A stretch of DNA of 64,000 nucleotides from Aporhodopirellula sallentina SM41 (GTDB lineage Bacteria > Planctomycetota > Planctomycetia > Pirellulales > Pirellulaceae), in NCBI RefSeq assembly GCF_000346505.1, contig NZ_ANOH01000197.1:1-64000 (forward strand), given 5' to 3'. The notes beneath the pieces are model-generated. The model saw only the letters and a program-made list of their open reading frames with translations, did not search any database and was not told the DNA's origin. How positions within the stretch are numbered: position 1 is the stretch's first letter; the number at the start of each line of letters is the position of its first letter. Both the position numbers and the translations under genes were made by a program. Below, one piece after another: positions 1-64,000 of the stretch.

Positions 1-368
1 TACCTACCCCAACTGTCCGCCGCCCCACTGCCTCCCATGCCGCCGCCCATTCCGCCCATTTGGGCGTTGATCGGCACGCCGGCGAAGGCAGCAGGCAATT
101 GGATTTGCAGCGGTTTCTCAGTGAGGTTCTTCACCAACAGGTTCGCTTTGGCAGCATTTTGCGGGATGAAAGTCGCTTCGACTTGTCCGGCGTCCATCGC
201 CGCGAAAAGGCCTGCCTGATCGACGATTTCGCCACCACCGGCATTCGCAATCGGCGTAACAGCCAAGTTGGCCGCTGCGAACGAGGCCAACGCCACAAGG
301 GAAAGAACCGAAAAACGGGCGGTCGAGGCTGCAAAGCGTTTCACGGCGTTTGTTGCAAAGCGTTTCAC
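1..368 (-). CDS. Secreted protein, N-terminal part (runs off the window)
   Basis: An open frame on the minus strand runs from a GTG at 368 to the left edge with no stop. It encodes a basic start (VKRFATNAVKRFAA), a hydrophobic stretch and an Ala-rich NAxA-type end, which together look like a Sec signal peptide of about 45 residues. The mature part contains QAGLFAAMDAGQVEAT and then a Gly/Met-rich segment (MGGMGGGMGG) at the edge. A second in-frame GTG at 344 would give a shorter signal peptide. The N-terminus contains an imperfect duplication of VKRFA. I do not recognise the family. It is probably exported; its length and function cannot be judged from this fragment. Confidence 0.6.
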   Translation of the reverse strand, partial: MKRFATNAVKRFAASTARFSVLSLVALASFAAANLAVTPIANAGGGEIVDQAGLFAAMDAGQVEATFIPQNAAKANLLVKNLTEKPLQIQLPAAFAGVPINAQMGGMGGGMGGSGAADSWGR

Positions 369-955
369 TGTGTTGATCCGAGCGGAGAAGAGGGAGAAAG
401 GTGGATCGGGAACTCGAGAGTTTCGAGGGAGAGGACATGAGTCTAATTGAGTCGAGCCAAATTCACAAATTTTTCGCCGTGAAAGTGCGATTCTCGAGCA
501 CGAATGTGCCCGCAAAATCGAATCTTCACGCCGATGTGGCTGCCAAGAGCCCGCCAGGCAAGACTCTGGCTCAATCCATTAACCTGGCTCAATCCATTAC
601 TCAGGCTCGAACGATTACTCTGGCCCAAACGATTACTCTGGCCCAAACCATTACTCTGGCTCGAACGAATCTGAAAATGTTGTCGCTAGACTTCGGTGAA
701 CTGAATTCGGGCGAATACAGCTACGGGGTCGGACACGCCAAATTTCAAAACTCTCTCACCACACTCACGAGCGAACTGTTTACCGCCACACCCAGGAATG
801 TCGACAGCCCAAGAATGTCCGTTCGCACCGATCCTCCGCATCGCAACGGATACGCGAATCATTCGCCCTCTCACTCAGCCATCGCCGAACCAGCCGATCG
901 AGGCGAGCGTTCTGCGTGAAGATCGAACGAGCCGGTGAGGCATCCGTTCTCGACG
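369..955. other. Intergenic region with no convincing gene
   Basis: About 590 bases between the start of the exported-protein gene and the end of the DUF6677-like gene. Its main structure is the 18-bp tandem array at 566-673. Open frames exist on both strands through the array, but they encode only the repeated hexapeptide plus low-complexity sequence and match nothing I recognise. The promoter of the partial gene at 1-368 should lie near 369-450. Confidence 0.6.
566..673. repeat. 18-bp tandem repeat, six units
   Basis: Six degenerate copies of CTGGCTCAATCCATTACT start at 566, 584, 602, 620, 638 and 656. Units 4 and 5 are nearly identical (CTGGCCCAAACGATTACT and CTGGCCCAAACCATTACT), which suggests recent unit duplication. 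The array is intergenic. Its period is shared with arrays at 8960 and 12170. Confidence 0.9.
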
Positions 956-1681
956 TCAGGACTTTTTCTTGCCGCTGATCGGGACCGCCAGGGGGCCGCC
1001 GAACGCGTCGTAGATCACCAGAAAGTTCAGCAAACCTGCGATCATCGTGAACCAAGTCCCCATCTCGTAGCCGCTGCCGCGACGCGCGTACCAGGCCGCC
1101 ACCTCATCGGCCTCACCCTCCAAGACCGGACGATGCGGGGGCGCCATGAATCCTCGCCACAGCGGCCGATAACTGTCGAGCGTTCGTCCCGTGGTCGGAT
1201 CGGTGGCGCGTCGCATTCGATCGCCCTGAACGAGCGCCGGCAGCGCGGCGGCGCCGACACCGGCTTGCAAGAAATAATGCCACCGGCGGTCTCCCGGTTG
1301 CCATGAGGCGTAAACCACGTTCCAACCGCCCAACGCAAACCCCAAGAACCAGATCGACAGAACGCTGATGATGAACAGCGTCGCCTTCGAATGCCGCCCC
1401 TGATAAATATGCCCGGCCCCCGGCACGATCCACGCCAGGAACGCCGCCAGGTAGCGGTTCTTCAGATCGACCTCGATCCCGTCGACTTCGATCAGCGAAT
1501 CGCCGTTGAGCACCTCGGGCGACAACTCGATTTGGCCGGGCTTCTTCGCCCCGTCGCCCTTCTTGGATTTGTTCGAATTTCCGTCATTCGAACCACCGTC
1601 CGTGCTCGAACTCTCGCCGGACGCCGATTTTTCGCTGGCGTGCGGCTGTTGCGAAGTGGATGTCCAAGAGCGAGCGGCCAT
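956..1681 (-). CDS. DUF6677-like membrane protein
   Basis: A 241-residue protein from the ATG at 1681. The upstream in-frame ATG at 1792 would add 37 residues that look random. The N-terminal ~70 residues are Ser/Gly/Lys-rich and probably disordered. From about residue 85 the sequence LKNRYLAAFLAWIVPGAGH is followed by YQGR and hydrophobic helices. This resembles the short membrane module of DUF6677 and TM2-like proteins, in which a helix ends in a PGxGHxYxGR turn. Another hydrophobic segment lies near the C-terminus (MIAGLLNFLVIYDAFGGPLA). Function is unknown. It is divergent from the large FtsK-like gene at 1933, with about 250 bases between them. The DUF assignment is from memory of the motif. 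Confidence 0.7.
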   Translation of the reverse strand: MAARSWTSTSQQPHASEKSASGESSSTDGGSNDGNSNKSKKGDGAKKPGQIELSPEVLNGDSLIEVDGIEVDLKNRYLAAFLAWIVPGAGHIYQGRHSKATLFIISVLSIWFLGFALGGWNVVYASWQPGDRRWHYFLQAGVGAAALPALVQGDRMRRATDPTTGRTLDSYRPLWRGFMAPPHRPVLEGEADEVAAWYARRGSGYEMGTWFTMIAGLLNFLVIYDAFGGPLAVPISGKKKS

Positions 1682-1932
1682 AGTCGTTTGGAAATCGTGG
1701 AACGATGGAGAGGAAGCGAAACCGGTTGCCGGCGTCGAGTCGATTGCACGCCGAAGACACGAATCCGATCGTGTGATTGCGGGAAAAAACAAGGCACATA
1801 GCGTGGCAAAACGATGCCGCGTTCCGCCTTATTAGTTTGTACCGGTTGTGCGTGACGCCTATTGTGCGAAATATTCGCTCCCGGCGATAGCCAAGCCACC
1901 CGGACGATCCAGTTCGGCTAGAATCGGTAGAT

Positions 1933-4900
1933 ATGAAAGACTCATCTGTTGCTCCTGTTTTCCTGTTTGATCCCGCACGACAGCGGCGATTAATCAATGG
2001 ACTCGTTGGTCGGGTGGCTGCCTCTCGCAGCGATCACGAGCGACTTTTGTTGGCACAGTCGGCTCAACATCAAGACCTCGAACGCAAGCTCGCCGAACAG
2101 CTCGCCGAGGTTCGACAAAACTGCCAGCAAGACCGACAGAGTACGCTCAAACAATGGGACAAGGCCCAAGAGCAGGCGATCGCGGCCTACGAAGCGGCCA
2201 CCGTCCAAACCCGCGACCAACTGCGACGGATTCGGATCAAGTATCGCAAGGCGGCCAAAGAACAGACCGATGTGATCGAAGGCAAAGTCGAAAAACGACT
2301 GATCGCGATCGAACATCAATACAACCAACGCAAAGGGCAACCGAAAAAGCAGCAGGCCGAACAGTACCAACAACTCGACGAAGCCCTCGCGGCCGGCGAC
2401 GAGGACCTGCAGTGGGCTCGCGACCTGACCATGCGGCGGCTCGATCAATTGCTCGAGGTGAACTTCCCGGCAGACCCGTACGCGGAATTCCAAGAAGCCG
2501 AACCCACCAACGTTCGCGACGCGATCGAATTAATCAGCCGACAAAACCGCCGCGTCAAAGCGGTCACGGTCGACATGCAGAAGGGGTTCGCGTCGAAGAC
2601 CGTCGACTCTTTCTATCTGCCCGCCGGCGTCGCCGTGTTTATCGCGATCGGCAGCATCGTGATGCTGACCATGAAACCGCAACCGCTGATTTGGTGGTTG
2701 ATCGGGTTGGTCGCCGTCGCCGGTGTGTTGGGGTTCATGATCTACGCGATTCTGCTGTTCCCGCTACGCCGGATGACTCGCAAATTGCATCCGCTCTCCG
2801 AACGCATTCGACACTCCGCCGAAGTGGCCGTTCAGCAAGGCAAGGCGATTTCGAAGAAGCAGGCCGAGGAGGCCGCCCAAGAATTGCTCGACCGCCGCAA
2901 AGCTCACATCGCCGAAGCCGAACGGTGGAAACGCGACCAACTCGCGGACTTGAAGAGCAAACTCGACAAAGCCCAATCCGAAGAGCAGGCCAAACTCGAA
3001 TCGCAACTCCAACGCATCGACGCTCAATTCCGCAGCGGCTTCGCGACGTTGCAAAAGACCATGCGGGAGCGAGCCGATACGCTCGCGTCGAACATCTCGC
3101 AAACGCTCACCCAAACCGACCAAGCAGCCGGGCAAACCCGACGCCAGACCCTCGCCAGCCACCAGCAAACACTGCAATCGCTCGCCCAACGGCTCGAGAC
3201 CGGACTGCGTCGCGGAATGAATCGCATTTTGGCGGCAACCGATTTGGTGCACTACCGGTTCCCGCCCTGGCAACAGATCCTCTCCTCGCCGCCGGACCCG
3301 CATGAATCGATCGACTTCCTGCCGCTCGGACAAATCCGTTTGGGCAAACGTCTAAAAAAGAAATTCGACGACGCACTGGGATACGCACACAGCAGCGACT
3401 CGCCGGCCGAAGCCGACATCCTTTCAAAGATCGACATTCCCGACACGATGCCGTTGGCGATTCACCGCCGGCGTCATTCCGGTGTGCTGATCGAAACGCC
3501 GTCGGAGAAACTCGACGAAGCGATCGATATTGCTCATCAAATCCTGTGGCGACTGCTCAGCAGTGCGATGCCGGGCCGGGCACGCGTGACCCTGATCGAT
3601 GCCAACAGTCGTGGTCAGCACTTTGCCAGCTTCATGGCTCTCGCCGATCACGATCCACAATTGATCCACCACCGCGTCTGGACGACCAGCGATAAGATCA
3701 CGCAGCGATTGACCGAACTGACACAACATGTCGAAAACGTCTTGCAAGCCAGCCTGCGGGACCGGTTCGAACGGATCGAGGATTACAACGAAGTCGCCGG
3801 TTCACTCGCCGAACCCTATCACGCGGTCGCGGCGGTCGGATTCCCCGACGGCCTGTCGCGGGATTCCTACATGCACCTGCAGTCGCTGATCCAAAGCGGC
3901 GCCCGGTGCGGCGTGTTTGTGATCTTGGTCGTCGAGAAAGATCGACCTTGGCCGACGGACATGCCACCGCTGCGCAGCGACAAGCTGTTGCGGATCGGCT
4001 ATCGCGAGGCCCTCACACCGGTCGTCGAACAGCAACCCGACGACTCCGGTGAAGAGGATGGTAAACAGCCCGCCTACGTTCCACCCGAACCGGGGTCCGC
4101 GGCGCACTGGGTTTGCGAATCCGACGGCCTCGAGGATCTCGAGTTCTGGCCCGCTCCACCGCCACCGTCGGAGGTCCGCGACCCGTTAATCCGGCGAATC
4201 GGCAAAGCGTCTTTGGAAGCCGCACGTGTCGTCGTGGGACTCGAATCGCTGCTCCCCGACGGTCGCGTTCCGACAGGCGACGAAACACAAAATACCGACA
4301 ACGGGATCGCGATCACGATCGGCAGCCAAGGTGCCGGGCGAACACGCAACCTGCTGCTCGGCGAAGGCGTCCGCCAACACGTCTTGATTGCCGGTAAGAC
4401 GGGTTCGGGCAAGAGCACGTTGCTCCACAGCATCATCACCGCCGGTGCGGCGCAGTACACGCCCGACCAACTGCAGTTCTATCTGCTGGACTTCAAGAAA
4501 GGGGTCGAGTTCAAAATCTACGCCGACAGAAACTTGCCACACGCGCGTGTGATCGGCATCGAAAGCGAACGCGAGTTCGGCCGCAGCGTCCTGCAACGCC
4601 TCGACGCTGAATTAACGTCCCGCGGGGAAGCGTTCCGTGACGCGAGCGTGCAGGAGGTCGCCGAGTTCCGGTCCAAGCGGCCCGACACGACGATGCCACG
4701 CATCGTGCTCGTCATCGATGAATTCCAAGAACTGTTCACGCGCGACGATTCGCTCGCGGCCGACTGCACCGCACTGCTCGACCGGCTCGTTCGCCAAGGC
4801 CGTTCGTTCGGGATCCACGTCATCCTCAGCAGCCAATCGCTCGCCGGTGCGAACAGCCTTCCGCGTGCGACGCTCGGACAAATGGCGGTTCGGGTCGCGA

Positions 4901-6105
4901 TGCAGTGCAGCGAATCGGACGCCGCGTTGATCCTCGCCGACGACAACACCGCCGCTAAACTTCTGTCGCGACCGGGCGAAGCGATCTACAACGACGCGAG
5001 CGGACTGCTCGAAGGCAACCATCCCTTCCAAGTCGCCTGGCTCGGGCCGCAAGAACACGAGGCGATGCTTAACGAAATCACTTCGCGCGACGCTTCGTTC
5101 GGCGAAACACTCGAACCGGCGATCGTGTTCGAGGGAAACCGTCCGAGCCGTTTCACCGCGAAACTCGCCGACATCGCGATCCAATCCGCGACCACATCCG
5201 ACCGCGTTGCAGGATTGCTCGGAGAAGCCGTCGAACTCGGGCCGCCGACAACGCTGCGTTTCCAATCCGACACTGGACGCAACGCCCTGCTCGTCGCGCC
5301 GCCTAAGATGCGGGTCGGCATTGTCGGCACCTTCATTGCGTCTGCGATCAAACACTCGCCGGACCTATCGATCATCTTTTTCGACGGGTCGCGAGCCGAC
5401 GACGGCGAATCGCCCGCGGATTGGATTCGCGCCTCGGGCATCACCGCCGAGCTGGTCCGCACCCGCGATGCAGAGAACAAGATGATCGCGTTGTCCAACC
5501 TCGTCGCCGCACGAGTCGCGAAGGAAACCGGCCGCGAAGTCGAAACGCCTCCGAAACAACCCAGTGATCACGCCAACTTCCAAGGCACGTTCTCACTCGA
5601 TGATCCGAGCGGCCCCAGTTCCGACGCGTCACCGACAGACCAATCTGCGGACAACACGAACGGGCAACCAGATGCTGCACCGGAGCCGATCGAAGATGAC
5701 GGCCGAACGATGTTGGTGATTGTTGACGCCCTGGACCGGATGCGTGATTTAAGGCAAAGTGAGCAGCTCGATTTCTCGCTCGACGCGGCATACAAACAAA
5801 ACGGCAGCAAAGCGTTCCAATCGGTGCTCCGCGACGGACCCTCGGTCGGCGTGTTTGTCTTGGTCACGTTGCCGTCGGCCGAAATCCTATCGCGATGGTT
5901 GCCTCGCCAAAGCCAACATGATCTCGAGATTCGACTGATCGGCCCGATCAACGCAGCCGACTCGTCGCTGCTGATCGATTCGCCGGTCGCGTCTGAACTG
6001 TCCCCCGCCACCATGATTCTTTACGACGATGCCGATGGCCGCACGACGAAGTTCCGCCTTTGCGACCCACCTCCTCCAGAAGAAGTCGCCGCTCTGCTCG
6101 GTTGA
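1933..6105 (+). CDS. FtsK/SpoIIIE-type motor with three ATPase modules (EssC/EccC-like)
   Basis: A 1390-residue protein. Residues ~35-220 are a long charged coiled coil. Two transmembrane helices follow (~231-248 and ~253-279), then a second coiled coil (~290-440). Three FtsK-like modules come next. Module 1 (~500-690) has no Walker A but keeps VTLIDANSRG and a Walker-B-like strand. Module 2 (~775-1010) is intact, with Walker A AGKTGSGKST at ~819, LLDFKKG at ~851 and Walker B RIVLVIDEFQEL at ~924. Module 3 (~1110-1390) again lacks Walker A (ALLVAPPKMRVGIVG) but keeps TMLVIVDALDRM. Membrane helices followed by three tandem ATPases is the layout of type VII secretion motors EccC/EssC. Septal FtsK has one module and a gamma domain, which is absent here. 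No WXG100 gene lies nearby. The substrate, DNA or protein, is unknown. Confidence 0.85.
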   Translation: MKDSSVAPVFLFDPARQRRLINGLVGRVAASRSDHERLLLAQSAQHQDLERKLAEQLAEVRQNCQQDRQSTLKQWDKAQEQAIAAYEAATVQTRDQLRRIRIKYRKAAKEQTDVIEGKVEKRLIAIEHQYNQRKGQPKKQQAEQYQQLDEALAAGDEDLQWARDLTMRRLDQLLEVNFPADPYAEFQEAEPTNVRDAIELISRQNRRVKAVTVDMQKGFASKTVDSFYLPAGVAVFIAIGSIVMLTMKPQPLIWWLIGLVAVAGVLGFMIYAILLFPLRRMTRKLHPLSERIRHSAEVAVQQGKAISKKQAEEAAQELLDRRKAHIAEAERWKRDQLADLKSKLDKAQSEEQAKLESQLQRIDAQFRSGFATLQKTMRERADTLASNISQTLTQTDQAAGQTRRQTLASHQQTLQSLAQRLETGLRRGMNRILAATDLVHYRFPPWQQILSSPPDPHESIDFLPLGQIRLGKRLKKKFDDALGYAHSSDSPAEADILSKIDIPDTMPLAIHRRRHSGVLIETPSEKLDEAIDIAHQILWRLLSSAMPGRARVTLIDANSRGQHFASFMALADHDPQLIHHRVWTTSDKITQRLTELTQHVENVLQASLRDRFERIEDYNEVAGSLAEPYHAVAAVGFPDGLSRDSYMHLQSLIQSGARCGVFVILVVEKDRPWPTDMPPLRSDKLLRIGYREALTPVVEQQPDDSGEEDGKQPAYVPPEPGSAAHWVCESDGLEDLEFWPAPPPPSEVRDPLIRRIGKASLEAARVVVGLESLLPDGRVPTGDETQNTDNGIAITIGSQGAGRTRNLLLGEGVRQHVLIAGKTGSGKSTLLHSIITAGAAQYTPDQLQFYLLDFKKGVEFKIYADRNLPHARVIGIESEREFGRSVLQRLDAELTSRGEAFRDASVQEVAEFRSKRPDTTMPRIVLVIDEFQELFTRDDSLAADCTALLDRLVRQGRSFGIHVILSSQSLAGANSLPRATLGQMAVRVAMQCSESDAALILADDNTAAKLLSRPGEAIYNDASGLLEGNHPFQVAWLGPQEHEAMLNEITSRDASFGETLEPAIVFEGNRPSRFTAKLADIAIQSATTSDRVAGLLGEAVELGPPTTLRFQSDTGRNALLVAPPKMRVGIVGTFIASAIKHSPDLSIIFFDGSRADDGESPADWIRASGITAELVRTRDAENKMIALSNLVAARVAKETGREVETPPKQPSDHANFQGTFSLDDPSGPSSDASPTDQSADNTNGQPDAAPEPIEDDGRTMLVIVDALDRMRDLRQSEQLDFSLDAAYKQNGSKAFQSVLRDGPSVGVFVLVTLPSAEILSRWLPRQSQHDLEIRLIGPINAADSSLLIDSPVASELSPATMILYDDADGRTTKFRLCDPPPPEEVAALLG

Positions 6106-6220
6106 CCCATCGGTTCATGCCTGGCGACACCATCACCGACCCGCCCGCCGCAATCGACCTGCGTGCCCCAGTCGATCTGCATGCACTAATGGATCGACGT
6201 TCCCCAGTCGTACGCACCGC

Positions 6221-7393
6221 GTGCCGCTGGTCCCGTCGCTCGTTCTTGTTTTTGCGATCGTCCTGCCGGCGATGAGTTCCTCGACGACGCACGCCGAAAC
6301 TCAGGCTCCGCCGCAACGTTCGATCCGGATCGCCAGCATGAACGTTTCGCTCTACGGCGATTCGTCCGGCCAAGTCGCCGATCGACTGCAAGGCGGCAGC
6401 GATGCTCAGGCGATCAAGTTAGCCAAGATCATCCGAGCCATCCGTCCGGACGTCCTGCTGCTCTGCGAAGTCGACTTTGACGCCGACGGTAAAACGCTCA
6501 ACCGGTTCGCGGATCTCTACCTGAATGCGAAGCGGGAAGGCAGTGGCGAACCAATTTCCTATCCTCACCGATGGTCGATCCCGACCAACACGGGAATGAT
6601 CGCGGACGCAGATTTGGACGCCGACGGACAAACCGGTCTCCCCAACGACGCGTGGGGATTCGGACGCTATCCCGGACAATACGCGATGGCCGTTTTGAGC
6701 CGGTTCCCGATTGATCGCAAAAACGCGAGAACCTTTCAAACGTACCGGTGGTCCCAACTGCCCGGCGCACTGCGTCCGATCGATCCGCAAACGAACGTTC
6801 CCTACTACAGCGACGAGGTTTGGCAGAAACTGCGATTGTCGAGTAAGAATCACGCCGACGTGCCGATTCAAATTCCTACCGAAAATCGCACGCACCGCAT
6901 GCTGCATTTTCTCGTCAGCCATCCGACGCCACCGGTGTTCGACGGCCCGGAAGACCGCAACGGATGCCGCAATCACGACGAGATTCGATTTTGGCAAGAG
7001 TTCATCGAACACCCCGACGCAGAATTCCTCGTCGACGACGCGGGTGTCTCCGGCGGGCTCGCTAAGGAAGAGTGGTTTGCAATCGCCGGCGATCTGAACT
7101 CCGACCCCGAGGCCGGTGACAGCCGTCGATCCGCAATCGTCAACCTTCTAAACAGCGACAAAGTACACCCCGTTGCACCGGAGAACGGAACCCATTCGAC
7201 CACAACCGCGTTGTTTGGCACCCGACGCGTTCGCGTGGACTACGTCATCCCTTCGGCAAACATCCCCGTTGTTGACAGTGGCGTGGTTTGGCCGGAACCT
7301 AACACGCCGTTGGGACGATGCCTCGACGCGACCGACCACCGAATGGTTTGGATCGACATTCAACCGATTTCCGATGACTCCGACTCTCCATGA
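6221..7393 (+). CDS. Secreted endonuclease/exonuclease/phosphatase-family protein
   Basis: The frame is open from 6029, inside the previous gene. The in-frame GTG at 6221 is preferred because it directly precedes a signal peptide (VPLVPSLVLVFAIVLPAM...AETQ). The mature protein has the EEP fold's landmarks in order: IRIASMNVSLYG, LLLCEVDF (metal-binding Glu), GRYPGQYAMAVLSRFPI, HFLVSHPTPP, AGDLNSDP (catalytic Asp/Asn) and the terminal TDHRMV with the Asp-His pair. Such enzymes cleave phosphodiesters or phosphomonoesters with a divalent metal. Export suggests an extracellular or periplasmic nuclease or phosphatase, perhaps for nutrient scavenging. The substrate cannot be read from sequence. The stop overlaps the next start as ATGA. 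Confidence 0.85.
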   Translation: MPLVPSLVLVFAIVLPAMSSSTTHAETQAPPQRSIRIASMNVSLYGDSSGQVADRLQGGSDAQAIKLAKIIRAIRPDVLLLCEVDFDADGKTLNRFADLYLNAKREGSGEPISYPHRWSIPTNTGMIADADLDADGQTGLPNDAWGFGRYPGQYAMAVLSRFPIDRKNARTFQTYRWSQLPGALRPIDPQTNVPYYSDEVWQKLRLSSKNHADVPIQIPTENRTHRMLHFLVSHPTPPVFDGPEDRNGCRNHDEIRFWQEFIEHPDAEFLVDDAGVSGGLAKEEWFAIAGDLNSDPEAGDSRRSAIVNLLNSDKVHPVAPENGTHSTTTALFGTRRVRVDYVIPSANIPVVDSGVVWPEPNTPLGRCLDATDHRMVWIDIQPISDDSDSP

Positions 7394-8007
7394 CGCTGCA
7401 GCAAATCAATGTCCCCGACTCGATCAAAAGCCTCCCGTATCACGACCGATCCGAAACCTTAATCGACACCGCCAACGAAGCCATCGAGGCGTTCATGTTG
7501 GCGGATCAAACGGTGATCGAAAACTTCGTCACGTGCGATTTTCACCTTCTCGATCAAGCACTCACCTGGATCGAACAGTCTCACCTGATCGCTGGCAATC
7601 GGTTCTGCGAATGGGGAGCCGGGTTCGCGGTCGGATCGCTATTGGCCGCTCTGCGTGGCATGGAATCGGTTGGGATCGAAATTGAACCGCGACTCGTCCA
7701 CGAAGCGAACGAACTCGCCCAATCGCTCGGCAGCTCTTCGCGAGTCTACTGCGGCAGCCTCGTGCCACGCGACGTCGAAGGCCTCGAAGACATCGCCAAC
7801 GAAGTACGCAATGTCGATACCGAGGAAGGTGACATCTACGACGAAATCGGTTGGGAGATCGACGACTTCGATTTGTTCTTCGCGTTCCCTTGGCCCGGCG
7901 AACATGGTTTCTTTGAACACATCTTCGACGTCCGCGCGTCGACCGGTGCCTTGTTGCTGACCTACCGAGGCCGCGAAGGCATGAACCTGGTCCGCAAGAT
8001 TTCCTAA
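7390..8007 (+). CDS. Class I SAM-dependent methyltransferase-like protein
   Basis: A 205-residue protein whose ATG overlaps the preceding stop (ATGA), so the two are probably co-translated. The motif NRFCEWGAGFAVGSLLAA followed by VGIEIEPRLVHEANELA looks like motifs I and II of a Rossmann-type methyltransferase: a Gly-rich loop, then an acidic residue at the end of strand 2. Later DDFDLFFAFPWPGE occupies the motif IV position, where a D/N-P-P-Y type sequence is usual. The Phe-Pro-Trp-Pro variant leaves the target unclear. It is cytoplasmic and has no signal peptide. The family name is inferred from motifs only. Confidence 0.6.
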   Translation: MTLQQINVPDSIKSLPYHDRSETLIDTANEAIEAFMLADQTVIENFVTCDFHLLDQALTWIEQSHLIAGNRFCEWGAGFAVGSLLAALRGMESVGIEIEPRLVHEANELAQSLGSSSRVYCGSLVPRDVEGLEDIANEVRNVDTEEGDIYDEIGWEIDDFDLFFAFPWPGEHGFFEHIFDVRASTGALLLTYRGREGMNLVRKIS

Positions 8008-8008
8008 A

Positions 8009-8110
8009 GGTGCATCAAGATCGAGAATGAGGGGCAGATCCGTAGCGAAAGTCGCCAAGACTTTCGGCGATTCATGATCCCTTCCGAAACTCTTGGCGAG
8101 GTTCGCTACG
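8009..8110. repeat. Interspersed palindromic repeat, family A copy 1
   Basis: The core 8041-8110 is an imperfect inverted repeat: CGTAGCGAAAGTCGCCAAGA on the left and its near complement ending in TTCGCTACG on the right, with a central loop around 8069-8082. The flank 8009-8040 is also shared, in reverse orientation, with the copy near 22.1 kb. The third copy is at 48154. It would form a long hairpin if transcribed. Confidence 0.85.
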
Positions 8111-8261
8111 CCAAGATTTGGCTGTCTTCGATGACTCGCCATTTCGTTTCGTCTCCAACTCGCTGCTCACCGCGACCAATTGCGTTCGCAATTGAGATAC
8201 AGTAAACGTTTCGCCTCAGCCGAATCCGTTCCCCCAATTTGATAACTCAGGCCACTGCCCC

Positions 8262-8717
8262 ATGTTGCTCAGCAAACTCATTCACCCCGAGATCACTTCC
8301 ATCCTTGCCGCGTCCGGTCACCACAGCACGATTTTGATCGCCGATGGCAATTACCCTTCGCTCAACAAGCGAGGGCCGAACGCAAAACTGATCAGCATGA
8401 ATTTGATGCCCGGACTGATCACGTGCGATCAAGCCTTGCAAGCGATCTTGTCGGCGGTGCCCATCGAAGCTGCGATGACCATGCAAACCGAAGAGTCCGG
8501 GCCGTACGCCCTCGACGGCGATCCACCGGTTTGGGACGACTACCGCAAAACCCTTCGCGATGCCGGATCGGACGTCGAACTTAAACCGCTCGAGAAGTGG
8601 GCGTTCTACGATCACGTGATCACACCGGACCACGTCCTCACCATCCAAACGGCCGACCAACAGCGTTACGCGAACCTGCTTTTGGTCATCGGCGTGCGGA
8701 TGAGCGAAACCGAATAG
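8262..8717 (+). CDS. fucU: RbsD/FucU-family sugar mutarotase
   Basis: A 151-residue protein of the RbsD/FucU fold, which forms decamers and interconverts sugar anomers (L-fucose for FucU, ribose for RbsD). The motif ASGHHSTILIADGNYPS near residues 17-33 carries the conserved His and Asp. PGLITCDQALQAILSAVP and the C-terminal QQRYANLLLVIG are also typical. The length fits the FucU branch (about 140-150 residues). FucU rather than RbsD is inferred from length and from the fucose-related loci elsewhere in the window. The gene stands alone after the repeat at 8009-8110. Confidence 0.85.
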   Translation: MLLSKLIHPEITSILAASGHHSTILIADGNYPSLNKRGPNAKLISMNLMPGLITCDQALQAILSAVPIEAAMTMQTEESGPYALDGDPPVWDDYRKTLRDAGSDVELKPLEKWAFYDHVITPDHVLTIQTADQQRYANLLLVIGVRMSETE

Positions 8718-8930
8718 CCGTGATTTGCTAGCAAGCTCCGCGTCTCCGCCGATCAATTTTCAGTTTGATTCCGCGTTGACGGCGCGTACACTGCAACTCG
8801 GCCGATGCCATTTTGTATAGGTACCGGTTCGATAAGTGACGCCTGCTCGATCACGGCTGCGACGATCAATTTCGCAGCGTCGTTTCGTTCGAACGGCCGA
8901 TCGGCATCAATACAACGCGGAGTATCGATT

Positions 8931-9548
8931 GTGTCAGGGGACGACTCACATCACACCGGTCAGGAGCAGGATCGGGGTCAGGAGCTGGCTCAGCGTCAAA
9001 GCCAGGGCCAAGATCATGGACAACGCCAAGGCCACGGACAACGCCAAGGCGCCGGACAAAGCCCACTGGAGAAACCCGCGGCGCGTCTTGCCCTGATCCT
9101 TGTCGCTGGTTTCGCGGCCGCGTTGACCTTACCGCACCTTCGCGACGAACAAACAACCGCCCCGACCTCGGTGCCTGTTGCGTTCACGTCGGAACCGATT
9201 GAGCCATTGACCGGAACGCCGCCGACTCTCCCCCGAATGTCGCCGCTGCCGAGAACCACTCAGGCGGAACGTGTGCGTTTGATGAGGATTCCGATAAATG
9301 TCGCGAGTGATCGAGAGCTCGGTTTGTTGCCAAATATTGGGCCCAACATGGTCACCAAAATTCGTCGGCGCCGAGAGACGTGTGGCGAGTTCCTTTCCCT
9401 GCCAGAGCTTTCCCAAATCAACGGGCTCGGTGCATCGACAATTGAAGCGATTGCTCCTTGGTGCGAGATTGACCAAACGCACTCGGGGTCGTATCGTTCC
9501 GTCATCAAAACCGTGCCCCCACTTTGCCACGTTACCCTGGATCGATGA
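8931..9548 (+). CDS. Membrane-anchored helix-hairpin-helix (ComEA-like) protein
   Basis: The frame is open from 8805, but the in-frame GTG at 8931 is the likelier start. The N-terminal ~45 residues are a Gln/Gly/His-rich repeat (GQRQGHGQRQGAGQ) encoded by an 18-bp tandem array. A transmembrane helix follows (ARLALILVAGFAAALTLP), then a Pro/Thr-rich linker. The C-terminal part is a tandem HhH domain: INVASDRELGLLPNIGPNMV then LPELSQINGLGASTIEAIAP. ComEA-type proteins bind double-stranded DNA outside the membrane for uptake; topology here would place the HhH domain outside. No other competence gene is adjacent. The stop is 1 base before the next ATG. Confidence 0.8.
   Translation: MSGDDSHHTGQEQDRGQELAQRQSQGQDHGQRQGHGQRQGAGQSPLEKPAARLALILVAGFAAALTLPHLRDEQTTAPTSVPVAFTSEPIEPLTGTPPTLPRMSPLPRTTQAERVRLMRIPINVASDRELGLLPNIGPNMVTKIRRRRETCGEFLSLPELSQINGLGASTIEAIAPWCEIDQTHSGSYRSVIKTVPPLCHVTLDR
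8960..9060. repeat. 18-bp tandem repeat inside the HhH gene
   Basis: Degenerate 18-bp units start at about 8960, 8978, 8996, 9014 and 9032. The last two share 15 bases (GGACAACGCCAAGG within each). The period keeps the frame and encodes a Gln/Gly-rich hexapeptide before the membrane helix. Confidence 0.75.
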
Positions 9549-9549
9549 G

Positions 9550-9870
9550 ATGGCATTAGCCGAAGACAAAGTCCGCGAAGCACTCAAAGAGGTCATTGAC
9601 CCCGAACTGTACGTCAACATCGTTGACCTCGGGTTGGTCTACGTCGTCGATGTCGGTGATGAGAAGGGGGACGGGCGGCACGACGTGAACGTCGAAATGA
9701 CGCTGACCAGCCCCATGTGTCCTGCTGGGCCGCAACTTGTCGCCGGCACCAAAGCCGCTGCCGAGTCGCTCGACGAAGTCGACTCGTGCGAAGTCAAAGT
9801 GGTCATGGAACCGGCTTGGTCGCCCGAACTGATGACCGATGAGGCCCGTGACCATCTCGGCATCTACTAA
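9550..9870 (+). CDS. MIP18/DUF59 family Fe-S assembly factor (SufT/PaaD-like)
   Basis: A 106-residue protein starting at the ATG 1 base after the HhH gene's stop. It has the family hallmarks DPELYVNIVDLGLVYVV near residues 18-34 and the conserved cysteine in MTLTSPMCPAGPQL, followed by VKVVMEPAWSPELM. Members help insert or mature iron-sulfur clusters (SufT, PaaD, eukaryotic MIP18). No suf or isc gene is visible in the window, so its partner system lies elsewhere. It is cytosolic. Confidence 0.88.
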   Translation: MALAEDKVREALKEVIDPELYVNIVDLGLVYVVDVGDEKGDGRHDVNVEMTLTSPMCPAGPQLVAGTKAAAESLDEVDSCEVKVVMEPAWSPELMTDEARDHLGIY

Positions 9871-9884
9871 CGGACCCCCTCGAC

Positions 9885-10292
9885 TTGCTTCGACATTCTC
9901 ACGAGATCCGCGTCGCCTATCAGGAAACCGATGGGCAACGACGTGTCCACCACGCCAACTATCTCAACTATTTCGAACGTGGGCGTGTCGAGATGCTGCG
10001 CAGCCTCGGTCACGACTACAAGAGCATCGAAGACAGCGGCAAGATGCTCGTCGTCACGGAAATGAACGTCCGCTACTTCGCCCCGGCCGACTTCGATGAC
10101 GTCCTGACCGTCACCACCGAAGTCATCGAGCTAAGAAAGGTGCGAATGCGGCACCGCTACACCATCCATCGAGGCGACACCGTCTTGGTGGAAGGCGACT
10201 CGGTCATCGCATGCGTCGATCGCAACGGGAAACCAGCCCGCCTGCCAGACCTCACCCCCAACCCCCGCCCCGGCTCAGACGCCACCGCGTGA
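9885..10292 (+). CDS. Acyl-CoA thioesterase, YbgC/4-HBT hot-dog family
   Basis: A 135-residue hot-dog-fold protein, the usual size, starting at TTG 9885, 14 bases after the previous stop. The signature YQETDGQRRVHHANYLNYFE is followed by RGR near residues 12-34. Its Asp corresponds to the catalytic Asp of the family. The usual Gly after it (DxxG) is replaced (DGQR), a mild departure. ADFDDVLTVTTEVIEL and MRHRYTIHRGD complete the fold. YbgC homologues hydrolyse acyl-CoA and often act near the envelope. The stop overlaps a GTG of the next reading frame as GTGA. Confidence 0.85.
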   Translation: MLRHSHEIRVAYQETDGQRRVHHANYLNYFERGRVEMLRSLGHDYKSIEDSGKMLVVTEMNVRYFAPADFDDVLTVTTEVIELRKVRMRHRYTIHRGDTVLVEGDSVIACVDRNGKPARLPDLTPNPRPGSDATA

Positions 10293-10313
10293 CGCACAGC
10301 CCTCTCTCGTCAA

Positions 10314-10364
10314 CCGAGCCCCATCGTGAACCGAGCCCCATCGTGAACCAAGCCTCCGACGTGC
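10314..10364. repeat. 17-bp tandem repeat, about three units
   Basis: Two identical units CCGAGCCCCATCGTGAA at 10314-10330 and 10331-10347 are followed by a diverged third. They sit just after the thioesterase gene, in the doubtful 5' extension of the ankyrin gene, which favours that gene's downstream start. Confidence 0.8.
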
Positions 10365-10459
10365 ACCAAACCCCACTCGCTGCCCCGAGCACCTCTGCCG
10401 ATCGCGTACCGCGGCGTCCTTCCACACTCCCGAAGGCCATCGCATCCGCGCCGGCAAAC

Positions 10460-11125
10460 ATGCGGCTCTCACGTGCCAAGGCGGGTGTCGCCGCTGTCGT
10501 GACGCTACTCGGATTAACGAGCGTCGGTTGCGGCCCCGAACGGATCGAACCGGATGACTTTCCGCGACGCGAACGCGAGGAGGTCATCGTCTCTTCCGCC
10601 GAGCCCGAAGCGGACGCCCCCACGGCGAGGTCGGCAGAACCAAACACCGGCACGGGTCGCGGCGATGCGCTGCTCGACGCCGCCATGCGTGGCGAGCTGG
10701 ACTCGGTCAAAGAAATCGCATCGTCGGGCACCGATATCGACGCCACCGGGGAAGGCGGACGCACGGCATTGCAGCTCGCCGCCTATGACGGGCACCTCGA
10801 AACCGTTGAGTGGTTGATCGACCAACACGCGGAGATCGACCACCGCGACGAATTCGGACGAACGGCGTTGATGTACGCCGCCACGGGCGACAACGCATCG
10901 ACCGTCAAAGCCCTGCTCGCGGCCGGTGCCGACATGGAACTCGTCGATGAAGACGAACACTTCAACGCGTTAATGTTCGCCGCAGCAGAAGGGCAAACCA
11001 AAGTCGTGCAGTTGTTGCTCGACAAAGGAGCCGATCCTTCGGTCGAAGATGTCGACGGAGAGTCGGCGTTGGACTTCGCCAAAGCGAACGGACACGCTGA
11101 CGTCGTCGAACTACTCGATCAATAG
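10460..11125 (+). CDS. Ankyrin-repeat lipoprotein
   Basis: The frame is open from 10211, and a GTG at 10289 overlaps the thioesterase stop. The ATG at 10460 is preferred because it starts a compact lipoprotein signal (MRLSRAKAGVAAVVTLLG then LTSVGC; lipobox Cys near residue 24). A Pro/Glu/Ala-rich linker follows, then four ankyrin repeats: DALLDAAMRGELDSVKEI, GRTALQLAAYDGHLETVEWL, GRTALMYAATGDNASTVKAL and ALMFAAAEGQTKVVQLLLDK, with a final cap. Ankyrin repeats mediate protein-protein contacts. The protein is probably anchored at a membrane, facing the periplasm-like space. The partner is unknown. Confidence 0.82.
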   Translation: MRLSRAKAGVAAVVTLLGLTSVGCGPERIEPDDFPRREREEVIVSSAEPEADAPTARSAEPNTGTGRGDALLDAAMRGELDSVKEIASSGTDIDATGEGGRTALQLAAYDGHLETVEWLIDQHAEIDHRDEFGRTALMYAATGDNASTVKALLAAGADMELVDEDEHFNALMFAAAEGQTKVVQLLLDKGADPSVEDVDGESALDFAKANGHADVVELLDQ

Positions 11126-11132
11126 AGTCTTC

Positions 11133-12461
11133 TCACACGAGTGAAACAATCGCTTCGACCAGCCCGTCGATGTGGCCTCGTTGATGAGCCGCCGACAACG
11201 AGATACGCAGCCTCGCGGTTCCTTCAGGTACGGTCGGTGGTCGAATCGCGGGAACGTAGTAACCTCGCTCGCGAAGCCGGGTACTCATCGCAACGGTTGC
11301 CTCATCGCTGCCGATGATCACCGGCACGATCGGTATGCCCTCAAAGATCTCCCTGTCCGCGGTCGCGTCACCGCCACCACAAGGGCCGAGCATCTCATCG
11401 GGCAAACGGTTCCCTAACTGCTCGCGCAGGCAAGCCGCCAACCGCGTCACGTGCTCGCGTCGCGCCCGCAGTCCTTCCATCGACGCAATCACCCGTTCCG
11501 CCCCGGCGGCGGTCCGTGGCGACAACGCGGTGCTGAAAATCAGTGTCCGACAAAACTGGACCAGATAATCCGTCACCACCCGCGGGCCTGCAACAAAACC
11601 GCCCTGATGACCGATCGCTTTACTCAGTGTTCCAATACGAACCGCGACGTGGTCTCGAACCCCGAGAGCCTCGCACAGCCCGCCTCCGTTTTGGCCGAGC
11701 ACCCCCGTGCCGTGCGCTTCGTCGACGAGGACCTGCGCGTCATACCGCTCGGCAACCTGAACGAGTTCCCGCAGCGGTGCGGCGTCGCCGTCCATGCTGA
11801 ACACGCCATCGGTCACAATCCAAACACGTCCGAACCGCGGCCGAGACTCTTGCAAGACACCCTCAACGTGCCTCACATCACGGTGGGGATACACCTGCCG
11901 ATCTGCTTTCGACGCCCGACAACCATCGATCAACGAAGCATGATTGAGCTCGTCGCTCAGAATCAAATCGCCTTCACGACATAACGTCGCGACCGCACCA
12001 CTGCACGCCGCGTAGCCGGAAGGGAACACCACCGCCGACTCAGTCCGCTCCAACCGAGCGATCGATTTGGCCAACCGATCATGAGCCGGTGTCCAACCAC
12101 ATACCAACGGACTCGCCGTCGCCCCACACTGCTCCTGCCCGAAGAACGCTTCCCCCTTCTCTGCCTGACCACTGCCAGAGCGATGAACACTGCCAGAGCG
12201 ATGAACACCGCCAGAGCTATGAACACTGCCAGAGCTATGAGCACCGCCGGAGCACTCAAGACCGTCGCCACACTCACCGCCGAGCCCCTCGGCAACAATC
12301 CCGAGATAGTCGTTGCCGCCAAAGTTGAGCAGGCGTTCCGACTGGTCAGTGACCAGAGACACGCCGTCGAGGTACTGAACGACCAACCGGCGCGTCCGCC
12401 CCCGCGACTTCATTTCATCGAGCGAACGTGCAAAGTCATCGAACGGGGTGCGGTCTGGCAT
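11133..12461 (-). CDS. bioF: 8-amino-7-oxononanoate synthase
   Basis: A 442-residue PLP enzyme of the alpha-oxoamine synthase family, which condenses pimeloyl-ACP/CoA with L-alanine in biotin synthesis. Landmarks are LLNFGGNDYLGI, SGYAACSGAVATL, LSDELNHASLIDGCRASKA, VDEAHGTGVLG and the PLP lysine in GTLSKAIGHQGGF, then RTLIFSTALSP. BioF is usually about 385 residues. The excess is a Gly/Ser/His-rich insert near residues 72-105 (units such as HSSGSV, HRSGSV) encoded by the 18-bp array at 12170-12257. The insert lies between LLNFGGNDYLG and the substrate domain, probably as a surface loop. KBL (2-amino-3-ketobutyrate ligase) is a less likely alternative. No other bio gene is adjacent. Confidence 0.87.
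   Translation of the reverse strand: MPDRTPFDDFARSLDEMKSRGRTRRLVVQYLDGVSLVTDQSERLLNFGGNDYLGIVAEGLGGECGDGLECSGGAHSSGSVHSSGGVHRSGSVHRSGSGQAEKGEAFFGQEQCGATASPLVCGWTPAHDRLAKSIARLERTESAVVFPSGYAACSGAVATLCREGDLILSDELNHASLIDGCRASKADRQVYPHRDVRHVEGVLQESRPRFGRVWIVTDGVFSMDGDAAPLRELVQVAERYDAQVLVDEAHGTGVLGQNGGGLCEALGVRDHVAVRIGTLSKAIGHQGGFVAGPRVVTDYLVQFCRTLIFSTALSPRTAAGAERVIASMEGLRARREHVTRLAACLREQLGNRLPDEMLGPCGGGDATADREIFEGIPIVPVIIGSDEATVAMSTRLRERGYYVPAIRPPTVPEGTARLRISLSAAHQRGHIDGLVEAIVSLV
12170..12259. repeat. 18-bp in-frame tandem repeat inside bioF
   Basis: Units of CACTGCCAGAGCGATGAA start at 12170, 12188, 12206 and 12224, with a diverged fifth at 12242. On the coding (minus) strand they encode repeated hexapeptides of the type HSSGSV. 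Confidence 0.92.
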
Positions 12462-12518
12462 CTAGCAAAAATGGGTCGCAAAGGAAGCGTGAAGACCGCC
12501 GCAGTTTACACGCCGGTG

Positions 12519-13115
12519 CTAGACCAACGCCATCTTCTCGCGAACCATCGACACCGCAACACCGAGCACCGACATCACGCCCGGAGCGTCACCACCCTCC
12601 GTCGCACCTGGCGATCCCATTTCAGGACACCATTTCCGCATCGAGACACGCCCATCGGTCAACTTCACGACGACCAATGAGTTCTCAGTGCACTCGCCTT
12701 CCTGTTCGATAATCAGAAAGTCACCATCGAGAACGCCATACTCAGAGAACGAATTGCCCGAAACCTGAACGACGAATCGTTCTCCGGTCGCGAGCGTTTT
12801 CCCGAGATCAATGGCGTCCGTCGGATTGGTATCCAACTCAGAAGGGTGATCCGAAACCACGCCCATCAAAGGCAGTCCGGTTGCCGACCGAGCGTTCTCA
12901 CCGGTTAACTCGATGGCTCGCGATTTGTTCGCTTTACGCGAGATCAGTCCCTTCCGCTCCAGTGCACGCAAATGGCACATCACGCCGTTGGGACTCTTGA
13001 TTCCAAAGTGTTCGCCGATTTCACGAACAGTCGGGCCGTAGCCACGCTCTTGGATGAGCGAACGGATAAGTTCGTAAACTTTCTTCTGGCGGTCGGTCAG
13101 TTGTGGCTTAGCCAT
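12519..13115 (-). CDS. lexA: LexA-like repressor with a degenerate self-cleavage site
   Basis: A 198-residue protein with a canonical LexA winged-helix DNA-binding domain (residues ~6-70: LTDRQKKVYELIRSLI, YGPTVREIGEHFGIKSPNGV, ALERKGLISR, SRAIEL). The C-terminal S24-like domain keeps the catalytic serine (QVSGNSFSEYGVLDGD, Ser122). The Ala-Gly bond cleaved in LexA should follow LPLMGVV, but the sequence there is SDHP. The catalytic lysine position (TVKR in E. coli) reads SMRK, so Lys appears replaced by Arg160. The C-terminal tail also differs from classical LexA. It may be a LexA paralogue that cannot self-cleave. I could not define an operator in the ~300 bases upstream. Annotation as LexA is sound; SOS inducibility is doubtful. 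Confidence 0.85.
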   Translation of the reverse strand: MAKPQLTDRQKKVYELIRSLIQERGYGPTVREIGEHFGIKSPNGVMCHLRALERKGLISRKANKSRAIELTGENARSATGLPLMGVVSDHPSELDTNPTDAIDLGKTLATGERFVVQVSGNSFSEYGVLDGDFLIIEQEGECTENSLVVVKLTDGRVSMRKWCPEMGSPGATEGGDAPGVMSVLGVAVSMVREKMALV

Positions 13116-13414
13116 AAAACCTCGTTAGGGGGCAATCCAACGGGATATCGGAGGGTAGGAAGGCGGGTAAGTGGAGACAGTGAACTATAGCCCATGAATC
13201 ACTTTGATGACGGGATTCTATCGTGGGAAAGTGTGCGGTATATCACTATTCACACGTCCAGTGTGCCGCTGGATGCGTCAACTCGCCCCTTGCTAGAATT
13301 GAGCAACACGTGCTGCCCACTCTGCAGTTTGATGTATACGGAGGTCCAGAAAAATCCCCTGAATGAAATTTTTTTGCCAAGAACCCAAACACCACACGCT
13401 CAAAACGAGCGTTT

Positions 13415-14254
13415 TCAGCGCAAGCTATAGAATAGCAGCATGGCCAAACCGAACGGGATGCACCAGTAAGCGAACCAGTGCAGACGCGCCTCACGGCTCC
13501 AGTGGATCAGCCATTTCAACGCAAAGATCCCGACCACAAACGCACACGCGGCGCCGATCATCAAAGTCGCTACGGGAAGTTCCGACGCCGCTTCGGTCCC
13601 GTCAACGAGGTCTTTCACCGCCAAAGTCGTTGCACCGAGGATCGCCGGGATCGCCAACAGGAACGAGAACGTGACCGAGTCCTCGTTGCTCAGGCCCATC
13701 AACCGACCACCCAAAATGGTTGAGCCGCTACGACTGATTCCAGGCAGGATTGCGACCGCCTGGAAGCAACCGACCACAAACGCCCCCAACCAGCTCATTT
13801 GGGTGTATTCGCCCACTGTAGGTTTCAATCTCCCCAGAACGATCAGCAACACACCCGTCACGATTAACATCGATGCGGCCAATACGGGACTTTCGGTAAT
13901 CCAAGGAAAGCCACGTTTGATCGTGAGCCCGATGACAACCGCGGGCAAGGTTCCGACTACCAACAACCCGATTACCCGCCGATCGCTCGTGAGCAATTTA
14001 AGAATCCTTCGCCAATAAACAACAAGGATCGATCCGAGCGTGCCGGCGTGAAGGATAATCACGAGCGTGGCCGACTCGCCGAGGTCACCTAACAAGTTGT
14101 CGAGAATGACCAAGTGCCCGGAAGAGCTGATCGGTAGAAACTCAGCGATCCCCTGCACAACAGCGAGAATCAGAACACGAATAAGATCAGGCACGAGGGA
14201 CGACCGAACGATGAGGGCGAAACAGAATCGGGCATTGCCAATACTCTGTTCCAA
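13415..14254 (-). CDS. uppP: Undecaprenyl-diphosphatase UppP/BacA
   Basis: An integral membrane enzyme that dephosphorylates undecaprenyl pyrophosphate to the carrier lipid C55-P and gives bacitracin resistance. Signatures are VVQGIAEFLPISSSGHLVI (family motif 1 with the catalytic Glu and the SSSGH segment) and GCFQAVAILPGISRSGSTI (motif 2, PGxSRSG). At least seven hydrophobic helices follow. The longest frame gives 279 residues. A GTG at 14194 would remove 20 residues and match E. coli UppP better at the N-terminus. It is divergent from the DUF368 gene at 14331, which acts on the same lipid. Confidence 0.93.
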   Translation of the reverse strand: MEQSIGNARFCFALIVRSSLVPDLIRVLILAVVQGIAEFLPISSSGHLVILDNLLGDLGESATLVIILHAGTLGSILVVYWRRILKLLTSDRRVIGLLVVGTLPAVVIGLTIKRGFPWITESPVLAASMLIVTGVLLIVLGRLKPTVGEYTQMSWLGAFVVGCFQAVAILPGISRSGSTILGGRLMGLSNEDSVTFSFLLAIPAILGATTLAVKDLVDGTEAASELPVATLMIGAACAFVVGIFALKWLIHWSREARLHWFAYWCIPFGLAMLLFYSLR

Positions 14255-14330
14255 ACTACTTTAGCGAGGCGAGTTGCCTACCACTGCGACAGCATTTTTA
14301 ACATGAATCCTTCACGCCGAGATTGAACCT

Positions 14331-15407
14331 GTGATGAACGCATCCGAGACTGACGATTATGAGGGTCAGGTTCAAAGCGACGATTACAAACACTCGTCCG
14401 ACGATAACGGCGGCGAGCCAACCCGCGCTGCGACACCCAACTCGGATTCGTCACTCGCAAAACCCGCCGGTTCGTTGACAGGCGATGTCATTAATATCTT
14501 CCGCGGTTTCTGCATGGGCGCCGCTGACACGGTCCCTGGCGTCAGCGGCGGCACCGTCGCCCTCATCCTCGGTCACTACGATCGATTAATCGCCGCGATC
14601 AGCAACATCGACACCGAGGCGGTCGGCCTGCTTCGCCGGCGACGCTGGACCTCCCTGATCGAGAAACTCGATCTGCGTTTCACGATCGCACTTGGGATCG
14701 GAATCGTGGTCGGGATCGGATCACTCGCAGGCCTCATGCACCATCTGCTGCTTCACCAAATGAATCAAACGATGGCGGTGTTCTTCGGGTTGGTACTGGC
14801 GAGTGTTTGGGTCGTCCGTCGCAACGTTTCACGTTGGGCAATTCCCACAATGCTCGCCTGCGTCGTGGGAATCCTGATCGCCTTGGCGGTGTCCCAAATT
14901 CCGACGAGCCACGGTGAAATCAACTTGCTGTACCTTTTTTTCAGCGCCTCCATTGCGATCTGCGCGATGATCCTCCCCGGCATCAGCGGCGCGTTTGTGC
15001 TGTTACTGCTGGGCGTTTATGAACCAGTGATCGGGATGATCAAACAGTTCTTCAAACTCAACATCGACGTCATGATCGTGACGCGGTTGACGGTTTTCGC
15101 GATCGGATGCGGCTTTGGCTTGCTCGCCTTCTCGCGATTGCTCAACTACCTCTTGCGGAAACACCACGACATGACAATGGCGACGCTCATCGGACTCATG
15201 ATCGGTTCGATCGGACGTCTCTGGCCGCTGCAAGCCGTCACTCCGGAAACCGCTGACATGGAACTCAAATTCCAAGAGCACGTCTTCATTTCTCCGGCGC
15301 AGTACGATGGCAACATCGCCACCCTGATCGTTCTCGCCGTTGCCGCCGCCCTCGTCGTCCTGATCGCCGACCGAGTCACCCGCAACGCCCACATCGAAGC
15401 CTCCTGA
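14331..15407 (+). CDS. DUF368 family membrane protein (undecaprenyl-phosphate translocase)
   Basis: A 358-residue polytopic protein. After a ~45-residue charged N-terminus comes the DUF368 signature FRGFCMGAADTVPGVSGGTV, then ALILGHYDRLI. The second half has an internally related motif, MILPGISGAFVLLLLGVY. About eight to ten membrane helices follow. DUF368 proteins (PopT) were recently shown to return undecaprenyl phosphate across the membrane. Divergence from uppP across a short shared upstream region suggests co-control of carrier-lipid recycling. The start is GTG 14331 or ATG 14334. The gene ends before a perfect palindrome at 15462. Confidence 0.88.
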   Translation: MMNASETDDYEGQVQSDDYKHSSDDNGGEPTRAATPNSDSSLAKPAGSLTGDVINIFRGFCMGAADTVPGVSGGTVALILGHYDRLIAAISNIDTEAVGLLRRRRWTSLIEKLDLRFTIALGIGIVVGIGSLAGLMHHLLLHQMNQTMAVFFGLVLASVWVVRRNVSRWAIPTMLACVVGILIALAVSQIPTSHGEINLLYLFFSASIAICAMILPGISGAFVLLLLGVYEPVIGMIKQFFKLNIDVMIVTRLTVFAIGCGFGLLAFSRLLNYLLRKHHDMTMATLIGLMIGSIGRLWPLQAVTPETADMELKFQEHVFISPAQYDGNIATLIVLAVAAALVVLIADRVTRNAHIEAS

Positions 15408-15453
15408 AAACGTCGCCTGTGTAACGCGGCAACATTGCTTTCGGGGTAGGTCG

Positions 15454-15508
15454 TAGGGGAACTTGTTAAAGATCCTCATACATCAGGATCTTTAACAAGA
15501 TCCACTAC
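15454..15508. repeat. Palindromic repeat, family B copy 1, between convergent genes
   Basis: CTTGTTAAAGATCCT at 15462-15476 and AGGATCTTTAACAAG at 15485-15499 form a perfect 15-bp inverted repeat around an 8-base loop. Weaker pairing extends to GTAGG and CACTAC at the ends. It lies between two convergent genes and could serve as a bidirectional terminator, but no U-tract follows. A related copy is at 56777-56806. Confidence 0.85.
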
Positions 15509-15533
15509 AAGAAACGAGAACCAACACAAACGA

Positions 15534-16511
15534 CTAGGCGATCTTGAACTGAGTATTCGCCCCCGACATTCGGTCGTGCACCTGAATCACCCGCCGGGCT
15601 TCTTCGCACTGCGAAACACTGCCGAGCGATTCGACAAACCGGCAGGCGGCATACTGAGTCGACAGGCGTTCGTATTCTTCTACCCATCGTTTTCGCTGTG
15701 GCATCCGTTCCGGCGTGATCGGCCAAACGCCCGGCCGAGGCTTGAGGTGGTCATCGATCCCGATCCGCCATGGTTTGGGGGACACCCGGGCGCGAAAGCA
15801 ATTTTGGTTGAAACACATCCGAACATAAATCGGATCGGCCCCAATCGCTTGGAAGAAATCGCGCACCGCGTCACCACGTGGATCGAAGGTGGAATGGGAA
15901 ACCAACACACGCCATCCGCGTGGGGTCTCATAGAGCCGCATGCCCCAATCCGAATGAGAATTGGAAAAACGCTCGATCCGATCGCGAGCGGCCTGCTTGA
16001 GCGACCCTCGCATCCGGTCGCGCAACCAATGCCATGCACTGCCCAGAAGCGTCACCACGACAAACGCTCCGAGCAGGTACAAGAAAAGAGAACGCAGCCC
16101 TTCGACCCGCCACGCCAGCACGATGTAAACGATCGAATAGCCCCAGAAAACGTATCCGTACGGCCCGCACCCGGGACGCTCCTCTGCGTCCACGTCCGCG
16201 ATCAAAACGTCAGGCGTGTTGAGACACAACGCTCCATAGGCATTGCGAGTCATCACCGACTCACCGTGTCGTGAAACGATCTCTTCGCGAATCGGCAATC
16301 CGTCGGCACCGTTGTAAGGCACCTTGGGTTCGGCCAGCAGCGTGGATTCACCGCTAGTGATCTTCTTAACCGCGTCGTCGACTCGTTGCTCGGCATGCTC
16401 CTGCGCGGCCGATTGACTGTCGTCAGACCAACCGAACCGACGCACCGTCATCTGTCGGTTGTCGTGTTTGATGGTCCGTTTTGACTCGGCCCAGTAGGAA
16501 GGGACAATCAT
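15534..16511 (-). CDS. Conserved membrane protein of unknown function
   Basis: A 325-residue protein with two adjacent hydrophobic segments in the middle (VFWGYSIVYIVLAW near 125 and LFLYLLGAFVVVTLLGSAW near 145). Before them is NTPDVLIADVDAEE with an Asp-x-Asp pair. After them come YETPRGWRVLVSHSTFDP and GADPIYVRMCFNQNCFRARVSPKPWRIG. I have the impression that this last block is conserved in a widespread uncharacterised family. The DxD strand followed by a GWRVL strand is reminiscent of primase-polymerase (AEP) folds, but that is only a pattern and should not be used as a function. It is convergent with the DUF368 gene. Confidence 0.6.
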   Translation of the reverse strand: MIVPSYWAESKRTIKHDNRQMTVRRFGWSDDSQSAAQEHAEQRVDDAVKKITSGESTLLAEPKVPYNGADGLPIREEIVSRHGESVMTRNAYGALCLNTPDVLIADVDAEERPGCGPYGYVFWGYSIVYIVLAWRVEGLRSLFLYLLGAFVVVTLLGSAWHWLRDRMRGSLKQAARDRIERFSNSHSDWGMRLYETPRGWRVLVSHSTFDPRGDAVRDFFQAIGADPIYVRMCFNQNCFRARVSPKPWRIGIDDHLKPRPGVWPITPERMPQRKRWVEEYERLSTQYAACRFVESLGSVSQCEEARRVIQVHDRMSGANTQFKIA

Positions 16512-16618
16512 CGAGCGAATCTCAGGTGGTAGGCAATAAGAAACCAGACCCCACCAATCTTAAGGCCTGCTCACAACCAATTCATCGCCCCATCACCGCC
16601 AAAACATACCCTCACCCT

Positions 16619-16646
16619 CGTAGTTCCGTCTTTCCAAGACGGATCC
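16619..16646 (+). repeat. Family C palindromic repeat, copy 1
   Basis: The element reads CGTAGTTCCGTCTTTCCAAG then ACGGATCC. The inner GTCTTTCCAAGAC is itself a hairpin. Related copies lie at 16738-16767 and 56171-56200 on the opposite strand. Confidence 0.8.
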
Positions 16647-16737
16647 CCCACAAACAACCATTGCCCTAACATCATCCAATCAACGGCCCCAGCCCCGGCA
16701 CCGCGCCCGGCACCGCCCCCGGCCTCCAAACATGCCC

Positions 16738-16767
16738 CTCTCGGTCTTGGAAAGACCGAACTACGTG
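16738..16767 (-). repeat. Family C palindromic repeat, copy 2
   Basis: The plus strand reads TCTCGGTCTTGGAAAGACCG then AACTACGTGC, the reverse complement of copy 1 with C/G swaps that preserve stem pairing. Confidence 0.8.
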
Positions 16768-16833
16768 CGCACGCGCGAATCCACCGCCCCCCTCGAACAC
16801 CAAACCGCATTCGAGGACGTAGGCTAACCCCGG

Positions 16834-18312
16834 TCAATCAATCGCAGCAGCGGCGAGATCGTATCCTTGCGAGGCCACGATTTCACATTTGCGAATCTGG
16901 CCGATCTCGACCGGTGACTCTTCGCTGACCTGCGAGACATAGACCAACCCGTCCACGTCCGGCGCTTCGCTTCTCGTGCGACCGATGAAGACGCCTTCTT
17001 GCTCGGGCATTTCCGCGTCGATCAAAACGTCTTCCACACCACCGACCCGGCTGCCATTCCATTCAAACGCGATCGACTGTTGCAGCGCCATCAACTCGTC
17101 GCGGCGCCGGTTTGCGATCTCAGGATCGACGCGGTTGGGCAACTTCGCCGCCGGCGTGTCGTCTTCCACCGAATACGTGAACACGCCCAAGTTTTCAAAC
17201 TGCGACTCCTCGACGAAGTCCATCAGCTGCTTGAAGTCATCCTCCGTCTCGCCGGGGAACCCAGTAATCATCGTCGTCCGCATGACCAGCGAATCGATTC
17301 GCTCTCGCAGTTTGCGTACGATCTCGGTCTGCAGTTTTCGAGTTGTCTTTCGCGACATCCTTTTCAACATCGCGTCGCTGGCGTGTTGCAACGGCATGTC
17401 GATATAAGGGACGATCCGTCGAGCCGTTGCGATCGTGTCAATCAGAGAATCGTCGATGTACATTGGATAGAAATACATCAAACGCACCCAATCAATCGAC
17501 TCGATCCGGTCGAGCTGTTTCAACAGATCGTTCAGGCGTGGTTTGCCGTAACGGTCCATTCCGTAGTACGTCGTGTCTTGAGCGACGACGACGATTTCTT
17601 TCACGCCGCTGCGGCCGAGACGATCCGCCTCCTCAACAATCTGCTCGATCGGTTTGCTGAAGTGCTTACCTCGCATCTTCGGAATCGCACAGAACGTGCA
17701 AAGCCGGTCGCATCCTTCACTGATTTTCAGATAGGCAAAGTGACGCGGGGTGACCGCCGACCGAACCGCGTCGCTGAGCGGATTCACCGCGGCAGGTTTG
17801 AAGACCGTCCGTTGCTCCTCGAGCCCCGAATACAATTCATCGACAACGCTGACGATATCGTTTCGCCCGAACACACCAACGAGGGCATCAATCTCCGGGC
17901 GATCCTCGAGCAGTTTGCCCTGCTGGCGTTCAGCGAGACATCCCGTCACGACAACATTCCGCAGTTTGCCATCGCGTTTGAGAGTCAACATTTCGTCGAT
18001 CGCGGCCATCGATTCATCGCGTGCTGAATCAATGAACGCACACGTATTGACCACAACAAAGTCCGCTCCTTCGACCGAATCGACCATCCGATAGCCGTCC
18101 GCATCGAGCCGTCCGAGCATCTGTTCGGTGTCCACGAGGTTTTTGGGACAACCCAACGAGACCACCGCGTAGTTGCCTCTCGCCCCGTTTGTATTCGGTT
18201 CGACGGCGCCCGCAGTCTCCGGATTCCCGCTCGCCCCGTCCGCACCCGCGTTTGGTGAATTCGGCGGTGCAACGACGTTGATATCGGACTTTTGGTAAAT
18301 CGGGAGCTGCAT
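16834..18312 (-). CDS. rimO: Ribosomal protein S12 methylthiotransferase RimO
   Basis: A 492-residue radical-SAM methylthiotransferase that modifies an aspartate of ribosomal protein S12 (D89 in E. coli). The UPF0004 domain starts near residue 47 ([20 protein letters not shown], the RimO rather than MiaB form), with further cysteines in NTCAFI and [10 protein letters not shown]. The radical-SAM motif is [15 protein letters not shown] near residues 206-220. A TRAM domain closes the C-terminus. The first ~45 residues are Asn/Ala/Gly-rich and not part of the family. A downstream start cannot be excluded. Confidence 0.94.
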
Positions 18313-18585
18313 CGAAACGCGTCAAACTGTTCAAAAAGGACTACACGGGCGTGGCGAACGGATGACGCATTAGATCAGAAAAGGCCATTTTGACAATTTG
18401 AAATTTTCATTTGCTCTGCGTTGATTCGGCCCCGGCACCTTTCGATGTGGCACCGGGTTTGCGACAATCGCGGGTTAGCCGGACCATGCTCCGTGGCGAT
18501 TCGTCAGTCGCCTCTCATCGAAAACCACCATTGAACCAAACTTATCTCAGGGTGCAGCGTTTGACGCTGACGAAAAGGAACCGCC

Positions 18586-19440
18586 ATGCGTTGGAAAGGT
18601 AGACGGCAAAGCGAAAACGTCGAGGATCGACGAACGATGGGACGCCCCGCAGCAGTCGGCGGCGGCATCGGCATCGTATTGATCGCGATCGTGATCGGAT
18701 TGCTCGGAGGAAACCCACAGCAATTCCTCCAACAAGCCCGACAAAATCAAGCCGCCCCGGGCCCCGGTGGCGAACCCGCTGAACTGACGCCCGAAGAACA
18801 GGAAGCCGGCGAATTCGTCGCCACCGTCTTCGCAGACACCGAAGATGTCTGGACGCGGTTGTTCGCCGACAACGGCTTGGATTACCGGAAACCGACCCTC
18901 GTGCTGTTCAAAGATCACGTCCGCAGCGGTTGCGGAATGGCGAGCAGCGGTACGGGGCCGTTCTACTGCCCGGCGGACCAGAAGGTTTACCTCGACACGT
19001 CTTTCTTCAGCCAGCTCTCTCGCCAACTCGGTGCCCCCGGCGACTTCGCACAGGCCTATGTCGTCGCGCACGAAGTCGGCCATCACGTTCAGAAACTGCT
19101 CGGCTACACCGACCAAGTCGACAAAATTCGACAACAGGTTCCCGAGGTCGAATACAACAAATACTCTGTCAAACTCGAACTGCAGGCGGACTTCTTCGCC
19201 GGCGTGATGCTGCATCATGCTGATCGAATGCACAACATTATCGAACGCGGCGATATCGAAGAAGCGTTGACGGCCGCCCAAGCAATCGGCGACGATACGC
19301 TGCAACGCCGCAGCAAAGGGTACGTTCAACCGGAAACGTTCAACCACGGTACCAGCGAACAACGTGTTCGATGGTTCAGCAAAGGGCTGAAAACCGGCGA
19401 CCTCAGCCAAGGCGACACGTTTGGTGCCGAAACACTGTGA
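18586..19440 (+). CDS. Neutral zinc metallopeptidase, YpfJ family
   Basis: A 284-residue membrane-anchored peptidase. MRWKGRRQSENVEDRR at the N-terminus and a single helix (VGGGIGIVLIAIVIGLLGG) match the YpfJ layout. The catalytic zinc site is YVVAHEVGHHVQKLLG near residues 159-174, and the third ligand is probably in LELQADFFAGVMLHH. The SGCGMASSGTGPFYCPAD block is also characteristic. Topology would place the catalytic domain outside the cytoplasm. The physiological substrate of this family is not established. The gene stands alone, followed by proB after 65 bases. Confidence 0.9.
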   Translation: MRWKGRRQSENVEDRRTMGRPAAVGGGIGIVLIAIVIGLLGGNPQQFLQQARQNQAAPGPGGEPAELTPEEQEAGEFVATVFADTEDVWTRLFADNGLDYRKPTLVLFKDHVRSGCGMASSGTGPFYCPADQKVYLDTSFFSQLSRQLGAPGDFAQAYVVAHEVGHHVQKLLGYTDQVDKIRQQVPEVEYNKYSVKLELQADFFAGVMLHHADRMHNIIERGDIEEALTAAQAIGDDTLQRRSKGYVQPETFNHGTSEQRVRWFSKGLKTGDLSQGDTFGAETL

Positions 19441-19505
19441 TCGATCGCCGTGTTTTTTCCACGGATCGGTTCGGCACACTTCATCCCACGTAAAACAAAT
19501 CTGTT

Positions 19506-20723
19506 TTGAATTTCGCTTGTGAAAACCCGGCGGGGAACGCTGACGACTCAGGTGCTGCACAGGACGCGATCCGTGCCCAAGTCATTGACCAAACGAAATG
19601 CGTTGTAGTGAAAGTCGGCACGCGCGTGCTGACAACCAACGAAGGCAAACTCGATTTAGCCCGCGTCGACCTGCTCGCCGCGCAGCTCGCGAGGATCGCC
19701 GACTCGGGCCGCCATGTAATCATGGTTAGTAGTGGAGCGGTCGGAGCCGGCGTCGCGAAACTCGGCCTGCCGACACGCCCGGTCGGCATCGCCCGGTTGC
19801 AAGCCGTCGCCGCGATCGGACAAGCTGACTTAATCAAAGCCTACGAGAAATCGCTCCTGCGTCACGGCTACCAAGCCGCACAGGTGTTGCTCACCAAGAG
19901 CGACCTGCGCCGGCGCAGCGGATACCTTCACGTTCGCAACGCTCTCAACGGCATTCATGAATTCGGCGCGATCGCTGTCGTCAATGAAAACGATTCCGTC
20001 GCCGTCGCGGAACTCAAGACGACTTTCGGCGATAACGACCGACTCGCCGCTCACGTCGCCGGTCTATTCAACGACGCACTGCTGATTCTGTTAACGGACG
20101 TGCACGGACTCTACGACGGGCACCCCGACAACCGAGACAGCAAGAAAATCGAAGTCGTTCGCGACCTCGACGGCGACGTGATGTCGATGGCCGAAGACAA
20201 AAATTCCGCGGTCAGCAAAGGCGGCATGGAAGGCAAACTACGTGCCTCGCGACTGGCGAACTCGCACGGCCACCCAACCATCATCGGCCCCGGACGCCAA
20301 GACGATGTGCTCGACCGCATCTTCGCGGGCGAACGAGTCGGGACGCTGTTCATTCCACCCAAACGCACCCTCCGTGGCCGGCGTCGTTGGATCGGCAGCG
20401 CGGCCGTCGTCGCCGGCAGCCTCTACCTCGACGACGGTGCTTCGCGAGCGATCTGCAACCAAGGCCGCAGCCTACTCGCCGTCGGAATCGAACGCGTCGA
20501 AGGAACGTTTTCTCATGGAGACGTTGTCAGCCTGATCGACCGCAATGAACAAGAGATCGCTCGCGGGCTGGTGAACTACCGCAGCCACGAGATCTCCCTG
20601 ATCGCCGGACGATCCAACGCTGAAATCGAATCCATTCTCGGCCACCGCCCCTACGAAAACGTCATCCACCGAAACAATTTGGTCCTGCGAAATCTAGCCG
20701 AAACCGACGTTACCGAGCATTAA
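19506..20723 (+). CDS. proB: Glutamate 5-kinase
   Basis: A 405-residue protein catalysing ATP-dependent phosphorylation of glutamate, the first step of proline synthesis. Amino-acid-kinase motifs are VVVKVGTRVLT, VIMVSSGAVGAGVAKLG, AVVNENDSVAVAEL (glutamate binding) and LILLTDVHGLYDG. KGGMEGKLRASRLA is followed by a C-terminal PUA domain (GSLYLDDGASRAI to YRSHEISLIAG), as in most bacterial ProB. The ORF starts at TTG 19506, giving a ~30-residue leader before the kinase domain. proA is not adjacent. Confidence 0.93.
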   Translation: MNFACENPAGNADDSGAAQDAIRAQVIDQTKCVVVKVGTRVLTTNEGKLDLARVDLLAAQLARIADSGRHVIMVSSGAVGAGVAKLGLPTRPVGIARLQAVAAIGQADLIKAYEKSLLRHGYQAAQVLLTKSDLRRRSGYLHVRNALNGIHEFGAIAVVNENDSVAVAELKTTFGDNDRLAAHVAGLFNDALLILLTDVHGLYDGHPDNRDSKKIEVVRDLDGDVMSMAEDKNSAVSKGGMEGKLRASRLANSHGHPTIIGPGRQDDVLDRIFAGERVGTLFIPPKRTLRGRRRWIGSAAVVAGSLYLDDGASRAICNQGRSLLAVGIERVEGTFSHGDVVSLIDRNEQEIARGLVNYRSHEISLIAGRSNAEIESILGHRPYENVIHRNNLVLRNLAETDVTEH

Positions 20724-20884
20724 GAACTGCCCGAAAAACTCATCAGCCGATGCGCGTTAGCCGCGGTTAACACGACCGGTGCCAATGCACTCCCGCTGAC
20801 CAATTGATCGAGGTCTCCGGATCGTTTCCAGGCATCAGGCGCGAACCAAAACCGTGTCGGGTTCGCGCGAACCGATCGAGACAG

Positions 20885-21886
20885 CTACTTCGTCACCAAA
20901 ACGCGATCGACGTCGACGAAGGTGGCGACTTCCGGTGCGACCATCGCCAAACTGACAAACTTGATGTGACTCAGGTCGAGCGATCTCTCATCAGGGCCGT
21001 CAACAATCTCCTCGCGATTGAGCACCAAGTGCGACGTCTTACCCGGTTCGATCCGAAAGATCTTCCGGCTCGTGTCGGACTCCCAGTCACGGTGCTCCGA
21101 GTCGACCACCTTAACGACGAACTCGAGCGGCTTCGGATACGAATGCGACAGCGTCACATCGAGCTCCAAAGTTTGCACGTTCGACCAGTCCGTGACCGTC
21201 TCATACAGAGTCGCCGCCGGATACGGAGCTCGCTCGGCGAGAATCCGCAACGCGTGTTTGCCATCGGTGACGTTCTGGTCCGTTCGCGTGCACCGACAAT
21301 CGTCGAAATACCACCTCGTCAATTCCATTTCACGTTCAAACGAACCCAACAATGGAAACGACCGTTGGACGTCGACAATGTCCAATAACAATGACACCGG
21401 TCGAGCAAGCGCCATCCCGATCATGATCATCGCAACGCCCGCCGCCGTCAGGCTGACCCAACGCCGGTCCGCGTGATACCGAGCATTCAGCGCCGCGAAA
21501 TACAGAGCCACGCCCGCAATCACGCCGAGCCCGTTGGCCACCGCATCGTGCATCGCCGCACTCCGCCCCGTCATGATCTGAGCAAACTCGACAATCACGC
21601 CGGCCAAAAAAACACAAACCGCGACCAACGCCATCCGCCCGACCCATTCGCGGCCGAACGAGTCCAACGGATCAAAGCGGTGCCACAGAAACAACACACC
21701 GATCGTTAACACGGCAAACAAAGGCCCGTGCGCCACGTCCCCGAGCGCCGCCCAAATCCGCCCGTGAAACGGAATCGGTACCAACAACATGCCGACCGCA
21801 GCGAGCAATCCGATCACCGCCATCGGGCCGACCGGACGCGGACGTTCCTTTTCCGGAACCCCGCTCGTTTGACCTACCGAATTCAC
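20885..21886 (-). CDS. VanZ-like membrane protein with a C-terminal beta domain
   Basis: The frame is open from 22036, but the first 50 residues look non-coding. The GTG at 21886 gives 333 residues. The N-terminal half has five or so membrane helices with the VanZ-like sequence DVAHGPLFAVLTIGVLFLW and a later VEFAQIMTGRSAAMHDAVAN, with GLGVIAGVALYFAA after it (E-Q...R...D-x-x-N pattern typical of VanZ). After the last helix (~residue 185) comes a soluble domain of ~150 residues (FEREMELTRWYFDDCRC ... TLELDVTLSHSYPKPLEF) that looks beta-rich. VanZ family functions are mostly unknown; some members give teicoplanin resistance. The fusion is a plausible surface or glycan-sensing arrangement (inference). 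Confidence 0.72.
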   Translation of the reverse strand: MNSVGQTSGVPEKERPRPVGPMAVIGLLAAVGMLLVPIPFHGRIWAALGDVAHGPLFAVLTIGVLFLWHRFDPLDSFGREWVGRMALVAVCVFLAGVIVEFAQIMTGRSAAMHDAVANGLGVIAGVALYFAALNARYHADRRWVSLTAAGVAMIMIGMALARPVSLLLDIVDVQRSFPLLGSFEREMELTRWYFDDCRCTRTDQNVTDGKHALRILAERAPYPAATLYETVTDWSNVQTLELDVTLSHSYPKPLEFVVKVVDSEHRDWESDTSRKIFRIEPGKTSHLVLNREEIVDGPDERSLDLSHIKFVSLAMVAPEVATFVDVDRVLVTK

Positions 21887-22415
21887 AGGCTCGTTAATGG
21901 GACAATGACCAAGGTTGAACAACGATACGGGCAGAGACGGCGGACAAGGGCAAAAGAACTCTGCGCCAAAGACCAAAACCTGATGCCCACCACAAACGAT
22001 CATCCGCCAAAAAGCCCACCACGGGAAGGGCACCACCCCACGCCCGCAACGAGCCCCCTAGTGATGCGCCAAAGCCTCGTTCTAGGGTAGCGAAACTCGC
22101 CAAAAGTTTCGGGAGGCCCTGGGAATCACCGAAAGTCTTGGCGACTGTCGCTTCGCCCCTGAACCCTCATTCTTGGTCGTGACGCACCACCAGTCTCCAC
22201 GCCTCGAAGGGGCATCCCTATCTCTCAACCCAGAACAACAGTCTCAGCCCAGAACAACGGCCTGGTAAACCAGAACATGGCGTGAACATTAGCAGCCAAG
22301 GGCTCGCTATTCTTTATCGAAGAGAAAAGAATCTTCAGTGACCAGATCCTTCCCCAATTCAGCCTGAATCGGAACGCACCCGCTGGTGTGACAGCCTGTT
22401 CTCTTGGTGAAACGT
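21887..22415. other. Intergenic region with repeats
   Basis: About 530 bases between divergent genes. It contains a family A palindrome (22087-22192) and a family E block (about 22199-22290) with CGAAGGGGCATCC and two AGAACAACRGYCT units. No ORF with recognisable features is seen. The promoter of the exported-protein gene at 22416 should lie near 22300-22400. Confidence 0.6.
22087..22192 (-). repeat. Interspersed palindromic repeat, family A copy 2 (inverted)
   Basis: GTAGCGAAACTCGCCAAAAG at 22087 pairs with CCGAAAGTCTTGGCGACTGT around 22129-22150. The continuation CCCTCATTCTTGGTCGTGAC to 22192 is the reverse complement of the flank at 8009-8040, so this copy is in the opposite orientation to copy 1. 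Confidence 0.82.
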
Positions 22416-24335
22416 ATGAAACGCACCCGTCTAGTTTGTCTAAATCCCGCTTGTTTCATCACAATCCTAACTGGCACGTTGGTTTGTTTTCCATCGTCAC
22501 TGCGAGCCGACATGATTCCAGTCATCGTCCACACAAAGACTTATGGATTCGATTTCAACTACCCGCCAGCGGCGATTCGGATCGATGATTCCGTCGGCGC
22601 GGTGGATCGGTTGACGCAAGCGTGCGCCGATCAGAACCCGCAAAAACCAGCGGGATCTGCAATTCAAGATGTGATCGCCAATCCACAAGCTTTCTTCATG
22701 TCGAAGGAGGTGCTCAAACAGCAGATCTCGAATTTCGATTCACTTGCCACCGTGTTGATACCGCTACTCAGCGACGAAACCATTGAAGCGGAGAAACGTT
22801 TTCATTTCGCCCGAATACTGACCGCGCTCGGCGTACGAAAAGGATTTGATTGGGGAATAAATCGCTTTGCCGTCAAAGACGAGTGGGATGAACGCGGTGT
22901 CAAGCAACTGCTCTTCTACATGGCCAAGAAGGAGTGGCTAGAGGACGTCGACGCATGGTCGCTGCTCGAACCGCGACTGGAGCACGAAAGATACGGCGAC
23001 CGGTCTGCTGGCGAGTACCATTTTCCCCAGCAGATGATGGCGTGGTACATCGCTGAATGCAAAAAACCGGAGACTTCAGACGACGCGAGGCAAGCTTACT
23101 TCAGAGCTTTGTCGGGATTCGCTCCCACGCTTGCCGCATTGAAGTCTTGTGATCGGGTTTTCAAACCAGGGCCTGAGAAGTTCGAGGACTGGGCCCGCGA
23201 ACCCGAATTGTCTGGACTGCTGCAGCGTTTTGTCGACGGGAGTCCAGGTGGTCGTCCGGCGTTCGTTCGAGATGAATCTGAAGTCGCCGAAATCAAGTCC
23301 GTTGCCTGTCGGTTTGCCAGTCGCGTTGCCGGGCATCGGCACGGGAAGTCGCAGATGTATCATCGATTCATTTGCGTCAACGGCGACGAAGAATACCGTC
23401 AGTACTTTGAGGACCATTTGGGAAATGCCTACTACCAGTATCAGGCCTTTGAAGCACTGGTGCGACTCGAAGGCGACAACGCAATCGAATTCTTGCGCAA
23501 GCACGCAAATGGCTTTCCGGGCCAAGAAAGCAATCTGCAAGACCAAGCAACCAGGATGCTGGCCGAACGTCTAGATGATGTTATTGATGCAGAACTTGTC
23601 GATTCGCTTTTGAAGATCTACCACGCCACTGAAAGGTGGGAGAAGAAACTGTCAATCGTGAAGCGACTGTTTCAGGCAGGGGCAACTGAGATGGCCGAAG
23701 AGTTGAGAGAAGACGTAGCCACCAATGCACCGGCCGTCTACTTCCGTCGACCACTCAGTCGAAAGTGGAATGAAGATGGCTTGAACATCAATCGGTTTCT
23801 TGCCGATTTGCAGGCACATGGATATGCAAAGTCATTGTCGGCTGATCAAGTTAATCAGGCTGCGATGCCGTTTGGTCCCACGGCGGAGTGTCCACACCCA
23901 TCGCTGCTGTCTTTCGATGAACAGGCATTCAAGGCACTCGAATTGGCTGGCCTTCGAGATGCGGTTAATGTGCTGACAGAGATTGAAGTCAAAATGCGAG
24001 GTCTTTCAAAATTGTCAGGCGGTGAGTTCGATGCTGACTTGGTCTTCATCAATCAAGATCTGAAAACCACGTCACTTCGATTTCGCAACCAAGTGTTTGA
24101 ATATCAAGTCGATCGTCCACAGGAGCACCAAGACCCAATCGTGCTCACGATGATCGCCAATTCACTGTTGCAACATTTCGATGTCGAAAACTTCTTCCTA
24201 ACGTTCGATGACTTTGAAGGCATGACGGACATCAACTTTTTCTACGGCCCACCGTCGCTTGCCAAGTTACTCACAGAAAAATACCACATGCCATTCCTAC
24301 CCGGATCATCCGCCTACTACAACGCCGCCCCGTAG
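22416..24335 (+). CDS. Exported protein of unknown function, helical-repeat-like
   Basis: A 639-residue protein from the ATG at 22416 (GTG 22407 and TTG 22404 are alternatives). The N-terminus is a signal peptide (MKRTRLVCLNPACFITILTG ... SLRAD). The rest is rich in alternating amphipathic helices, for example AEKRFHFARILTALGV and YQAFEALVRLEGDNAIEFLR, followed by further helices of the same kind, which suggests HEAT-like repeats. The C-terminal region contains TMIANSLLQHFDVENFFLTF and a beta-like EYQVDRPQ stretch. I do not recognise the family. Codon use is slightly more AT-rich than in neighbouring housekeeping genes, which may point to later acquisition (by eye only). Confidence 0.65.
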   Translation: MKRTRLVCLNPACFITILTGTLVCFPSSLRADMIPVIVHTKTYGFDFNYPPAAIRIDDSVGAVDRLTQACADQNPQKPAGSAIQDVIANPQAFFMSKEVLKQQISNFDSLATVLIPLLSDETIEAEKRFHFARILTALGVRKGFDWGINRFAVKDEWDERGVKQLLFYMAKKEWLEDVDAWSLLEPRLEHERYGDRSAGEYHFPQQMMAWYIAECKKPETSDDARQAYFRALSGFAPTLAALKSCDRVFKPGPEKFEDWAREPELSGLLQRFVDGSPGGRPAFVRDESEVAEIKSVACRFASRVAGHRHGKSQMYHRFICVNGDEEYRQYFEDHLGNAYYQYQAFEALVRLEGDNAIEFLRKHANGFPGQESNLQDQATRMLAERLDDVIDAELVDSLLKIYHATERWEKKLSIVKRLFQAGATEMAEELREDVATNAPAVYFRRPLSRKWNEDGLNINRFLADLQAHGYAKSLSADQVNQAAMPFGPTAECPHPSLLSFDEQAFKALELAGLRDAVNVLTEIEVKMRGLSKLSGGEFDADLVFINQDLKTTSLRFRNQVFEYQVDRPQEHQDPIVLTMIANSLLQHFDVENFFLTFDDFEGMTDINFFYGPPSLAKLLTEKYHMPFLPGSSAYYNAAP

Positions 24336-24648
24336 AAATATTCGGTCCCGAGGTGTTGCCTTGTTTGTCCGATCCAAACCGCCGCTAACGCCGATCGGCT
24401 GATGCGGTTTTGGATAGCCCCCCCAAAAGTCGATTCGAATCGGCATTTTAGATTGCCGCAATCAACGGGACATTCCCTTCCCGTGGTATCCGTTTTGTGC
24501 CTAGCGGTCTCCAATGTGCGTACTTGCCATGTCTTGCGGTACCCATACCATCTGATCGACTGGAAACGGACGGCGTAGTTTGACGGGAAGCCGGTGAAGC
24601 AGAGCCATTGGGTGTCCGTCGCAACCGCAACATGAACCAGGACATCAA
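24336..24648. other. Intergenic region with a family D repeat
   Basis: About 310 bases with no gene. It holds the family D element at 24375-24410 and a self-complementary CGATTCGAATCG at about 24433-24444. The promoter of the downstream yellow-like gene presumably lies in 24500-24640. Confidence 0.55.
24375..24410 (+). repeat. Family D repeat, left copy
   Basis: CAAACCGCCGCTAACGCCGA then TCGGCTGATGCGGTTT. The ends AAACCGC and GCGGTTT can pair. A 36-base copy with about five differences lies at 25871-25906 in the same orientation, so the two bracket the gene at 24649-25776. Confidence 0.85.
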
Positions 24649-25776
24649 GTGAACAAACTCTATTGTATCTTCTGCATTGCCACGTCGCTGCTGTTTTGCA
24701 TCAAGGGTTCGGGACAAGAACCCAGCGTCGAATTGGATCTGTTTGCTCAGCTCGACCAAGCGGTTGGAAACATTGCGTACACGCATGATGGAACGCTGGT
24801 TCTGAGCCATCACCCGTTCTTCAAACCCGACGTGCGCGTGGCGACTTACGATGCGATGGCAAAGACGGTTATTCCGTTTCCGAACGAAGAGTGGAACACG
24901 CCTCGCGACGAAAACGATTGGTATCTCGATGATGTCCTGGGGCTTCGCAATGACTCAAAGGGCGTTGTATGGATGCTCGACATGGGCACCCGAAACAACG
25001 TCACGCCCAAGCTGGTCGCGTGGGATACGAACGAGAACAAACTGCACCGGATCGTCTACGTCCCGCCCCCCGCAAGTCTCGACATTTCACAGCTCAACGA
25101 TTTCGTGATCGATGAGCAGCGAAACCTGATCGTGATTGCTGATGAAGGGATTGCTCGCGGAGGAGATGGCTCCCGAGCGGCGTTGGTGGTTGTCGACCTT
25201 ACGACGGGGATCGTCCAACGCGTCCTGCAAGACCATCCTTCGACGACTGCCGATCGCAACATGCCGACCATGATCGATGGTGATCCCCTGAGCGTTCGCG
25301 TACATGACAAAACGACGCCGATCTTCGTTGGAGCCGATGGCATTACGCTCGATGCAAACAACGAGTGGCTCTATTTCTGTCCGCTCAACGGGGGCAAGAT
25401 CTATCGGCTGCCGATCGAGGCACTCGCCGACCACGAGATGACCGACGAACAGCTCGGCGAAAAGGTGGAGACTTACAGCGACAAGGTCAACAACGGCGGT
25501 CTTTCCATTGACCATGAAGGCAATCTCTATTTCACCAATGTCGGCAGCCATAGCATCGGCTTTGTATCCGCTCGTGATCGCACCTATTCGGAGATCGCGT
25601 CCGACGTGAGAATGCAATGGCCGGACGGAATCAGCTACAACCGAGACGGTTACATGTACGTCTCCGCCGCTCAAGTCCACTTGGGGTCGGCGTTCAACGA
25701 CGGAAAAGACAAGACGTCGAAACCGTTCTACATCTTTCGCTTCAGGCCATTGAGCGATGGCATTTTCGGACGGTAA
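24649..25776 (+). CDS. Secreted yellow/major royal jelly protein homologue
   Basis: A 375-residue protein starting at GTG 24649 with a signal peptide (MNKLYCIFCIATSLLFCIKG, then SGQ). The mature part has the beta-propeller pattern of bacterial MRJP/yellow proteins: GTLVLSHHPFF, LDDVLGLRNDSKGVVWMLDMG, then LVAWDTNENKLHRIV, DFVIDEQRNLIVIADEGIARG and ALVVVDLTTGIVQRVL. Later come GADGITLDANNEWLYFCPLN, GGLSIDHEGNLYFTNV and MQWPDGISYNRDGYMYVSA. The family is best known from insects, where members bind amines or act in pigment pathways; bacterial roles are not established. Direct repeats at 24375 and 25871 flank the gene. Confidence 0.85.
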   Translation: MNKLYCIFCIATSLLFCIKGSGQEPSVELDLFAQLDQAVGNIAYTHDGTLVLSHHPFFKPDVRVATYDAMAKTVIPFPNEEWNTPRDENDWYLDDVLGLRNDSKGVVWMLDMGTRNNVTPKLVAWDTNENKLHRIVYVPPPASLDISQLNDFVIDEQRNLIVIADEGIARGGDGSRAALVVVDLTTGIVQRVLQDHPSTTADRNMPTMIDGDPLSVRVHDKTTPIFVGADGITLDANNEWLYFCPLNGGKIYRLPIEALADHEMTDEQLGEKVETYSDKVNNGGLSIDHEGNLYFTNVGSHSIGFVSARDRTYSEIASDVRMQWPDGISYNRDGYMYVSAAQVHLGSAFNDGKDKTSKPFYIFRFRPLSDGIFGR

Positions 25777-26172
25777 GCGATCGGTGGTTTAGCTCACGAA
25801 ATTTGTCCGCAGCCTCAAGGCGTTGCCCTGGACTAACATAGTGTCGCCCCTATGGCTTGGTTGCTCTATGCAAACCGCCGCGAACGCCGATTGGCTGATG
25901 AGGTTTCAGGCCATTCCATCCACCCAACCCACCACTCGATTCCTCAACGCCCCAAAGGGGCATCCATCGTTCAGCCCAGGCCAACGGCCTGGCAACCGGA
26001 ATCGAAACATGCCACCAAGCCCCAACGGGGCGGCCCTATTCTCAAAACGCTGCGTGCGATTGGAAACATCTATTGGGTGGCACCGCTTGGATTTCCCCGC
26101 TTGGACTTCCAAACAGCGGATGCATGTTCAGATAGGTTCTACACCATCACGACGTCCGCCCCACCTCGACGA
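25777..26172. other. Intergenic region rich in short hairpins
   Basis: About 395 bases with no gene. It holds the right family D copy (25871-25906) and a family E block (25945-26035) of three small hairpins: CGCCCCAAAGGGGC at about 25949, GCCCAGGCCAACGGCCTGGC at 25974-25993 and GCCCCAACGGGGC at about 26019. A related but weaker block is at 22199-22290. This multi-hairpin sequence lies after both convergent genes and might stop transcription. Confidence 0.65.
25871..25906 (+). repeat. Family D repeat, right copy
   Basis: CAAACCGCCGCGAACGCCGA then TTGGCTGATGAGGTTT; the same orientation as the copy at 24375. Confidence 0.85.
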
Positions 26173-28611
26173 CTATCGACTCAGGTTCAACAGTTCGTCG
26201 ATCAATTCCTGAGTCGTCGTGATCACCCGGCTGTTCCCCCGGTACTGCGTGCTGGCCAGGACCAACTCAACCAGGTCGTTTCCGATGTCCGTGTTGGACA
26301 ACTCGAGTGCACCACCAATCGTTGTTCCGATCCCGTTCTCTCCTGGCTGCCCCGTCACCGGCAATCCGGTGTTGACCCCTTGGGCGTACATGTTCAAACC
26401 ACGAGCCTCCAAACCGGCTGGGTTTGCAAAACGGGCCAACTGCAATTGACCGAGGTCGCGTGAGATGCCATTACTAAACGTCCCAACGATCGTTCCATCA
26501 TCGCCAACATTAAAACTATTCAAGACCCCTGGGGCACTCCCGTCCTGACTCGTCGCCGCCAAAGTGGCAGTATCTGTCGCCAGCCCCGAGACGAGTGAAA
26601 AGTCCATTTCGAATTGCAACGGCGTGACGCTGGGCAGCCCTTGCCGGTTGATCGAAATCGTTTCCTCGGTCGCGGTCACAAAGTTGCCGTTGCCATCGAA
26701 TCTAATCAAACCGGTTCCCACCGCAATCTCGTTCTGACCAGGCTCCGCATTGTCAGGGCTGTCGGCATACCAACGATAGACCGTTGCCTCATCCGTCCGG
26801 CTTTCCAACGTCGCGGTCACTCGAACGTTGATCGGCACACCAAGTGAATCGTAGACGATGAAGTCCGTCGCGGCACTCTGACCGATCGCTTCTTGGGTTG
26901 TTCCAAACGCCAAGTTGGGTGTTGTCACCTGGCCAACATCATCCGTCAAACGAAACGATGATAGATCGATATCAACCGCGTTGGATTCACCATTATTCGA
27001 AACCAACCGGATGCGACCGTCTTGAATGTAAGCACCGGGTTTCAAGGTTCCTGTTTCGCCAAGGATATTGTTTTCGGAATCCGGGATCGGGTTCTGTGAA
27101 TCGACTTGCAGGGATTGAATCCCCGATGCGTCTTCGATGAAATCGAGTAGGTCCTGCATCGTCGTCGTGGCAGTAATCTCGAGCTCCTTCGTCCCTAGCG
27201 TCCGTCCACCTTTCCGACCGGTATAACTAAGCGTTCCTTCGCTAAAGATCTGTTCGTAAACCAAACCATCCCGTCGAAGAACATCTGTCAACAACGTGTT
27301 GCTACTGACCGAAGGACCATCCATGTCCAACAATTGGTTCGCCGAATCGCTGAGATCCGAGATTTCCTCATCGGACCGCGAATCCGTAAACGTTTCTCCA
27401 GGCTCAACGGTTCCTACGAGATAAAAGTTGTTTTGGTCACCGGAGAGGTTCCGGTAAATTCGAATTTCGTCGTAATCTGGAAAGCCGCCGCCAACCGGTG
27501 GGTCCGGTGGATCGGGGAAATCCGACAACGTGATTCGACCATCAACGACACTCTGCGGCCCCAAGTAACTGCTCGGACGACTCTCCGGATCACCCGCACT
27601 GTAGTACGTGATCATGTAGGTGTAGTTGCCCGTCAGATTCTCATCATTCAGCTCGGTGGTGCTCAACGCGGTTGCCCCTGTGTCGCTGTAACTTCCGCCG
27701 CTCGCTGCAGAATCGAGCAAAAAGAATTCGCTGCCGTTGGCGGCCGTCCGATAGATATTCACCGTCGGATAATTACCTCCCGTTGGATCGGTCGGCAGGT
27801 TTGCCAAGTCAACGTTCCCGTTCGGGCCAACCGCCGCGCTGATGATGTTACTCGTCGCGGCTTCGTACCCGTTGGAATCAACCAACGCGACGCGATATTG
27901 ATAGGTCCCCGCACCGAGCGATCCAGACGATCCTGGCGTTGCGGTGGTCGACGCGACATCGGTAATCGGCGCCGTCTCGACGTTCACGCCCGACGCGTCG
28001 GGCCGTGGCACCTGGTTATCGCCCAGATGCAAGCTCTCGATCACCTGCGCAGCGCTAGCAATTTCACCTTCTGGGGTCAACGTTCCTTCAAACGAAACGT
28101 TCTCGGTCTCTTTCGCCACCGTCTTCGTTCCCAACGGCACGGTCAACGGTGTCAGGGTCGAGGTCTGCAGTGCAAACTGATCGTCAATCCCGTACCCGAG
28201 CAGACGTTGCCCGGTCGCGTTAACCAGTTCCCCTTCGCTGTTGAGTTTGAAGATCCCGTTTCGCGTGTAGAGAATCTCGCCATCGGCAGCCTGAACCTGG
28301 AAGAAACCTTCGCCCTGTATCGCCAAGTCGCTACTACTGCTGCTGATCTCGATCGTACCCTGATTGTGGTTCGCTGCGACCTCGGCGACTTGTACACCAA
28401 GGCCGACCTGGCGAGGGTTGGTACCACCGTTGTTTTCCGATGGCCCGGAACCAAGCGATAGCGTCTGCAAGAACTGACTCGCAAAAACCACATCCGAAGA
28501 CTTGAAGCCGACCGTTTGCGAGTTCGCAAGGTTGTTGCCGATCACGTCGATTTGCGTTTCGGCGGCGCTGAGGCCAGTCAGAGCGGTCGAAAGAGCAGAT
28601 TGCAGACCCAC
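26173..28611 (-). CDS. flgE: Flagellar hook protein FlgE, long form
   Basis: An 812-residue hook subunit. The N-terminal rod/hook signature is SALTGLSAAETQIDVIGNNL then ANSQTVGFKSSDVVF, preceded by MGLQSALSTAL. The C-terminal signature is GGALELSNTDIGNDLVELVL, then ASTQYRGNSRVI at the end. Both are the heptad-rich segments that form the inner core of the hook. Usual FlgE length is ~400-430. The extra sequence includes two related beta-sandwich-like units near residues 220-310 (YQYRVALVDSNGYEAATSN ... VNIYRTAANGSEFFLL) and 325-410 (YTYMITYYSAGDPESRP ... EIRIYRNLSGDQNNFYLV), which look like fibronectin-type duplications on the hook surface. flgD follows upstream in transcription order, 54 bases away. 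Confidence 0.93.
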   Translation of the reverse strand: MGLQSALSTALTGLSAAETQIDVIGNNLANSQTVGFKSSDVVFASQFLQTLSLGSGPSENNGGTNPRQVGLGVQVAEVAANHNQGTIEISSSSSDLAIQGEGFFQVQAADGEILYTRNGIFKLNSEGELVNATGQRLLGYGIDDQFALQTSTLTPLTVPLGTKTVAKETENVSFEGTLTPEGEIASAAQVIESLHLGDNQVPRPDASGVNVETAPITDVASTTATPGSSGSLGAGTYQYRVALVDSNGYEAATSNIISAAVGPNGNVDLANLPTDPTGGNYPTVNIYRTAANGSEFFLLDSAASGGSYSDTGATALSTTELNDENLTGNYTYMITYYSAGDPESRPSSYLGPQSVVDGRITLSDFPDPPDPPVGGGFPDYDEIRIYRNLSGDQNNFYLVGTVEPGETFTDSRSDEEISDLSDSANQLLDMDGPSVSSNTLLTDVLRRDGLVYEQIFSEGTLSYTGRKGGRTLGTKELEITATTTMQDLLDFIEDASGIQSLQVDSQNPIPDSENNILGETGTLKPGAYIQDGRIRLVSNNGESNAVDIDLSSFRLTDDVGQVTTPNLAFGTTQEAIGQSAATDFIVYDSLGVPINVRVTATLESRTDEATVYRWYADSPDNAEPGQNEIAVGTGLIRFDGNGNFVTATEETISINRQGLPSVTPLQFEMDFSLVSGLATDTATLAATSQDGSAPGVLNSFNVGDDGTIVGTFSNGISRDLGQLQLARFANPAGLEARGLNMYAQGVNTGLPVTGQPGENGIGTTIGGALELSNTDIGNDLVELVLASTQYRGNSRVITTTQELIDELLNLSR

Positions 28612-28665
28612 GGTGATTCTCCTGAGACGTTACTGAATCAGGCTCACCGATCTAATCGGCAAACC

Positions 28666-29121
28666 TCACCCAGTTTGAATATCGCGAATGTTCTCTACGA
28701 TCATCGTCTTTCCACCGACGTGAACTTTGACCGAACGTGCCTCGTTTTCACCATTTGTTTCCACAGTGACACGATCGACCACTCCCTCAACTTGGCTGGA
28801 GTCTGTCGCAAGTCCCGAGACGGTCTTCCCGATCAATCCACTCGCAGTGACGAGCTGCTGGTTGTCCGAAAGCGTGGTTAGAGTATTCGTCAACTCGTCC
28901 GTCGCACCGATTTCTCGAATCAGCCCGATCTGTTGGACCATCTCCGAGTTATCCATCGGGTCAAGCGGATCCTGGTTTTGCAACTCTTGAATCAACAAAG
29001 CCAGAAAGTCATCAGTCCCAAGATCGTTGTACCCGTCATTGGTACCTCCGATCGTCGATGAAGAAAAATCCGCAACCGAAGAGGCAGCAGTAGTACTTCC
29101 GGTCTGGGAAGCAGCGGACAT
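28666..29121 (-). CDS. flgD: Flagellar hook assembly (scaffold) protein FlgD
   Basis: A 151-residue protein with the FlgD N-terminal motif DDFLALLIQELQNQDPLDPM, then DNSEMVQQI near residues 38-66. LIGKTVSGLATD and VRVE-type strands of the central beta domain follow. FlgD caps the growing hook during assembly. The length is shorter than E. coli FlgD (231) and ends after the first beta region (VKVHVGGKTMIVENIRDIQT), as in many short FlgD proteins. The Ser/Thr/Ala-rich start (SAASQTGSTTAASS) is typical. It lies upstream of flgE in one operon. Confidence 0.93.
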   Translation of the reverse strand: MSAASQTGSTTAASSVADFSSSTIGGTNDGYNDLGTDDFLALLIQELQNQDPLDPMDNSEMVQQIGLIREIGATDELTNTLTTLSDNQQLVTASGLIGKTVSGLATDSSQVEGVVDRVTVETNGENEARSVKVHVGGKTMIVENIRDIQTG

Positions 29122-29211
29122 CGGCAGATACCTTAAAAAGAAAAACGGATCCGAGAAACCAACTCAACATCCCCGATAACAAACCCCACCCTCGAAAAAC
29201 AAGAGACAATC

Positions 29212-29262
29212 AGGACACGGGGAAAGACAGGACATCGGGAAAGAGTGGGCATCGGGAAAGAA
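29212..29262. repeat. 17-bp tandem repeat, three units
   Basis: Units AGGACACGGGGAAAGAC (29212), AGGACATCGGGAAAGAG (29229) and TGGGCATCGGGAAAGAA (29246). They are intergenic, upstream of flgD and downstream of the DUF1796-like gene. Confidence 0.85.
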
Positions 29263-29298
29263 ATGCCCGCAAGGAAGCTCATCCATCAAACGAACGGT

Positions 29299-30105
29299 TC
29301 AGTGTCCACTGGAATTCTTACGAAATCGCTTCGGAACCATTTGCCGCAAGCGACGTTTTGCCGAAAGCGGAAAGCTCTTGATTTGGTCCGCTCTGCTCAT
29401 CACACCGTTTCTTCGCAACACTGCTCCCCACTGCTTTTGCCACAGTTTGTTGGCTGTGCGATCGCCCTCGGGGCGTGACACGACCGTATCAAACCGAAGG
29501 CCCTGCGTTGCATAATCATCGACAATGCACTCGAACCGTTCGGTAAACGATGGCGTGTTCAAGTGGACCTCATCTACCGAGAGCACACTCAACAGGCGAA
29601 AACTCAACGAACGGTATCGACTGCTCATCATCTCAACAAAATCGCGAGACTCAGTGCCCAACCTTCGTATTCTCTCATCAATGATCGATTCATCGACCTG
29701 GTGATCTAACGTTTCGGGACCCTCGCTCGCTTGGCGATAGTAGACGAACGCGATCTCGCGTCGCGAACCTTCGAGCAACTCCGACATCCGATCCATCCGA
29801 CGCTCAAAGGTCGTCAACGCCTTCGGGTTTTCCAGTGGATTGGTGTGTACGTGCGCCACGTGCGGATACGCCCGAAACACGATCGATCGCTGCCCCGGCC
29901 AACGATAGTGAGACAACTGAGAATACGCTCCCACGCCACGCACATCGTCAAATCCGCTTCGAAGCATCGATGTGACCGATCCTAGACCGTCATGAAGATT
30001 CCATAACCAATCAAACGGTAGACTTGAGTGACGCAATTGAAAGTGGTTGAGGATCATCGCCACGTCGCATCCGCCGCCAAGGGATATCACCATTTGCTTT
30101 CGCAT
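29299..30105 (-). CDS. DUF1796-type putative cysteine peptidase
   Basis: A 268-residue protein from the ATG at 30105; the upstream part of the frame (to 30267) looks non-coding. The start MRKQMVISLGGGCDVAMILN then FQLRHSSLPFDWLWN is the characteristic opening of the DUF1796 papain-like family, where the Cys and a later His are predicted catalytic residues. A candidate His lies in YSQLSHYRW or AYPHVAHVH. The ending FVEMMSSRYRSLSFRLLSV is compatible. Function is uncertain. Such genes often sit in polysaccharide loci, as here. It is divergent from the FkbM gene at 30410. Confidence 0.75.
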   Translation of the reverse strand: MRKQMVISLGGGCDVAMILNHFQLRHSSLPFDWLWNLHDGLGSVTSMLRSGFDDVRGVGAYSQLSHYRWPGQRSIVFRAYPHVAHVHTNPLENPKALTTFERRMDRMSELLEGSRREIAFVYYRQASEGPETLDHQVDESIIDERIRRLGTESRDFVEMMSSRYRSLSFRLLSVLSVDEVHLNTPSFTERFECIVDDYATQGLRFDTVVSRPEGDRTANKLWQKQWGAVLRRNGVMSRADQIKSFPLSAKRRLRQMVPKRFRKNSSGH

Positions 30106-30409
30106 TCTTTTTGACCTCGGACGATAACGACGTTCCGTACTCCTCCCCTTCTCTACCGCGGCAGCAACTATAGACGCGTGACCTTGGCGACTGCCGACGA
30201 TGCAGATTTCACTCTGCCATTTACCTAGGAAACGCAGTACCAAACCGGCCGGTCGTGAGTCAAGCATTCCTGAAAACAGGCCTCACATTTCGAGTTTCAC
30301 GGCCCCCTCGCCTCACGGCCCCCTCGCCAGTTGGACTTGAATCGGCACGTCATGTTTGTCTAGCTTCGCGCTTCAACACAGATCTGCCGTGGATGCAAAA
30401 GGAATATCA
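30106..30409. other. Divergent promoter region
   Basis: About 300 bases between divergent genes. A perfect 16-bp direct repeat, TCACGGCCCCCTCGCC, occupies 30297-30312 and 30313-30328. No other structure is clear. Promoters for both the cysteine-peptidase-like gene and the FkbM gene should lie here. Confidence 0.6.
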
Positions 30410-31213
30410 ATGGCACGTTTTCGCAAAATTCGCCGACGTTTGTTCCCTGGATTCCCCAGCGGCACGGACGTCAAACAAATGCGTGCGAGGGCACTGCGCC
30501 GTATCGGATTGTCCCGGTGCCGCGTGCCGAAACTCCTCGTCGACCAACCCGATTTGCTGTACGGCAGTATTTTGCCAATGGCAATCGCAGAACACGTGAT
30601 TCAAACCGGTCATCTGACGTTCCTGCAAATCGGCGCCTTCGACGGCAATCAAAACGATGACCTCAAACACGTCCTCAATCGGTTCCCGGTCAAGGGCGTT
30701 CTCGTCGAACCACAGCCGAACGTGTATCGACGCTTGCAGGCCTTGCACGGTGACAACCGTGACCTCACTCTGGTCAACGCTGCGATCGACAAGGTCTGCG
30801 GCGTGCGACCGTTCTACATGCTCGAAGGTGGCGACTTAGAGTGTGCCTCCTTCGATCGCAATCACCTGATCAAACATGGCGTCGCCCCCAAGCAGATCTA
30901 TTCCCAAGAAGTGCCCTGCAAAACCGTGCACCAAGTGCTCGAGGACGCGGGACTCGACTCAGTGGATCTTTTGCAGATCGACGCGGAGGGCTACGACTAC
31001 GAGATCATCAAAACGATCGACTTTGAACGCTTAACACCCGCGATGCTTCGGTTTGAATACCGCCATCTGTCGAGTGCCGACATCGACGAATGTCTCGAAA
31101 TGCTATCAAGTCATGGTTATCGATTTATCGTAGAAGAACTCGACCTGATCGCCATTCATACAAACGCTGTTGCCACCCACGAAGAAGTCATTGGCCGTAA
31201 CCGGGCAGCCTAG
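30410..31213 (+). CDS. FkbM-family methyltransferase
   Basis: A 267-residue protein from the ATG at 30410 (the frame opens at 30356). The SAM-binding loop is LTFLQIGAFDGNQNDDLKHV. VLVEPQPNVYRRLQALHGD covers motif II, and VDLLQIDAEGYDYEIIKTID is the hallmark FkbM block (I-D-x-E-G-x-D). The C-terminal SHGYRFIVEELDLIAI fits. FkbM proteins O-methylate sugars or other small molecules and are common in polysaccharide clusters. It is followed by a GT61 gene on the same strand, which suggests methylation of a surface glycan. Confidence 0.9.
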   Translation: MARFRKIRRRLFPGFPSGTDVKQMRARALRRIGLSRCRVPKLLVDQPDLLYGSILPMAIAEHVIQTGHLTFLQIGAFDGNQNDDLKHVLNRFPVKGVLVEPQPNVYRRLQALHGDNRDLTLVNAAIDKVCGVRPFYMLEGGDLECASFDRNHLIKHGVAPKQIYSQEVPCKTVHQVLEDAGLDSVDLLQIDAEGYDYEIIKTIDFERLTPAMLRFEYRHLSSADIDECLEMLSSHGYRFIVEELDLIAIHTNAVATHEEVIGRNRAA

Positions 31214-31261
31214 TTAGATCCGTCGCCGTGTCCTTGCGATGCGAGAGTTAGAGGAATTTGA

Positions 31262-32446
31262 GTGGATATTGCCAGTCACAATCGCAAACTGTTTCACGTC
31301 GGCAAGTACGTGTTTGCCCCCGAGACGCTGCTGCCGTTTCGCCGCGGTGAACCGAAGCAATACAACTTCATGACCATCGATCAGTTGCGTGATCGCTTTC
31401 CCGACCGCGTCGAAGTCCACAACCTGGACAACTTTCCGGAACAGAATCGCCCCCTGGTCGGCCAACCGGAAGGCAAAGCACCGGTCTCGTACCGCGCCGA
31501 TCATCCTCGCAGCTTCGTAGCAACCATCGATGGCGGATGCTGCCACGGCCGAAACTGCGACTGGGTTGGCCTCGAAAGCCACTACCTCCAAGAGTTGCGA
31601 TACATCGCCGGACGGCTTCACGCGAAAGACTTCTCACACGGCTACCTCGACCCACGCTTTCTCCGCCGTTTGCTGACCACTCCGCGACGCCTACCACGCC
31701 CAACCCACCTCCGAGGAACAGTCGTTGTCCTCAACAAAGTCGCCTCACACAACTACTTTCACTGGCTCAGTGAAGTGCTGCCACGGATTGAACTCGTCAA
31801 GCGTGCGGGACTACTCTCCGCAGATGCCTACATCGTCGACTGCCATAAGTCCTTTCAGTTGCAATCGCTAGAACTCCTAGGAATTCCGCTTCAAAAAATC
31901 ATTCAACCTCATGAAGGTCTTCTTATCCAGGCGGAACGATTGGTTGTCCCATCATTCTACTCCGCCGACTCGCGTCGTCGTCTCGGCCCGTTGATGAAAT
32001 CAACCATCGGCTTGCAGGACGCCGACCACCAAGAATTCAACAAGAGGAAGGTCTATATCAGCAGGAGACACTCGAACAATCGTATCCTGCAGAACGATGC
32101 CGAGGTATCACGCTTCCTTGACAAGCATGATTTTGAAACTCACCATCTCGAACAATACTCGCTGGAAAAACAAATCCGTTTGCTCCATCAGACCGGTACT
32201 GTCATCGGTCTTCACGGCGCCGGCTTAACGAACGTTTTATTTTCACCGGGATCGGCTGAGGTTTTGGAAATCCGTCCTGAACGTTGTAACCGCACGTGTT
32301 TTTCGGAGTTGGCGGACGATCTAGGTCATCGTCACGAGATAGTGAACGCCACTCAGCCAAAACGTCGCGGCCCGATTCATTGCAAACTTTCGGATCTCGA
32401 AGAAGCTCTCGAACGAATCACTCATCCGGTTCGAAAGGCAGCATAG
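31262..32446 (+). CDS. Glycosyltransferase family 61
   Basis: A 394-residue protein starting at GTG 31262 behind a recognisable AGAGGA site. The GT61/DUF563 core is VVLNKVASHNYFHWLSEVLP near residues 160-180 and RKVYISRRHSNNRIL near 257-272. IRLLHQTGTVIGLHGAGLTN, then VLFSPGSAEVLEI, follows near 305-340. Members are inverting transferases using UDP-sugars, for example UDP-xylose, in surface glycans. The last residues (RKAA) precede 23 bases of spacer before the convergent GT gene at 32470. Confidence 0.9.
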   Translation: MDIASHNRKLFHVGKYVFAPETLLPFRRGEPKQYNFMTIDQLRDRFPDRVEVHNLDNFPEQNRPLVGQPEGKAPVSYRADHPRSFVATIDGGCCHGRNCDWVGLESHYLQELRYIAGRLHAKDFSHGYLDPRFLRRLLTTPRRLPRPTHLRGTVVVLNKVASHNYFHWLSEVLPRIELVKRAGLLSADAYIVDCHKSFQLQSLELLGIPLQKIIQPHEGLLIQAERLVVPSFYSADSRRRLGPLMKSTIGLQDADHQEFNKRKVYISRRHSNNRILQNDAEVSRFLDKHDFETHHLEQYSLEKQIRLLHQTGTVIGLHGAGLTNVLFSPGSAEVLEIRPERCNRTCFSELADDLGHRHEIVNATQPKRRGPIHCKLSDLEEALERITHPVRKAA

Positions 32447-32469
32447 GTCAGCCCGCTGCCGGCGACAAC

Positions 32470-33474
32470 TTATGCCATCAATTGTCTGACCACATCGCGA
32501 AAACGCGATTCAAATTGCTCGTGGTTGTCGACAAACCATCGTCGCGCATTGGCCCCCAAGCTGGATTTCTCTTCTTCAGACATCTCTAGCAAATTCTCGA
32601 TGGTCTTTTGCATGGCTGCCGGATTCACGAACCAATTGATTCCGAGGTGCCTCGGCTCGGATCGGTCGCACTTCACCAGCACACCGCGGGTCTCGTCCAC
32701 CAATTCATTCATGGGAGGACCGTCCGTAGTAACGACAACCGCGCCACACGACATTCCCTCGACGATGTAGTGTCCCCACCCTTCGGATCGAGAGGGACAC
32801 AGATGAATCCCATGCTGGTTTTGCATTGCGCGCAACGAATCGTCTTCCACATACTCCGTCATCAAACGCACGTTGTGGGGAACTGAACTGGGAGCATTCG
32901 AAGCCGACTGCACAATCGTCAACTCAGGCCAATCTGGATGTTGCGACCAGAGGTCAATCAACATACTCGTCCCTTTGAGGGTACTCCGTCCGGCGAGATG
33001 AAAAAATCGTCCATAGTCGGGAGTAATCGAATCAAGAATTCGATCTTCGGATGTAAAACCAATGTACGTCGCTTGCTCGGCGTAACGTGAAAAAACCTCG
33101 ACCGCATGCCGCGTCTTACATAAGACTTGGTCGACGTAGCGAAGGCGTTTGAGGTGCCGCCGAGGATATCTCTCTTGATTGGGAATCAAAGCCACTTTAC
33201 CGCTGAACATCGCGGCGTTCCGCGGCACACGTTCAGCCAGCAAATTCAAGCAACCGTCTTGGCATTGCTTTTTCGGTACCAGCAAGCGAGTAACACTGCT
33301 CCAGATCGAATCGAGATCACGATACTCCTGCCACTCGACATCGACCTGATCACGTAGAGCGTCTTCAATCAGATTGACATCACGATCAATTCCAACCCCA
33401 TTCTTTCGAGCGACGATTTGAACCCTGTTCAAACGTCGAGTGTCGCGATCGTCCGCCTTTGCATTCGCAGTCAT
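32470..33474 (-). CDS. Glycosyltransferase, GT4-like
   Basis: A 334-residue GT-B enzyme. Donor-site features are GRFFHLAGRSTLKGTSMLID (K/G-rich loop) and HLCPSRSEGWGHYIVEGMSC (E-x7-E motif), followed by VVVTTDGPPMNEL. The N-terminal domain (VQIVARKNGVGIDRDVNLIE) is the acceptor side. It is cytosolic or peripheral. The start overlaps the end of the preceding GT4 gene by 4 bases (ATGA), so it is the last gene of the long minus-strand operon. The substrate is unknown. Confidence 0.85.
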   Translation of the reverse strand: MTANAKADDRDTRRLNRVQIVARKNGVGIDRDVNLIEDALRDQVDVEWQEYRDLDSIWSSVTRLLVPKKQCQDGCLNLLAERVPRNAAMFSGKVALIPNQERYPRRHLKRLRYVDQVLCKTRHAVEVFSRYAEQATYIGFTSEDRILDSITPDYGRFFHLAGRSTLKGTSMLIDLWSQHPDWPELTIVQSASNAPSSVPHNVRLMTEYVEDDSLRAMQNQHGIHLCPSRSEGWGHYIVEGMSCGAVVVTTDGPPMNELVDETRGVLVKCDRSEPRHLGINWFVNPAAMQKTIENLLEMSEEEKSSLGANARRWFVDNHEQFESRFRDVVRQLMA

Positions 33475-34637
33475 GCTGCCCTCGCAACGCGGGGGTGAAG
33501 TTCTCGATACAAATTCAACGTCGCGTCCACCATTCGGTCAGTCACGAACTGATTCCTAGCGTAGCGACTCGCTTCATCGAGCAGTTCCGCATTCCCGGAA
33601 TCGGCAAAGCTCTCTCGTAGTGCGAATGCCATTGCGGCATCGTTACCGACCTCAAACACCTTTGCGAAGGGACCGTTGCTGCGCATCCTCGGGTCACACC
33701 CGAGCACATCGCGCAGACCTCCAACGTTGGTAGAAACAACCGGTCTGCGAAGTATCATTGCTGCGGCCACAGTCAGACACAGCCCTTCGCTATGGGAAGG
33801 GTGAGCGACAACATCCGCTGCCGCGATTAGTTGATCAGGGTCGTTCCGGTAGCCAAGCAAACGCACCTCGTCGGTCACATCTAGCCTACGGATAAGTGAC
33901 TCCAGAAACGGCCGGTGCTCTCCCTCGCCGGCAATCACAGCGGTAACGCGATTCCCTTCGGACTTCAGCGTCGCGACCGCCCGGACAAGTGTCTCATGCC
34001 CTTTGCATGGCAGCAGATTCCCAACAGCGACAATCAGCCTGTGACTCGAACTCGGCAAAAACTCTTTGCGTAAACTTTCGCGACTTTCGGCATCCACGGT
34101 CGGAATCTCAATCGCGGCATGGATCACCTGGAGCTTTTCCTGGGGTATTCCTCTGGCTACACACGCGTCGGAGACCGCATGGGAGACGCAGATGACACGA
34201 TCAGCGACCCGCGAATATTTCAACACAGACCGAATCGGAAACATCGTGTGTCTTATTCCAACGACTTTCAACCCTCGCACCGCATTGGCAGCGATTCCCA
34301 AACCCGTCAACGAGTGCGAATCATTGCAATGAACGACACTGATGTTTTCACGCTTGAGCCACGCTCGAAGATTCCACAACTGCAGCGGATTGCGTCCTTT
34401 GCCTGAGAGCGCCCGAACCGTGAAACCTTCGGCAATCATCTTCTCTTGCAACACGCTCGCATCGCGAACCGCGAGAAAAACCTCGACACCACGATCACGC
34501 AGTCCCTTAGCGAGGTTCCTCAGGTAGACTTCGCCACCACCCCAACCGGCCTGAGTCGAACCGAGCAACACGCGGAGCTTGTTCGCTTCCTGCATCGGAT
34601 GGACTGTTGGAATCGATAGTGGAGTATTCGGAATCAT
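33471..34637 (-). CDS. Glycosyltransferase family 4
   Basis: A 388-residue GT-B transferase. LRVLLGSTQAGWGGGEVYLR near residues 21-40 is the acceptor loop. VAVGNLLPCKGHETLVRAVA and VRLLGYRNDPDQLIAAADV are the donor-side strands, and HPSHSEGLCLTVAAAMILRR with the E-x7-E type pattern completes the site. The ATG at 34637 or 34595 (MQEANKL) may start the protein. It transfers a sugar from a nucleotide donor to a lipid-linked or growing chain. Its end overlaps the next gene by 4 bases. Confidence 0.9.
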   Translation of the reverse strand: MIPNTPLSIPTVHPMQEANKLRVLLGSTQAGWGGGEVYLRNLAKGLRDRGVEVFLAVRDASVLQEKMIAEGFTVRALSGKGRNPLQLWNLRAWLKRENISVVHCNDSHSLTGLGIAANAVRGLKVVGIRHTMFPIRSVLKYSRVADRVICVSHAVSDACVARGIPQEKLQVIHAAIEIPTVDAESRESLRKEFLPSSSHRLIVAVGNLLPCKGHETLVRAVATLKSEGNRVTAVIAGEGEHRPFLESLIRRLDVTDEVRLLGYRNDPDQLIAAADVVAHPSHSEGLCLTVAAAMILRRPVVSTNVGGLRDVLGCDPRMRSNGPFAKVFEVGNDAAMAFALRESFADSGNAELLDEASRYARNQFVTDRMVDATLNLYRELHPRVARAA

Positions 34638-34705
34638 ACCCGAACCCTACTTTGATGAGACGTTGAAAAAGCTGGATGGGGTTGATATCGCATGCCCGAG
34701 TTCGG

Positions 34706-35635
34706 TCATGCCGCCCGAGATGGACGACTGACACTTATGGAGGATTCACTCACCCAATTAGCACAGCCCAGTGAATCTCCGTTGAGCGTTCCGGGATTAA
34801 ACCATGGATCCGGATAGTACACCCGCCTCTGTGCGTCGCTGCGACCGAGAAAGGCTGCCCACCAACTGAACGAACTATTCGCGATAATGGAATGATCGCA
34901 TTGACTCATGAGAAACATGTCTTCAATCGCGGTCGTCGCATCGTTGTGCGTGACCGGCCTCTGCTTGAGCCCTACATCCAAATGGTCTTGGCACCACTGG
35001 ATGTCATTTGAAAACACAAACACATTGAGATTGCTAAATCTCTGCCGCAGATCGTTTAGGCACTTTCGATAGTATTCCGCGTCCAGCCTGCGGTAGATCC
35101 TTAGCGTCTCTGCATTCGTCACATAGTCACCCCGACGCACATGCATCGCAACGCTCATCGATGACTGGATTTCATCAAGCACTCGGCTGGATTCATCCGA
35201 CAAGCCGCGTTTGAGCTGAAATTCTTTCTTCAACTCAGCCTGTAAGCCTGGGAAATAGCGTTCGCTCTGCCAGTAGCCGTCGAGATAAAGATCCGAGCCT
35301 TCTGCAAGATACTTCTCCGCGAAGCCGAATGGTTTCTCGCGTCGTAATCGCAACGGGCGTTTATCGCACGACTGAAGTCCGCCGGCAAAGTTCGCAACAC
35401 GTTCGGCCCACCGCGATTTGCCTCGATATCGCCCGGGAATACGAGCGAATTCCGCTTGAGTCATCCTCGCAGCAGAAATATCAAATTGGTCGATAGCAAG
35501 TGCATGAAGATCGTAGCTTTCAAAAGCACTGACATCCAAGACGAGTCTCTCTGATCGACGCCTTGCGAGGCTAAAACCGTAAGCATACTGAAACATTTGG
35601 TTGCCCAGTCCGCCGATGAGTCGTGTTGCAATCAT
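34706..35635 (-). CDS. Glycosyltransferase family 11 (alpha-1,2-fucosyltransferase-like)
   Basis: A 309-residue protein with the GT11 motifs in order: IGGLGNQMFQYAYGFSLARR near residues 7-26, VAMHVRRGDYV near 150 (the GDP-fucose-binding HxRRxDY motif) and LNVFVFSNDIQWCQDHL near 195. IEDMFLMSQCDHSIIANSSF, then SWWAAFLG, follows near 225-255. GT11 enzymes add L-fucose, or sometimes galactose, in alpha-1,2 linkage. Presence of a GDP-fucose-synthase-like gene two genes upstream supports fucose (or colitose) as donor sugar. It is 5 bases downstream of the DegT-fold gene. Confidence 0.92.
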   Translation of the reverse strand: MIATRLIGGLGNQMFQYAYGFSLARRRSERLVLDVSAFESYDLHALAIDQFDISAARMTQAEFARIPGRYRGKSRWAERVANFAGGLQSCDKRPLRLRREKPFGFAEKYLAEGSDLYLDGYWQSERYFPGLQAELKKEFQLKRGLSDESSRVLDEIQSSMSVAMHVRRGDYVTNAETLRIYRRLDAEYYRKCLNDLRQRFSNLNVFVFSNDIQWCQDHLDVGLKQRPVTHNDATTAIEDMFLMSQCDHSIIANSSFSWWAAFLGRSDAQRRVYYPDPWFNPGTLNGDSLGCANWVSESSISVSRPSRAA

Positions 35636-35640
35636 CAGAT

Positions 35641-36912
35641 CTAGGCCACCTTGCTCGTTTTGCTTGACTCCACGGATTCGCGAACAGCCGTATCCAGGGT
35701 ACGAATCATTCGCTCAAACATCACGTCATCAAACATCGGATTGAGTCCAACGTAGAAACTACCGTGATGAATTTCTTCCGCCCCCGGGAAGTCAGTCGGA
35801 TCGAGGTCGCCGATCAACTTGGCTGCTGGTTGGCGAGCCAAATTCCCCGTTACCACAGGCCGGGTTTCGACGCCCGCCTCCTCAAGTCGGTTGAGCACAT
35901 CAACACGACACTTCGATGCCGAACCAGCCAACCGCACTACCGTAGCTAATGGACACGAAGTTCCCTTCGCCGGCATCGATATACGATCTAAAAATGGTGT
36001 GCTATCAATATACTCATCAAAACGTTGCGCGAGTTCGTCGCGACGTTCATTCATCGCGTCAAGCTTTTTCAGTTGTTCGAGTCCGAACGCCGCGTTCAGT
36101 TCCGTGGGACGCAGGTTGAATCCCCAATTGATGAATTGAAAACGCTGGTCAACGGTCTGCTGGCTGACCGGAATGTGAGCACGTGACCAACCATGAGCCC
36201 GAAGGACACGCAGAGCCTCCGCGTCTTCTTCCGAGTTACAGATTACCATGCCACCTTCCATGGTGGTCATATGATGCGAGAAAAAGAAACTGAATGTCCC
36301 GCCGATGCCAAAATTACCGACATGAGTGCCGTCATATTTCGCACCAATCGACTCGCAGCAATCTTCGATCAGCAAGAGCCCATGTTCATCGCAGATGTTC
36401 TGCATCTCCTGCATGTCGCAGGGATAGCCCATCAGGTGAACCGCAAATAGGCATTTCGTTCGCGATGTAATCTTGCTGCGAAGGTCATCAAAATCAATGT
36501 TCAGCGTCTGGGGGTCGACGTCGACCAATTTGACCTTCAGTCCCGCCATCAACGGAGACCAAACCTGCGTCGGCCATGTAACGGCAGGAACCAAGATCTC
36601 ATCGCCTTCCTTCATTCGTGGTTTGAGCGGATTGACGAGGTGAAACGCCAGAAGCAAATCAGCAGAGGACCCGCTGTTGACCATCACCGCGTCTTGAGCA
36701 CCAGCAAACGCTGCAAACCCTTTTTCAAACTCACGTGTAGTCGCTCCCATCGACGTCTGATAATCGCACATGCAAGCCGTTGCTGCGGCGATCTCTTCTT
36801 TTCCAAATGTGGGAAGAGTCAACGGGAACCAGTATTTGCCGCGCTCCGATTTGGGTGCATCCAGGTTATTGTCGAGCCATTGATCGAGACTCTTTACGGC
36901 ATCCGTGTTCAT
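35641..36912 (-). CDS. DegT-fold sugar 3-dehydratase (ColD/RfbH-like)
   Basis: A 423-residue PLP-fold protein from the ATG at 36912, which overlaps the Fcl-like stop (ATGA). Landmarks are VMVNSGSSADLLLAFHLVNP, EILVPAVTWPTQVWSP, CLFAVHLMGYPCDMQE and LLIEDCCESIGAKY. The PLP site reads TFSFFFSHHMTTMEGGMV: the position of the Schiff-base lysine (SFxPxKHITTGEGG in aminotransferases) is histidine. This substitution defines PMP-dependent 3-dehydratases such as ColD (GDP-4-keto-6-deoxymannose) and RfbH (CDP sugar). RAHGWSR after it is ColD-like, and the four-Cys Fe-S cluster of RfbH is not evident. It likely removes the C3 hydroxyl on the way to a 3,6-dideoxyhexose. The aminotransferase annotation should be avoided. 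Confidence 0.85.
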   Translation of the reverse strand: MNTDAVKSLDQWLDNNLDAPKSERGKYWFPLTLPTFGKEEIAAATACMCDYQTSMGATTREFEKGFAAFAGAQDAVMVNSGSSADLLLAFHLVNPLKPRMKEGDEILVPAVTWPTQVWSPLMAGLKVKLVDVDPQTLNIDFDDLRSKITSRTKCLFAVHLMGYPCDMQEMQNICDEHGLLLIEDCCESIGAKYDGTHVGNFGIGGTFSFFFSHHMTTMEGGMVICNSEEDAEALRVLRAHGWSRAHIPVSQQTVDQRFQFINWGFNLRPTELNAAFGLEQLKKLDAMNERRDELAQRFDEYIDSTPFLDRISMPAKGTSCPLATVVRLAGSASKCRVDVLNRLEEAGVETRPVVTGNLARQPAAKLIGDLDPTDFPGAEEIHHGSFYVGLNPMFDDVMFERMIRTLDTAVRESVESSKTSKVA

Positions 36913-37895
36913 GCGACCCTCCGTGTCGTTGTTTGTGCAGTTGCCCCGGTGGCATCGGATATGGATGCCTGACAAATCTGCTTGTACTGCAAAATTGTTC
37001 TTCGAATTCCATCTCGAAGCGCGATTTTTGTGCGAAAGCCAAGCTGGCTGAGTCGTGTGTTGTCGGTGCACTTACGCAACATGCCATCGGGGCGACTGGT
37101 GTCCCAACTAATGTTGCCGACGAAACCAGTCTCTTCGGCTATCATTCCTGCGAGTTCAGAAATCGAAACGTCCGTCCCAGGACCAAGATTGACGATTTCT
37201 CCGTTCTCTGCATTCTCAAATAGATGCAACATCCCGTCGACGACATCGTCGACATGAATAAACTCGCGACGTGCGATCCCCGATCCCCAGAGCACAACTT
37301 CATCTGCCCCGTCAGTAACTGCATCGCTAAAACGTTTCACTAGTGCACTGAGAACGTGGCATCGTGACAGATCAAAGTGGTCGTTGGTCCCATATATGTT
37401 GCAGGGCATCGGCAACACACACTTCATTCCATGTTGCTTTTGGTAAGCCTGAGCCAATCGCAGTCCGGCAATTTTTGCCAGGGCATAACCTTCATTTGTC
37501 GGCTCGAGCGGACCGTCGAGCAGATACTCTTCCTTCATCGGCTGCGGACACTCCCGTGGGTAGATACAGGTGCTTCCTAAGAGCAGGACCTTTTCTACGC
37601 CGACGCGGTGACATGCACCGAGTTGATTCACAACAATCTTCAGGTTGTCAGACAAAAACGCTGTGGGATCCGCGATATTCGCGGCTATGCCTCCCACCTT
37701 TGCCGCGATCAAAAACGCGTACCGCGGGCGATGCTGATCAAACCATCGGTCAACCGACTGTTCATCGCACAGGTCAAGGTCATTGCGTGTGGTAACGAGC
37801 AGATTCGAAAATCCATCCGCACTCAGTTGCTCTACCAGACGCGCGCCAACCATACCGGTGCCGCCGGTAATGAGAATAGGATCTGTCTTATCCAC
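36909..37895 (-). CDS. GDP-L-fucose synthase / GDP-colitose synthase-like reductase
   Basis: A 328-residue SDR epimerase-reductase. The Rossmann loop is ITGGTGMVGARLVEQL near residues 9-24, and RPRYAFLIAAKVGGIAANIA then DPTAFLSDNL is specific to the Fcl/WcaG family. The catalytic triad region is LLLGSTCIYPRECPQPMKE, then YALAKIAGLRLAQAY (YxxxK). NIYGTNDHFDLSRCHVLSAL, then VKRF, and GIARREFIHVDD complete it. Fcl converts GDP-4-keto-6-deoxymannose to GDP-L-fucose; ColC does the equivalent reaction on the 3-deoxy product. Either fits, given the ColD-like partner that overlaps its stop by 4 bases. GDP-mannose dehydratase (gmd) is not in the window. Confidence 0.9.
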   Translation of the reverse strand: MDKTDPILITGGTGMVGARLVEQLSADGFSNLLVTTRNDLDLCDEQSVDRWFDQHRPRYAFLIAAKVGGIAANIADPTAFLSDNLKIVVNQLGACHRVGVEKVLLLGSTCIYPRECPQPMKEEYLLDGPLEPTNEGYALAKIAGLRLAQAYQKQHGMKCVLPMPCNIYGTNDHFDLSRCHVLSALVKRFSDAVTDGADEVVLWGSGIARREFIHVDDVVDGMLHLFENAENGEIVNLGPGTDVSISELAGMIAEETGFVGNISWDTSRPDGMLRKCTDNTRLSQLGFRTKIALRDGIRRTILQYKQICQASISDATGATAQTTTRRVA

Positions 37896-38099
37896 AGGAA
37901 ATCCATTTCCTTGATGTGGGAGTTAAATTTGAGATTTCCGCCTTTTATCAAGTCAAACTCTCGGCAGATAGAGGAGTTTTCTCCCTAACGGCGAAGTCTC
38001 GACGCTTGATCAAGGCGAGGTGGTACATCGACCAACGTTCTCACCGCAATTGAGCCCGAATCTCGGCCTATCCGAGTGATCGACGATCGCCCGAAGACA

Positions 38100-39065
38100 T
38101 CAAGCCGCACGCTTAATTTCTGGCACCTCGGGCATGTCTTGCCGAGTACCTTGAAAGCGATGCACAGCCGTTCGAACCGCCGCTTCGAGGGACATCCGCC
38201 ACGTCAAGACGCTCAATGGGGACGCTTTCCATTGTCGAAGCAGATGTTTCAACGCCACATCCCATTGTCCGTTGCGCGACGCCTTGCGAGCCCACTTGTT
38301 CGGACCGGACGGCGACCGAGAAGCTAGGCAACGCTGCACGATTGCATTGGGTAAACGAATGCCTCGTCGACGGTAGGACTCTTGCATCAATGACAGCAGA
38401 CGTTCGCGACGCTTTCGCCCGACGCTCCACGTACCGCTCGATCCATGTTGCCGATAACATAGCAACACCTGCGGAAGATTTGCGAGTTTACCGATCTCCG
38501 ACATTCGCAACCAAAGATCAAGGTCTTCAATCCATTCATATTGCGGGCGATAGCCTCCCAGCTTTTCTACCACTTCACGACGCATCATTACGGTGGGATG
38601 AGCCATACCCGTTTTCATACGCAACATGTCCGCTTCGATTGCCTCGTGAGAAATTCCAAACGAATCGACGCCCAACGCTGCTCCGTCGCTGTCTAGTTCC
38701 AAGATAGCGGTACCTACAGCGACCACATCGTCATGACGGGCGAGAAACTCACGCTGCAGGAAGAAGCGTTGCGGCATCGCGATATCATCAGCATCCATCC
38801 GAGCAATCAGTGGAGCGGTGCAACGCGCCAAACCGGCATTGAGGGCTCCGACAAGTCCCTGGTTTTCCTGACGATGAACCGTAACGCGAGGATCTTCCTT
38901 TGCAAAAGAGGTCAAAATTTCTGACGAGGCGTCAGTACTTCCGTCATCCACACAAACCATTCGAAAGTGTGGATAGGTTTGCTGCAGAATACTCCGAATC
39001 GCCAACTCCAAATAATTTTCGGCGTTGTAGATTGGCATTACCACGTCGATGTCACATGTTTCCAT
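38100..39065 (-). CDS. Glycosyltransferase family 2
   Basis: A 321-residue GT-A enzyme from the ATG at 39065 (TTG 39068 is in frame). IDVVMPIYNAENYLELAIRS, then ILQQTY, is the nucleotide-binding opening, VCVDDGSTDASSEIL carries the conserved Asp, and APLIARMDADDIAMPQRF carries the DxD motif. WIEDLDLWLRMSEIG is the ED-x-D/E acceptor motif. C-terminal basic segments (RLPNAIVQR, KWARKASRNGQW) have no membrane helix. The start abuts the stop of a small upstream frame as TGATG. Confidence 0.92.
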   Translation of the reverse strand: METCDIDVVMPIYNAENYLELAIRSILQQTYPHFRMVCVDDGSTDASSEILTSFAKEDPRVTVHRQENQGLVGALNAGLARCTAPLIARMDADDIAMPQRFFLQREFLARHDDVVAVGTAILELDSDGAALGVDSFGISHEAIEADMLRMKTGMAHPTVMMRREVVEKLGGYRPQYEWIEDLDLWLRMSEIGKLANLPQVLLCYRQHGSSGTWSVGRKRRERLLSLMQESYRRRGIRLPNAIVQRCLASRSPSGPNKWARKASRNGQWDVALKHLLRQWKASPLSVLTWRMSLEAAVRTAVHRFQGTRQDMPEVPEIKRAA

Positions 39066-39289
39066 CAATCACTCCCTACTGAGACATCAAACACACGAAT
39101 GCGTCGCAGCGCATCTAGGTCAATCAATCGGACTACCAGTCGTCGGGCACATCCCCGCTGAAGCCATCCTGCCATCGCGGAACATCGGTCAACTGCAGTC
39201 CGAACCATCGGCCCAAAACCGAAAGCATTCAGTTCAAAACACGGACACCATGCGACCCAACCTGCGTCTAGACCACTCACTTTTCCCAT
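39065..39289 (-). CDS. Possible small protein, translationally coupled
   Basis: A 74-residue frame (MGKVSGLDAGWVAWCPCFEL ... VRLIDLDALRRIRVFDVSVG) fills the gap between the GT10 and GT2 genes almost exactly: it begins 10 bases after the GT10 stop and ends TGATG on the GT2 start. The Cys-Pro-Cys and Trp-rich start and the basic C-terminal half match nothing I know. Packing favours a real gene; composition is not decisive. It may also be a remnant of a deleted gene. Confidence 0.35.
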   Translation of the reverse strand: MGKVSGLDAGWVAWCPCFELNAFGFGPMVRTAVDRCSAMAGWLQRGCARRLVVRLIDLDALRRIRVFDVSVGSD

Positions 39290-39298
39290 GGCGTATTT

Positions 39299-40336
39299 CT
39301 AAGCCGCCGGACGCATGGCACGAGTCAACTTGGACGCACCGATTTTGAAGCGGTGTTTTTTGGGATAAATCGTCAGTTTCCGCTTCGGGCCACAAACCAT
39401 CTTCTCACGCAGCAACCTGACCAGCATTGGAAACAAGTTCCATTGCTCAAGGACTGACGTCCGTGCAGTGTCTACGTCACCCTGGCGATGCCTATCAAGA
39501 TCTGAATCGATTCCCCGTAAAATGATGTCGATCGCATTTTCAGGCTGAAAAATGTCAATCGGCTCAAAGCTTCCGACCGGAAAGTACTCCGATGCATTCG
39601 GAGCACCGTAATAAAAGGGAAAGCAAAATCCCAGCAAGGCGTCCGAAAGCTTCTCCGTGATGTAGTTCGGACGAGAGGCATTTTCGAGCACGAGGTGGTA
39701 TCGATAGTTTCCGATAGCTTCCCACTTGTCAGAAATCGTTTGATGGCCTCGGCCATAGACATGAAGCCTATCACCGAGTCGATCCTTCAGCATTTTGACG
39801 AAAAGCAAACGTTGGCGATGCGCCGGGGTTATCGCCTTGTTCGAGATGACCACACTCATCAAAGCCGTCTTTTCAGGCCGCTGCATCGTGGAGAGTGAAT
39901 CGTAGTTCATCACCGGCACAAAACCATGCTCCGCATCAACACCGAGGTGCCAAGGTTGTGACTGCTGCGAGACGACCAGCCCCGGATGAGAAACCGAATG
40001 ACAGGTCTGCACCCACTGGAATTGGCTAAGAAACAACCGATTGTAGGAACGTATCTCGGGAGGTTCCCAGGAAACAAAGAACGTATTACGAGGATGGCAT
40101 CGAGCGGACACGTCTGACAACGGATTCTCCAACACCACCCACGCATCAACGTCTTCATTCGTCCGGTCAACGACAAACTCGAAGTCTTCCCACACACCTG
40201 CCCCACCTGGGGTTTGGCGCAACAGCGGCCAGTCGGGACAACAATGCGTTAACAGAACACGAGGCAACTTCGCTCTCCTTGGCGTCGATGTGAGCCGGGG
40301 CGTCAAAATGGGCAGTTTCATAGGTGACGCTAGCAA
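39299..40336 (-). CDS. Glycosyltransferase family 10 (fucosyltransferase-like)
   Basis: A 345-residue protein. NTFFVSWEPPEIRSYNRLFL is the family's N-terminal W-E-P-P region, and LMSVVISNKAITPAHRQRL starts the donor domain. The diagnostic block is NYRYHLVLENASRPNYITEK, then LSDALLGFCFPFYYGAPNAS near residues 205-245, equivalent to the FENS...YITEK...PVYWGAP motif of alpha-1,3-fucosyltransferases. GDP-L-fucose is therefore the likely donor. Together with GT11 and the Fcl-like reductase it points to a fucosylated glycan. Some bacterial GT10 enzymes use other GDP-sugars. Confidence 0.9.
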   Translation of the reverse strand: MLASPMKLPILTPRLTSTPRRAKLPRVLLTHCCPDWPLLRQTPGGAGVWEDFEFVVDRTNEDVDAWVVLENPLSDVSARCHPRNTFFVSWEPPEIRSYNRLFLSQFQWVQTCHSVSHPGLVVSQQSQPWHLGVDAEHGFVPVMNYDSLSTMQRPEKTALMSVVISNKAITPAHRQRLLFVKMLKDRLGDRLHVYGRGHQTISDKWEAIGNYRYHLVLENASRPNYITEKLSDALLGFCFPFYYGAPNASEYFPVGSFEPIDIFQPENAIDIILRGIDSDLDRHRQGDVDTARTSVLEQWNLFPMLVRLLREKMVCGPKRKLTIYPKKHRFKIGASKLTRAMRPAA

Positions 40337-40529
40337 ACCAAGGCCCGTCGAGGCAACAGGTGTTCCGTATCAACGACCGGGTGCTGTTTTCAGCATCGCT
40401 TGAAAAAGGGGCATCAAATGTTCCCAATAGCCTGGCAACGGGGAAAGCATCGTGAGACTGATCCGAGACCGCAATGTTCATCGACGGCATGCATCCTGTC
40501 TCGGGCTGACGCAAGCATCTTCGAGAACT

Positions 40530-41582
40530 TCAACCGGCCTTGCGAGCGGCTTCGACCTTTGATGATGGCTCGACGATGCCATTTGGAAAGTTCACCATAT
40601 CATCAATCGCCTGCGACATCCAAGGAATGCTGCGGAAATTGCCTTCCGCCTTTCCTGGCACGTGTTTAACGCGAGGGTCGGTTCTCCAACCAACCCCAAC
40701 TTCGACCTGGCGTTTCACCTTGCGATATTCTCTCATGAGCTTTTCACCTACGGTACGCTTACCGTTGCGACCGAGATGACGATAGAACCGGTCGACGACT
40801 CGTTTTGCGCGACGCGTGGACACATGCCCGTCTTGCTCACATATCGCAGCGACCAACGCCTCTCGAAAGCCATGGTACAGGCTCCGTGCCTGATCGCCGT
40901 CCGCAATGTTCGCTACAATTTCCGAGGTGTTGGAGTCGTGAACGCCGAATAGATATCCGGGCTCATCGATTAGTCGCAGTTTGCCTTTCAACACAGCCAG
41001 ATGAAGCAGCATCTCCTCCGGAAAGGCCCATCCCCGATTATAGTCAACGTGCGTCTTGGTATAGAGGATATTGTCTTCCAGCACCTCAGTGCGGTAAACG
41101 CTATAGAAACTCGCGAATGGTTCTTCTCCGATACTGATCGATCTCTGTAGTGGCGAATCGTGCTCGACATTGCGCACGTTCGCCAAACGCATTTTGGATT
41201 GACCAGTCCAAAACACCAGATACTGCCCCATCGCGCAGCTATAGTCCGGTTGCCCAGCTAGAAACTCGGCGCATTTCTGAGAGACGTCAAAATTGGCGTA
41301 GTCATCGTCCGCACAAAGCGTCACGAACGGGGTTTCAACCTCACAAAGCGCCGTATGGATTTTGGTGATAAAATCACATTCAAAATGGCGATACGAAATA
41401 TCAAGATGCCCCTGCAGGTCAGCCACAATTCGCTCATTGGCTTGGCGATGCAATAGGCTGCTGGAATCCGCAACAATTATCTTCAGTCCCTGGGCTGAAC
41501 GCTTCAAATGCATCGCCATCCGCCGCAGGAAATGGCTTCGCTCATGCGTCGGAACCACACAGGTGAGATTGGGCTGTGTCAT
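40530..41582 (-). CDS. Glycosyltransferase family 2, TIGR00180-like
   Basis: A 350-residue protein. NLTCVVPTHERSHFLRRMAM and KIIVADSSS form the GT-A start, and TPFVTLCADDDYANFDVSQK holds the Asp-rich metal site (C-A-D-D-D-Y is typical of the TIGR00180 group). DYSCAMGQYLVFWTGQ and SIGEEPFASFYSVYRTEVLE with the later RGWAFPEEMLLHLAVLKGKL cover the acceptor half. The C-terminus ends with SSKVEAARKAG. It is 51 bases downstream of the broken CmcI-type gene. The sugar is unknown. Confidence 0.85.
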   Translation of the reverse strand: MTQPNLTCVVPTHERSHFLRRMAMHLKRSAQGLKIIVADSSSLLHRQANERIVADLQGHLDISYRHFECDFITKIHTALCEVETPFVTLCADDDYANFDVSQKCAEFLAGQPDYSCAMGQYLVFWTGQSKMRLANVRNVEHDSPLQRSISIGEEPFASFYSVYRTEVLEDNILYTKTHVDYNRGWAFPEEMLLHLAVLKGKLRLIDEPGYLFGVHDSNTSEIVANIADGDQARSLYHGFREALVAAICEQDGHVSTRRAKRVVDRFYRHLGRNGKRTVGEKLMREYRKVKRQVEVGVGWRTDPRVKHVPGKAEGNFRSIPWMSQAIDDMVNFPNGIVEPSSKVEAARKAG

Positions 41583-41633
41583 GGAGAGTCTGCTCGAAAC
41601 GATGAAAGAACGGGATTTGTCCCAATCGCGTAC

Positions 41634-42390
41634 TCAGCTCACGCGACGGAGATAACCGCCCGGCGCGACAGAGATGAGGAGTTGATTGTCGATAGCGGTA
41701 TCGACAACGAAATCGTCTCGATCGGCTAGGAAAGCGTCGACTGCGGATTTCGGGCTGTTTCCGGGGCCCCATGTTCGATCGGGGTACATGTCGCTGGGCA
41801 ATGTCTCCACGATCGTGTCAAACACCACGCAGTAGCTGCCCACCGAAGTGAGATCGGCGTAGGCTTTCAATTCTTCAAACACGTGTTCATGCGTATGATT
41901 ACTGTCCAGGCAAACCAAGACACGTTGCTTTCCTTTTGGCGACTTTCTTCACCTGTTCGACGATCTCAGGCGCTACGCTGGATCCTTGTATCATTTCGAT
42001 CCGCTTGAACATTGGATGCTGCTCGATGGCAACCTTATTGTGTTCGCGGATATCGATATCGATTCCTAGAACACTCGCGTCAGAATTGCCTCCGCAAGTC
42101 GCATTGAGTTCCAACATTGAAGCTGAAAAGATCAGCGAACCGCCGTGTGCGATTCCGGTCTCGATGATCAAATCCGGTTGGATGTCCCAGATCAGTTGCT
42201 GCATCGCAACCATGTCTTGTGGGTACTGGATGATCGGACGTCCCATCCAGGTGAAATTGTACGAGTATTTGGGAACGGTACTCTCACGCATGAATTCACG
42301 AGCCGAATCCGCGATTGGGGCGTCGGCATAGCTGGCGACGCGTTCGGCGCATTCTTCACGAAACGCTTGATTGGGATCTGCTGCGGTCAT
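41634..42390 (-). pseudogene. CmcI-type hydroxylase/methyltransferase gene interrupted by a frameshift
   Basis: Two frames together make one CmcI-family (cephalosporin hydroxylase-like, SAM-fold) protein of about 250 residues. The first starts at the ATG at 42390 and has YNFTWMGRPIIQYPQDMVAM, PDLIIETGIAHGGSLIFSAS and VLGIDIDIREHNK. The second supplies LVCLDSNHTHEHVFEELKAY, then VSVGSYCVVFDT-type sequence and GPGNSPKSAVDAFLADRDDF. They join if one base is removed from the four-T run at 41934-41937 (AAAA on the coding strand): KKVAKGKQRVLVCLDSN results instead of KKVAKRKATCLGLPGQ-stop. The start overlaps the SDR gene's stop (ATGA). It could be a recent mutation, a sequencing error or slippage. 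Such proteins often methylate rhamnose-type sugars in surface-glycan loci. Confidence 0.85.
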
Positions 42391-43235
42391 GGCGTGGTCT
42401 CTAAGGATTGAAGAAGTGTTTTGTCGCCCCAAAAAGCAAAGGGCTCGTAATCAGGATACGGATAGTGACCTAATTCAAGACGGATTTCGGCGTCGTGCCT
42501 GGCAATTTCCTGCTCAACGAGCCGTCGCACAGAAATAGGACTACCACTGCAAACATTGATGGGTCCACAAAACGTCGGATGCTCCGACAACATGGCTAGG
42601 TGACTTGCGACGGTTTCGACTCGCAAGTAATCGCGAAGCTGTTCACCACCGGACATAGGAAACGATTCATCCCCCCGTTCCAATGCCGCCTCGAGTTGCG
42701 AGATCAGACTACGTGGACTTTGCCCCGGACCATACATGTAAAATAAACGTGCCCATGTCAACCTATATGGAGTCACGTTCTGAAGCTGACGCAAGAACCG
42801 ATGCAAACAGTCCTTTGCCAAGCCATAAGGATTTGTCGGTTGCGTTGGAGTCGTCTCTGATATGACGCCTTGTACATTACCATATTCGAAACAGGTTCCG
42901 GTAATCAGAACCCGAGGGCACCCTGCCGTGACAAACGATCGAACCAGTTCATACGCAGCAAGGAGATTCTCTTCGAAATGAAATGTCGCGTTGTAATTTG
43001 GAAGCCCAGGCCATGCCAAGTGAACCAACAAATCAGTCGCTCCTAGTTCCTGCCAGAGCGAATCATTCTTCTCATTGACGTCCGCCGAAACGAAACGGAC
43101 CTTCTTGGCCCACGGCATTTCATCCAAACTCTTTTGCTCTCGGCCAATCACGGTCAGATCGTGGCCACGTCTCAACATTTCGGTAGCGTAGTGACGCCCG
43201 ATGAAGCCGGTTGCCCCGGTGACGGTAACTCTCAC
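42387..43235 (-). CDS. NAD(P)-dependent sugar epimerase/reductase (SDR)
   Basis: A 282-residue extended SDR. VTVTGATGFIGRHYATEMLR is the NAD(P) loop, LLVHLAWPGLPNYNATFHFE the substrate region, and VLITGTCFEYGNVQG then NPYGLAKDCLHRFLRQL hold the Ser/Thr and YxxxK catalytic residues. LFYMYGPGQSPRSLI follows. In CDP-sugar pathways such enzymes reduce the 4-keto group at the end of synthesis (RfbJ-like). Its position directly after an RmlC-type epimerase (4-base overlap) fits the final reduction of a C-methylated 4-keto sugar. Confidence 0.85.
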   Translation of the reverse strand: MRVTVTGATGFIGRHYATEMLRRGHDLTVIGREQKSLDEMPWAKKVRFVSADVNEKNDSLWQELGATDLLVHLAWPGLPNYNATFHFEENLLAAYELVRSFVTAGCPRVLITGTCFEYGNVQGVISETTPTQPTNPYGLAKDCLHRFLRQLQNVTPYRLTWARLFYMYGPGQSPRSLISQLEAALERGDESFPMSGGEQLRDYLRVETVASHLAMLSEHPTFCGPINVCSGSPISVRRLVEQEIARHDAEIRLELGHYPYPDYEPFAFWGDKTLLQSLETTP

Positions 43236-43849
43236 GCTTGATCCCGTCCACTCACGGGGCCGGGCGGAGAATGTTGCGCGGCGTTCTTAACCGCATTGCC
43301 ACAACCGTTCATTCCTAGCGCCTCGTCGAAACTCGGCAGCCTCTCATCCTTCTCCGAGACACAACTAGCCTCGATTGGCCATGCAATTCCGATGGTCAGA
43401 TCTTTATAGTGAAAGCCTGCGGCCGACTCGGCATGATAGTAGTGGGCCATTTGGTAAAAGACTTCAGATTCAGGTTCGAGGGTCTGAAACCCATGAGCGA
43501 ACCCTTTGGGTATGTACACCGACCGGTGATTCTCCGCATTGAGTTCGAAACACTCGTGAACGCCGAAGGTCTTTGACTTTTTGCGCAGATCAACAATCAC
43601 GTCAAGGATGCTTCCACGAGTGCATCGCACCAACTTTGTCTCTTCGTGAGGTGCTGTTTGAAAATGCATTCCTCGGAGAGTTCCAGCATTTCGATTAAAT
43701 GAAACGCTACATTGCACTAGGTCCGAATCCAGACCGAACTCAGTGAACTCGCGTTGGCACCATGTCCTCGCGAAAAAACCACGTTGGTCAGCAATCAGGT
43801 CCGGTTCGATCAGCCACGCATCAGCAAATCGGGTAGGCAGGAATCGCAT
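43232..43849 (-). CDS. dTDP-4-dehydrorhamnose 3,5-epimerase-family protein
   Basis: A 205-residue RmlC-family cupin. IADQRGFFARTWCQREFTEF, then VQCSVSFNRNAGTLRGMHFQ with the catalytic His, and later VYIPKGFAHGFQTLEPESEV follow the family order. YKDLTIGIAWPIE holds the acidic catalytic-site region near residue 170. RmlC epimerises C3/C5 of 4-keto-6-deoxyhexoses. As the neighbours are CDP-glucose enzymes and no rmlA/B/D is present, the substrate here is probably a CDP-4-keto-6-deoxy sugar after C-methylation, so I withhold the symbol. Confidence 0.88.
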   Translation of the reverse strand: MRFLPTRFADAWLIEPDLIADQRGFFARTWCQREFTEFGLDSDLVQCSVSFNRNAGTLRGMHFQTAPHEETKLVRCTRGSILDVIVDLRKKSKTFGVHECFELNAENHRSVYIPKGFAHGFQTLEPESEVFYQMAHYYHAESAAGFHYKDLTIGIAWPIEASCVSEKDERLPSFDEALGMNGCGNAVKNAAQHSPPGPVSGRDQA

Positions 43850-43857
43850 GGTCTCGC

Positions 43858-45129
43858 TCAGACGATCCGGACTTCGGGAATTGGGATAATGAACTTGCCG
43901 CCCCGATCTCGATATTCTTGCTGTTGCCCCATGATTTCGTCGGCGAAATTCCAGGTCAGCAAAAGACAGTAGTCAGGTTGATCGACGAGCAGTTGCTCTG
44001 GAGCACAAATCTTGAGATGCGTTCCCGGAGTATAGCGTCCTTGCTTTACGGTGCTCCGATCTACCACATAATCGATCGACTCTGCACCAATACCGAAGTA
44101 GTTGAGCAGCGTACTACCTTTCGCCGAAGCACCATAAACGACGATCGACTTGCCTTCATCTTTCAAATCCGAAAGACAGTTCACCAACGAATTTCGCAAT
44201 TCCTCCACGCGACGGGCAAACTCGTTGTGATGCGTTTCATCGAACACCCATCCCGATTCCTGAGCGAGCAGATCAACGACGCTCTTTGAAACTGCTGTCG
44301 TTCCGGCGTGGGCGGCATGGATACGAAGTGACCCGCCATGGATTTTGAGCCGCTCAACATCCACGATTTCGAGACCATGCGAGGCAAACAGTCGAACAAG
44401 CGCTGTCAACGAAAAGTAACACAGATGCTCGTGATAGACGGTGTCGAACTCAACCGCGTCAATAAAATCGCCCAGGTAGGGAGCTTCTACGACGACCCGT
44501 CCGTTTTGATTGAGCAGCGTCTTGAATCCGGCGACCACGCCGTTCAAATCAGCGACGTGCGCGAGCACGTTGTTTGCGTGAATGATATCTGCCTGGGTGC
44601 CTTCACCCGCCAGTCGTTCCGCAATATCACGGCCGAAAAACTCCGCGATCGTGTCGACATCGCGTTCGCGAACGGCAACCTCAGCAATGTTTTTCGCTGG
44701 TTCAATTCCGAGTACGGGAACGCCTGCTTTTTTGTACCACTGCAGCAGATAGCCGTCATTGCTCGCCACCTCGACCACAAGACTACCAGCGTCGAGACTT
44801 CGCTCCCTCGTCAATCGCTCCGCGATCTTGCGGGCGTGAGCAACCATCGTATCGGAGAACGATGAGAAATACGCGTACTCAGAGAACAGGCTCTCGGGCG
44901 GCACCGTTTCGGTGATTTGAACTAGCGAACACTCTTCACAGCGAACTAGATCTAACGGCCAGCGAGGTTCTGGTTTTTCCAAATCCGCCTCGGCTATTAA
45001 CGCGTTTGCGAGAGGCGTGGTACCGAGTGACAGGACAGGTTTCAGGCTGCCTTGCCCGCAGCTGCGACAGACATATTTTCCCGAACAGGCCGTTTGGTCG
45101 CGTTCTGGTTGAGAAAGTTGGAGTACCAT
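43858..45129 (-). CDS. Nucleotide-sugar C-methyltransferase (TylCIII/EryBIII-like)
   Basis: A 423-residue three-domain methyltransferase. An N-terminal zinc-binding domain has cysteines in [20 protein letters not shown] and [16 protein letters not shown]. The class I SAM domain has [34 protein letters not shown] and [20 protein letters not shown]. The C-terminal domain is [20 protein letters not shown], then [18 protein letters not shown]. This is the layout of enzymes that add a methyl to C3 of a 4-keto-6-deoxy sugar (TylC3, EryBIII). Its first 88 bases overlap the end of the CDP-glucose dehydratase gene in another frame. Its product is then handled by the epimerase and reductase downstream. 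Confidence 0.9.
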
Positions 45130-46109
45130 TGGATTGTCCTTTGTAGGCCCTGTTCAAACGAAAATAGTGGTTGCCACCCCAACATTTCCCGGGCTTTGGT
45201 GGCATCGAGGTACTGGTGCTTGATTTCGTTGGAGGCTTGCCCCAACACGACCGGGCGAAGACTGCTTCCCATTGCGGAAAGGACACAATTAACGACTTCG
45301 AGCACCGAGACTTGAATTTCAGTCGACAGATTAAACGCCTCACCGGCCAACTCAGGCCGCGCCGCCATCTGTTCCGCGAGATGCATGTAAGCAGCCGCAC
45401 CGTCCTCGACATAGAAGTAGTCGCGAACGAACGACCCGTCCGAACGAATTACCGGAGCCTCGCCACGGTACACGCTACGGATCGTTCCAGGGATGATTCG
45501 GTTCCAGTTTAAATCACCGCCACCATAAAAATTCCCGCAACGCGTCACGCAAACGGGACTGCCATAGGTGTTCGCATAGGTTTGAGCGATCAAGTCGCCA
45601 CATGACTTGCTGACGTCATAGGGATGCATTCCTGCGAGCGCCGTCTCTTCAGTGTAGGGAAGCACTTCGGCATCACCATACGCTTTATCGGAAGACGCCA
45701 TCACGATCTGCTTGACCAATGGTGATCGACGACACGCCTCGAGCAATTTCCACGTGCCTCCGATGTTTGCTTCGAAGGTCGAAACCGGATTTCGGTTGGC
45801 AATCCCTACAATCGTTTGCGCAGCAAGATGCATGACTGTTTCAATTTCATGCTCCCCAAGAATACGCTCCAAACACTCTTGGTCACAAATGTCGCCGCGA
45901 ACAACCGTCACATGTTTGATCAAGTCGTTTTGCACAATTTCAGCGAACGGAGTCCAGTCGCGGATCAAACAGACGACGTCAGCACCGGCATCCAGCAATC
46001 GACGAATCAGCCAGCCGCCGACCAACCCGGTACCGCCGGTCACAAACACACGACGATCACGCCAAAATGAAGAATTACCGCACTCGTCGCTGTTGTGGTT
46101 GGCATCCAT
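45042..46109 (-). CDS. rfbG: CDP-glucose 4,6-dehydratase
   Basis: A 355-residue SDR, the typical RfbG length, from the ATG at 46109 (the frame is open to 46331). [20 protein letters not shown] binds [16 protein letters not shown] is an RfbG-like acceptor region. [20 protein letters not shown], then [29 protein letters not shown] and [20 protein letters not shown] (YxxxK) follow, then [20 protein letters not shown]. It turns CDP-glucose into CDP-4-keto-6-deoxyglucose. The preceding gene supplies CDP-glucose. The last ~30 codons overlap the C-methyltransferase gene. Confidence 0.93.
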
Positions 46110-46258
46110 TGCAAGGGTCTGTTTTGGAGAGAAACGTTGAGGTGATTTGATTGACGACTTGCTGCTGCAAGCAGTGACGATTGAAAGGGCATCATGGCCA
46201 GTGCGTCTCGAACGAACGTCGCTCGATACACGCACGCCGCACATGGGAGAAATGTGTT

Positions 46259-47083
46259 CTAGGCTACTGCCCGTCGAACCGGCATCACGCGAAGCCGAGT
46301 CTGTTGTGCCTCGCAGGCGTCCTGCATCCAAGGTGGATTACCGGAATCCCACAGCTTTTGCAGATAGTTTTTGTCACGAAGCGTATCCATGCACTGCCAA
46401 AAACCATCGTGCCGATAGGCCGAGAGTTGTCCTGCCGCGGCAACTTGTTCGAGGGCGTTGGCCTCAAGGCTGCACTCGTCGGATTTCAGATAGCTGAATA
46501 TTTCCGGCTCGAACACGAGAAAGCCGCCGTTGATCCAACCTTCGCCTGCGACAGGCTTTTCGGTGAAGTGCTCGACGACGTCACCATCCATGATTAGCCC
46601 ACCAAACCGAGCCGGTGGCCGCACGGCCGTCACGGTCGCAATCCGGCCTTGCTGACGATGAAACGCGACTAATTCGTTAATGTCGACATCACACACGCCG
46701 TCGCCGTAGGTCAACATAAACGTCTCGCGACGCAGTTTGTCTTTGAGCCGGAGCAGCCTTCCGCCGGTCATCGTATGCAACCCGGTATCGACGAGATTCA
46801 CGGTCCACGACTCCGCTTCGGACTCCGCCCGCTGCATCATGTCGCGGCCAAAATCGATCTTCAAATCGCCGGATAGATTGTATTGGTCGAGAAAATACTT
46901 TTTGATGAAATCACCCATGTAGCCACAGGCGACAAAGAAGTCGTCGTGACCGTAACGAGCAAAACTCTTCATGATATGCCAGAGGATCGGACGTCCTCCG
47001 ATTTCCACCATTGGCTTGGGCCGCGCAGTCGTCTCTTCTTGGAGTCTTGTTCCAAGTCCGCCCGCCAAGAGTACTACTTGCAT
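46259..47083 (-). CDS. rfbF: Glucose-1-phosphate cytidylyltransferase
   Basis: A 274-residue nucleotidyltransferase making CDP-glucose from CTP and glucose-1-phosphate. The start [20 protein letters not shown], then [18 protein letters not shown], is diagnostic of Rfb[21 protein letters not shown] holds the metal-binding Asp. [20 protein letters not shown] and [20 protein letters not shown] follow. The ATG at 47083 is preferred over 47092: an AGGA lies 9 bases upstream and family members begin at this point. It is the first gene of the long minus-strand polysaccharide operon. Confidence 0.95.
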
Positions 47084-47413
47084 GGAATCCATTCCTAAAC
47101 GATTGTCGCCTACCCCAACACATCCTTGCGAAAGGTTCGTGGGGGAGGTTAGCGAAGCGAGTTTCCTACCGCAATAGGAATCTGCTCGTCTCATTTGCCT
47201 ATTCCCCCACGCCCTCCAAAAAAGGTATCGCCGTTCGTCGCGTTGCAACCTCGTCTTCGATCGAGTCTGTTTCCCCCTGGCACGACAATGCGGCTTGCTT
47301 CTAATGCTGCGTTGATAGCAGGAAGTGAGACCAGCAGACCGAAATCCAGGTCACCTTCAAAGAACACGTCAGCTTGCAGGAGCAAGTCAGCTCCCAAGAG
47401 ATCGTGGATCAAG
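47084..47413. other. Intergenic region upstream of the polysaccharide operon
   Basis: About 330 bases holding the presumed promoter of rfbF. A minus-strand frame from TTG 47412 to 47191 (IHDLLGADLLLQADVFFEGD..., 73 residues) begins just after the trmK stop. Its composition is plausible but it matches nothing known, so it is not called as a gene. Confidence 0.5.
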
Positions 47414-48079
47414 CTAGAGGATGCGGTCGATCACTTCGAGACGGCGGACAGCATCAGCAGCTAGGCGGGGTAGAGAACGTAGGTAGCGACGTTCTTGTTC
47501 GAGGGATTCCGCGAAGTCGTTGCTAAAGTGACGCAGGAGGTGGGGGCCGAAAAGCAGTGCCGCTTCGCGATCGAGGCCTTTGTAGGCTGGGTCGGGATGC
47601 ACTTGGCCCGATTGCTCTGTGGTTTTCGGGCGTTCGAATCGGAGGATGATGTATCGCCAGTGGCCTTGGGCGGTCGTTTCGTGGGTGAGGTGGTAGCCGG
47701 TTCGGAGTGCCCATTCTCGTACGCGCTCGGGGCGTCGGTTGGGTTGGATGATTGCGGTGGCGGGGACTCGGTCGGGGTGGGCGTCGAGGATGCGGACGAT
47801 CAATTCGCCGCCCATGCCGCAGATACTGAGGGAATCCGCTTCGCCTGCATCTAACCCCTCAAGTCCGTCGGCCAGCCGCACGTCGGCGTTGAAACCGGTG
47901 AGCGTGGATCGCGAGTTTTCATAGGGCTGCCGCTTGTTTTCGATCGCGATTCCTCGCTGGATACGACCGGACGCGAGGAGGGCTTTGAGCAGATGCCCAT
48001 GATCCGATCCGATGTCAGCGTGTGTTACGCAGCGAATTTGCTGGGCGACGACTTTCAAACGTTGATCGAGGTGGGGCAA
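47414..48079 (-). CDS. trmK: tRNA (adenine(22)-N1)-methyltransferase TrmK-like
   Basis: A 221-residue methyltransferase. DQRLKVVAQQI, THADIGSDHGHLLKALLASG and RGIAIENKRQPYENSRSTL cover motifs I and II. ADSLSICGMGGELIVRILDA (the C/A-G-M-G-G signature of TrmK), then ATAIIQPNRRPERVREWALR with QPN, and HWRYIILRFER follow. TrmK methylates N1 of A22 in tRNAs. The gene is separate from its neighbours; a family A repeat lies upstream at 48154. Confidence 0.88.
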   Translation of the reverse strand: MPHLDQRLKVVAQQIRCVTHADIGSDHGHLLKALLASGRIQRGIAIENKRQPYENSRSTLTGFNADVRLADGLEGLDAGEADSLSICGMGGELIVRILDAHPDRVPATAIIQPNRRPERVREWALRTGYHLTHETTAQGHWRYIILRFERPKTTEQSGQVHPDPAYKGLDREAALLFGPHLLRHFSNDFAESLEQERRYLRSLPRLAADAVRRLEVIDRIL

Positions 48080-48153
48080 GGGAAAACGAAAGTTGCTGGT
48101 GACAGGTGGTGGAAGGCTAGCGGCGTGTCACGATTTTTAATTAGCGCGAATAC

Positions 48154-48232
48154 CGTAGCGAAAGTTGCCAAAACTTTCGGTGATTCTTAGGGCCTGCCGA
48201 AACTCTTGGCGAGTTTCGCTACCCTCAAGTTA
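48154..48232 (+). repeat. Interspersed palindromic repeat, family A copy 3
   Basis: CGTAGCGAAAGTTGCCAAAA at 48154 pairs with CCGAAACTCTTGGCGAGTTT up to GCTACC at 48232. It lies between the trmK start and the end of the thymidine phosphorylase gene. Confidence 0.87.
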
Positions 48233-48247
48233 TGCTTTGACAGACCA

Positions 48248-49585
48248 CTAAGTCATGTCGGGATTGTCGGCGGTGTTGGGTGGGATCGTTTCGAGAATCA
48301 GCTTGTTCGCGGGGACCGGGGAGTCGGCCATCGTAACCCACGGCTCGGGAGATTTTTGAACGGAACTGGCAATCGAATCCGAATCGTCGAAGATCGAAAA
48401 GAGCAGCTGGCCCTTTTCAACCACGTCCCCGATTCGGACGTGAGTCTGTATGCCGACGCGATGATTCAGCGTCTCACCGCCCGACCTGCGTCCTCCTCCA
48501 GAAGCAATAATTGCGTCGCCAATCGCCGGGCAATTGATTTTGGCAACGCATCCATCGGTTTCGGCAAAGTAATCACGACGTTGCTCGAGCGGGATCGGGC
48601 CTGACAGACGTCCGCCTTGTGCTCGGATCATTTGTTCGAATCGTTCCATGACGTGTCCGCTGGCGAGCTTTTCTCGCAACTGCTCATCGGCTGTTTTCAG
48701 ATCCTCAAACACACCGGCTTGCATGACAGCCGAAGCTGAGAGGGCGACCGTGAGATCGAGAAGCGGGTTTTCACCGCCCGACGCGTCACTTTGCTTCATC
48801 ACCTCCATGGCTTCGTTGACCTCAATCGCGTTGCCGATCGCGGCACTCGCTTCCACACCGAGCGGTTGGTCCATGTCGGATAGGATCGCGTGCGTCGGTA
48901 GCCCGGACTGCCCGCCAACCCGCACGAGACTTTCGGCCAACTCCTTCGCGTCGTCACGGGTGTGCATGAACCCACCGCTGCCGACTTTGACGTCCATCAC
49001 CAACGCATCGAGCGATGCGGCGAGCTTCTTGCTGAGGATACTCGCGGTGATCAGGCCGACCGACTCGACTGTTGCGGTAACGTCGCGGAGGGCATACAGA
49101 CGCCGGTCCGCCGGTGCGATTTGCTCATCCGCACCGATGATGAACGCCCCGACCTCTTTCAAAATCTTCGACGACTCATCGATCGACATCGAGGCTCGGT
49201 AGCCTTCGATCGCTTCGAGTTTATCCAGCGTTCCGCCAGTCCGGCCGAGCCCTCGTCCACTGATCATTGGCACATCGCAACCCACACATGCGATCAGCGG
49301 TGCGAGGATGAGCGACACCTTATCGCCGAGTCCACCGGTGCTGTGTTTGTCGACACGCGGACGGTCGCTCACGCGAGGCAAACGCGTTCCGCTGGCTAGC
49401 ATCTCGCACGTGAGACTCGAGATTTCGTCGGGCGTTAGGCCGTTGATACAAATGGCCATCGCCATGGCAGCCATCTGCGCGTCGGTCACGTCACCGGTAC
49501 AATAAGAATTGATTAAGAACTGCCACTCGTCGCTGTCGAGAATGCCCCCATCACGTTTCTTGCGGATCAAATTTGTATTCAGCAT
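48248..49585 (-). CDS. deoA: Thymidine/pyrimidine-nucleoside phosphorylase
   Basis: A 445-residue enzyme from the ATG at 49585; the upstream 142 codons of the open frame look random. MLNTNLIRKKRDGGILDSDE, then TGDVTDAQMAAMAMAI and RPRVDKHSTGGLGDKVSLIL, with VPMISGRGLGRTGGTLDKLE, are the nucleoside-phosphorylase motifs (phosphate-binding KHSTGG and SGRGLGHTGGT). LDALVMDVKVGSGGF and a C-terminal all-beta domain complete it. It splits thymidine or uridine into base and (deoxy)ribose-1-phosphate for salvage. TP and PyNP cannot be distinguished with certainty. Confidence 0.93.
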   Translation of the reverse strand: MLNTNLIRKKRDGGILDSDEWQFLINSYCTGDVTDAQMAAMAMAICINGLTPDEISSLTCEMLASGTRLPRVSDRPRVDKHSTGGLGDKVSLILAPLIACVGCDVPMISGRGLGRTGGTLDKLEAIEGYRASMSIDESSKILKEVGAFIIGADEQIAPADRRLYALRDVTATVESVGLITASILSKKLAASLDALVMDVKVGSGGFMHTRDDAKELAESLVRVGGQSGLPTHAILSDMDQPLGVEASAAIGNAIEVNEAMEVMKQSDASGGENPLLDLTVALSASAVMQAGVFEDLKTADEQLREKLASGHVMERFEQMIRAQGGRLSGPIPLEQRRDYFAETDGCVAKINCPAIGDAIIASGGGRRSGGETLNHRVGIQTHVRIGDVVEKGQLLFSIFDDSDSIASSVQKSPEPWVTMADSPVPANKLILETIPPNTADNPDMT

Positions 49586-49765
49586 GTGGCGATGCCTTCG
49601 GAGCCCTTCACAAGTAGACGAGTTAGCGCGTGACACTGTTTGCCACCGGTTGCCACCTATCGTAGCACTGATTGTCCTTAGTCGCAGGTAGCGTATATCA
49701 TCGCGAGACCAGACTCCGGTGCATCGTCTCATTGCTTCGCTAGGGTGCACGAACACCCCATTGAT

Positions 49766-50410
49766 ATGGCCGATACCATTCTCCTTCGTTCGATCCAAAT
49801 CGGCAGCCCCCGCGTCTTTCACGACGCGGAAAAGCAAAAAGATTGGACATCGGCGATCATCAAACACGCCATCGATGGGCCGGTACGGGTCGGGCTGACC
49901 AATCTCGACGGCGACCAGCAATCGGACTTGGTTCATCACGGCGGCCGCGACAAAGCCGTGTTGGCTTATCCGCACGATCACTACTCGATTTGGGCCGACG
50001 AGTTCCCGCAAATCGATTGGCAGGACGGGGCGTTCGGCGAGAACCTGACGCTCGCCGGTGTGAACGGAGCGGACGTTTGCGTGGGCGATATTTTTGAAGT
50101 CGGCACCTGTGTGCTGCAGATTTCCCAGCCCCGTCAGCCGTGCTGGAAATTGTCCAAGCGTTGGGGGATTCCGAAGCTAGCCGTTCGCGTCCAGCAAACC
50201 CGAATGACCGGATGGTACCTGCGTGTTCTGGAGCAGGGCGAGATCGAGGCCGGTCAAAAAATGACTCTCACCGAGCGGCTTCACCCGGAATTCACGATCG
50301 ACTTCGCCAACGAAGTGATGTTTGCCAAACCGCGGCGCCGCGAAGACGACCGGCGGCTCGCGGCCTGCCCAGAGCTGTCCGATTCATGGCGGGAAACGCT
50401 CGATCGATAG
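49766..50410 (+). CDS. MOSC domain protein, YiiM-like
   Basis: A 214-residue protein from the ATG at 49766 (GTG 49745 adds 7 residues). ILLRSIQIGSPRVF, then VGLTNLDGDQQSDLVHHGGR, DKAVLAYPHDHYSIW, DGAFGENLTLAGVN and VLQISQPRQPCWKLSKRWGI are standard, with the conserved MOSC cysteine in QPCWKL. MOSC domains act as sulfur or molybdenum-cofactor carriers; YiiM reduces N-hydroxylated substrates with a bound cofactor. No redox partner is adjacent. Confidence 0.9.
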   Translation: MADTILLRSIQIGSPRVFHDAEKQKDWTSAIIKHAIDGPVRVGLTNLDGDQQSDLVHHGGRDKAVLAYPHDHYSIWADEFPQIDWQDGAFGENLTLAGVNGADVCVGDIFEVGTCVLQISQPRQPCWKLSKRWGIPKLAVRVQQTRMTGWYLRVLEQGEIEAGQKMTLTERLHPEFTIDFANEVMFAKPRRREDDRRLAACPELSDSWRETLDR

Positions 50411-50674
50411 CCGGCATTCGCCCAGAAAACGCTAAAAACGCAACGAATCCGGCCTCCAACCGGCCCGAGCGTCTGGCACCGAGAGCCCAGCGGGCGTGTC
50501 CCCTGAAGAGGTGTTCACACCGCCGAGCCCAAGGGTCAATCGCCGCCTCGAGAGGGTGAAACGACGGCCCCAAAAGGCACCCGGGAAACGCAAACGAGTT
50601 TCCCGCAAATTGATTTTGCGTAAATTTGGGAGATTCGTTAAAGTTTCACGGCAAGATGCCATTTCGACGTTTTC

Positions 50675-50681
50675 AAGGAGG
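50675..50681 (+). promoter_or_regulatory. Strong ribosome binding site of the YhaO-like gene
   Basis: AAGGAGG lies 5 bases before the ATG at 50687. It stands out in a window where most genes lack a clear Shine-Dalgarno site, and it fixes the start. Confidence 0.8.
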
Positions 50682-50686
50682 AAACG

Positions 50687-51985
50687 ATGCCGGGAGAATC
50701 TTTTCGCTTTATCCACGCCAGCGACTTTCATTTGGAAACGCCGCTCGGGGATCTCGATCAACTGCCGCCCAACCTCCGCGAAGCTCTCGCGACCGCCCCA
50801 CGCACGGCAGCGGCGGCGGTTTTCGAAGCCGCCTTGGCCGAGAACATTGACTTTCTCGTGCTCAGTGGCGACCTGTTGCATCCTGTCGCGGCGGGGCCGC
50901 ATGGGATGTCCTTGCTGCTCGACAATTTCGAGAAACTGCACGCCGCTGGCACCCCGGTTTACTGGGCCGCCGGCATCGCGGACGATCCCAAACAGTGGCC
51001 CGAGGCGGTACCTTTGCCGCCGAACGTGACACTGTTTCCTCGCGACAAACCATTGTCTGTCCCTTATGAACGGGCCGGCCGGGTCGTCTGCACCATCGTC
51101 GGTCGCAGCAGCGAGGGACGCTCCTCGTTGCACGTCCCCGGATTCCAAACCGAACCGACCGACGAGTTCACCGTCGGCGTCGGCTACGGCGCGGCCGATG
51201 CCAACGCGCTCGCCAGCGGCCGGATGGATTACTGGGCACTCGGCGGCGCTCACAACTACACCGAGATCGAAGACGGGGCACCAGCCGGCGCGATCCAACC
51301 GGGTTCGCCGCAGGGCCGCGGTCTCGATGAAGCCGGACCGCACGGGTACTGCGTCGTCGACGTCGATGCCGAACAAACCGCTCGCATTCACCGTGTCGAA
51401 ACGGATCAATTCCGATACTGCCACGAAACGATCGATGCTCAAGAAATCCGCACCGTCGGCAGCCTGCGAAACCTGCTCGGTCAAAAGATCGCTGCCTTGG
51501 CAAACGACAACGGCGGCCGTCATCTGTTGATCGCGTGGGATGTTGCTCTGAACGATCCTGAACTGATTTCATCGGTCGGCGATCCGGTGGAACTGCTGCG
51601 GCAACTGCGACGCGACCATGGCAACGGCAACCCGTCGGCATGGACGACTCGTTTGACCGTTCGTCCGCCTCGTACCTATCCAAAATCATGGCGTGAAGAA
51701 GACACCATTCTCGGTGACTTCCTGCGTGCCTCGGACAAGTTCCGAAAAGCGTCGGCGTCGAACAGCAGCACGCCTGGGAACACCGACGCGTCTGGTTCGA
51801 CCGCGAAGGCCGGCCAGGTTCAATTGATGCCGTTCACGGAAGAACACCCCGAACTCTCCAGCACCGCGACCACCATGCTCGGCGACGTGCCGGCTCAACA
51901 TCGCGATGAAACACTCGACGAAGCGACGCTGCTGGGCGTCGAACTGCTTCGCGGTGGCAAACCGTCATGGGGACGTAAATCATGA
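50687..51985 (+). CDS. YhaO/SbcD-like metallophosphoesterase with a degenerate site
   Basis: A 432-residue protein. The opening FRFIHASDFHLETPLGDL gives motif I (DxH). FLVLSGDLLHP gives motif II with GD but His instead of the usual second Asp. The GNHD of motif III is replaced by GIADD in VYWAAGIADDPKQW. YWALGGAHNYTEI stands for the late GGxH motif. SbcD, Mre11 and YhaO need the GNHD residues for metal and catalysis, so the nuclease may be weak or lost. The gene overlaps the partner ATPase gene (ATGA), as expected for an Mre11-Rad50-like pair. A low-complexity Ser/Thr/Gly stretch lies near residues 355-380. Confidence 0.85.
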   Translation: MPGESFRFIHASDFHLETPLGDLDQLPPNLREALATAPRTAAAAVFEAALAENIDFLVLSGDLLHPVAAGPHGMSLLLDNFEKLHAAGTPVYWAAGIADDPKQWPEAVPLPPNVTLFPRDKPLSVPYERAGRVVCTIVGRSSEGRSSLHVPGFQTEPTDEFTVGVGYGAADANALASGRMDYWALGGAHNYTEIEDGAPAGAIQPGSPQGRGLDEAGPHGYCVVDVDAEQTARIHRVETDQFRYCHETIDAQEIRTVGSLRNLLGQKIAALANDNGGRHLLIAWDVALNDPELISSVGDPVELLRQLRRDHGNGNPSAWTTRLTVRPPRTYPKSWREEDTILGDFLRASDKFRKASASNSSTPGNTDASGSTAKAGQVQLMPFTEEHPELSSTATTMLGDVPAQHRDETLDEATLLGVELLRGGKPSWGRKS

Positions 51986-54900
51986 AGATCAAAGACATCC
52001 AAATCGACGGTTTCGGCGTCTGGACCGGGTTGAGCGTTGACTCGCTCAGCGAAGGCATGACGTTGTTCTACGGCCCCAACGAAGCGGGCAAGACGACGTT
52101 GATGCAGTTCCTGCGCGCGATGCTGTACGGCTTCACGCCCGAACGCCGCGGCCGCTATTTGCCACCGATTCACGGCGGTTCCCCGGGCGGTGCGATTCGC
52201 GTGACCGGCCCCGGCGGTGGATACGAAATTCGTCGCCACAGCCAACTGACCGATGCCGACACGACCGGCCGACTGACGGTGACCGGCACCGATGGGCTGA
52301 GCCAAGGCCAACACCGACTGAGCATGCTGCTCGGACAAATCGATGAACCGATCTTCACGAACGTGTTCGCGATCGGCATCCGCGAACTGCAAGAACTCAG
52401 CACGCTCGACGATACCTCGGCGGCCGACGAACTTTACAAACTCAGCAGCGGACTGGACCGGGTCTCGTTGGTCGACGTGCTGCGCAGCCTTCGGGCAGGT
52501 CGTACCGAGTTGATTGGCAAAGACACATCTTCCCAGAGCGAAGAAGAGGCCGCTGCCAACCACCTCGCCGGGCTGTTGACGCGGCGTGAAAAGCTCCGCG
52601 ATGAAATCCAACGGCTCACCGGTCAAACTCGCCGGTGGAGTGAAATGGCGACACAGCGCCGGACGCAAAGCCAAGAGATCGAATCGCTGCGCGGACGCAT
52701 GGTCGCTTGGGAACGCGAAGCACGCTGCGTCGAGATCGCCACCAGCGTTCACGAACCGTGGCAGAAGCGGGCCCAGCTCACCGCGGAAATCGAAGCCATC
52801 GAGGGCGAAGCCCACCTGCCCGACGATGCGCCATCGCAACTCGTCCAGATCGACGCGCTGATCGAAGAACGCAAAGCCAAGATCGAAGAGATTCGAAACC
52901 GCCGTCGCTCACTACGCGACAAAGCCGAACAACTGCCGGTCAACAAACGGCTATTCGATCTGCAAGGCCGCATCGAAGCCGCTACCCAACAGGCGACTTG
53001 GGTCGAAGCCCTCGAAGAACAAATCGATCGCATCGACACGCAGATCGAAAAAGCTCGCAAGCAAGTCGAAGCGGACGCCGACCGGCTCGGCATCGACGAA
53101 CATGAACGCATGCAAATCGCCGAGGGTGACACCGGCTCGCTGCCGGACCTGTCCCGCAGCACTCTCGCGGCGTTGTCGGGCCCCGCCAAGAACGTCAAAG
53201 AACAAAGCTTCCTGCTCAAACAGGCTCGCACCGAGGGCAAAACGCACAAGGCTCGCGCCGAAAAACTCGGCGAGAAACTGCAAGACGTTCTCAACCGGGC
53301 CCATGCCAGCGACCTGCAACAAGCCATCCGGCGCGAGAACGACAACATCTCGTCGCTGCGGCATCGCATCCAACTCGGCCAACACCTCGAAAAACTAACG
53401 CGGCACTATCGCGACCTCGAGAGCGAATCGATCGAACTGACGACCGATGAAGCGCTGCCGATGGACCGGTTGTTCCTGCTCGGACTGCCGTTTGTCGTCG
53501 GCGGAATGTTGGTCCTCTACGGGCTGTTCAATGTTTTCCAAATCACGACGTTCGTCGCTCGCCCGAACCCAACGCAGGGGATGCTATGCATCATGTTCGG
53601 GGCGATGGCGTTGTTGGTTTACTACCTCAGCCGCGAGCGTGGCCAACGCAGCACGGTCAACGATCTCGAAGATTGCGAGCGTCAAATCGAAAGCGTTCGC
53701 CGTCAGATTCGCGAGATCGAGTCCGAACGCGAAGAAGTCGACTCGCATCTGCCGACCAGCAACGAATCGCTCGAAGCACGCCTGCGGGAATCCGAAACCC
53801 TGCTCGCCGAACTCGAAGAATCCTTGCCCGTCTATCACTCGCACGAAGCCGCCATGCAGTCGTACAAGGCGTCCTACGCCCGTGCGACCAAGGCCGCCGA
53901 GGGGATGAAAGAAGCCCGCCGCGAATGGACCGCCACGCTCGATCGACTCGGCCTGGCAAACACGCTCTCACCCAAGAGCGTCCGCACGCTCGGCGACGGC
54001 TACGAAACATTGCAAGCCAGCCTGCGACGTTTGCAGGACCTTCGCGATGAACGGGAACAACGTCGACGCGAACGGCAAACAATCGCCAAACGAATCGAGA
54101 CGTTGTACATCGAAGCCCTCGATGCCTCCGAAGGAAACACCTCCGCGGCCGAACACGGTTACAACGACGAATATGAGCCGGAACAACGCGACAGTTCCGA
54201 TCGCAATCGCAACAAGAAACGCGAAAAGAACCGTCGCTCGAAAGGCAACCGCGATTCGGCCCAATACCGATCTCTCGGACCGAACGGATACGAGGACGAC
54301 TACGAAAACGTCGACCAGGATCGCTATCAAGATGACGATTCGGAATCGTTCTCGCGTCGCACTTCGGCGATCTCGGGCAGTGCCTCCACTGCACTGAAGT
54401 CGCGCAGTAACCCGCTCGACCAACTCAACCATCTGCACGAAGAACTCGCCCGCCAACAACACTGGATCAAACAGCGTCGCGACCTCAAGGCGCAAGACCA
54501 ACAGTACAAGAAGCAACACGCTTCGCACGCCAGCACGATCGAACGTGCCGAACAACAACGGCGTGCCCTGTGGGCGAAGTGTGGCGTTGCGACGGCGGAA
54601 CAGTTCTACCAAATCGTTGACCGCAAATCGCTGCTCGCCCAACTGATGGAAGAACGTGATTCGGTCGACAAACAGATCCGAACCATGATCGGAACGTCGG
54701 TACAATACGAAGACGTTGAACGGGAAATCGAAGGCGCGAAAGCGTCCGATCTCGAACGACGTTGGGACTCGTTGACCACGCGGATGACCGAAACGGAAGC
54801 CCGCATCGCATCGATGCAAACCGCACAAGGTGAACTCGCCGCCAGCATGAAACAGCTCGGCGATGATGACCGTTTGATGACCGCCCGACTCGAACTCGGA

Positions 54901-56094
54901 TGCGTCGAACGCAAACTCGATAAACTCGCCCGCCGTTGGCAAACCCTTGCGACAGCGAGCTGCCTGCTCGAAGACGTTTGCGGCACGTTCGAGCGCGAAC
55001 GCCAACCGGAAACGCTCCGTGAAGCGTCGTCGTTCCTGAACCAATTGACCGATGGGAAATACACTCGCATCTGGACGCCGCTGGGCACCAACCAATTGAA
55101 GATTGACGACAACGACGGAAAGGCGTTGCCGCTCGAGGTCCTCAGCCGTGGTACCGGCGAAGCCGTTTTCATCGCACTGCGTCTTTCGCTCGCGGCCGCC
55201 TATGCCCGACGCGGTGTCATGCTGCCATTGGTTCTCGACGACGTGCTCGTGAACTTTGACGGGGAACGCGCCGAACACGCCGCCCGAACCCTGCAAACGT
55301 TCGCCGAACTCGGGCACCAGGTCATGATGTTCACCTGCCACGATCACATCGTCGAAATCTTCCACCAAATCGGTGTCGAAGTTCGCCAAATGCCCGCACA
55401 GGGAACGCCGGGCCGAGCAAGCATCCTGCCTCCGCCGGAAGAATCCTACGAATACGAAGAGCCGGAATACGAAGAGGAGATGGAGGAAGAGGAACCCGAA
55501 CCGATGGCCGAAATCATCGAGCCGGAGCCGGAACCCGAACCAATGCCTGCACCGGAGCCGCTGCCGGTCGTTGTCACACCGCCACCGTTGCCGCTCGCCC
55601 GACCCGCGTCACTCGTTGTGGAAAACCGCGTACAACCGACGCGTCCCAAACCGCCAAAATCGAAATACCGTTTCGGCTTTGAAAAACTGCATCGACAACA
55701 CCGACGCCGACGCGCGCCGGAAATCAAAATCGCGCCGAAGAAGATCCCCCAACCGGAACCCGTTCGCGAAACACGCGTCATCGTCGAACGCGAACCGGAA
55801 CCGATCACCGAAACTCGCGTCGTTGACAACTCGATCGGCTGGGCATGGTTCGAACGGGAACCGGCGGATGGGCGTATCGACGCCGAGGAAGCCGCCGCTC
55901 AAGCGACCCGCAATCAATGGCTCGCCGAGGAAGACCGGGTCACCGAAACCGAAACGGCGGATGACGAGTACGCCAACGGCGAGTTCGCCAAATCCGCACG
56001 CTACGACCACGATTCTGATAACGGGGGAGATGAGGTCACCAACGAAGACGAACGCTCGTGGTGGCACGGCGAAAAACTCGGCCGCGCGTCGTAG
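51982..56094 (+). CDS. YhaN/SbcC-like ATPase with central membrane helices
   Basis: A 1370-residue SMC-like ATPase. IDGFGVWTGLSVDSL and Walker A LFYGPNEAGKTTLMQFL (residues ~27-45) open it, followed by long coiled coils. In the middle, two membrane helices (~496-520 and ~530-548, LLGLPFVVGGMLVLYGLFNV...) interrupt the coil, as in B. subtilis YhaN. A charged insert (~716-806, rich in Asn/Arg/Asp/Tyr) follows. The ABC signature VLSRGTGEAVFIALRLS and Walker B LPLVLDDVLVNFD lie near residues 1050-1095. A Glu/Pro-rich tail (~1152-1370, EEPEYEEEMEEEEPEPMAE) ends the protein and is not part of the family. It acts with the YhaO-like product in DNA-end metabolism, probably at the membrane. Confidence 0.88.
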   Translation: MKIKDIQIDGFGVWTGLSVDSLSEGMTLFYGPNEAGKTTLMQFLRAMLYGFTPERRGRYLPPIHGGSPGGAIRVTGPGGGYEIRRHSQLTDADTTGRLTVTGTDGLSQGQHRLSMLLGQIDEPIFTNVFAIGIRELQELSTLDDTSAADELYKLSSGLDRVSLVDVLRSLRAGRTELIGKDTSSQSEEEAAANHLAGLLTRREKLRDEIQRLTGQTRRWSEMATQRRTQSQEIESLRGRMVAWEREARCVEIATSVHEPWQKRAQLTAEIEAIEGEAHLPDDAPSQLVQIDALIEERKAKIEEIRNRRRSLRDKAEQLPVNKRLFDLQGRIEAATQQATWVEALEEQIDRIDTQIEKARKQVEADADRLGIDEHERMQIAEGDTGSLPDLSRSTLAALSGPAKNVKEQSFLLKQARTEGKTHKARAEKLGEKLQDVLNRAHASDLQQAIRRENDNISSLRHRIQLGQHLEKLTRHYRDLESESIELTTDEALPMDRLFLLGLPFVVGGMLVLYGLFNVFQITTFVARPNPTQGMLCIMFGAMALLVYYLSRERGQRSTVNDLEDCERQIESVRRQIREIESEREEVDSHLPTSNESLEARLRESETLLAELEESLPVYHSHEAAMQSYKASYARATKAAEGMKEARREWTATLDRLGLANTLSPKSVRTLGDGYETLQASLRRLQDLRDEREQRRRERQTIAKRIETLYIEALDASEGNTSAAEHGYNDEYEPEQRDSSDRNRNKKREKNRRSKGNRDSAQYRSLGPNGYEDDYENVDQDRYQDDDSESFSRRTSAISGSASTALKSRSNPLDQLNHLHEELARQQHWIKQRRDLKAQDQQYKKQHASHASTIERAEQQRRALWAKCGVATAEQFYQIVDRKSLLAQLMEERDSVDKQIRTMIGTSVQYEDVEREIEGAKASDLERRWDSLTTRMTETEARIASMQTAQGELAASMKQLGDDDRLMTARLELGCVERKLDKLARRWQTLATASCLLEDVCGTFERERQPETLREASSFLNQLTDGKYTRIWTPLGTNQLKIDDNDGKALPLEVLSRGTGEAVFIALRLSLAAAYARRGVMLPLVLDDVLVNFDGERAEHAARTLQTFAELGHQVMMFTCHDHIVEIFHQIGVEVRQMPAQGTPGRASILPPPEESYEYEEPEYEEEMEEEEPEPMAEIIEPEPEPEPMPAPEPLPVVVTPPPLPLARPASLVVENRVQPTRPKPPKSKYRFGFEKLHRQHRRRRAPEIKIAPKKIPQPEPVRETRVIVEREPEPITETRVVDNSIGWAWFEREPADGRIDAEEAAAQATRNQWLAEEDRVTETETADDEYANGEFAKSARYDHDSDNGGDEVTNEDERSWWHGEKLGRAS

Positions 56095-56170
56095 GATCAA
56101 TAGGGACGTAGCCGAAGTTGCCTAGAGTTCGAACAGCTTTATTGGTCGTTTTGCATCGGCTGTTCTGGGA

Positions 56171-56200
56171 GGGTCCGTCTTGGAAAGACGAACCTACGTG
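56171..56200 (-). repeat. Family C palindromic repeat, copy 3
   Basis: GGGTCCGTCTTGGAAAGACG then AACCTACGTG. It matches the reverse complement of the copy at 16619 and lies between the YhaN-like and DUF1569 genes. Confidence 0.8.
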
Positions 56201-56285
56201 TTGCCTGTTGTTCACAGGAATGATGCGAATGCTTTAGAATTCGCGAACATCTTCCGCATCCCTGCTCGAACGTTAGCTTCCTACG

Positions 56286-56741
56286 ATGAACCATCGCTCA
56301 CTGCATTTCGACACATTGAACGACGCGATGGCGGAAGCCGAGCGTCTCGCCGCGACCGACGTCGTTACAACGGGTTCGTATTCCTTCGGACAAATCCTCG
56401 ACCATCTCGGACGAACGCTTCGAATGGCAACCGGCGACATCGATCCGCCGAAAGTCCCGCTATTACTGAAGTTGTTCGGTCCGCTCGTCCGCGGCCGCAT
56501 CATCAAAGGTCCCGCGAAACCAGGCTTTAAACTTCCATCGGTATTGCAGGACTACTTCTGGTCCCAAGACGACATCCCGGTCGATTCGGCATTGAGCGAC
56601 CTGAAGTCCGCTCATCAACGATTCGCAGGCATGCAGGAAGTCCCTCGAAACCCCATGTTCGGAAAGCTCTCGCACGAGCAGACCGAGCAATTGCAATGTC
56701 GACATTTCGAGTTGCACTTGGGTTTTGTCAACGAAGCTTAG
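56286..56741 (+). CDS. DUF1569 (DinB-like) protein
   Basis: A 151-residue protein. RLAATDVVTTGSYSFGQILD, then HLGRTLRMA, carries the His of the DinB-like helical bundle. HLGFV near the C-terminus (ELHLGFVNEA) would supply the third ligand-type His. PGFKLPSVLQDYFW and DSALSDLKSAHQRFAG are also typical of DUF1569, a family common in planctomycetes. It may bind a metal and act as a small thiol transferase-like protein (inference from fold only). Confidence 0.85.
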   Translation: MNHRSLHFDTLNDAMAEAERLAATDVVTTGSYSFGQILDHLGRTLRMATGDIDPPKVPLLLKLFGPLVRGRIIKGPAKPGFKLPSVLQDYFWSQDDIPVDSALSDLKSAHQRFAGMQEVPRNPMFGKLSHEQTEQLQCRHFELHLGFVNEA

Positions 56742-56776
56742 TGGGCGCTGTGTTGCAAATTGTCCGTTCGCACCTG

Positions 56777-56808
56777 ATCTTGTTGAATCCTTAACAAGAT
56801 GCACTACC
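56777..56808 (+). repeat. Family B palindromic repeat, copy 2
   Basis: ATCTTGTT, then GAATCC, then TTAACAAGAT form a short stem, followed by GCACTACC. The right end (TTAACAAGATGCACTAC) matches TTAACAAGATCCACTAC at 15492-15508. Confidence 0.78.
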
Positions 56809-56901
56809 AGTCGGCGGCGGCGAAAACGTTCCGTCTTGCGGCATTCCAAATTGCCTATCTTTTGTTGACGTGGGGCGAGCGAACTTCCTAGTCTCGCTCG
56901 C

Positions 56902-59124
56902 ATGTTCTGTTTCACGCCCCCTGTCCCGAACGACGCGACGCACTCTCGGTGCACGACGTCCCTTGCTTCGGCGGATTCTTTCCGCCGGATGTTCGGTTGG
57001 TGTTTGGTGATGGCGACTCTGCTGTGCGGAACATCCGGATGCATCACGGCTCGTTATCTCGAAAACAGACCGATCCGTGACAACGCGCTCGAAAGCACTT
57101 TGCATCTGCTGCGTTGGCGTGGCCCGGAGATCAGCGAACGAACACAACACACGCTGCGACGTTACGGATTGACCGAAACGTACGAAAAGGACTGCGTCGT
57201 CTGCAACAAACAACTCCGCGAGTTGCATCGGCAAAACCTCGACCCCGAACTGACCTATGCGGTTTCGGAACTCGCGTACGTCGAAGGCAAAAAGGCCGAA
57301 CGGCTCGGTCACACTAGCGATGCGATGAACCACTACGGCATCGCACTGACGACGAGCTATCGATACCTGTTTGGGCCGCAACTCGCTGAAGTTCGCAACC
57401 AATACGACCCTCAATTCCGCGCGGTCTGTGATTTGTACAACGAATCACTCGAAGACCTACTGCGGGTGCTCTGTGCCGAAAATCGTTTACGGCCCGGACA
57501 GACCTACACGATCCAAACGGCGGATCGCAAATTCGTTATTCGCACCGAAATGCGTGGCGGTTGGAAACCGGACGAGTTTGACCGATATGAATTTGTGAGC
57601 GATTTCGACATCAAAACGCTTCGCAATCGACACACCACATTCGGCCTCGGCGTTCCGTTGGTCGCGGTGCGCAAACCGCGTGGCCGGGAAGACGCCCGCG
57701 AGAAGTACTACCCCGAAGGCCTCAGTTATGCCGTCACGGCGCTGCTGCGGTGTTCGACCGGAAAAGACGGAGCCTACGCCAAATCGCAGGAGTTGTTTCC
57801 GTCATCGGACAACACGCGTCCGGACATTCGTCTGGCCAGCCACAACGTCGCCACGCCGTACTACGCGAACGAAGATCCCAATGAAACGCCCGTCTGCGTA
57901 CTCGAGTTCTTTGACCCGCTGCGTGCGAACCAGATCAAACTCGGCGACGATTGGGTGCCACTCGAAACCGACCTCACCACGCCGCTGGCATACTTCCTCG
58001 ACAGCCCCGAATACCGCAAACGCGACCGCGCGACCGAAGGACTCCTCGATCCCGACGACGCGCAGCAGAAACGCGGGCTGTACATGCTCGAACCGTACGA
58101 CCCCAACCGTATCCCCGTGCTGATGGTGCACGGACTGTGGTCGAGCCCGCTGACTTGGATGGACATGTTCAACGACCTCAGGAGTTTTCCTGAGATCCGG
58201 CAACGCTATCAGTTCTGGTTCTATCTCTATCCGTCGGGGCAACCGTTCTGGCTCAGCGCGACGCAGCTCCGCAGCGATTTGTTTGCCATGCGACAAACCT
58301 TTGACGCGACCGGACAAGACCGTGCGATCGACAACATGGTCCTCGTCGGGCACAGCATGGGTGGATTGATTTCGCGAATGCAAACGATCGACAGCGGCGA
58401 TGACTTTTGGAACATCGTCAGCGACCAACCCAAAGAAAAGTTGCGTGGCCCCCCTCAGGACGTCAACAAACTCGTCAGTGCGTTGGAGTTCCGACCGAAC
58501 AAATCCATCAGCCGCGTGATCACGATCGGCACACCGCACCGCGGCAGCGATCTGGCGAACTCGGCGACCCGTTGGTTGGCCGGCAAACTGATCAAACTGC
58601 CGAAGATGGCAATCTCGACCAGCAATCGTTTGACGCGAGCGAACCCCGGGTTCTTCCGCGACACGCGTTTGCTGACCGAAGCCAATGCGGTCGACTCGCT
58701 CGCACCGGACTCACCAATCTTCCCGGTCATGTTGAAAGCGAAGACGTCGCCGGAGATCGTCTACCACAACATCGTTGGCATCATGGAAGACCCACCATTA
58801 CTCGCGGGACCAAACTACCAAGGCGACGGTGTGGTCGAATACGAAAGCGCCAAGATGGAAGACGTCAAAAGCGAGCTGATCGTCGACTCAACGCATACGA
58901 AGATTCACATGGAAGGGAAATCGATCTTCGAGGTCCGGCGTATCCTGCTCGAACATCTCCGCGATGTCGATTCGGAGGATCGTCTGGCATGGGAAGCGCC
59001 GACCCGCACGCCGTTGGCGACGGATGGTTTGATCTCGGACCCGCGATTCCGATACGAGAACCAAAACGCCCAGCACTCGGTCTTCCAAGTCTCCGGCAGC
59101 AATAGCCCAACGGACCGTCGATAG
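56902..59124 (+). CDS. Alpha/beta-hydrolase lipoprotein
   Basis: A 740-residue frame. The ATG at 56989 (MFGWCLVMATLLCGTSGC) is a good alternative start, since it begins a lipoprotein signal whose lipobox Cys is residue 47 of the long form. A ~350-residue N-terminal domain (YLENRPIRDNALESTLHLLR ... LTYAVSELAYVEGKKAERLG, TPR-like helices, then a beta region) precedes the hydrolase. VLMVHGLWSSPLTWMDMF is the oxyanion-side loop (residue ~407) and MVLVGHSMGGLISRM the nucleophile elbow with Ser (~484). VITIGTPHRGSDLA and the late DSTHTKIHM with His follow. It is probably an envelope esterase or lipase; the substrate is unknown. Confidence 0.85.
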   Translation: MFCFTPPVPNDATHSRCTTSLASADSFRRMFGWCLVMATLLCGTSGCITARYLENRPIRDNALESTLHLLRWRGPEISERTQHTLRRYGLTETYEKDCVVCNKQLRELHRQNLDPELTYAVSELAYVEGKKAERLGHTSDAMNHYGIALTTSYRYLFGPQLAEVRNQYDPQFRAVCDLYNESLEDLLRVLCAENRLRPGQTYTIQTADRKFVIRTEMRGGWKPDEFDRYEFVSDFDIKTLRNRHTTFGLGVPLVAVRKPRGREDAREKYYPEGLSYAVTALLRCSTGKDGAYAKSQELFPSSDNTRPDIRLASHNVATPYYANEDPNETPVCVLEFFDPLRANQIKLGDDWVPLETDLTTPLAYFLDSPEYRKRDRATEGLLDPDDAQQKRGLYMLEPYDPNRIPVLMVHGLWSSPLTWMDMFNDLRSFPEIRQRYQFWFYLYPSGQPFWLSATQLRSDLFAMRQTFDATGQDRAIDNMVLVGHSMGGLISRMQTIDSGDDFWNIVSDQPKEKLRGPPQDVNKLVSALEFRPNKSISRVITIGTPHRGSDLANSATRWLAGKLIKLPKMAISTSNRLTRANPGFFRDTRLLTEANAVDSLAPDSPIFPVMLKAKTSPEIVYHNIVGIMEDPPLLAGPNYQGDGVVEYESAKMEDVKSELIVDSTHTKIHMEGKSIFEVRRILLEHLRDVDSEDRLAWEAPTRTPLATDGLISDPRFRYENQNAQHSVFQVSGSNSPTDRR

Positions 59125-59359
59125 CGGTAGCACACCCGTCGGGGCAAAGACCTGGCTGTTACCCATAAGTCGGTATTTATGCAGGGAGGGATCTCAAGCC
59201 ATTAGCCCCATGTCGCGTCAGTGCACCAGGGAAGATCGACCATAAGAAGTTCTGACCGCCCCCGAAGGTGGTCCCTTCGCTCGACCGCCGGCAACTTGCT
59301 AAAACGACTTCGGCGTACAGAAACTTGCGAGTAATCAACAGGGGACAACGCTGTCAGGC

Positions 59360-59410
59360 GATCTTCCCGGCCACGCGATCTTCCCAGGCACGTGACCTTC
59401 CCAGGCGCAT
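59360..59410. repeat. 17-bp tandem repeat, three units
   Basis: GATCTTCCCGGCCACGC (59360), GATCTTCCCAGGCACGT (59377) and GACCTTCCCAGGCGCAT (59394). Confidence 0.85.
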
Positions 59411-59581
59411 ATCCAACCGCCACGCCACCGATCGCGATTTCTAACGCGAGCGGCGAGGGCTTCTTCTCGCGTCTTTCCGATTCATTTGCCCTCTTTCGGA
59501 AGAGCATCCGACGCAACTCGGCGACAGCGGAAACACCCGCGACTTAGAACGCCGGTAAGCGACCAAACGCCCTCTCTTGAG

Positions 59582-59616
59582 TGAATTTTGTCACAGGTTA
59601 GAGAGAATTCTTTCGC
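59582..59616 (+). promoter_or_regulatory. Putative DeoR operator, upstream pair
   Basis: TGAATTTTGTCAC at 59582-59594 and AGAATTCTTTCGC at 59604-59616 are spaced 22 bases start to start. The first is part of GTGAATTTTGTCAC with GTGA/TCAC ends. Confidence 0.5.
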
Positions 59617-59706
59617 GCCGGCCCTTCAACCGGGTGCGACAAGCTGTCTATTTTCGCCAATCACCCCCTTTTTCGGACTTAAGTGCTTGCATCACGCCCG
59701 CGATGG

Positions 59707-59740
59707 AAGAATACTTTCACCTCCTGACAGAATTCTTTCA
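59707..59740 (+). promoter_or_regulatory. Putative DeoR operator, downstream pair
   Basis: AGAATACTTTCAC at 59707-59719 and AGAATTCTTTCAC at 59728-59740 are spaced 21 bases start to start, two helical turns, and end 20 bases before the regulator's TTG start. DeoR proteins typically bind repeated half-sites of this kind, often controlling their own operon. Confidence 0.55.
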
Positions 59741-59760
59741 CGCTCACCTGATCCACTCCT

Positions 59761-60672
59761 TTGTCCACCGAGTCGCGACGCGAGAAACTGCGAGACCACG
59801 TCCGAACCCAAGGGTTCGCGGCGTTGGGTGAACTGACGTCCATTCTCGGCGTCAGCGAATCGACGGTGCGCCGCGACCTCGAAGTACTCGAAGAGGCCGG
59901 CCAGACCCGCCGAACTCACGGCGGTGTTTATTGGACAGGCGAGACCGACACGATTGCGACGTTCCGGTCGCATCGCGATGACGGTTGGGCGCGGAAGCAG
60001 GCGATCGGACGTGCCGCCGCCAATCTGATCGATGATGGCGAGACGATTCTTCTCGACGGTGGTAGCACGGTCTACGAACTCGCCCGGTTGATCGTGAACC
60101 GTCCGCTCCAAGTGGTCACCAATTCTTTACCGGTCGCACATCTGCTTTCGACGAGCGATTCGATCGACCTGATCATGATCGGCGGGTGCGTTCGGCGACG
60201 GACCTCGGTAACGATCGGACCGATGGCCGACGCGATGCTCGCGGACATCAACGTCAGCAAAACGTTTCTTTCGGTCGCTGGAGTCACCGAACGTGGCTTC
60301 TTCAACAGCGACATGATGTTGGTCGAGAGCGAGAAGGCGATGATGGCCGCCGCCGACCAAACCATCGTGCTCGCCGACAGCACCAAGTTCGGCAAGGTCA
60401 GTCTGTCCCAAATATGCCGGTTGGAAGACGTGGGGCAGGTACTAACCGACGATGAGTTGGACAACTCATGGAAATCTATATTCGATCCGACTGGCACCGA
60501 ACTAACGTTGGCATCGACAAAGCACACTGACGCGTCTGCGGAGAAACAATCCCAGACGCCAGCCGATTCTTCATCATCGGCCGCACCCCAGGGCCAGCCT
60601 TCGGGTCCCCAACCGCACATTCATTCCCTTTCCCGCTCCTCACACCCAGCCGATTCGGCCAACTCCCTATGA
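59761..60672 (+). CDS. DeoR/GlpR-family transcriptional regulator of the microcompartment operon
   Basis: A 303-residue regulator starting at TTG 59761. The DeoR helix-turn-helix is [20 protein letters not shown], then [20 protein letters not shown] (residues ~18-55). The effector domain has [50 protein letters not shown], then [16 protein letters not shown] and [14 protein letters not shown]. These are the phosphosugar-binding motifs of the family. The last ~50 residues are Ser/Pro/Gln-rich and extra. The stop overlaps the pduL start (ATGA), so it is the first gene of the operon and probably self-regulated. The inducer is likely a fucose- or rhamnose-pathway phosphate (inference). Confidence 0.92.
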
Positions 60673-61418
60673 GCACAACCGTCGATCGAGCACAGATCGA
60701 AGCGCTCGTCCGCAGCGCGATCCGTCAAGCCCAAAGCGGCTCCTCCCAACCCAGCCCGTCGGCTCCGGTTCTCTCCGGCGCACCCGGTGGTGAACCACTC
60801 GGTTGGGTCAACGGCAAACCGAATCTCCGCGTCAGCATTTCGGCACGTCATTGCCACCTGACCGACGAGCACGTGGAAATTCTCTTCGGACGCGGCAGCG
60901 TTCTCGAACCCGATAAAGACCTCTACCAAGACGGCTTCTACGCGGCCAAACAAACCGTAATGGTCGTTGGACCGCGTCGCCGAATGTTGCCCAACGTTCG
61001 CGTTCTCGGCCCGACTCGTCCGGCCAGCCAACTCGAACTCGCATTCACCGACTCGATCTCGCTCGGGATCGATGCTCCGGTTCGACACAGCGGCAAGATC
61101 GAAGGCACACCAGGCTGCGTTCTCGTCGGACCGGCCGGCTCGGTGCAACTCGACCAAGGTGTGATCCGCGCGGCACGACACGTTCACATGAACGATCATG
61201 ACGCGGCGTTTTATGGCGTCTCCAACGGCGACATGATGCAGCTAGTCATCAAGAGCAAGGACTGCAGCGTGATCTTCGACGACGTTCTCGTCCGCGAAGA
61301 CAAAGCCGCCAAACTCGAAGTTCACATTGATACGGACGAAGGCAACGCGTGCAATCTCGACGCGGCCACCGAAGTAACCATCCAACCGATGCCCAAACCG
61401 TGTGCGTGCGGGCACTGA
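60669..61418 (+). CDS. pduL: Phosphotransacylase PduL (microcompartment type)
   Basis: A 249-residue enzyme converting propanoyl-CoA to propanoyl phosphate. Its N-terminus ([19 protein letters not shown]) is an amphipathic encapsulation-peptide-like helix, followed by a Ser/Pro linker. The duplicated PduL domain starts with [20 protein letters not shown] near residue 50, where the two His are zinc ligands. [20 protein letters not shown] follows, then the second half [20 protein letters not shown] near 165 with the other ligands. The usual length is ~210; the extra is the N-terminal targeting part and a Cys-rich tail (PKPCACGH). It links CoA recycling inside the shell with acetate kinase. Confidence 0.95.
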
Positions 61419-61470
61419 TTGACCTTTCATTGTTTCTACCTCCCCAACCCTCTCAGAAGGACCAAATTCG

Positions 61471-61764
61471 ATGGCAAAAATTAGTGAAGCGCTCGGCATG
61501 ATCGAGACCAAAGGGTTCGTCGCCCTGGTCGAAGCATCCGACGCGATGATGAAGGCTGCCAATGTGCAGTTCCTCGGATGGGACAAAGTCGGTGCGGGTC
61601 TCGCCGCCGTCTTCGTCACCGGTGACGTCGCCGCCGTCAAAGCCGCTACCGACGCCGGGGCAGCAGCCGCCGGTCGCATCGGCGAAGTCGTCAGCGTTCA
61701 GGTGATTCCACGTCCGCACGCGGATTTGGAAAAGATCATGAAGCTGCCTGCCACCAAAAAATAG
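61471..61764 (+). CDS. BMC-H shell protein 1
   Basis: A 97-residue single BMC domain that forms hexameric shell tiles. [20 protein letters not shown], then AMMKAANV, the pore loop [20 protein letters not shown], then [20 protein letters not shown] and [14 protein letters not shown] follow PduA/EutM closely. The pore residues are Gly-Ala-Gly, a small polar/neutral pore suited to aldehyde-pathway metabolites. An AGAAGGA ribosome site lies 9 bases upstream of the ATG. The lysine-ending tail (LPATKK) is short. Confidence 0.97.
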
Positions 61765-61824
61765 TCGCACGCGATTCGTAACACACATCATCTCTTAGAT
61801 CTCCACTTATAAGAATTTTCTCCA

Positions 61825-62094
61825 ATGAATGACGCAATCGGATTGATTGAAACCAAAGGTTTGCTTCCCCTCGTCGAAGCAACCGACGCGATGGCCAAGG
61901 CGGCCAACGTTCAAATCGTCAAACGGGTCGACCTCGGTGGCGGTCTCGTCACGACCGTCGTCAGTGGTGACGTCGGCAGCGTTCGCGCAGCCGTCGAAGC
62001 CGGTGCCGCGGCAGCAGCCCAGGTCGGCGAACTCGTCAGCAGCCACATCATCCCACGTCCTGCTGACGGATTGCTCGGAGCCTACTTCAGCTAG
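61825..62094 (+). CDS. BMC-H shell protein 2
   Basis: An 89-residue BMC domain. NDAIGLIETKGLLPLVEATD, then AMAKAANVQIV and DLGGGLVTTVVSGDVGSVRA with AVEAGAAAAAQVGELVSSHI and IPRPADGLL. The pore reads Gly-Gly-Gly, different from the first shell protein, so the two hexamers may pass different metabolites. It follows 60 bases after the first BMC-H gene and has no clear Shine-Dalgarno site. Confidence 0.97.
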   Translation: MNDAIGLIETKGLLPLVEATDAMAKAANVQIVKRVDLGGGLVTTVVSGDVGSVRAAVEAGAAAAAQVGELVSSHIIPRPADGLLGAYFS

Positions 62095-62135
62095 TCAGCG
62101 ATTATCACGGCCTTCGTTTCTCAAGGAAGAATCCC

Positions 62136-63374
62136 ATGCTCATCCTCGTAGCGAACCTGGGTAGCACCAGTTTCAAATACAAACTGCTCGACGTCAGCGG
62201 TGACCTGCAATCGCCCGACGTGCGACCCGATGACCGTGTGCTCGCACGCGGTGCGGTCGAACGAATCGGCGATGCGTCCACGAGTCGATGTGAAGTCACG
62301 ATCGGTGATTATCACAACGAGTCGGAGATGCCGGTTCCCGACCACGGCGTCGCAGTGCAAGCGTGTTTGGACCAGCTAACCGATCCGCAAAACGGGTGTT
62401 TGAAAGACGCCGCGGAAGTTTCCGCGATCGGTTTCAAAGCCGTTCACGGCGGACGCAAGAGTGGGACATTCCTGGTTGACGATGACGTGCTCGACGCGAT
62501 GGCGGAAATGAACGCCGCCGCGCCCGCGCACAACCCGCCGTACATCGCCGCAATGAAGCTATTGCGGGAACGTTTCCCAGACCTTCCGTTAGTCGCCGCG
62601 TTTGAAACCGAATTCCACGACACCATCCCAGAGGCACGTCGCGCTTACGCGATTCCTTCTCAGTGGCGTCAGGATTACCAGGTTCAAAAGTGGGGATTCC
62701 ACGGTTCGAGTCATCGATTCATCGCTGAACGTGCCGCCGAATTGCTCGGACGCGAAGACGCGAAAATCATTTCCTGTCACCTTGGCGGCAGCAGCTCGCT
62801 GACTGCGATCGAGAGTGGCAAGAGCGTGATGACCACGATGGGAATGACTCCGCAAACTGGTCTTCCACAGAACAACCGTGTCGGGGACTTCGACCCGTTC
62901 GCACTGCCGTTGTTGATCGAACGAACGGGCCAATCGCTCGAATCGTTGCTGAAACAACTCGCTAGTGAAGGCGGGCTCAAAGGACTCAGTGAACGCAGCG
63001 GTGACCTTCGGGACATCGAAGCGGCTGCGGACGAAGGCGACGCGAAGTCTCAACTCGCCTTGTCGGTTTTCGTTGAAGAAATCCGACGGCACATGGGCGG
63101 CATGATCGTCGCCATGGGCGGTCTCGACGCGATCGTCTTTACCGGCGGAATCGGCGAGAATTCGGAAGTCGTGCGGCAAGCCGTTTGTGCGAATCTCGAC
63201 AACCTCGGCATCGCAATCGATTCCTCCAAAAACCTAAACCATCGCTCCGAATCAAAACAATCAGGCGGCGAAGGCAGCCTGCATGACGGTTCCAGCAACG
63301 TTCAAATTTGGGTCATCCCCACGAACGAAGAATGGATCGTCGCGAAACGAGCGAAAAAAGCAATCGGCAGTTAA
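62136..63374 (+). CDS. ackA: Acetate/propionate kinase
   Basis: A 412-residue acyl-phosphate kinase. LILVANLGSTSFKYKLLDV (phosphate-1, with a variant G-S-T-S in place of GSSS), GFKAVHGG, AAPAHNPPYIAAMKLL, FETEFHDTIPEARRAYAIP and WGFHGSSHRFIAERAAELLG, then IISCHLGGSSSLTAIESGKS with VMTTMGMTPQTGLPQNNRVG are present, and IVFTGGIGENSEVVR closes the active site. It makes ATP from the acyl phosphate released by PduL. An AAGGAAG site precedes the ATG. The N-terminus has an insert near residues 25-45 (DLQSPDVRPDD). Confidence 0.93.
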   Translation: MLILVANLGSTSFKYKLLDVSGDLQSPDVRPDDRVLARGAVERIGDASTSRCEVTIGDYHNESEMPVPDHGVAVQACLDQLTDPQNGCLKDAAEVSAIGFKAVHGGRKSGTFLVDDDVLDAMAEMNAAAPAHNPPYIAAMKLLRERFPDLPLVAAFETEFHDTIPEARRAYAIPSQWRQDYQVQKWGFHGSSHRFIAERAAELLGREDAKIISCHLGGSSSLTAIESGKSVMTTMGMTPQTGLPQNNRVGDFDPFALPLLIERTGQSLESLLKQLASEGGLKGLSERSGDLRDIEAAADEGDAKSQLALSVFVEEIRRHMGGMIVAMGGLDAIVFTGGIGENSEVVRQAVCANLDNLGIAIDSSKNLNHRSESKQSGGEGSLHDGSSNVQIWVIPTNEEWIVAKRAKKAIGS

Positions 63375-63420
63375 TCCGCCGCCGTTACCCAAACCAACTC
63401 CCCACTTCCCCAATCCCAGC

Positions 63421-63738
63421 ATGTTCCTAGCACGCGTCACCGGATCGATTGTCAGCACCCAAAAGGTGGAATCGATGAAGGGTCACAAGCTGTTGATTGT
63501 CGAACCCTACCGGCTCGACACCGACAGTCGCGAACGGTTGATCACAACCGGTCGGACGTTCATCGCCGTGGACACCCTCGGGGCCGGCGAAGGAGACCTG
63601 GTGTTGATTTGCCAAGGCAGTTCAGCGCGATTGACCCCCGAAACGAAGACTCTGCCGATCGATGCGGTGATCACCGGAATCATCGACAGCGTTCATGTCG
63701 AAAAGAAATCGGTCTATTGTCGAAACGAGGAGGGGTAA
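63421..63738 (+). CDS. BMC vertex protein (EutN/CcmL family, BMC-P)
   Basis: A 105-residue pentameric shell-vertex protein. The opening FLARVTGSIVSTQKVESMKG, then HKLLIVEPY and TFIAVDTLGAGEGDLVLICQ with GSSAR are the family motifs, followed by LPIDAVITGIIDSVHVEKKS. Pentamers cap the twelve vertices of the icosahedral shell. Other genes of this type in planctomycetes encode several BMC-P paralogues; further copies may lie to the right of the window. The frame is open upstream of 63421, but the ATG there matches family starts. Confidence 0.95.
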   Translation: MFLARVTGSIVSTQKVESMKGHKLLIVEPYRLDTDSRERLITTGRTFIAVDTLGAGEGDLVLICQGSSARLTPETKTLPIDAVITGIIDSVHVEKKSVYCRNEEG

Positions 63739-63832
63739 AGGGCACAGGCAACGTATTCTTTGTTGCCGACCGAACGCCGCCCACTCGCCCGCTACCTGTC
63801 ACCTGAAACCTTTCACCCACTGACCTCTCATC

Positions 63833-64000
63833 ATGCAACTCGACGAATCCATTATCCGCAATGTCGTTGCGGCGGTTCTCTCCGAAGTCGGCCCGATGCC
63901 GGCCGGTTCCAACGGGCCGCTGCAACAGAACGTTCCCGCCGGTGCCGGACACAACGGTGTCTTCACGGACGTCAACGAAGCCGTCGCTGCAGCCAAGGCC
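63833..64000 (+). CDS. CoA-acylating aldehyde dehydrogenase, N-terminal part (PduP-like)
   Basis: Only 56 codons are visible. MQLDESIIRNVVAAVLSEVG is an amphipathic helix like the encapsulation peptides of microcompartment enzymes, followed by a Gly/Pro-rich linker and FTDVNEAVAAAKA, which resembles the start of PduP/EutE-type aldehyde dehydrogenases (xVxxAVxAA). Position after the vertex-protein gene in a microcompartment operon supports this. It would turn propionaldehyde into propionyl-CoA, the substrate of PduL. The catalytic domain lies outside the window. Confidence 0.8.
   Translation, partial: MQLDESIIRNVVAAVLSEVGPMPAGSNGPLQQNVPAGAGHNGVFTDVNEAVAAAKA

What the first reader, a model, noticed from the sequence alone, without database searches (positions are those of the whole stretch)
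1933..6105. Stand-alone motor with three FtsK/SpoIIIE modules of which only the middle has Walker A
Seen: two coiled coils, two membrane helices, then a degenerate module (~500-690), an intact one (~775-1010, AGKTGSGKST) and a second degenerate one (~1110-1390). Known: type VII secretion motors EccC/EssC have membrane helices and three such modules with selective loss of ATPase sites. Long coiled coils flanking the membrane part are not typical for either FtsK or EssC. No WXG100 gene is near. It may represent a different secretion or translocation system.
Basis: partly seen in the sequence, partly recalled or inferred. Interest (0 to 1): 0.7.

Follow-up and report, generated by a model that had tools for sequence, protein, structure and literature searches.

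The report
Planctomycete type VII-like secretion motor
The gene encodes a membrane-anchored ATP-driven motor related to those that export small helical WXG100-type proteins; its likely partners are encoded elsewhere in this genome but next to the motor in many relatives, and motors of this kind are known in print only from brief mentions.

Summary
Window 1933-6105 encodes 1390 aa: coil-like stretch, two membrane helices, coil-like stretch, then three FtsK-type modules, only the middle with a P-loop (model pLDDT 89). It is neither septal FtsK, encoded elsewhere in the genome, nor an EccC/EssC equivalog. In 39 of 64 full-length motors with enough upstream sequence, three same-strand genes precede it: A (WXG100 with W-x-D), B (helical) and C (W-x-D hairpin). 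'No WXG100 near' is locally true, but A and C lie on other contigs of this genome; B was not found. In 294 genomes of the phylum motor and A co-occur in 38, with 1 motor-only and 2 A-only, often unlinked. The kind is known: Zhang et al. 2012 mention in a footnote planctomycete 'solo WXG' systems with three FtsK domains, only the middle active; a branch without membrane helices was described in 2024. Apparently new: the membrane-anchored anatomy, partners B and C, and their co-inheritance. Export itself is inferred.

The parts
1933..6105 (+). motor gene, 1390 aa, membrane-anchored ('class I', my label) middle-active FtsK/EssC-like ATPase
2020..2472 (+). N-terminal coiled-coil-like region, about residues 30-180
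   Evidence: composition only
2611..2667 (+). membrane helix 1, residues 227-245
   Evidence: hydropathy 2.22
2698..2754 (+). membrane helix 2, residues 256-274
   Evidence: hydropathy 2.57
2833..3192 (+). second coiled-coil-like region, residues 301-420
   Evidence: composition only
3427..4047 (+). module 1, degenerate RecA/FtsK-like fold, about residues 499-705
4174..5082 (+). module 2, intact FtsK-like ATPase, residues 748-1050
4393..4416 (+). only P-loop, GKTGSGKS, residues 821-828
   Evidence: conserved columns
4705..4722 (+). Walker B, residues 925-930, invariant D929-E930
5110..6102 (+). module 3, degenerate FtsK-like module, residues 1060-1390
956..1792 (-). upstream neighbour on the other strand, DUF6677 protein; the place where many relatives have A-B-C

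Best explanation
The protein is the motor of a minimal type VII-like (WXG100/FtsK) machine. Shown by sequence and model: a membrane hairpin between two coil-like stretches, three FtsK-fold modules, a single P-loop in the middle module, and three co-inherited, apparently helical partners, A (WXG100 with W-x-D), B and C. Inferred from FtsK, EccC and EssC: the motor forms a hexameric ring; hairpins and coils form stalk and pore; only module 2 hydrolyses ATP; modules 1 and 3 are structural or substrate-binding rings; A, B and C, as a helical-bundle complex or with B as carrier of cargo, are the recognised substrates or partners and are moved across the inner membrane. In this lineage the operon is broken up: A is on contig C141, C on C285 beside a HEAT-repeat gene, the motor in this window; B was not found in the assembly.
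For: Fold and single P-loop. Closest solved relatives are EccC chains by sequence and EccC/EssC by Foldseek. Order A-B-C-motor on one strand in 39 of 64 full-length motors with at least 2.5 kb upstream; B-C in 1, C alone in 11, none in 13; no A, B or C hit elsewhere in those loci at the script's thresholds. Clustering of called genes in 100 loci found the motor, A, B and C families and then nothing above 12 loci. Phylum sample, 294 genomes: motor 39, A 40, both 38 (Fisher p 3e-44, which ignores shared ancestry); C with motor 38; B with motor 36. By the listed places A is unlinked to the motor in 13 of the 38, at least 4 of which may be contig breaks; in G105 motor, A, B and C are at four distant places of one chromosome. 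Own family, 199 genomes: motor 121, B at E<=1e-20 117, both 115 (hand count). A passes Pfam's WXG100 cut-off (38.7 vs 27.3 bits). HEAT-C at C285 of this genome matches HEAT-C-motor of a Rubripirellula (HEAT proteins 58% identical).
Against: No secretion data. No channel subunit or outer-membrane part among conserved neighbours; none was sought genome-wide, and planctomycetes are diderm (recalled). The nearest branch lacks a membrane hairpin by the same crude test and stands among defence-type genes, so export may not be the ancestral job. B, a constant partner elsewhere, was not found in this genome. In the phylum sample A and B each gave one match per positive genome and C one strong match, unlike toxin-exporting T7SS with many effectors; the motor is in only 39 of 294 genomes, twice in G076. 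The profiles used for co-occurrence were built partly from genomes of the same sample.
Confidence: 0.6

Rival explanations
1. An intracellular conflict or stress machine rather than an exporter: A, B and C assemble with the ring and the motor loads or moves B-borne domains within the cell, as may happen in the branch without a membrane hairpin.
For: The neighbouring branch in the tree (joint support 93/80, below the starred level) has VWA, PP2C, kinase and SF1-helicase neighbours in the members scanned and longer B-like proteins; the published counterpart has a nuclease fusion (PMC11090510). In ours a nuclease-like motif is seen by eye only; Pfam found no family. Three of the six class I B proteins with the longest tips carry an Imm33-like domain.
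Against: The window's branch has two membrane-like segments (71 of 84 motors by a crude test), no defence genes among the widely shared neighbours, and steady co-inheritance.
Confidence: 0.2
2. A canonical type VII system (EccC/EssC orthologue) that has lost subunits.
For: Same superfamily, membrane hairpin, tandem modules, WXG100 partner.
Against: Far below the equivalog cut-offs (106 vs 509, 98.6 vs 347, 90 vs 778 bits). Class I module 2 sequences form their own group (97/95), apart from EccC D1 and D2. Three modules follow the membrane part, where EccC has a DUF plus three ATPase domains (PMC11154593, passages).
Confidence: 0.08
3. A DNA translocase: a second FtsK/SpoIIIE or a conjugative coupling protein.
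For: Module 2 aligns best by VIA with the FtsK motor (Z 31.5, 278 aligned, rmsd 2.4); module 1 with conjugative TcpA (Z 18.6, 186 aligned, rmsd 2.3).
Against: A protein with FtsK alpha, motor and gamma domains is encoded elsewhere in the genome; this protein has no alpha or gamma match; its co-inherited partners are WXG100-like.
Confidence: 0.05

Closest known systems
'Solo WXG' systems with a YueA-like ATPase, three HerA/FtsK domains, only the middle active (Zhang et al. 2012, PMC3482391, Table 1 footnote 6; passages seen)
   Same: Same motor arrangement, WXG partner, same phyla named (planctomycetes, verrucomicrobia).
   Different: In the passages seen: no membrane hairpin, coils, B or C described; they 'appear to be mobile', whereas the branch here is steadily co-inherited with its partners.
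EssC-like FtsK ATPase of Type III-A CoCoNuT extensions (PMC11090510; passages seen)
   Same: Three ATPase domains with only the central one predicted active, long N-terminal coiled coil, two WXG100 proteins, and a coiled-coil protein that may correspond to B.
   Different: That branch lacks membrane helices, is tied to TerY-like genes, and its coiled-coil protein is fused to a nuclease domain; one of its WXG100 proteins is said to have W-x-G.
EccC/EssC of ESX and T7SSb
   Same: Membrane hairpin, tandem FtsK-type modules, WXG100 partner; module 2 profile scores highest on the first ATPase of EccC (81-90 bits vs 41-61 for the second, domains told by position).
   Different: Three modules after the membrane instead of a DUF plus three ATPases; coil-like stretches; W-x-D for W-x-G; no further subunit conserved nearby.
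WxG plus FtsK pair of Helicobacter, called a minimal set of T7SS (PMC4978471; passages seen)
   Same: Two-part logic of WXG protein plus FtsK-type ATPase.
   Different: Not compared by sequence here.
FtsK/SpoIIIE
   Same: Fold of the motor module.
   Different: No gamma domain, two extra degenerate modules, a separate FtsK in the genome.

Membership tests
Middle-active 'solo WXG' FtsK systems (Zhang 2012) | three HerA/FtsK modules, only the middle with ATPase site | tested here: met
   one P-loop in 84 of 84 long motors
Middle-active 'solo WXG' FtsK systems (Zhang 2012) | WXG-domain partner | tested here: met
   partner unlinked in this genome
Middle-active 'solo WXG' FtsK systems (Zhang 2012) | mobility | tested here: inconclusive
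   patchy in the phylum (39 of 294) yet co-inherited; no transfer test made
CoCoNuT-associated EssC-like motor | no transmembrane helices | tested here: not met
   two strong hydrophobic segments
CoCoNuT-associated EssC-like motor | TerY-type and nuclease-fusion neighbours | tested here: not met
   none among the four window proteins scanned at the motor nor among the widely shared neighbours of relatives
EccC/EssC equivalogs | curated NCBIfam cut-offs | tested here: not met
EccC/EssC equivalogs | DUF plus three ATPase domains after the membrane hairpin | tested here: not met
   model shows three modules after the second coil-like stretch; which EccC domains they match is unsettled
EccC/EssC equivalogs | EccB/D/E or EsaA/EssA/EssB subunits | tested here: inconclusive
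   no fifth conserved neighbour; not sought genome-wide
EccC/EssC equivalogs | secretes WXG100 proteins | not testable with these tools
   needs experiment
Septal FtsK | alpha and gamma domains | tested here: not met
   no match (E up to 1); both present in another protein of this genome
WXG100 (protein A) | PF06013 above cut-off | tested here: met
   38.7 vs 27.3 bits for this genome's A; also the three other A proteins scanned
WXG100 (protein A) | W-x-G motif | tested here: not met
   W-x-D; W and D invariant in the 43 A proteins aligned (of 51 found)

The most novel reading that the evidence does not exclude
A minimal four-protein exporter of diderm bacteria: the membrane-anchored motor ring is itself the inner-membrane pore, with no EccB/D/E-type channel, and it serves one fixed cargo, an A-B-C W-x-D helical complex, as a housekeeping rather than a weapon system; it and the branch without membrane helices found in defence islands would be two fates of one ancestral WXG/FtsK pair.
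Probability: 0.25. Interest if true: 0.75.

Novelty: new variant of a known kind. Interest (0 to 1): 0.5.

Why it matters
Type VII secretion is studied mainly in Actinomycetota and Bacillota. A four-gene, co-inherited version in Planctomycetota, with relatives in Verrucomicrobiota, would show how little such a machine needs, give a simple system for testing how two degenerate rings and one active ring handle WXG100-type proteins, and tie secretion motors to a related branch found in defence islands.

Tried and rejected
Septal FtsK: rejected. That modules 1-2-3 are EccC's DUF, ATPase 1 and ATPase 2: the module 2 profile favours ATPase 1. The module 3 profile matches EccC5 at E 1e-4, best on the ATPase 2 stretch but with 13.4 bits only (i-Evalue 0.31), and alkaline phosphatases follow at E 0.03. 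Module 1 matches one PDB sequence up to E 10, an FtsK at 0.97, and its model is closer to ATPase-type domains (Z 12-19) than to the DUF (8rin, 9qks, Z 10.5). The CoCoNuT authors call the middle one a D2 homologue. Left open. B in the own genome: an E 0.004 hit inside a 1206-aa frame judged chance. All 12 other genomes of the genus in the sample have a B match at E 2e-21 or better, away from the motor; 5 of these 12 matches contain one stop. An assembly gap or divergence in G000 is likely, not shown. The tree has long branches, weak support for class II as one group (39/0), two EccC proteins and no EssC.

L044 and L098 appear to be one genome counted twice. Genes in loci were called by a simple script, so neighbour counts are approximate. 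L110 (called Anaerolineae) and L127 (called Alphaproteobacteria) are metagenome bins and may be misassigned.

Literature: ten searches of an open-access library. Passages were seen of PMC3482391, PMC4631099, PMC11154593, PMC11090510 and PMC4978471; none was read whole. Anantharaman et al. 2012 was seen only as cited. That the membrane-anchored form, B and C are undescribed rests on these alone.
Full report
Observation. Window 1933-6105 encodes a 1390-aa protein. Two hydrophobic helices at 227-245 and 256-274 separate two stretches of coiled-coil-like composition; a single P-loop stands at 821. Pfam reports only the middle module. The AlphaFold model of residues 440-1390, made with 72 rows, has mean pLDDT 88.9, and its best Foldseek matches are EccC and EssC. 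Module 1 folded alone has pLDDT 88.7 and matches TcpA, EssC and FtsK with Z 16-19. Module 3 is a relative of module 2 by profile comparison (E 3.3e-14) and module 1 of module 3 (E 7.3e-8), though module 1 did not match module 2 directly.

Not septal FtsK. The genome (8.19 Mb, 491 contigs) has another protein with FtsK alpha, motor and gamma domains. The protein's module 2 falls in a group of 18 like motors (support 97/95), next to plasmid and island motors (joint support 93/80) and apart from FtsK and EccC (midpoint root, long branches).

Partners. In many relatives three small genes precede the motor. A is a WXG100 protein: the four scanned pass Pfam's cut-off. It has W-x-D for W-x-G, W and D being invariant in the 43 aligned. 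B is a protein of about 170 aa or more with no significant Pfam family in the three scanned. C is a W-x-D protein of about 70 aa, W and D invariant in the 42 aligned. Of 64 full-length motors with at least 2.5 kb upstream, 39 have A-B-C in that order, 1 B-C, 11 C alone and 13 none, and no further A, B or C hit lies in those loci at the script's thresholds. Beyond these four families the most widespread neighbour family is in 12 of 100 loci; the member scanned is a DUF1501 protein.

The window's genome. A is on contig C141, overlapping a gene with weak TPR-type matches, and C on C285, behind a HEAT-repeat gene. In a Rubripirellula (L065) the order is HEAT-C-motor, and the HEAT proteins are 58% identical, so the motor and C have parted in this lineage. 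R. solitaria and R. europaea also lack C beside the motor. B was not found here.

Co-inheritance. In 294 genomes of the phylum the motor is in 39, A in 40, B in 38, C in 41 (one of these, G080, weak at E 8.5e-4). Motor and A share 38; motor without A G219, A without motor G271 and G279. Motor and C share 38; motor without C G107. Motor and B share 36; motor without B G000, G107 and G219. The Fisher value treats genomes as independent, which they are not, and the profiles were built partly from genomes of this sample; the unlinked cases matter more. In G105 the four genes lie at four distant places of one chromosome; in G024 motor, A and B-C are at three. In the own family, 199 genomes, motor and strong B (E<=1e-20) share 115, motor alone 6 (G000, G353, G378, G379, G384, G468), B alone 2 (G461, G480), by hand count; five of these eight are under 90% complete.

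Second branch. Three Pirellulaceae genomes hold a second, shorter motor of 1039-1068 aa. VWA-like genes stand beside it by eye; A was detected in two of the three (L184, L186), and B-like proteins of 436-443 aa in the same two. In the members scanned Pfam confirmed VWA, PP2C and kinase domains and an SF1-type helicase, which also scores as MkoA in PADLOC. A Caballeronia plasmid has a like arrangement. It resembles the CoCoNuT-associated cassette described in 2024, though the nuclease motif on our B-like proteins is seen by eye only. A Rhodococcus plasmid has, by eye, motor, a long B, C and A.

Prior work. Zhang et al. [quoted passage not shown] So the motor type is known. In the passages found by ten searches of an open-access library I saw no description of the membrane-anchored form, of B and C, or of their co-inheritance.

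Mechanism. Shown: anatomy, single P-loop, predicted fold, gene order, co-occurrence. Inferred: hexamer, ATP-driven ring in module 2, modules 1 and 3 as structural or substrate-binding rings, A-B-C as substrate or partner complex, movement across the inner membrane. Against: no channel or outer-membrane partner known, a related branch without membrane helices, no experiment. Which EccC domains the three modules match stays open.

Noticed in passing
L184:4161-9886, L185:5303-12005, L186:3362-16166 (unnamed Pirellulaceae genomes) and L151 (Caballeronia plasmid): Second, shorter single-P-loop motors beside VWA-like, PP2C or kinase and SF1 helicase genes, with longer B-like proteins that have a nuclease-like motif by eye; resembles the CoCoNuT-associated cassette of PMC11090510.
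   Followed up: partly
L126:4872-5963, L135:7891-8874, L089:6898-8235: B proteins with a C-terminal Imm33-like domain (PF24719), a possible cargo or regulatory tip.
   Followed up: no
L147:9492-11354 and L065:8086-9923: HEAT-repeat-type protein directly before C in Rubripirellula-type relatives; still beside C in the window's genome, where the motor is elsewhere.
   Followed up: partly
L061:9671-10826: In the window's genome the WXG100 gene A overlaps an upstream gene with weak TPR-type matches.
   Followed up: no
L062:7206-13740 (own genome, contig C88): FtsK-type ATPase with a PD-(D/E)XK nuclease domain, beside an AAA protein and a Schlafen-group-3 helicase; possible defence island.
   Followed up: no
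window 12166-12253, 563-666 and 9007-9063: 18-bp tandem repeats; the first lies inside ORF 11133-12461 (-), BioF-like by eye, and adds a repetitive Ser/Gly/His stretch in frame.
   Followed up: partly
window 51982-56094: A second very large ORF (1370 aa) in the window, not examined.
   Followed up: no
G076: One genome with two full-size class I motors on different contigs (L045, L050) and one A.
   Followed up: no
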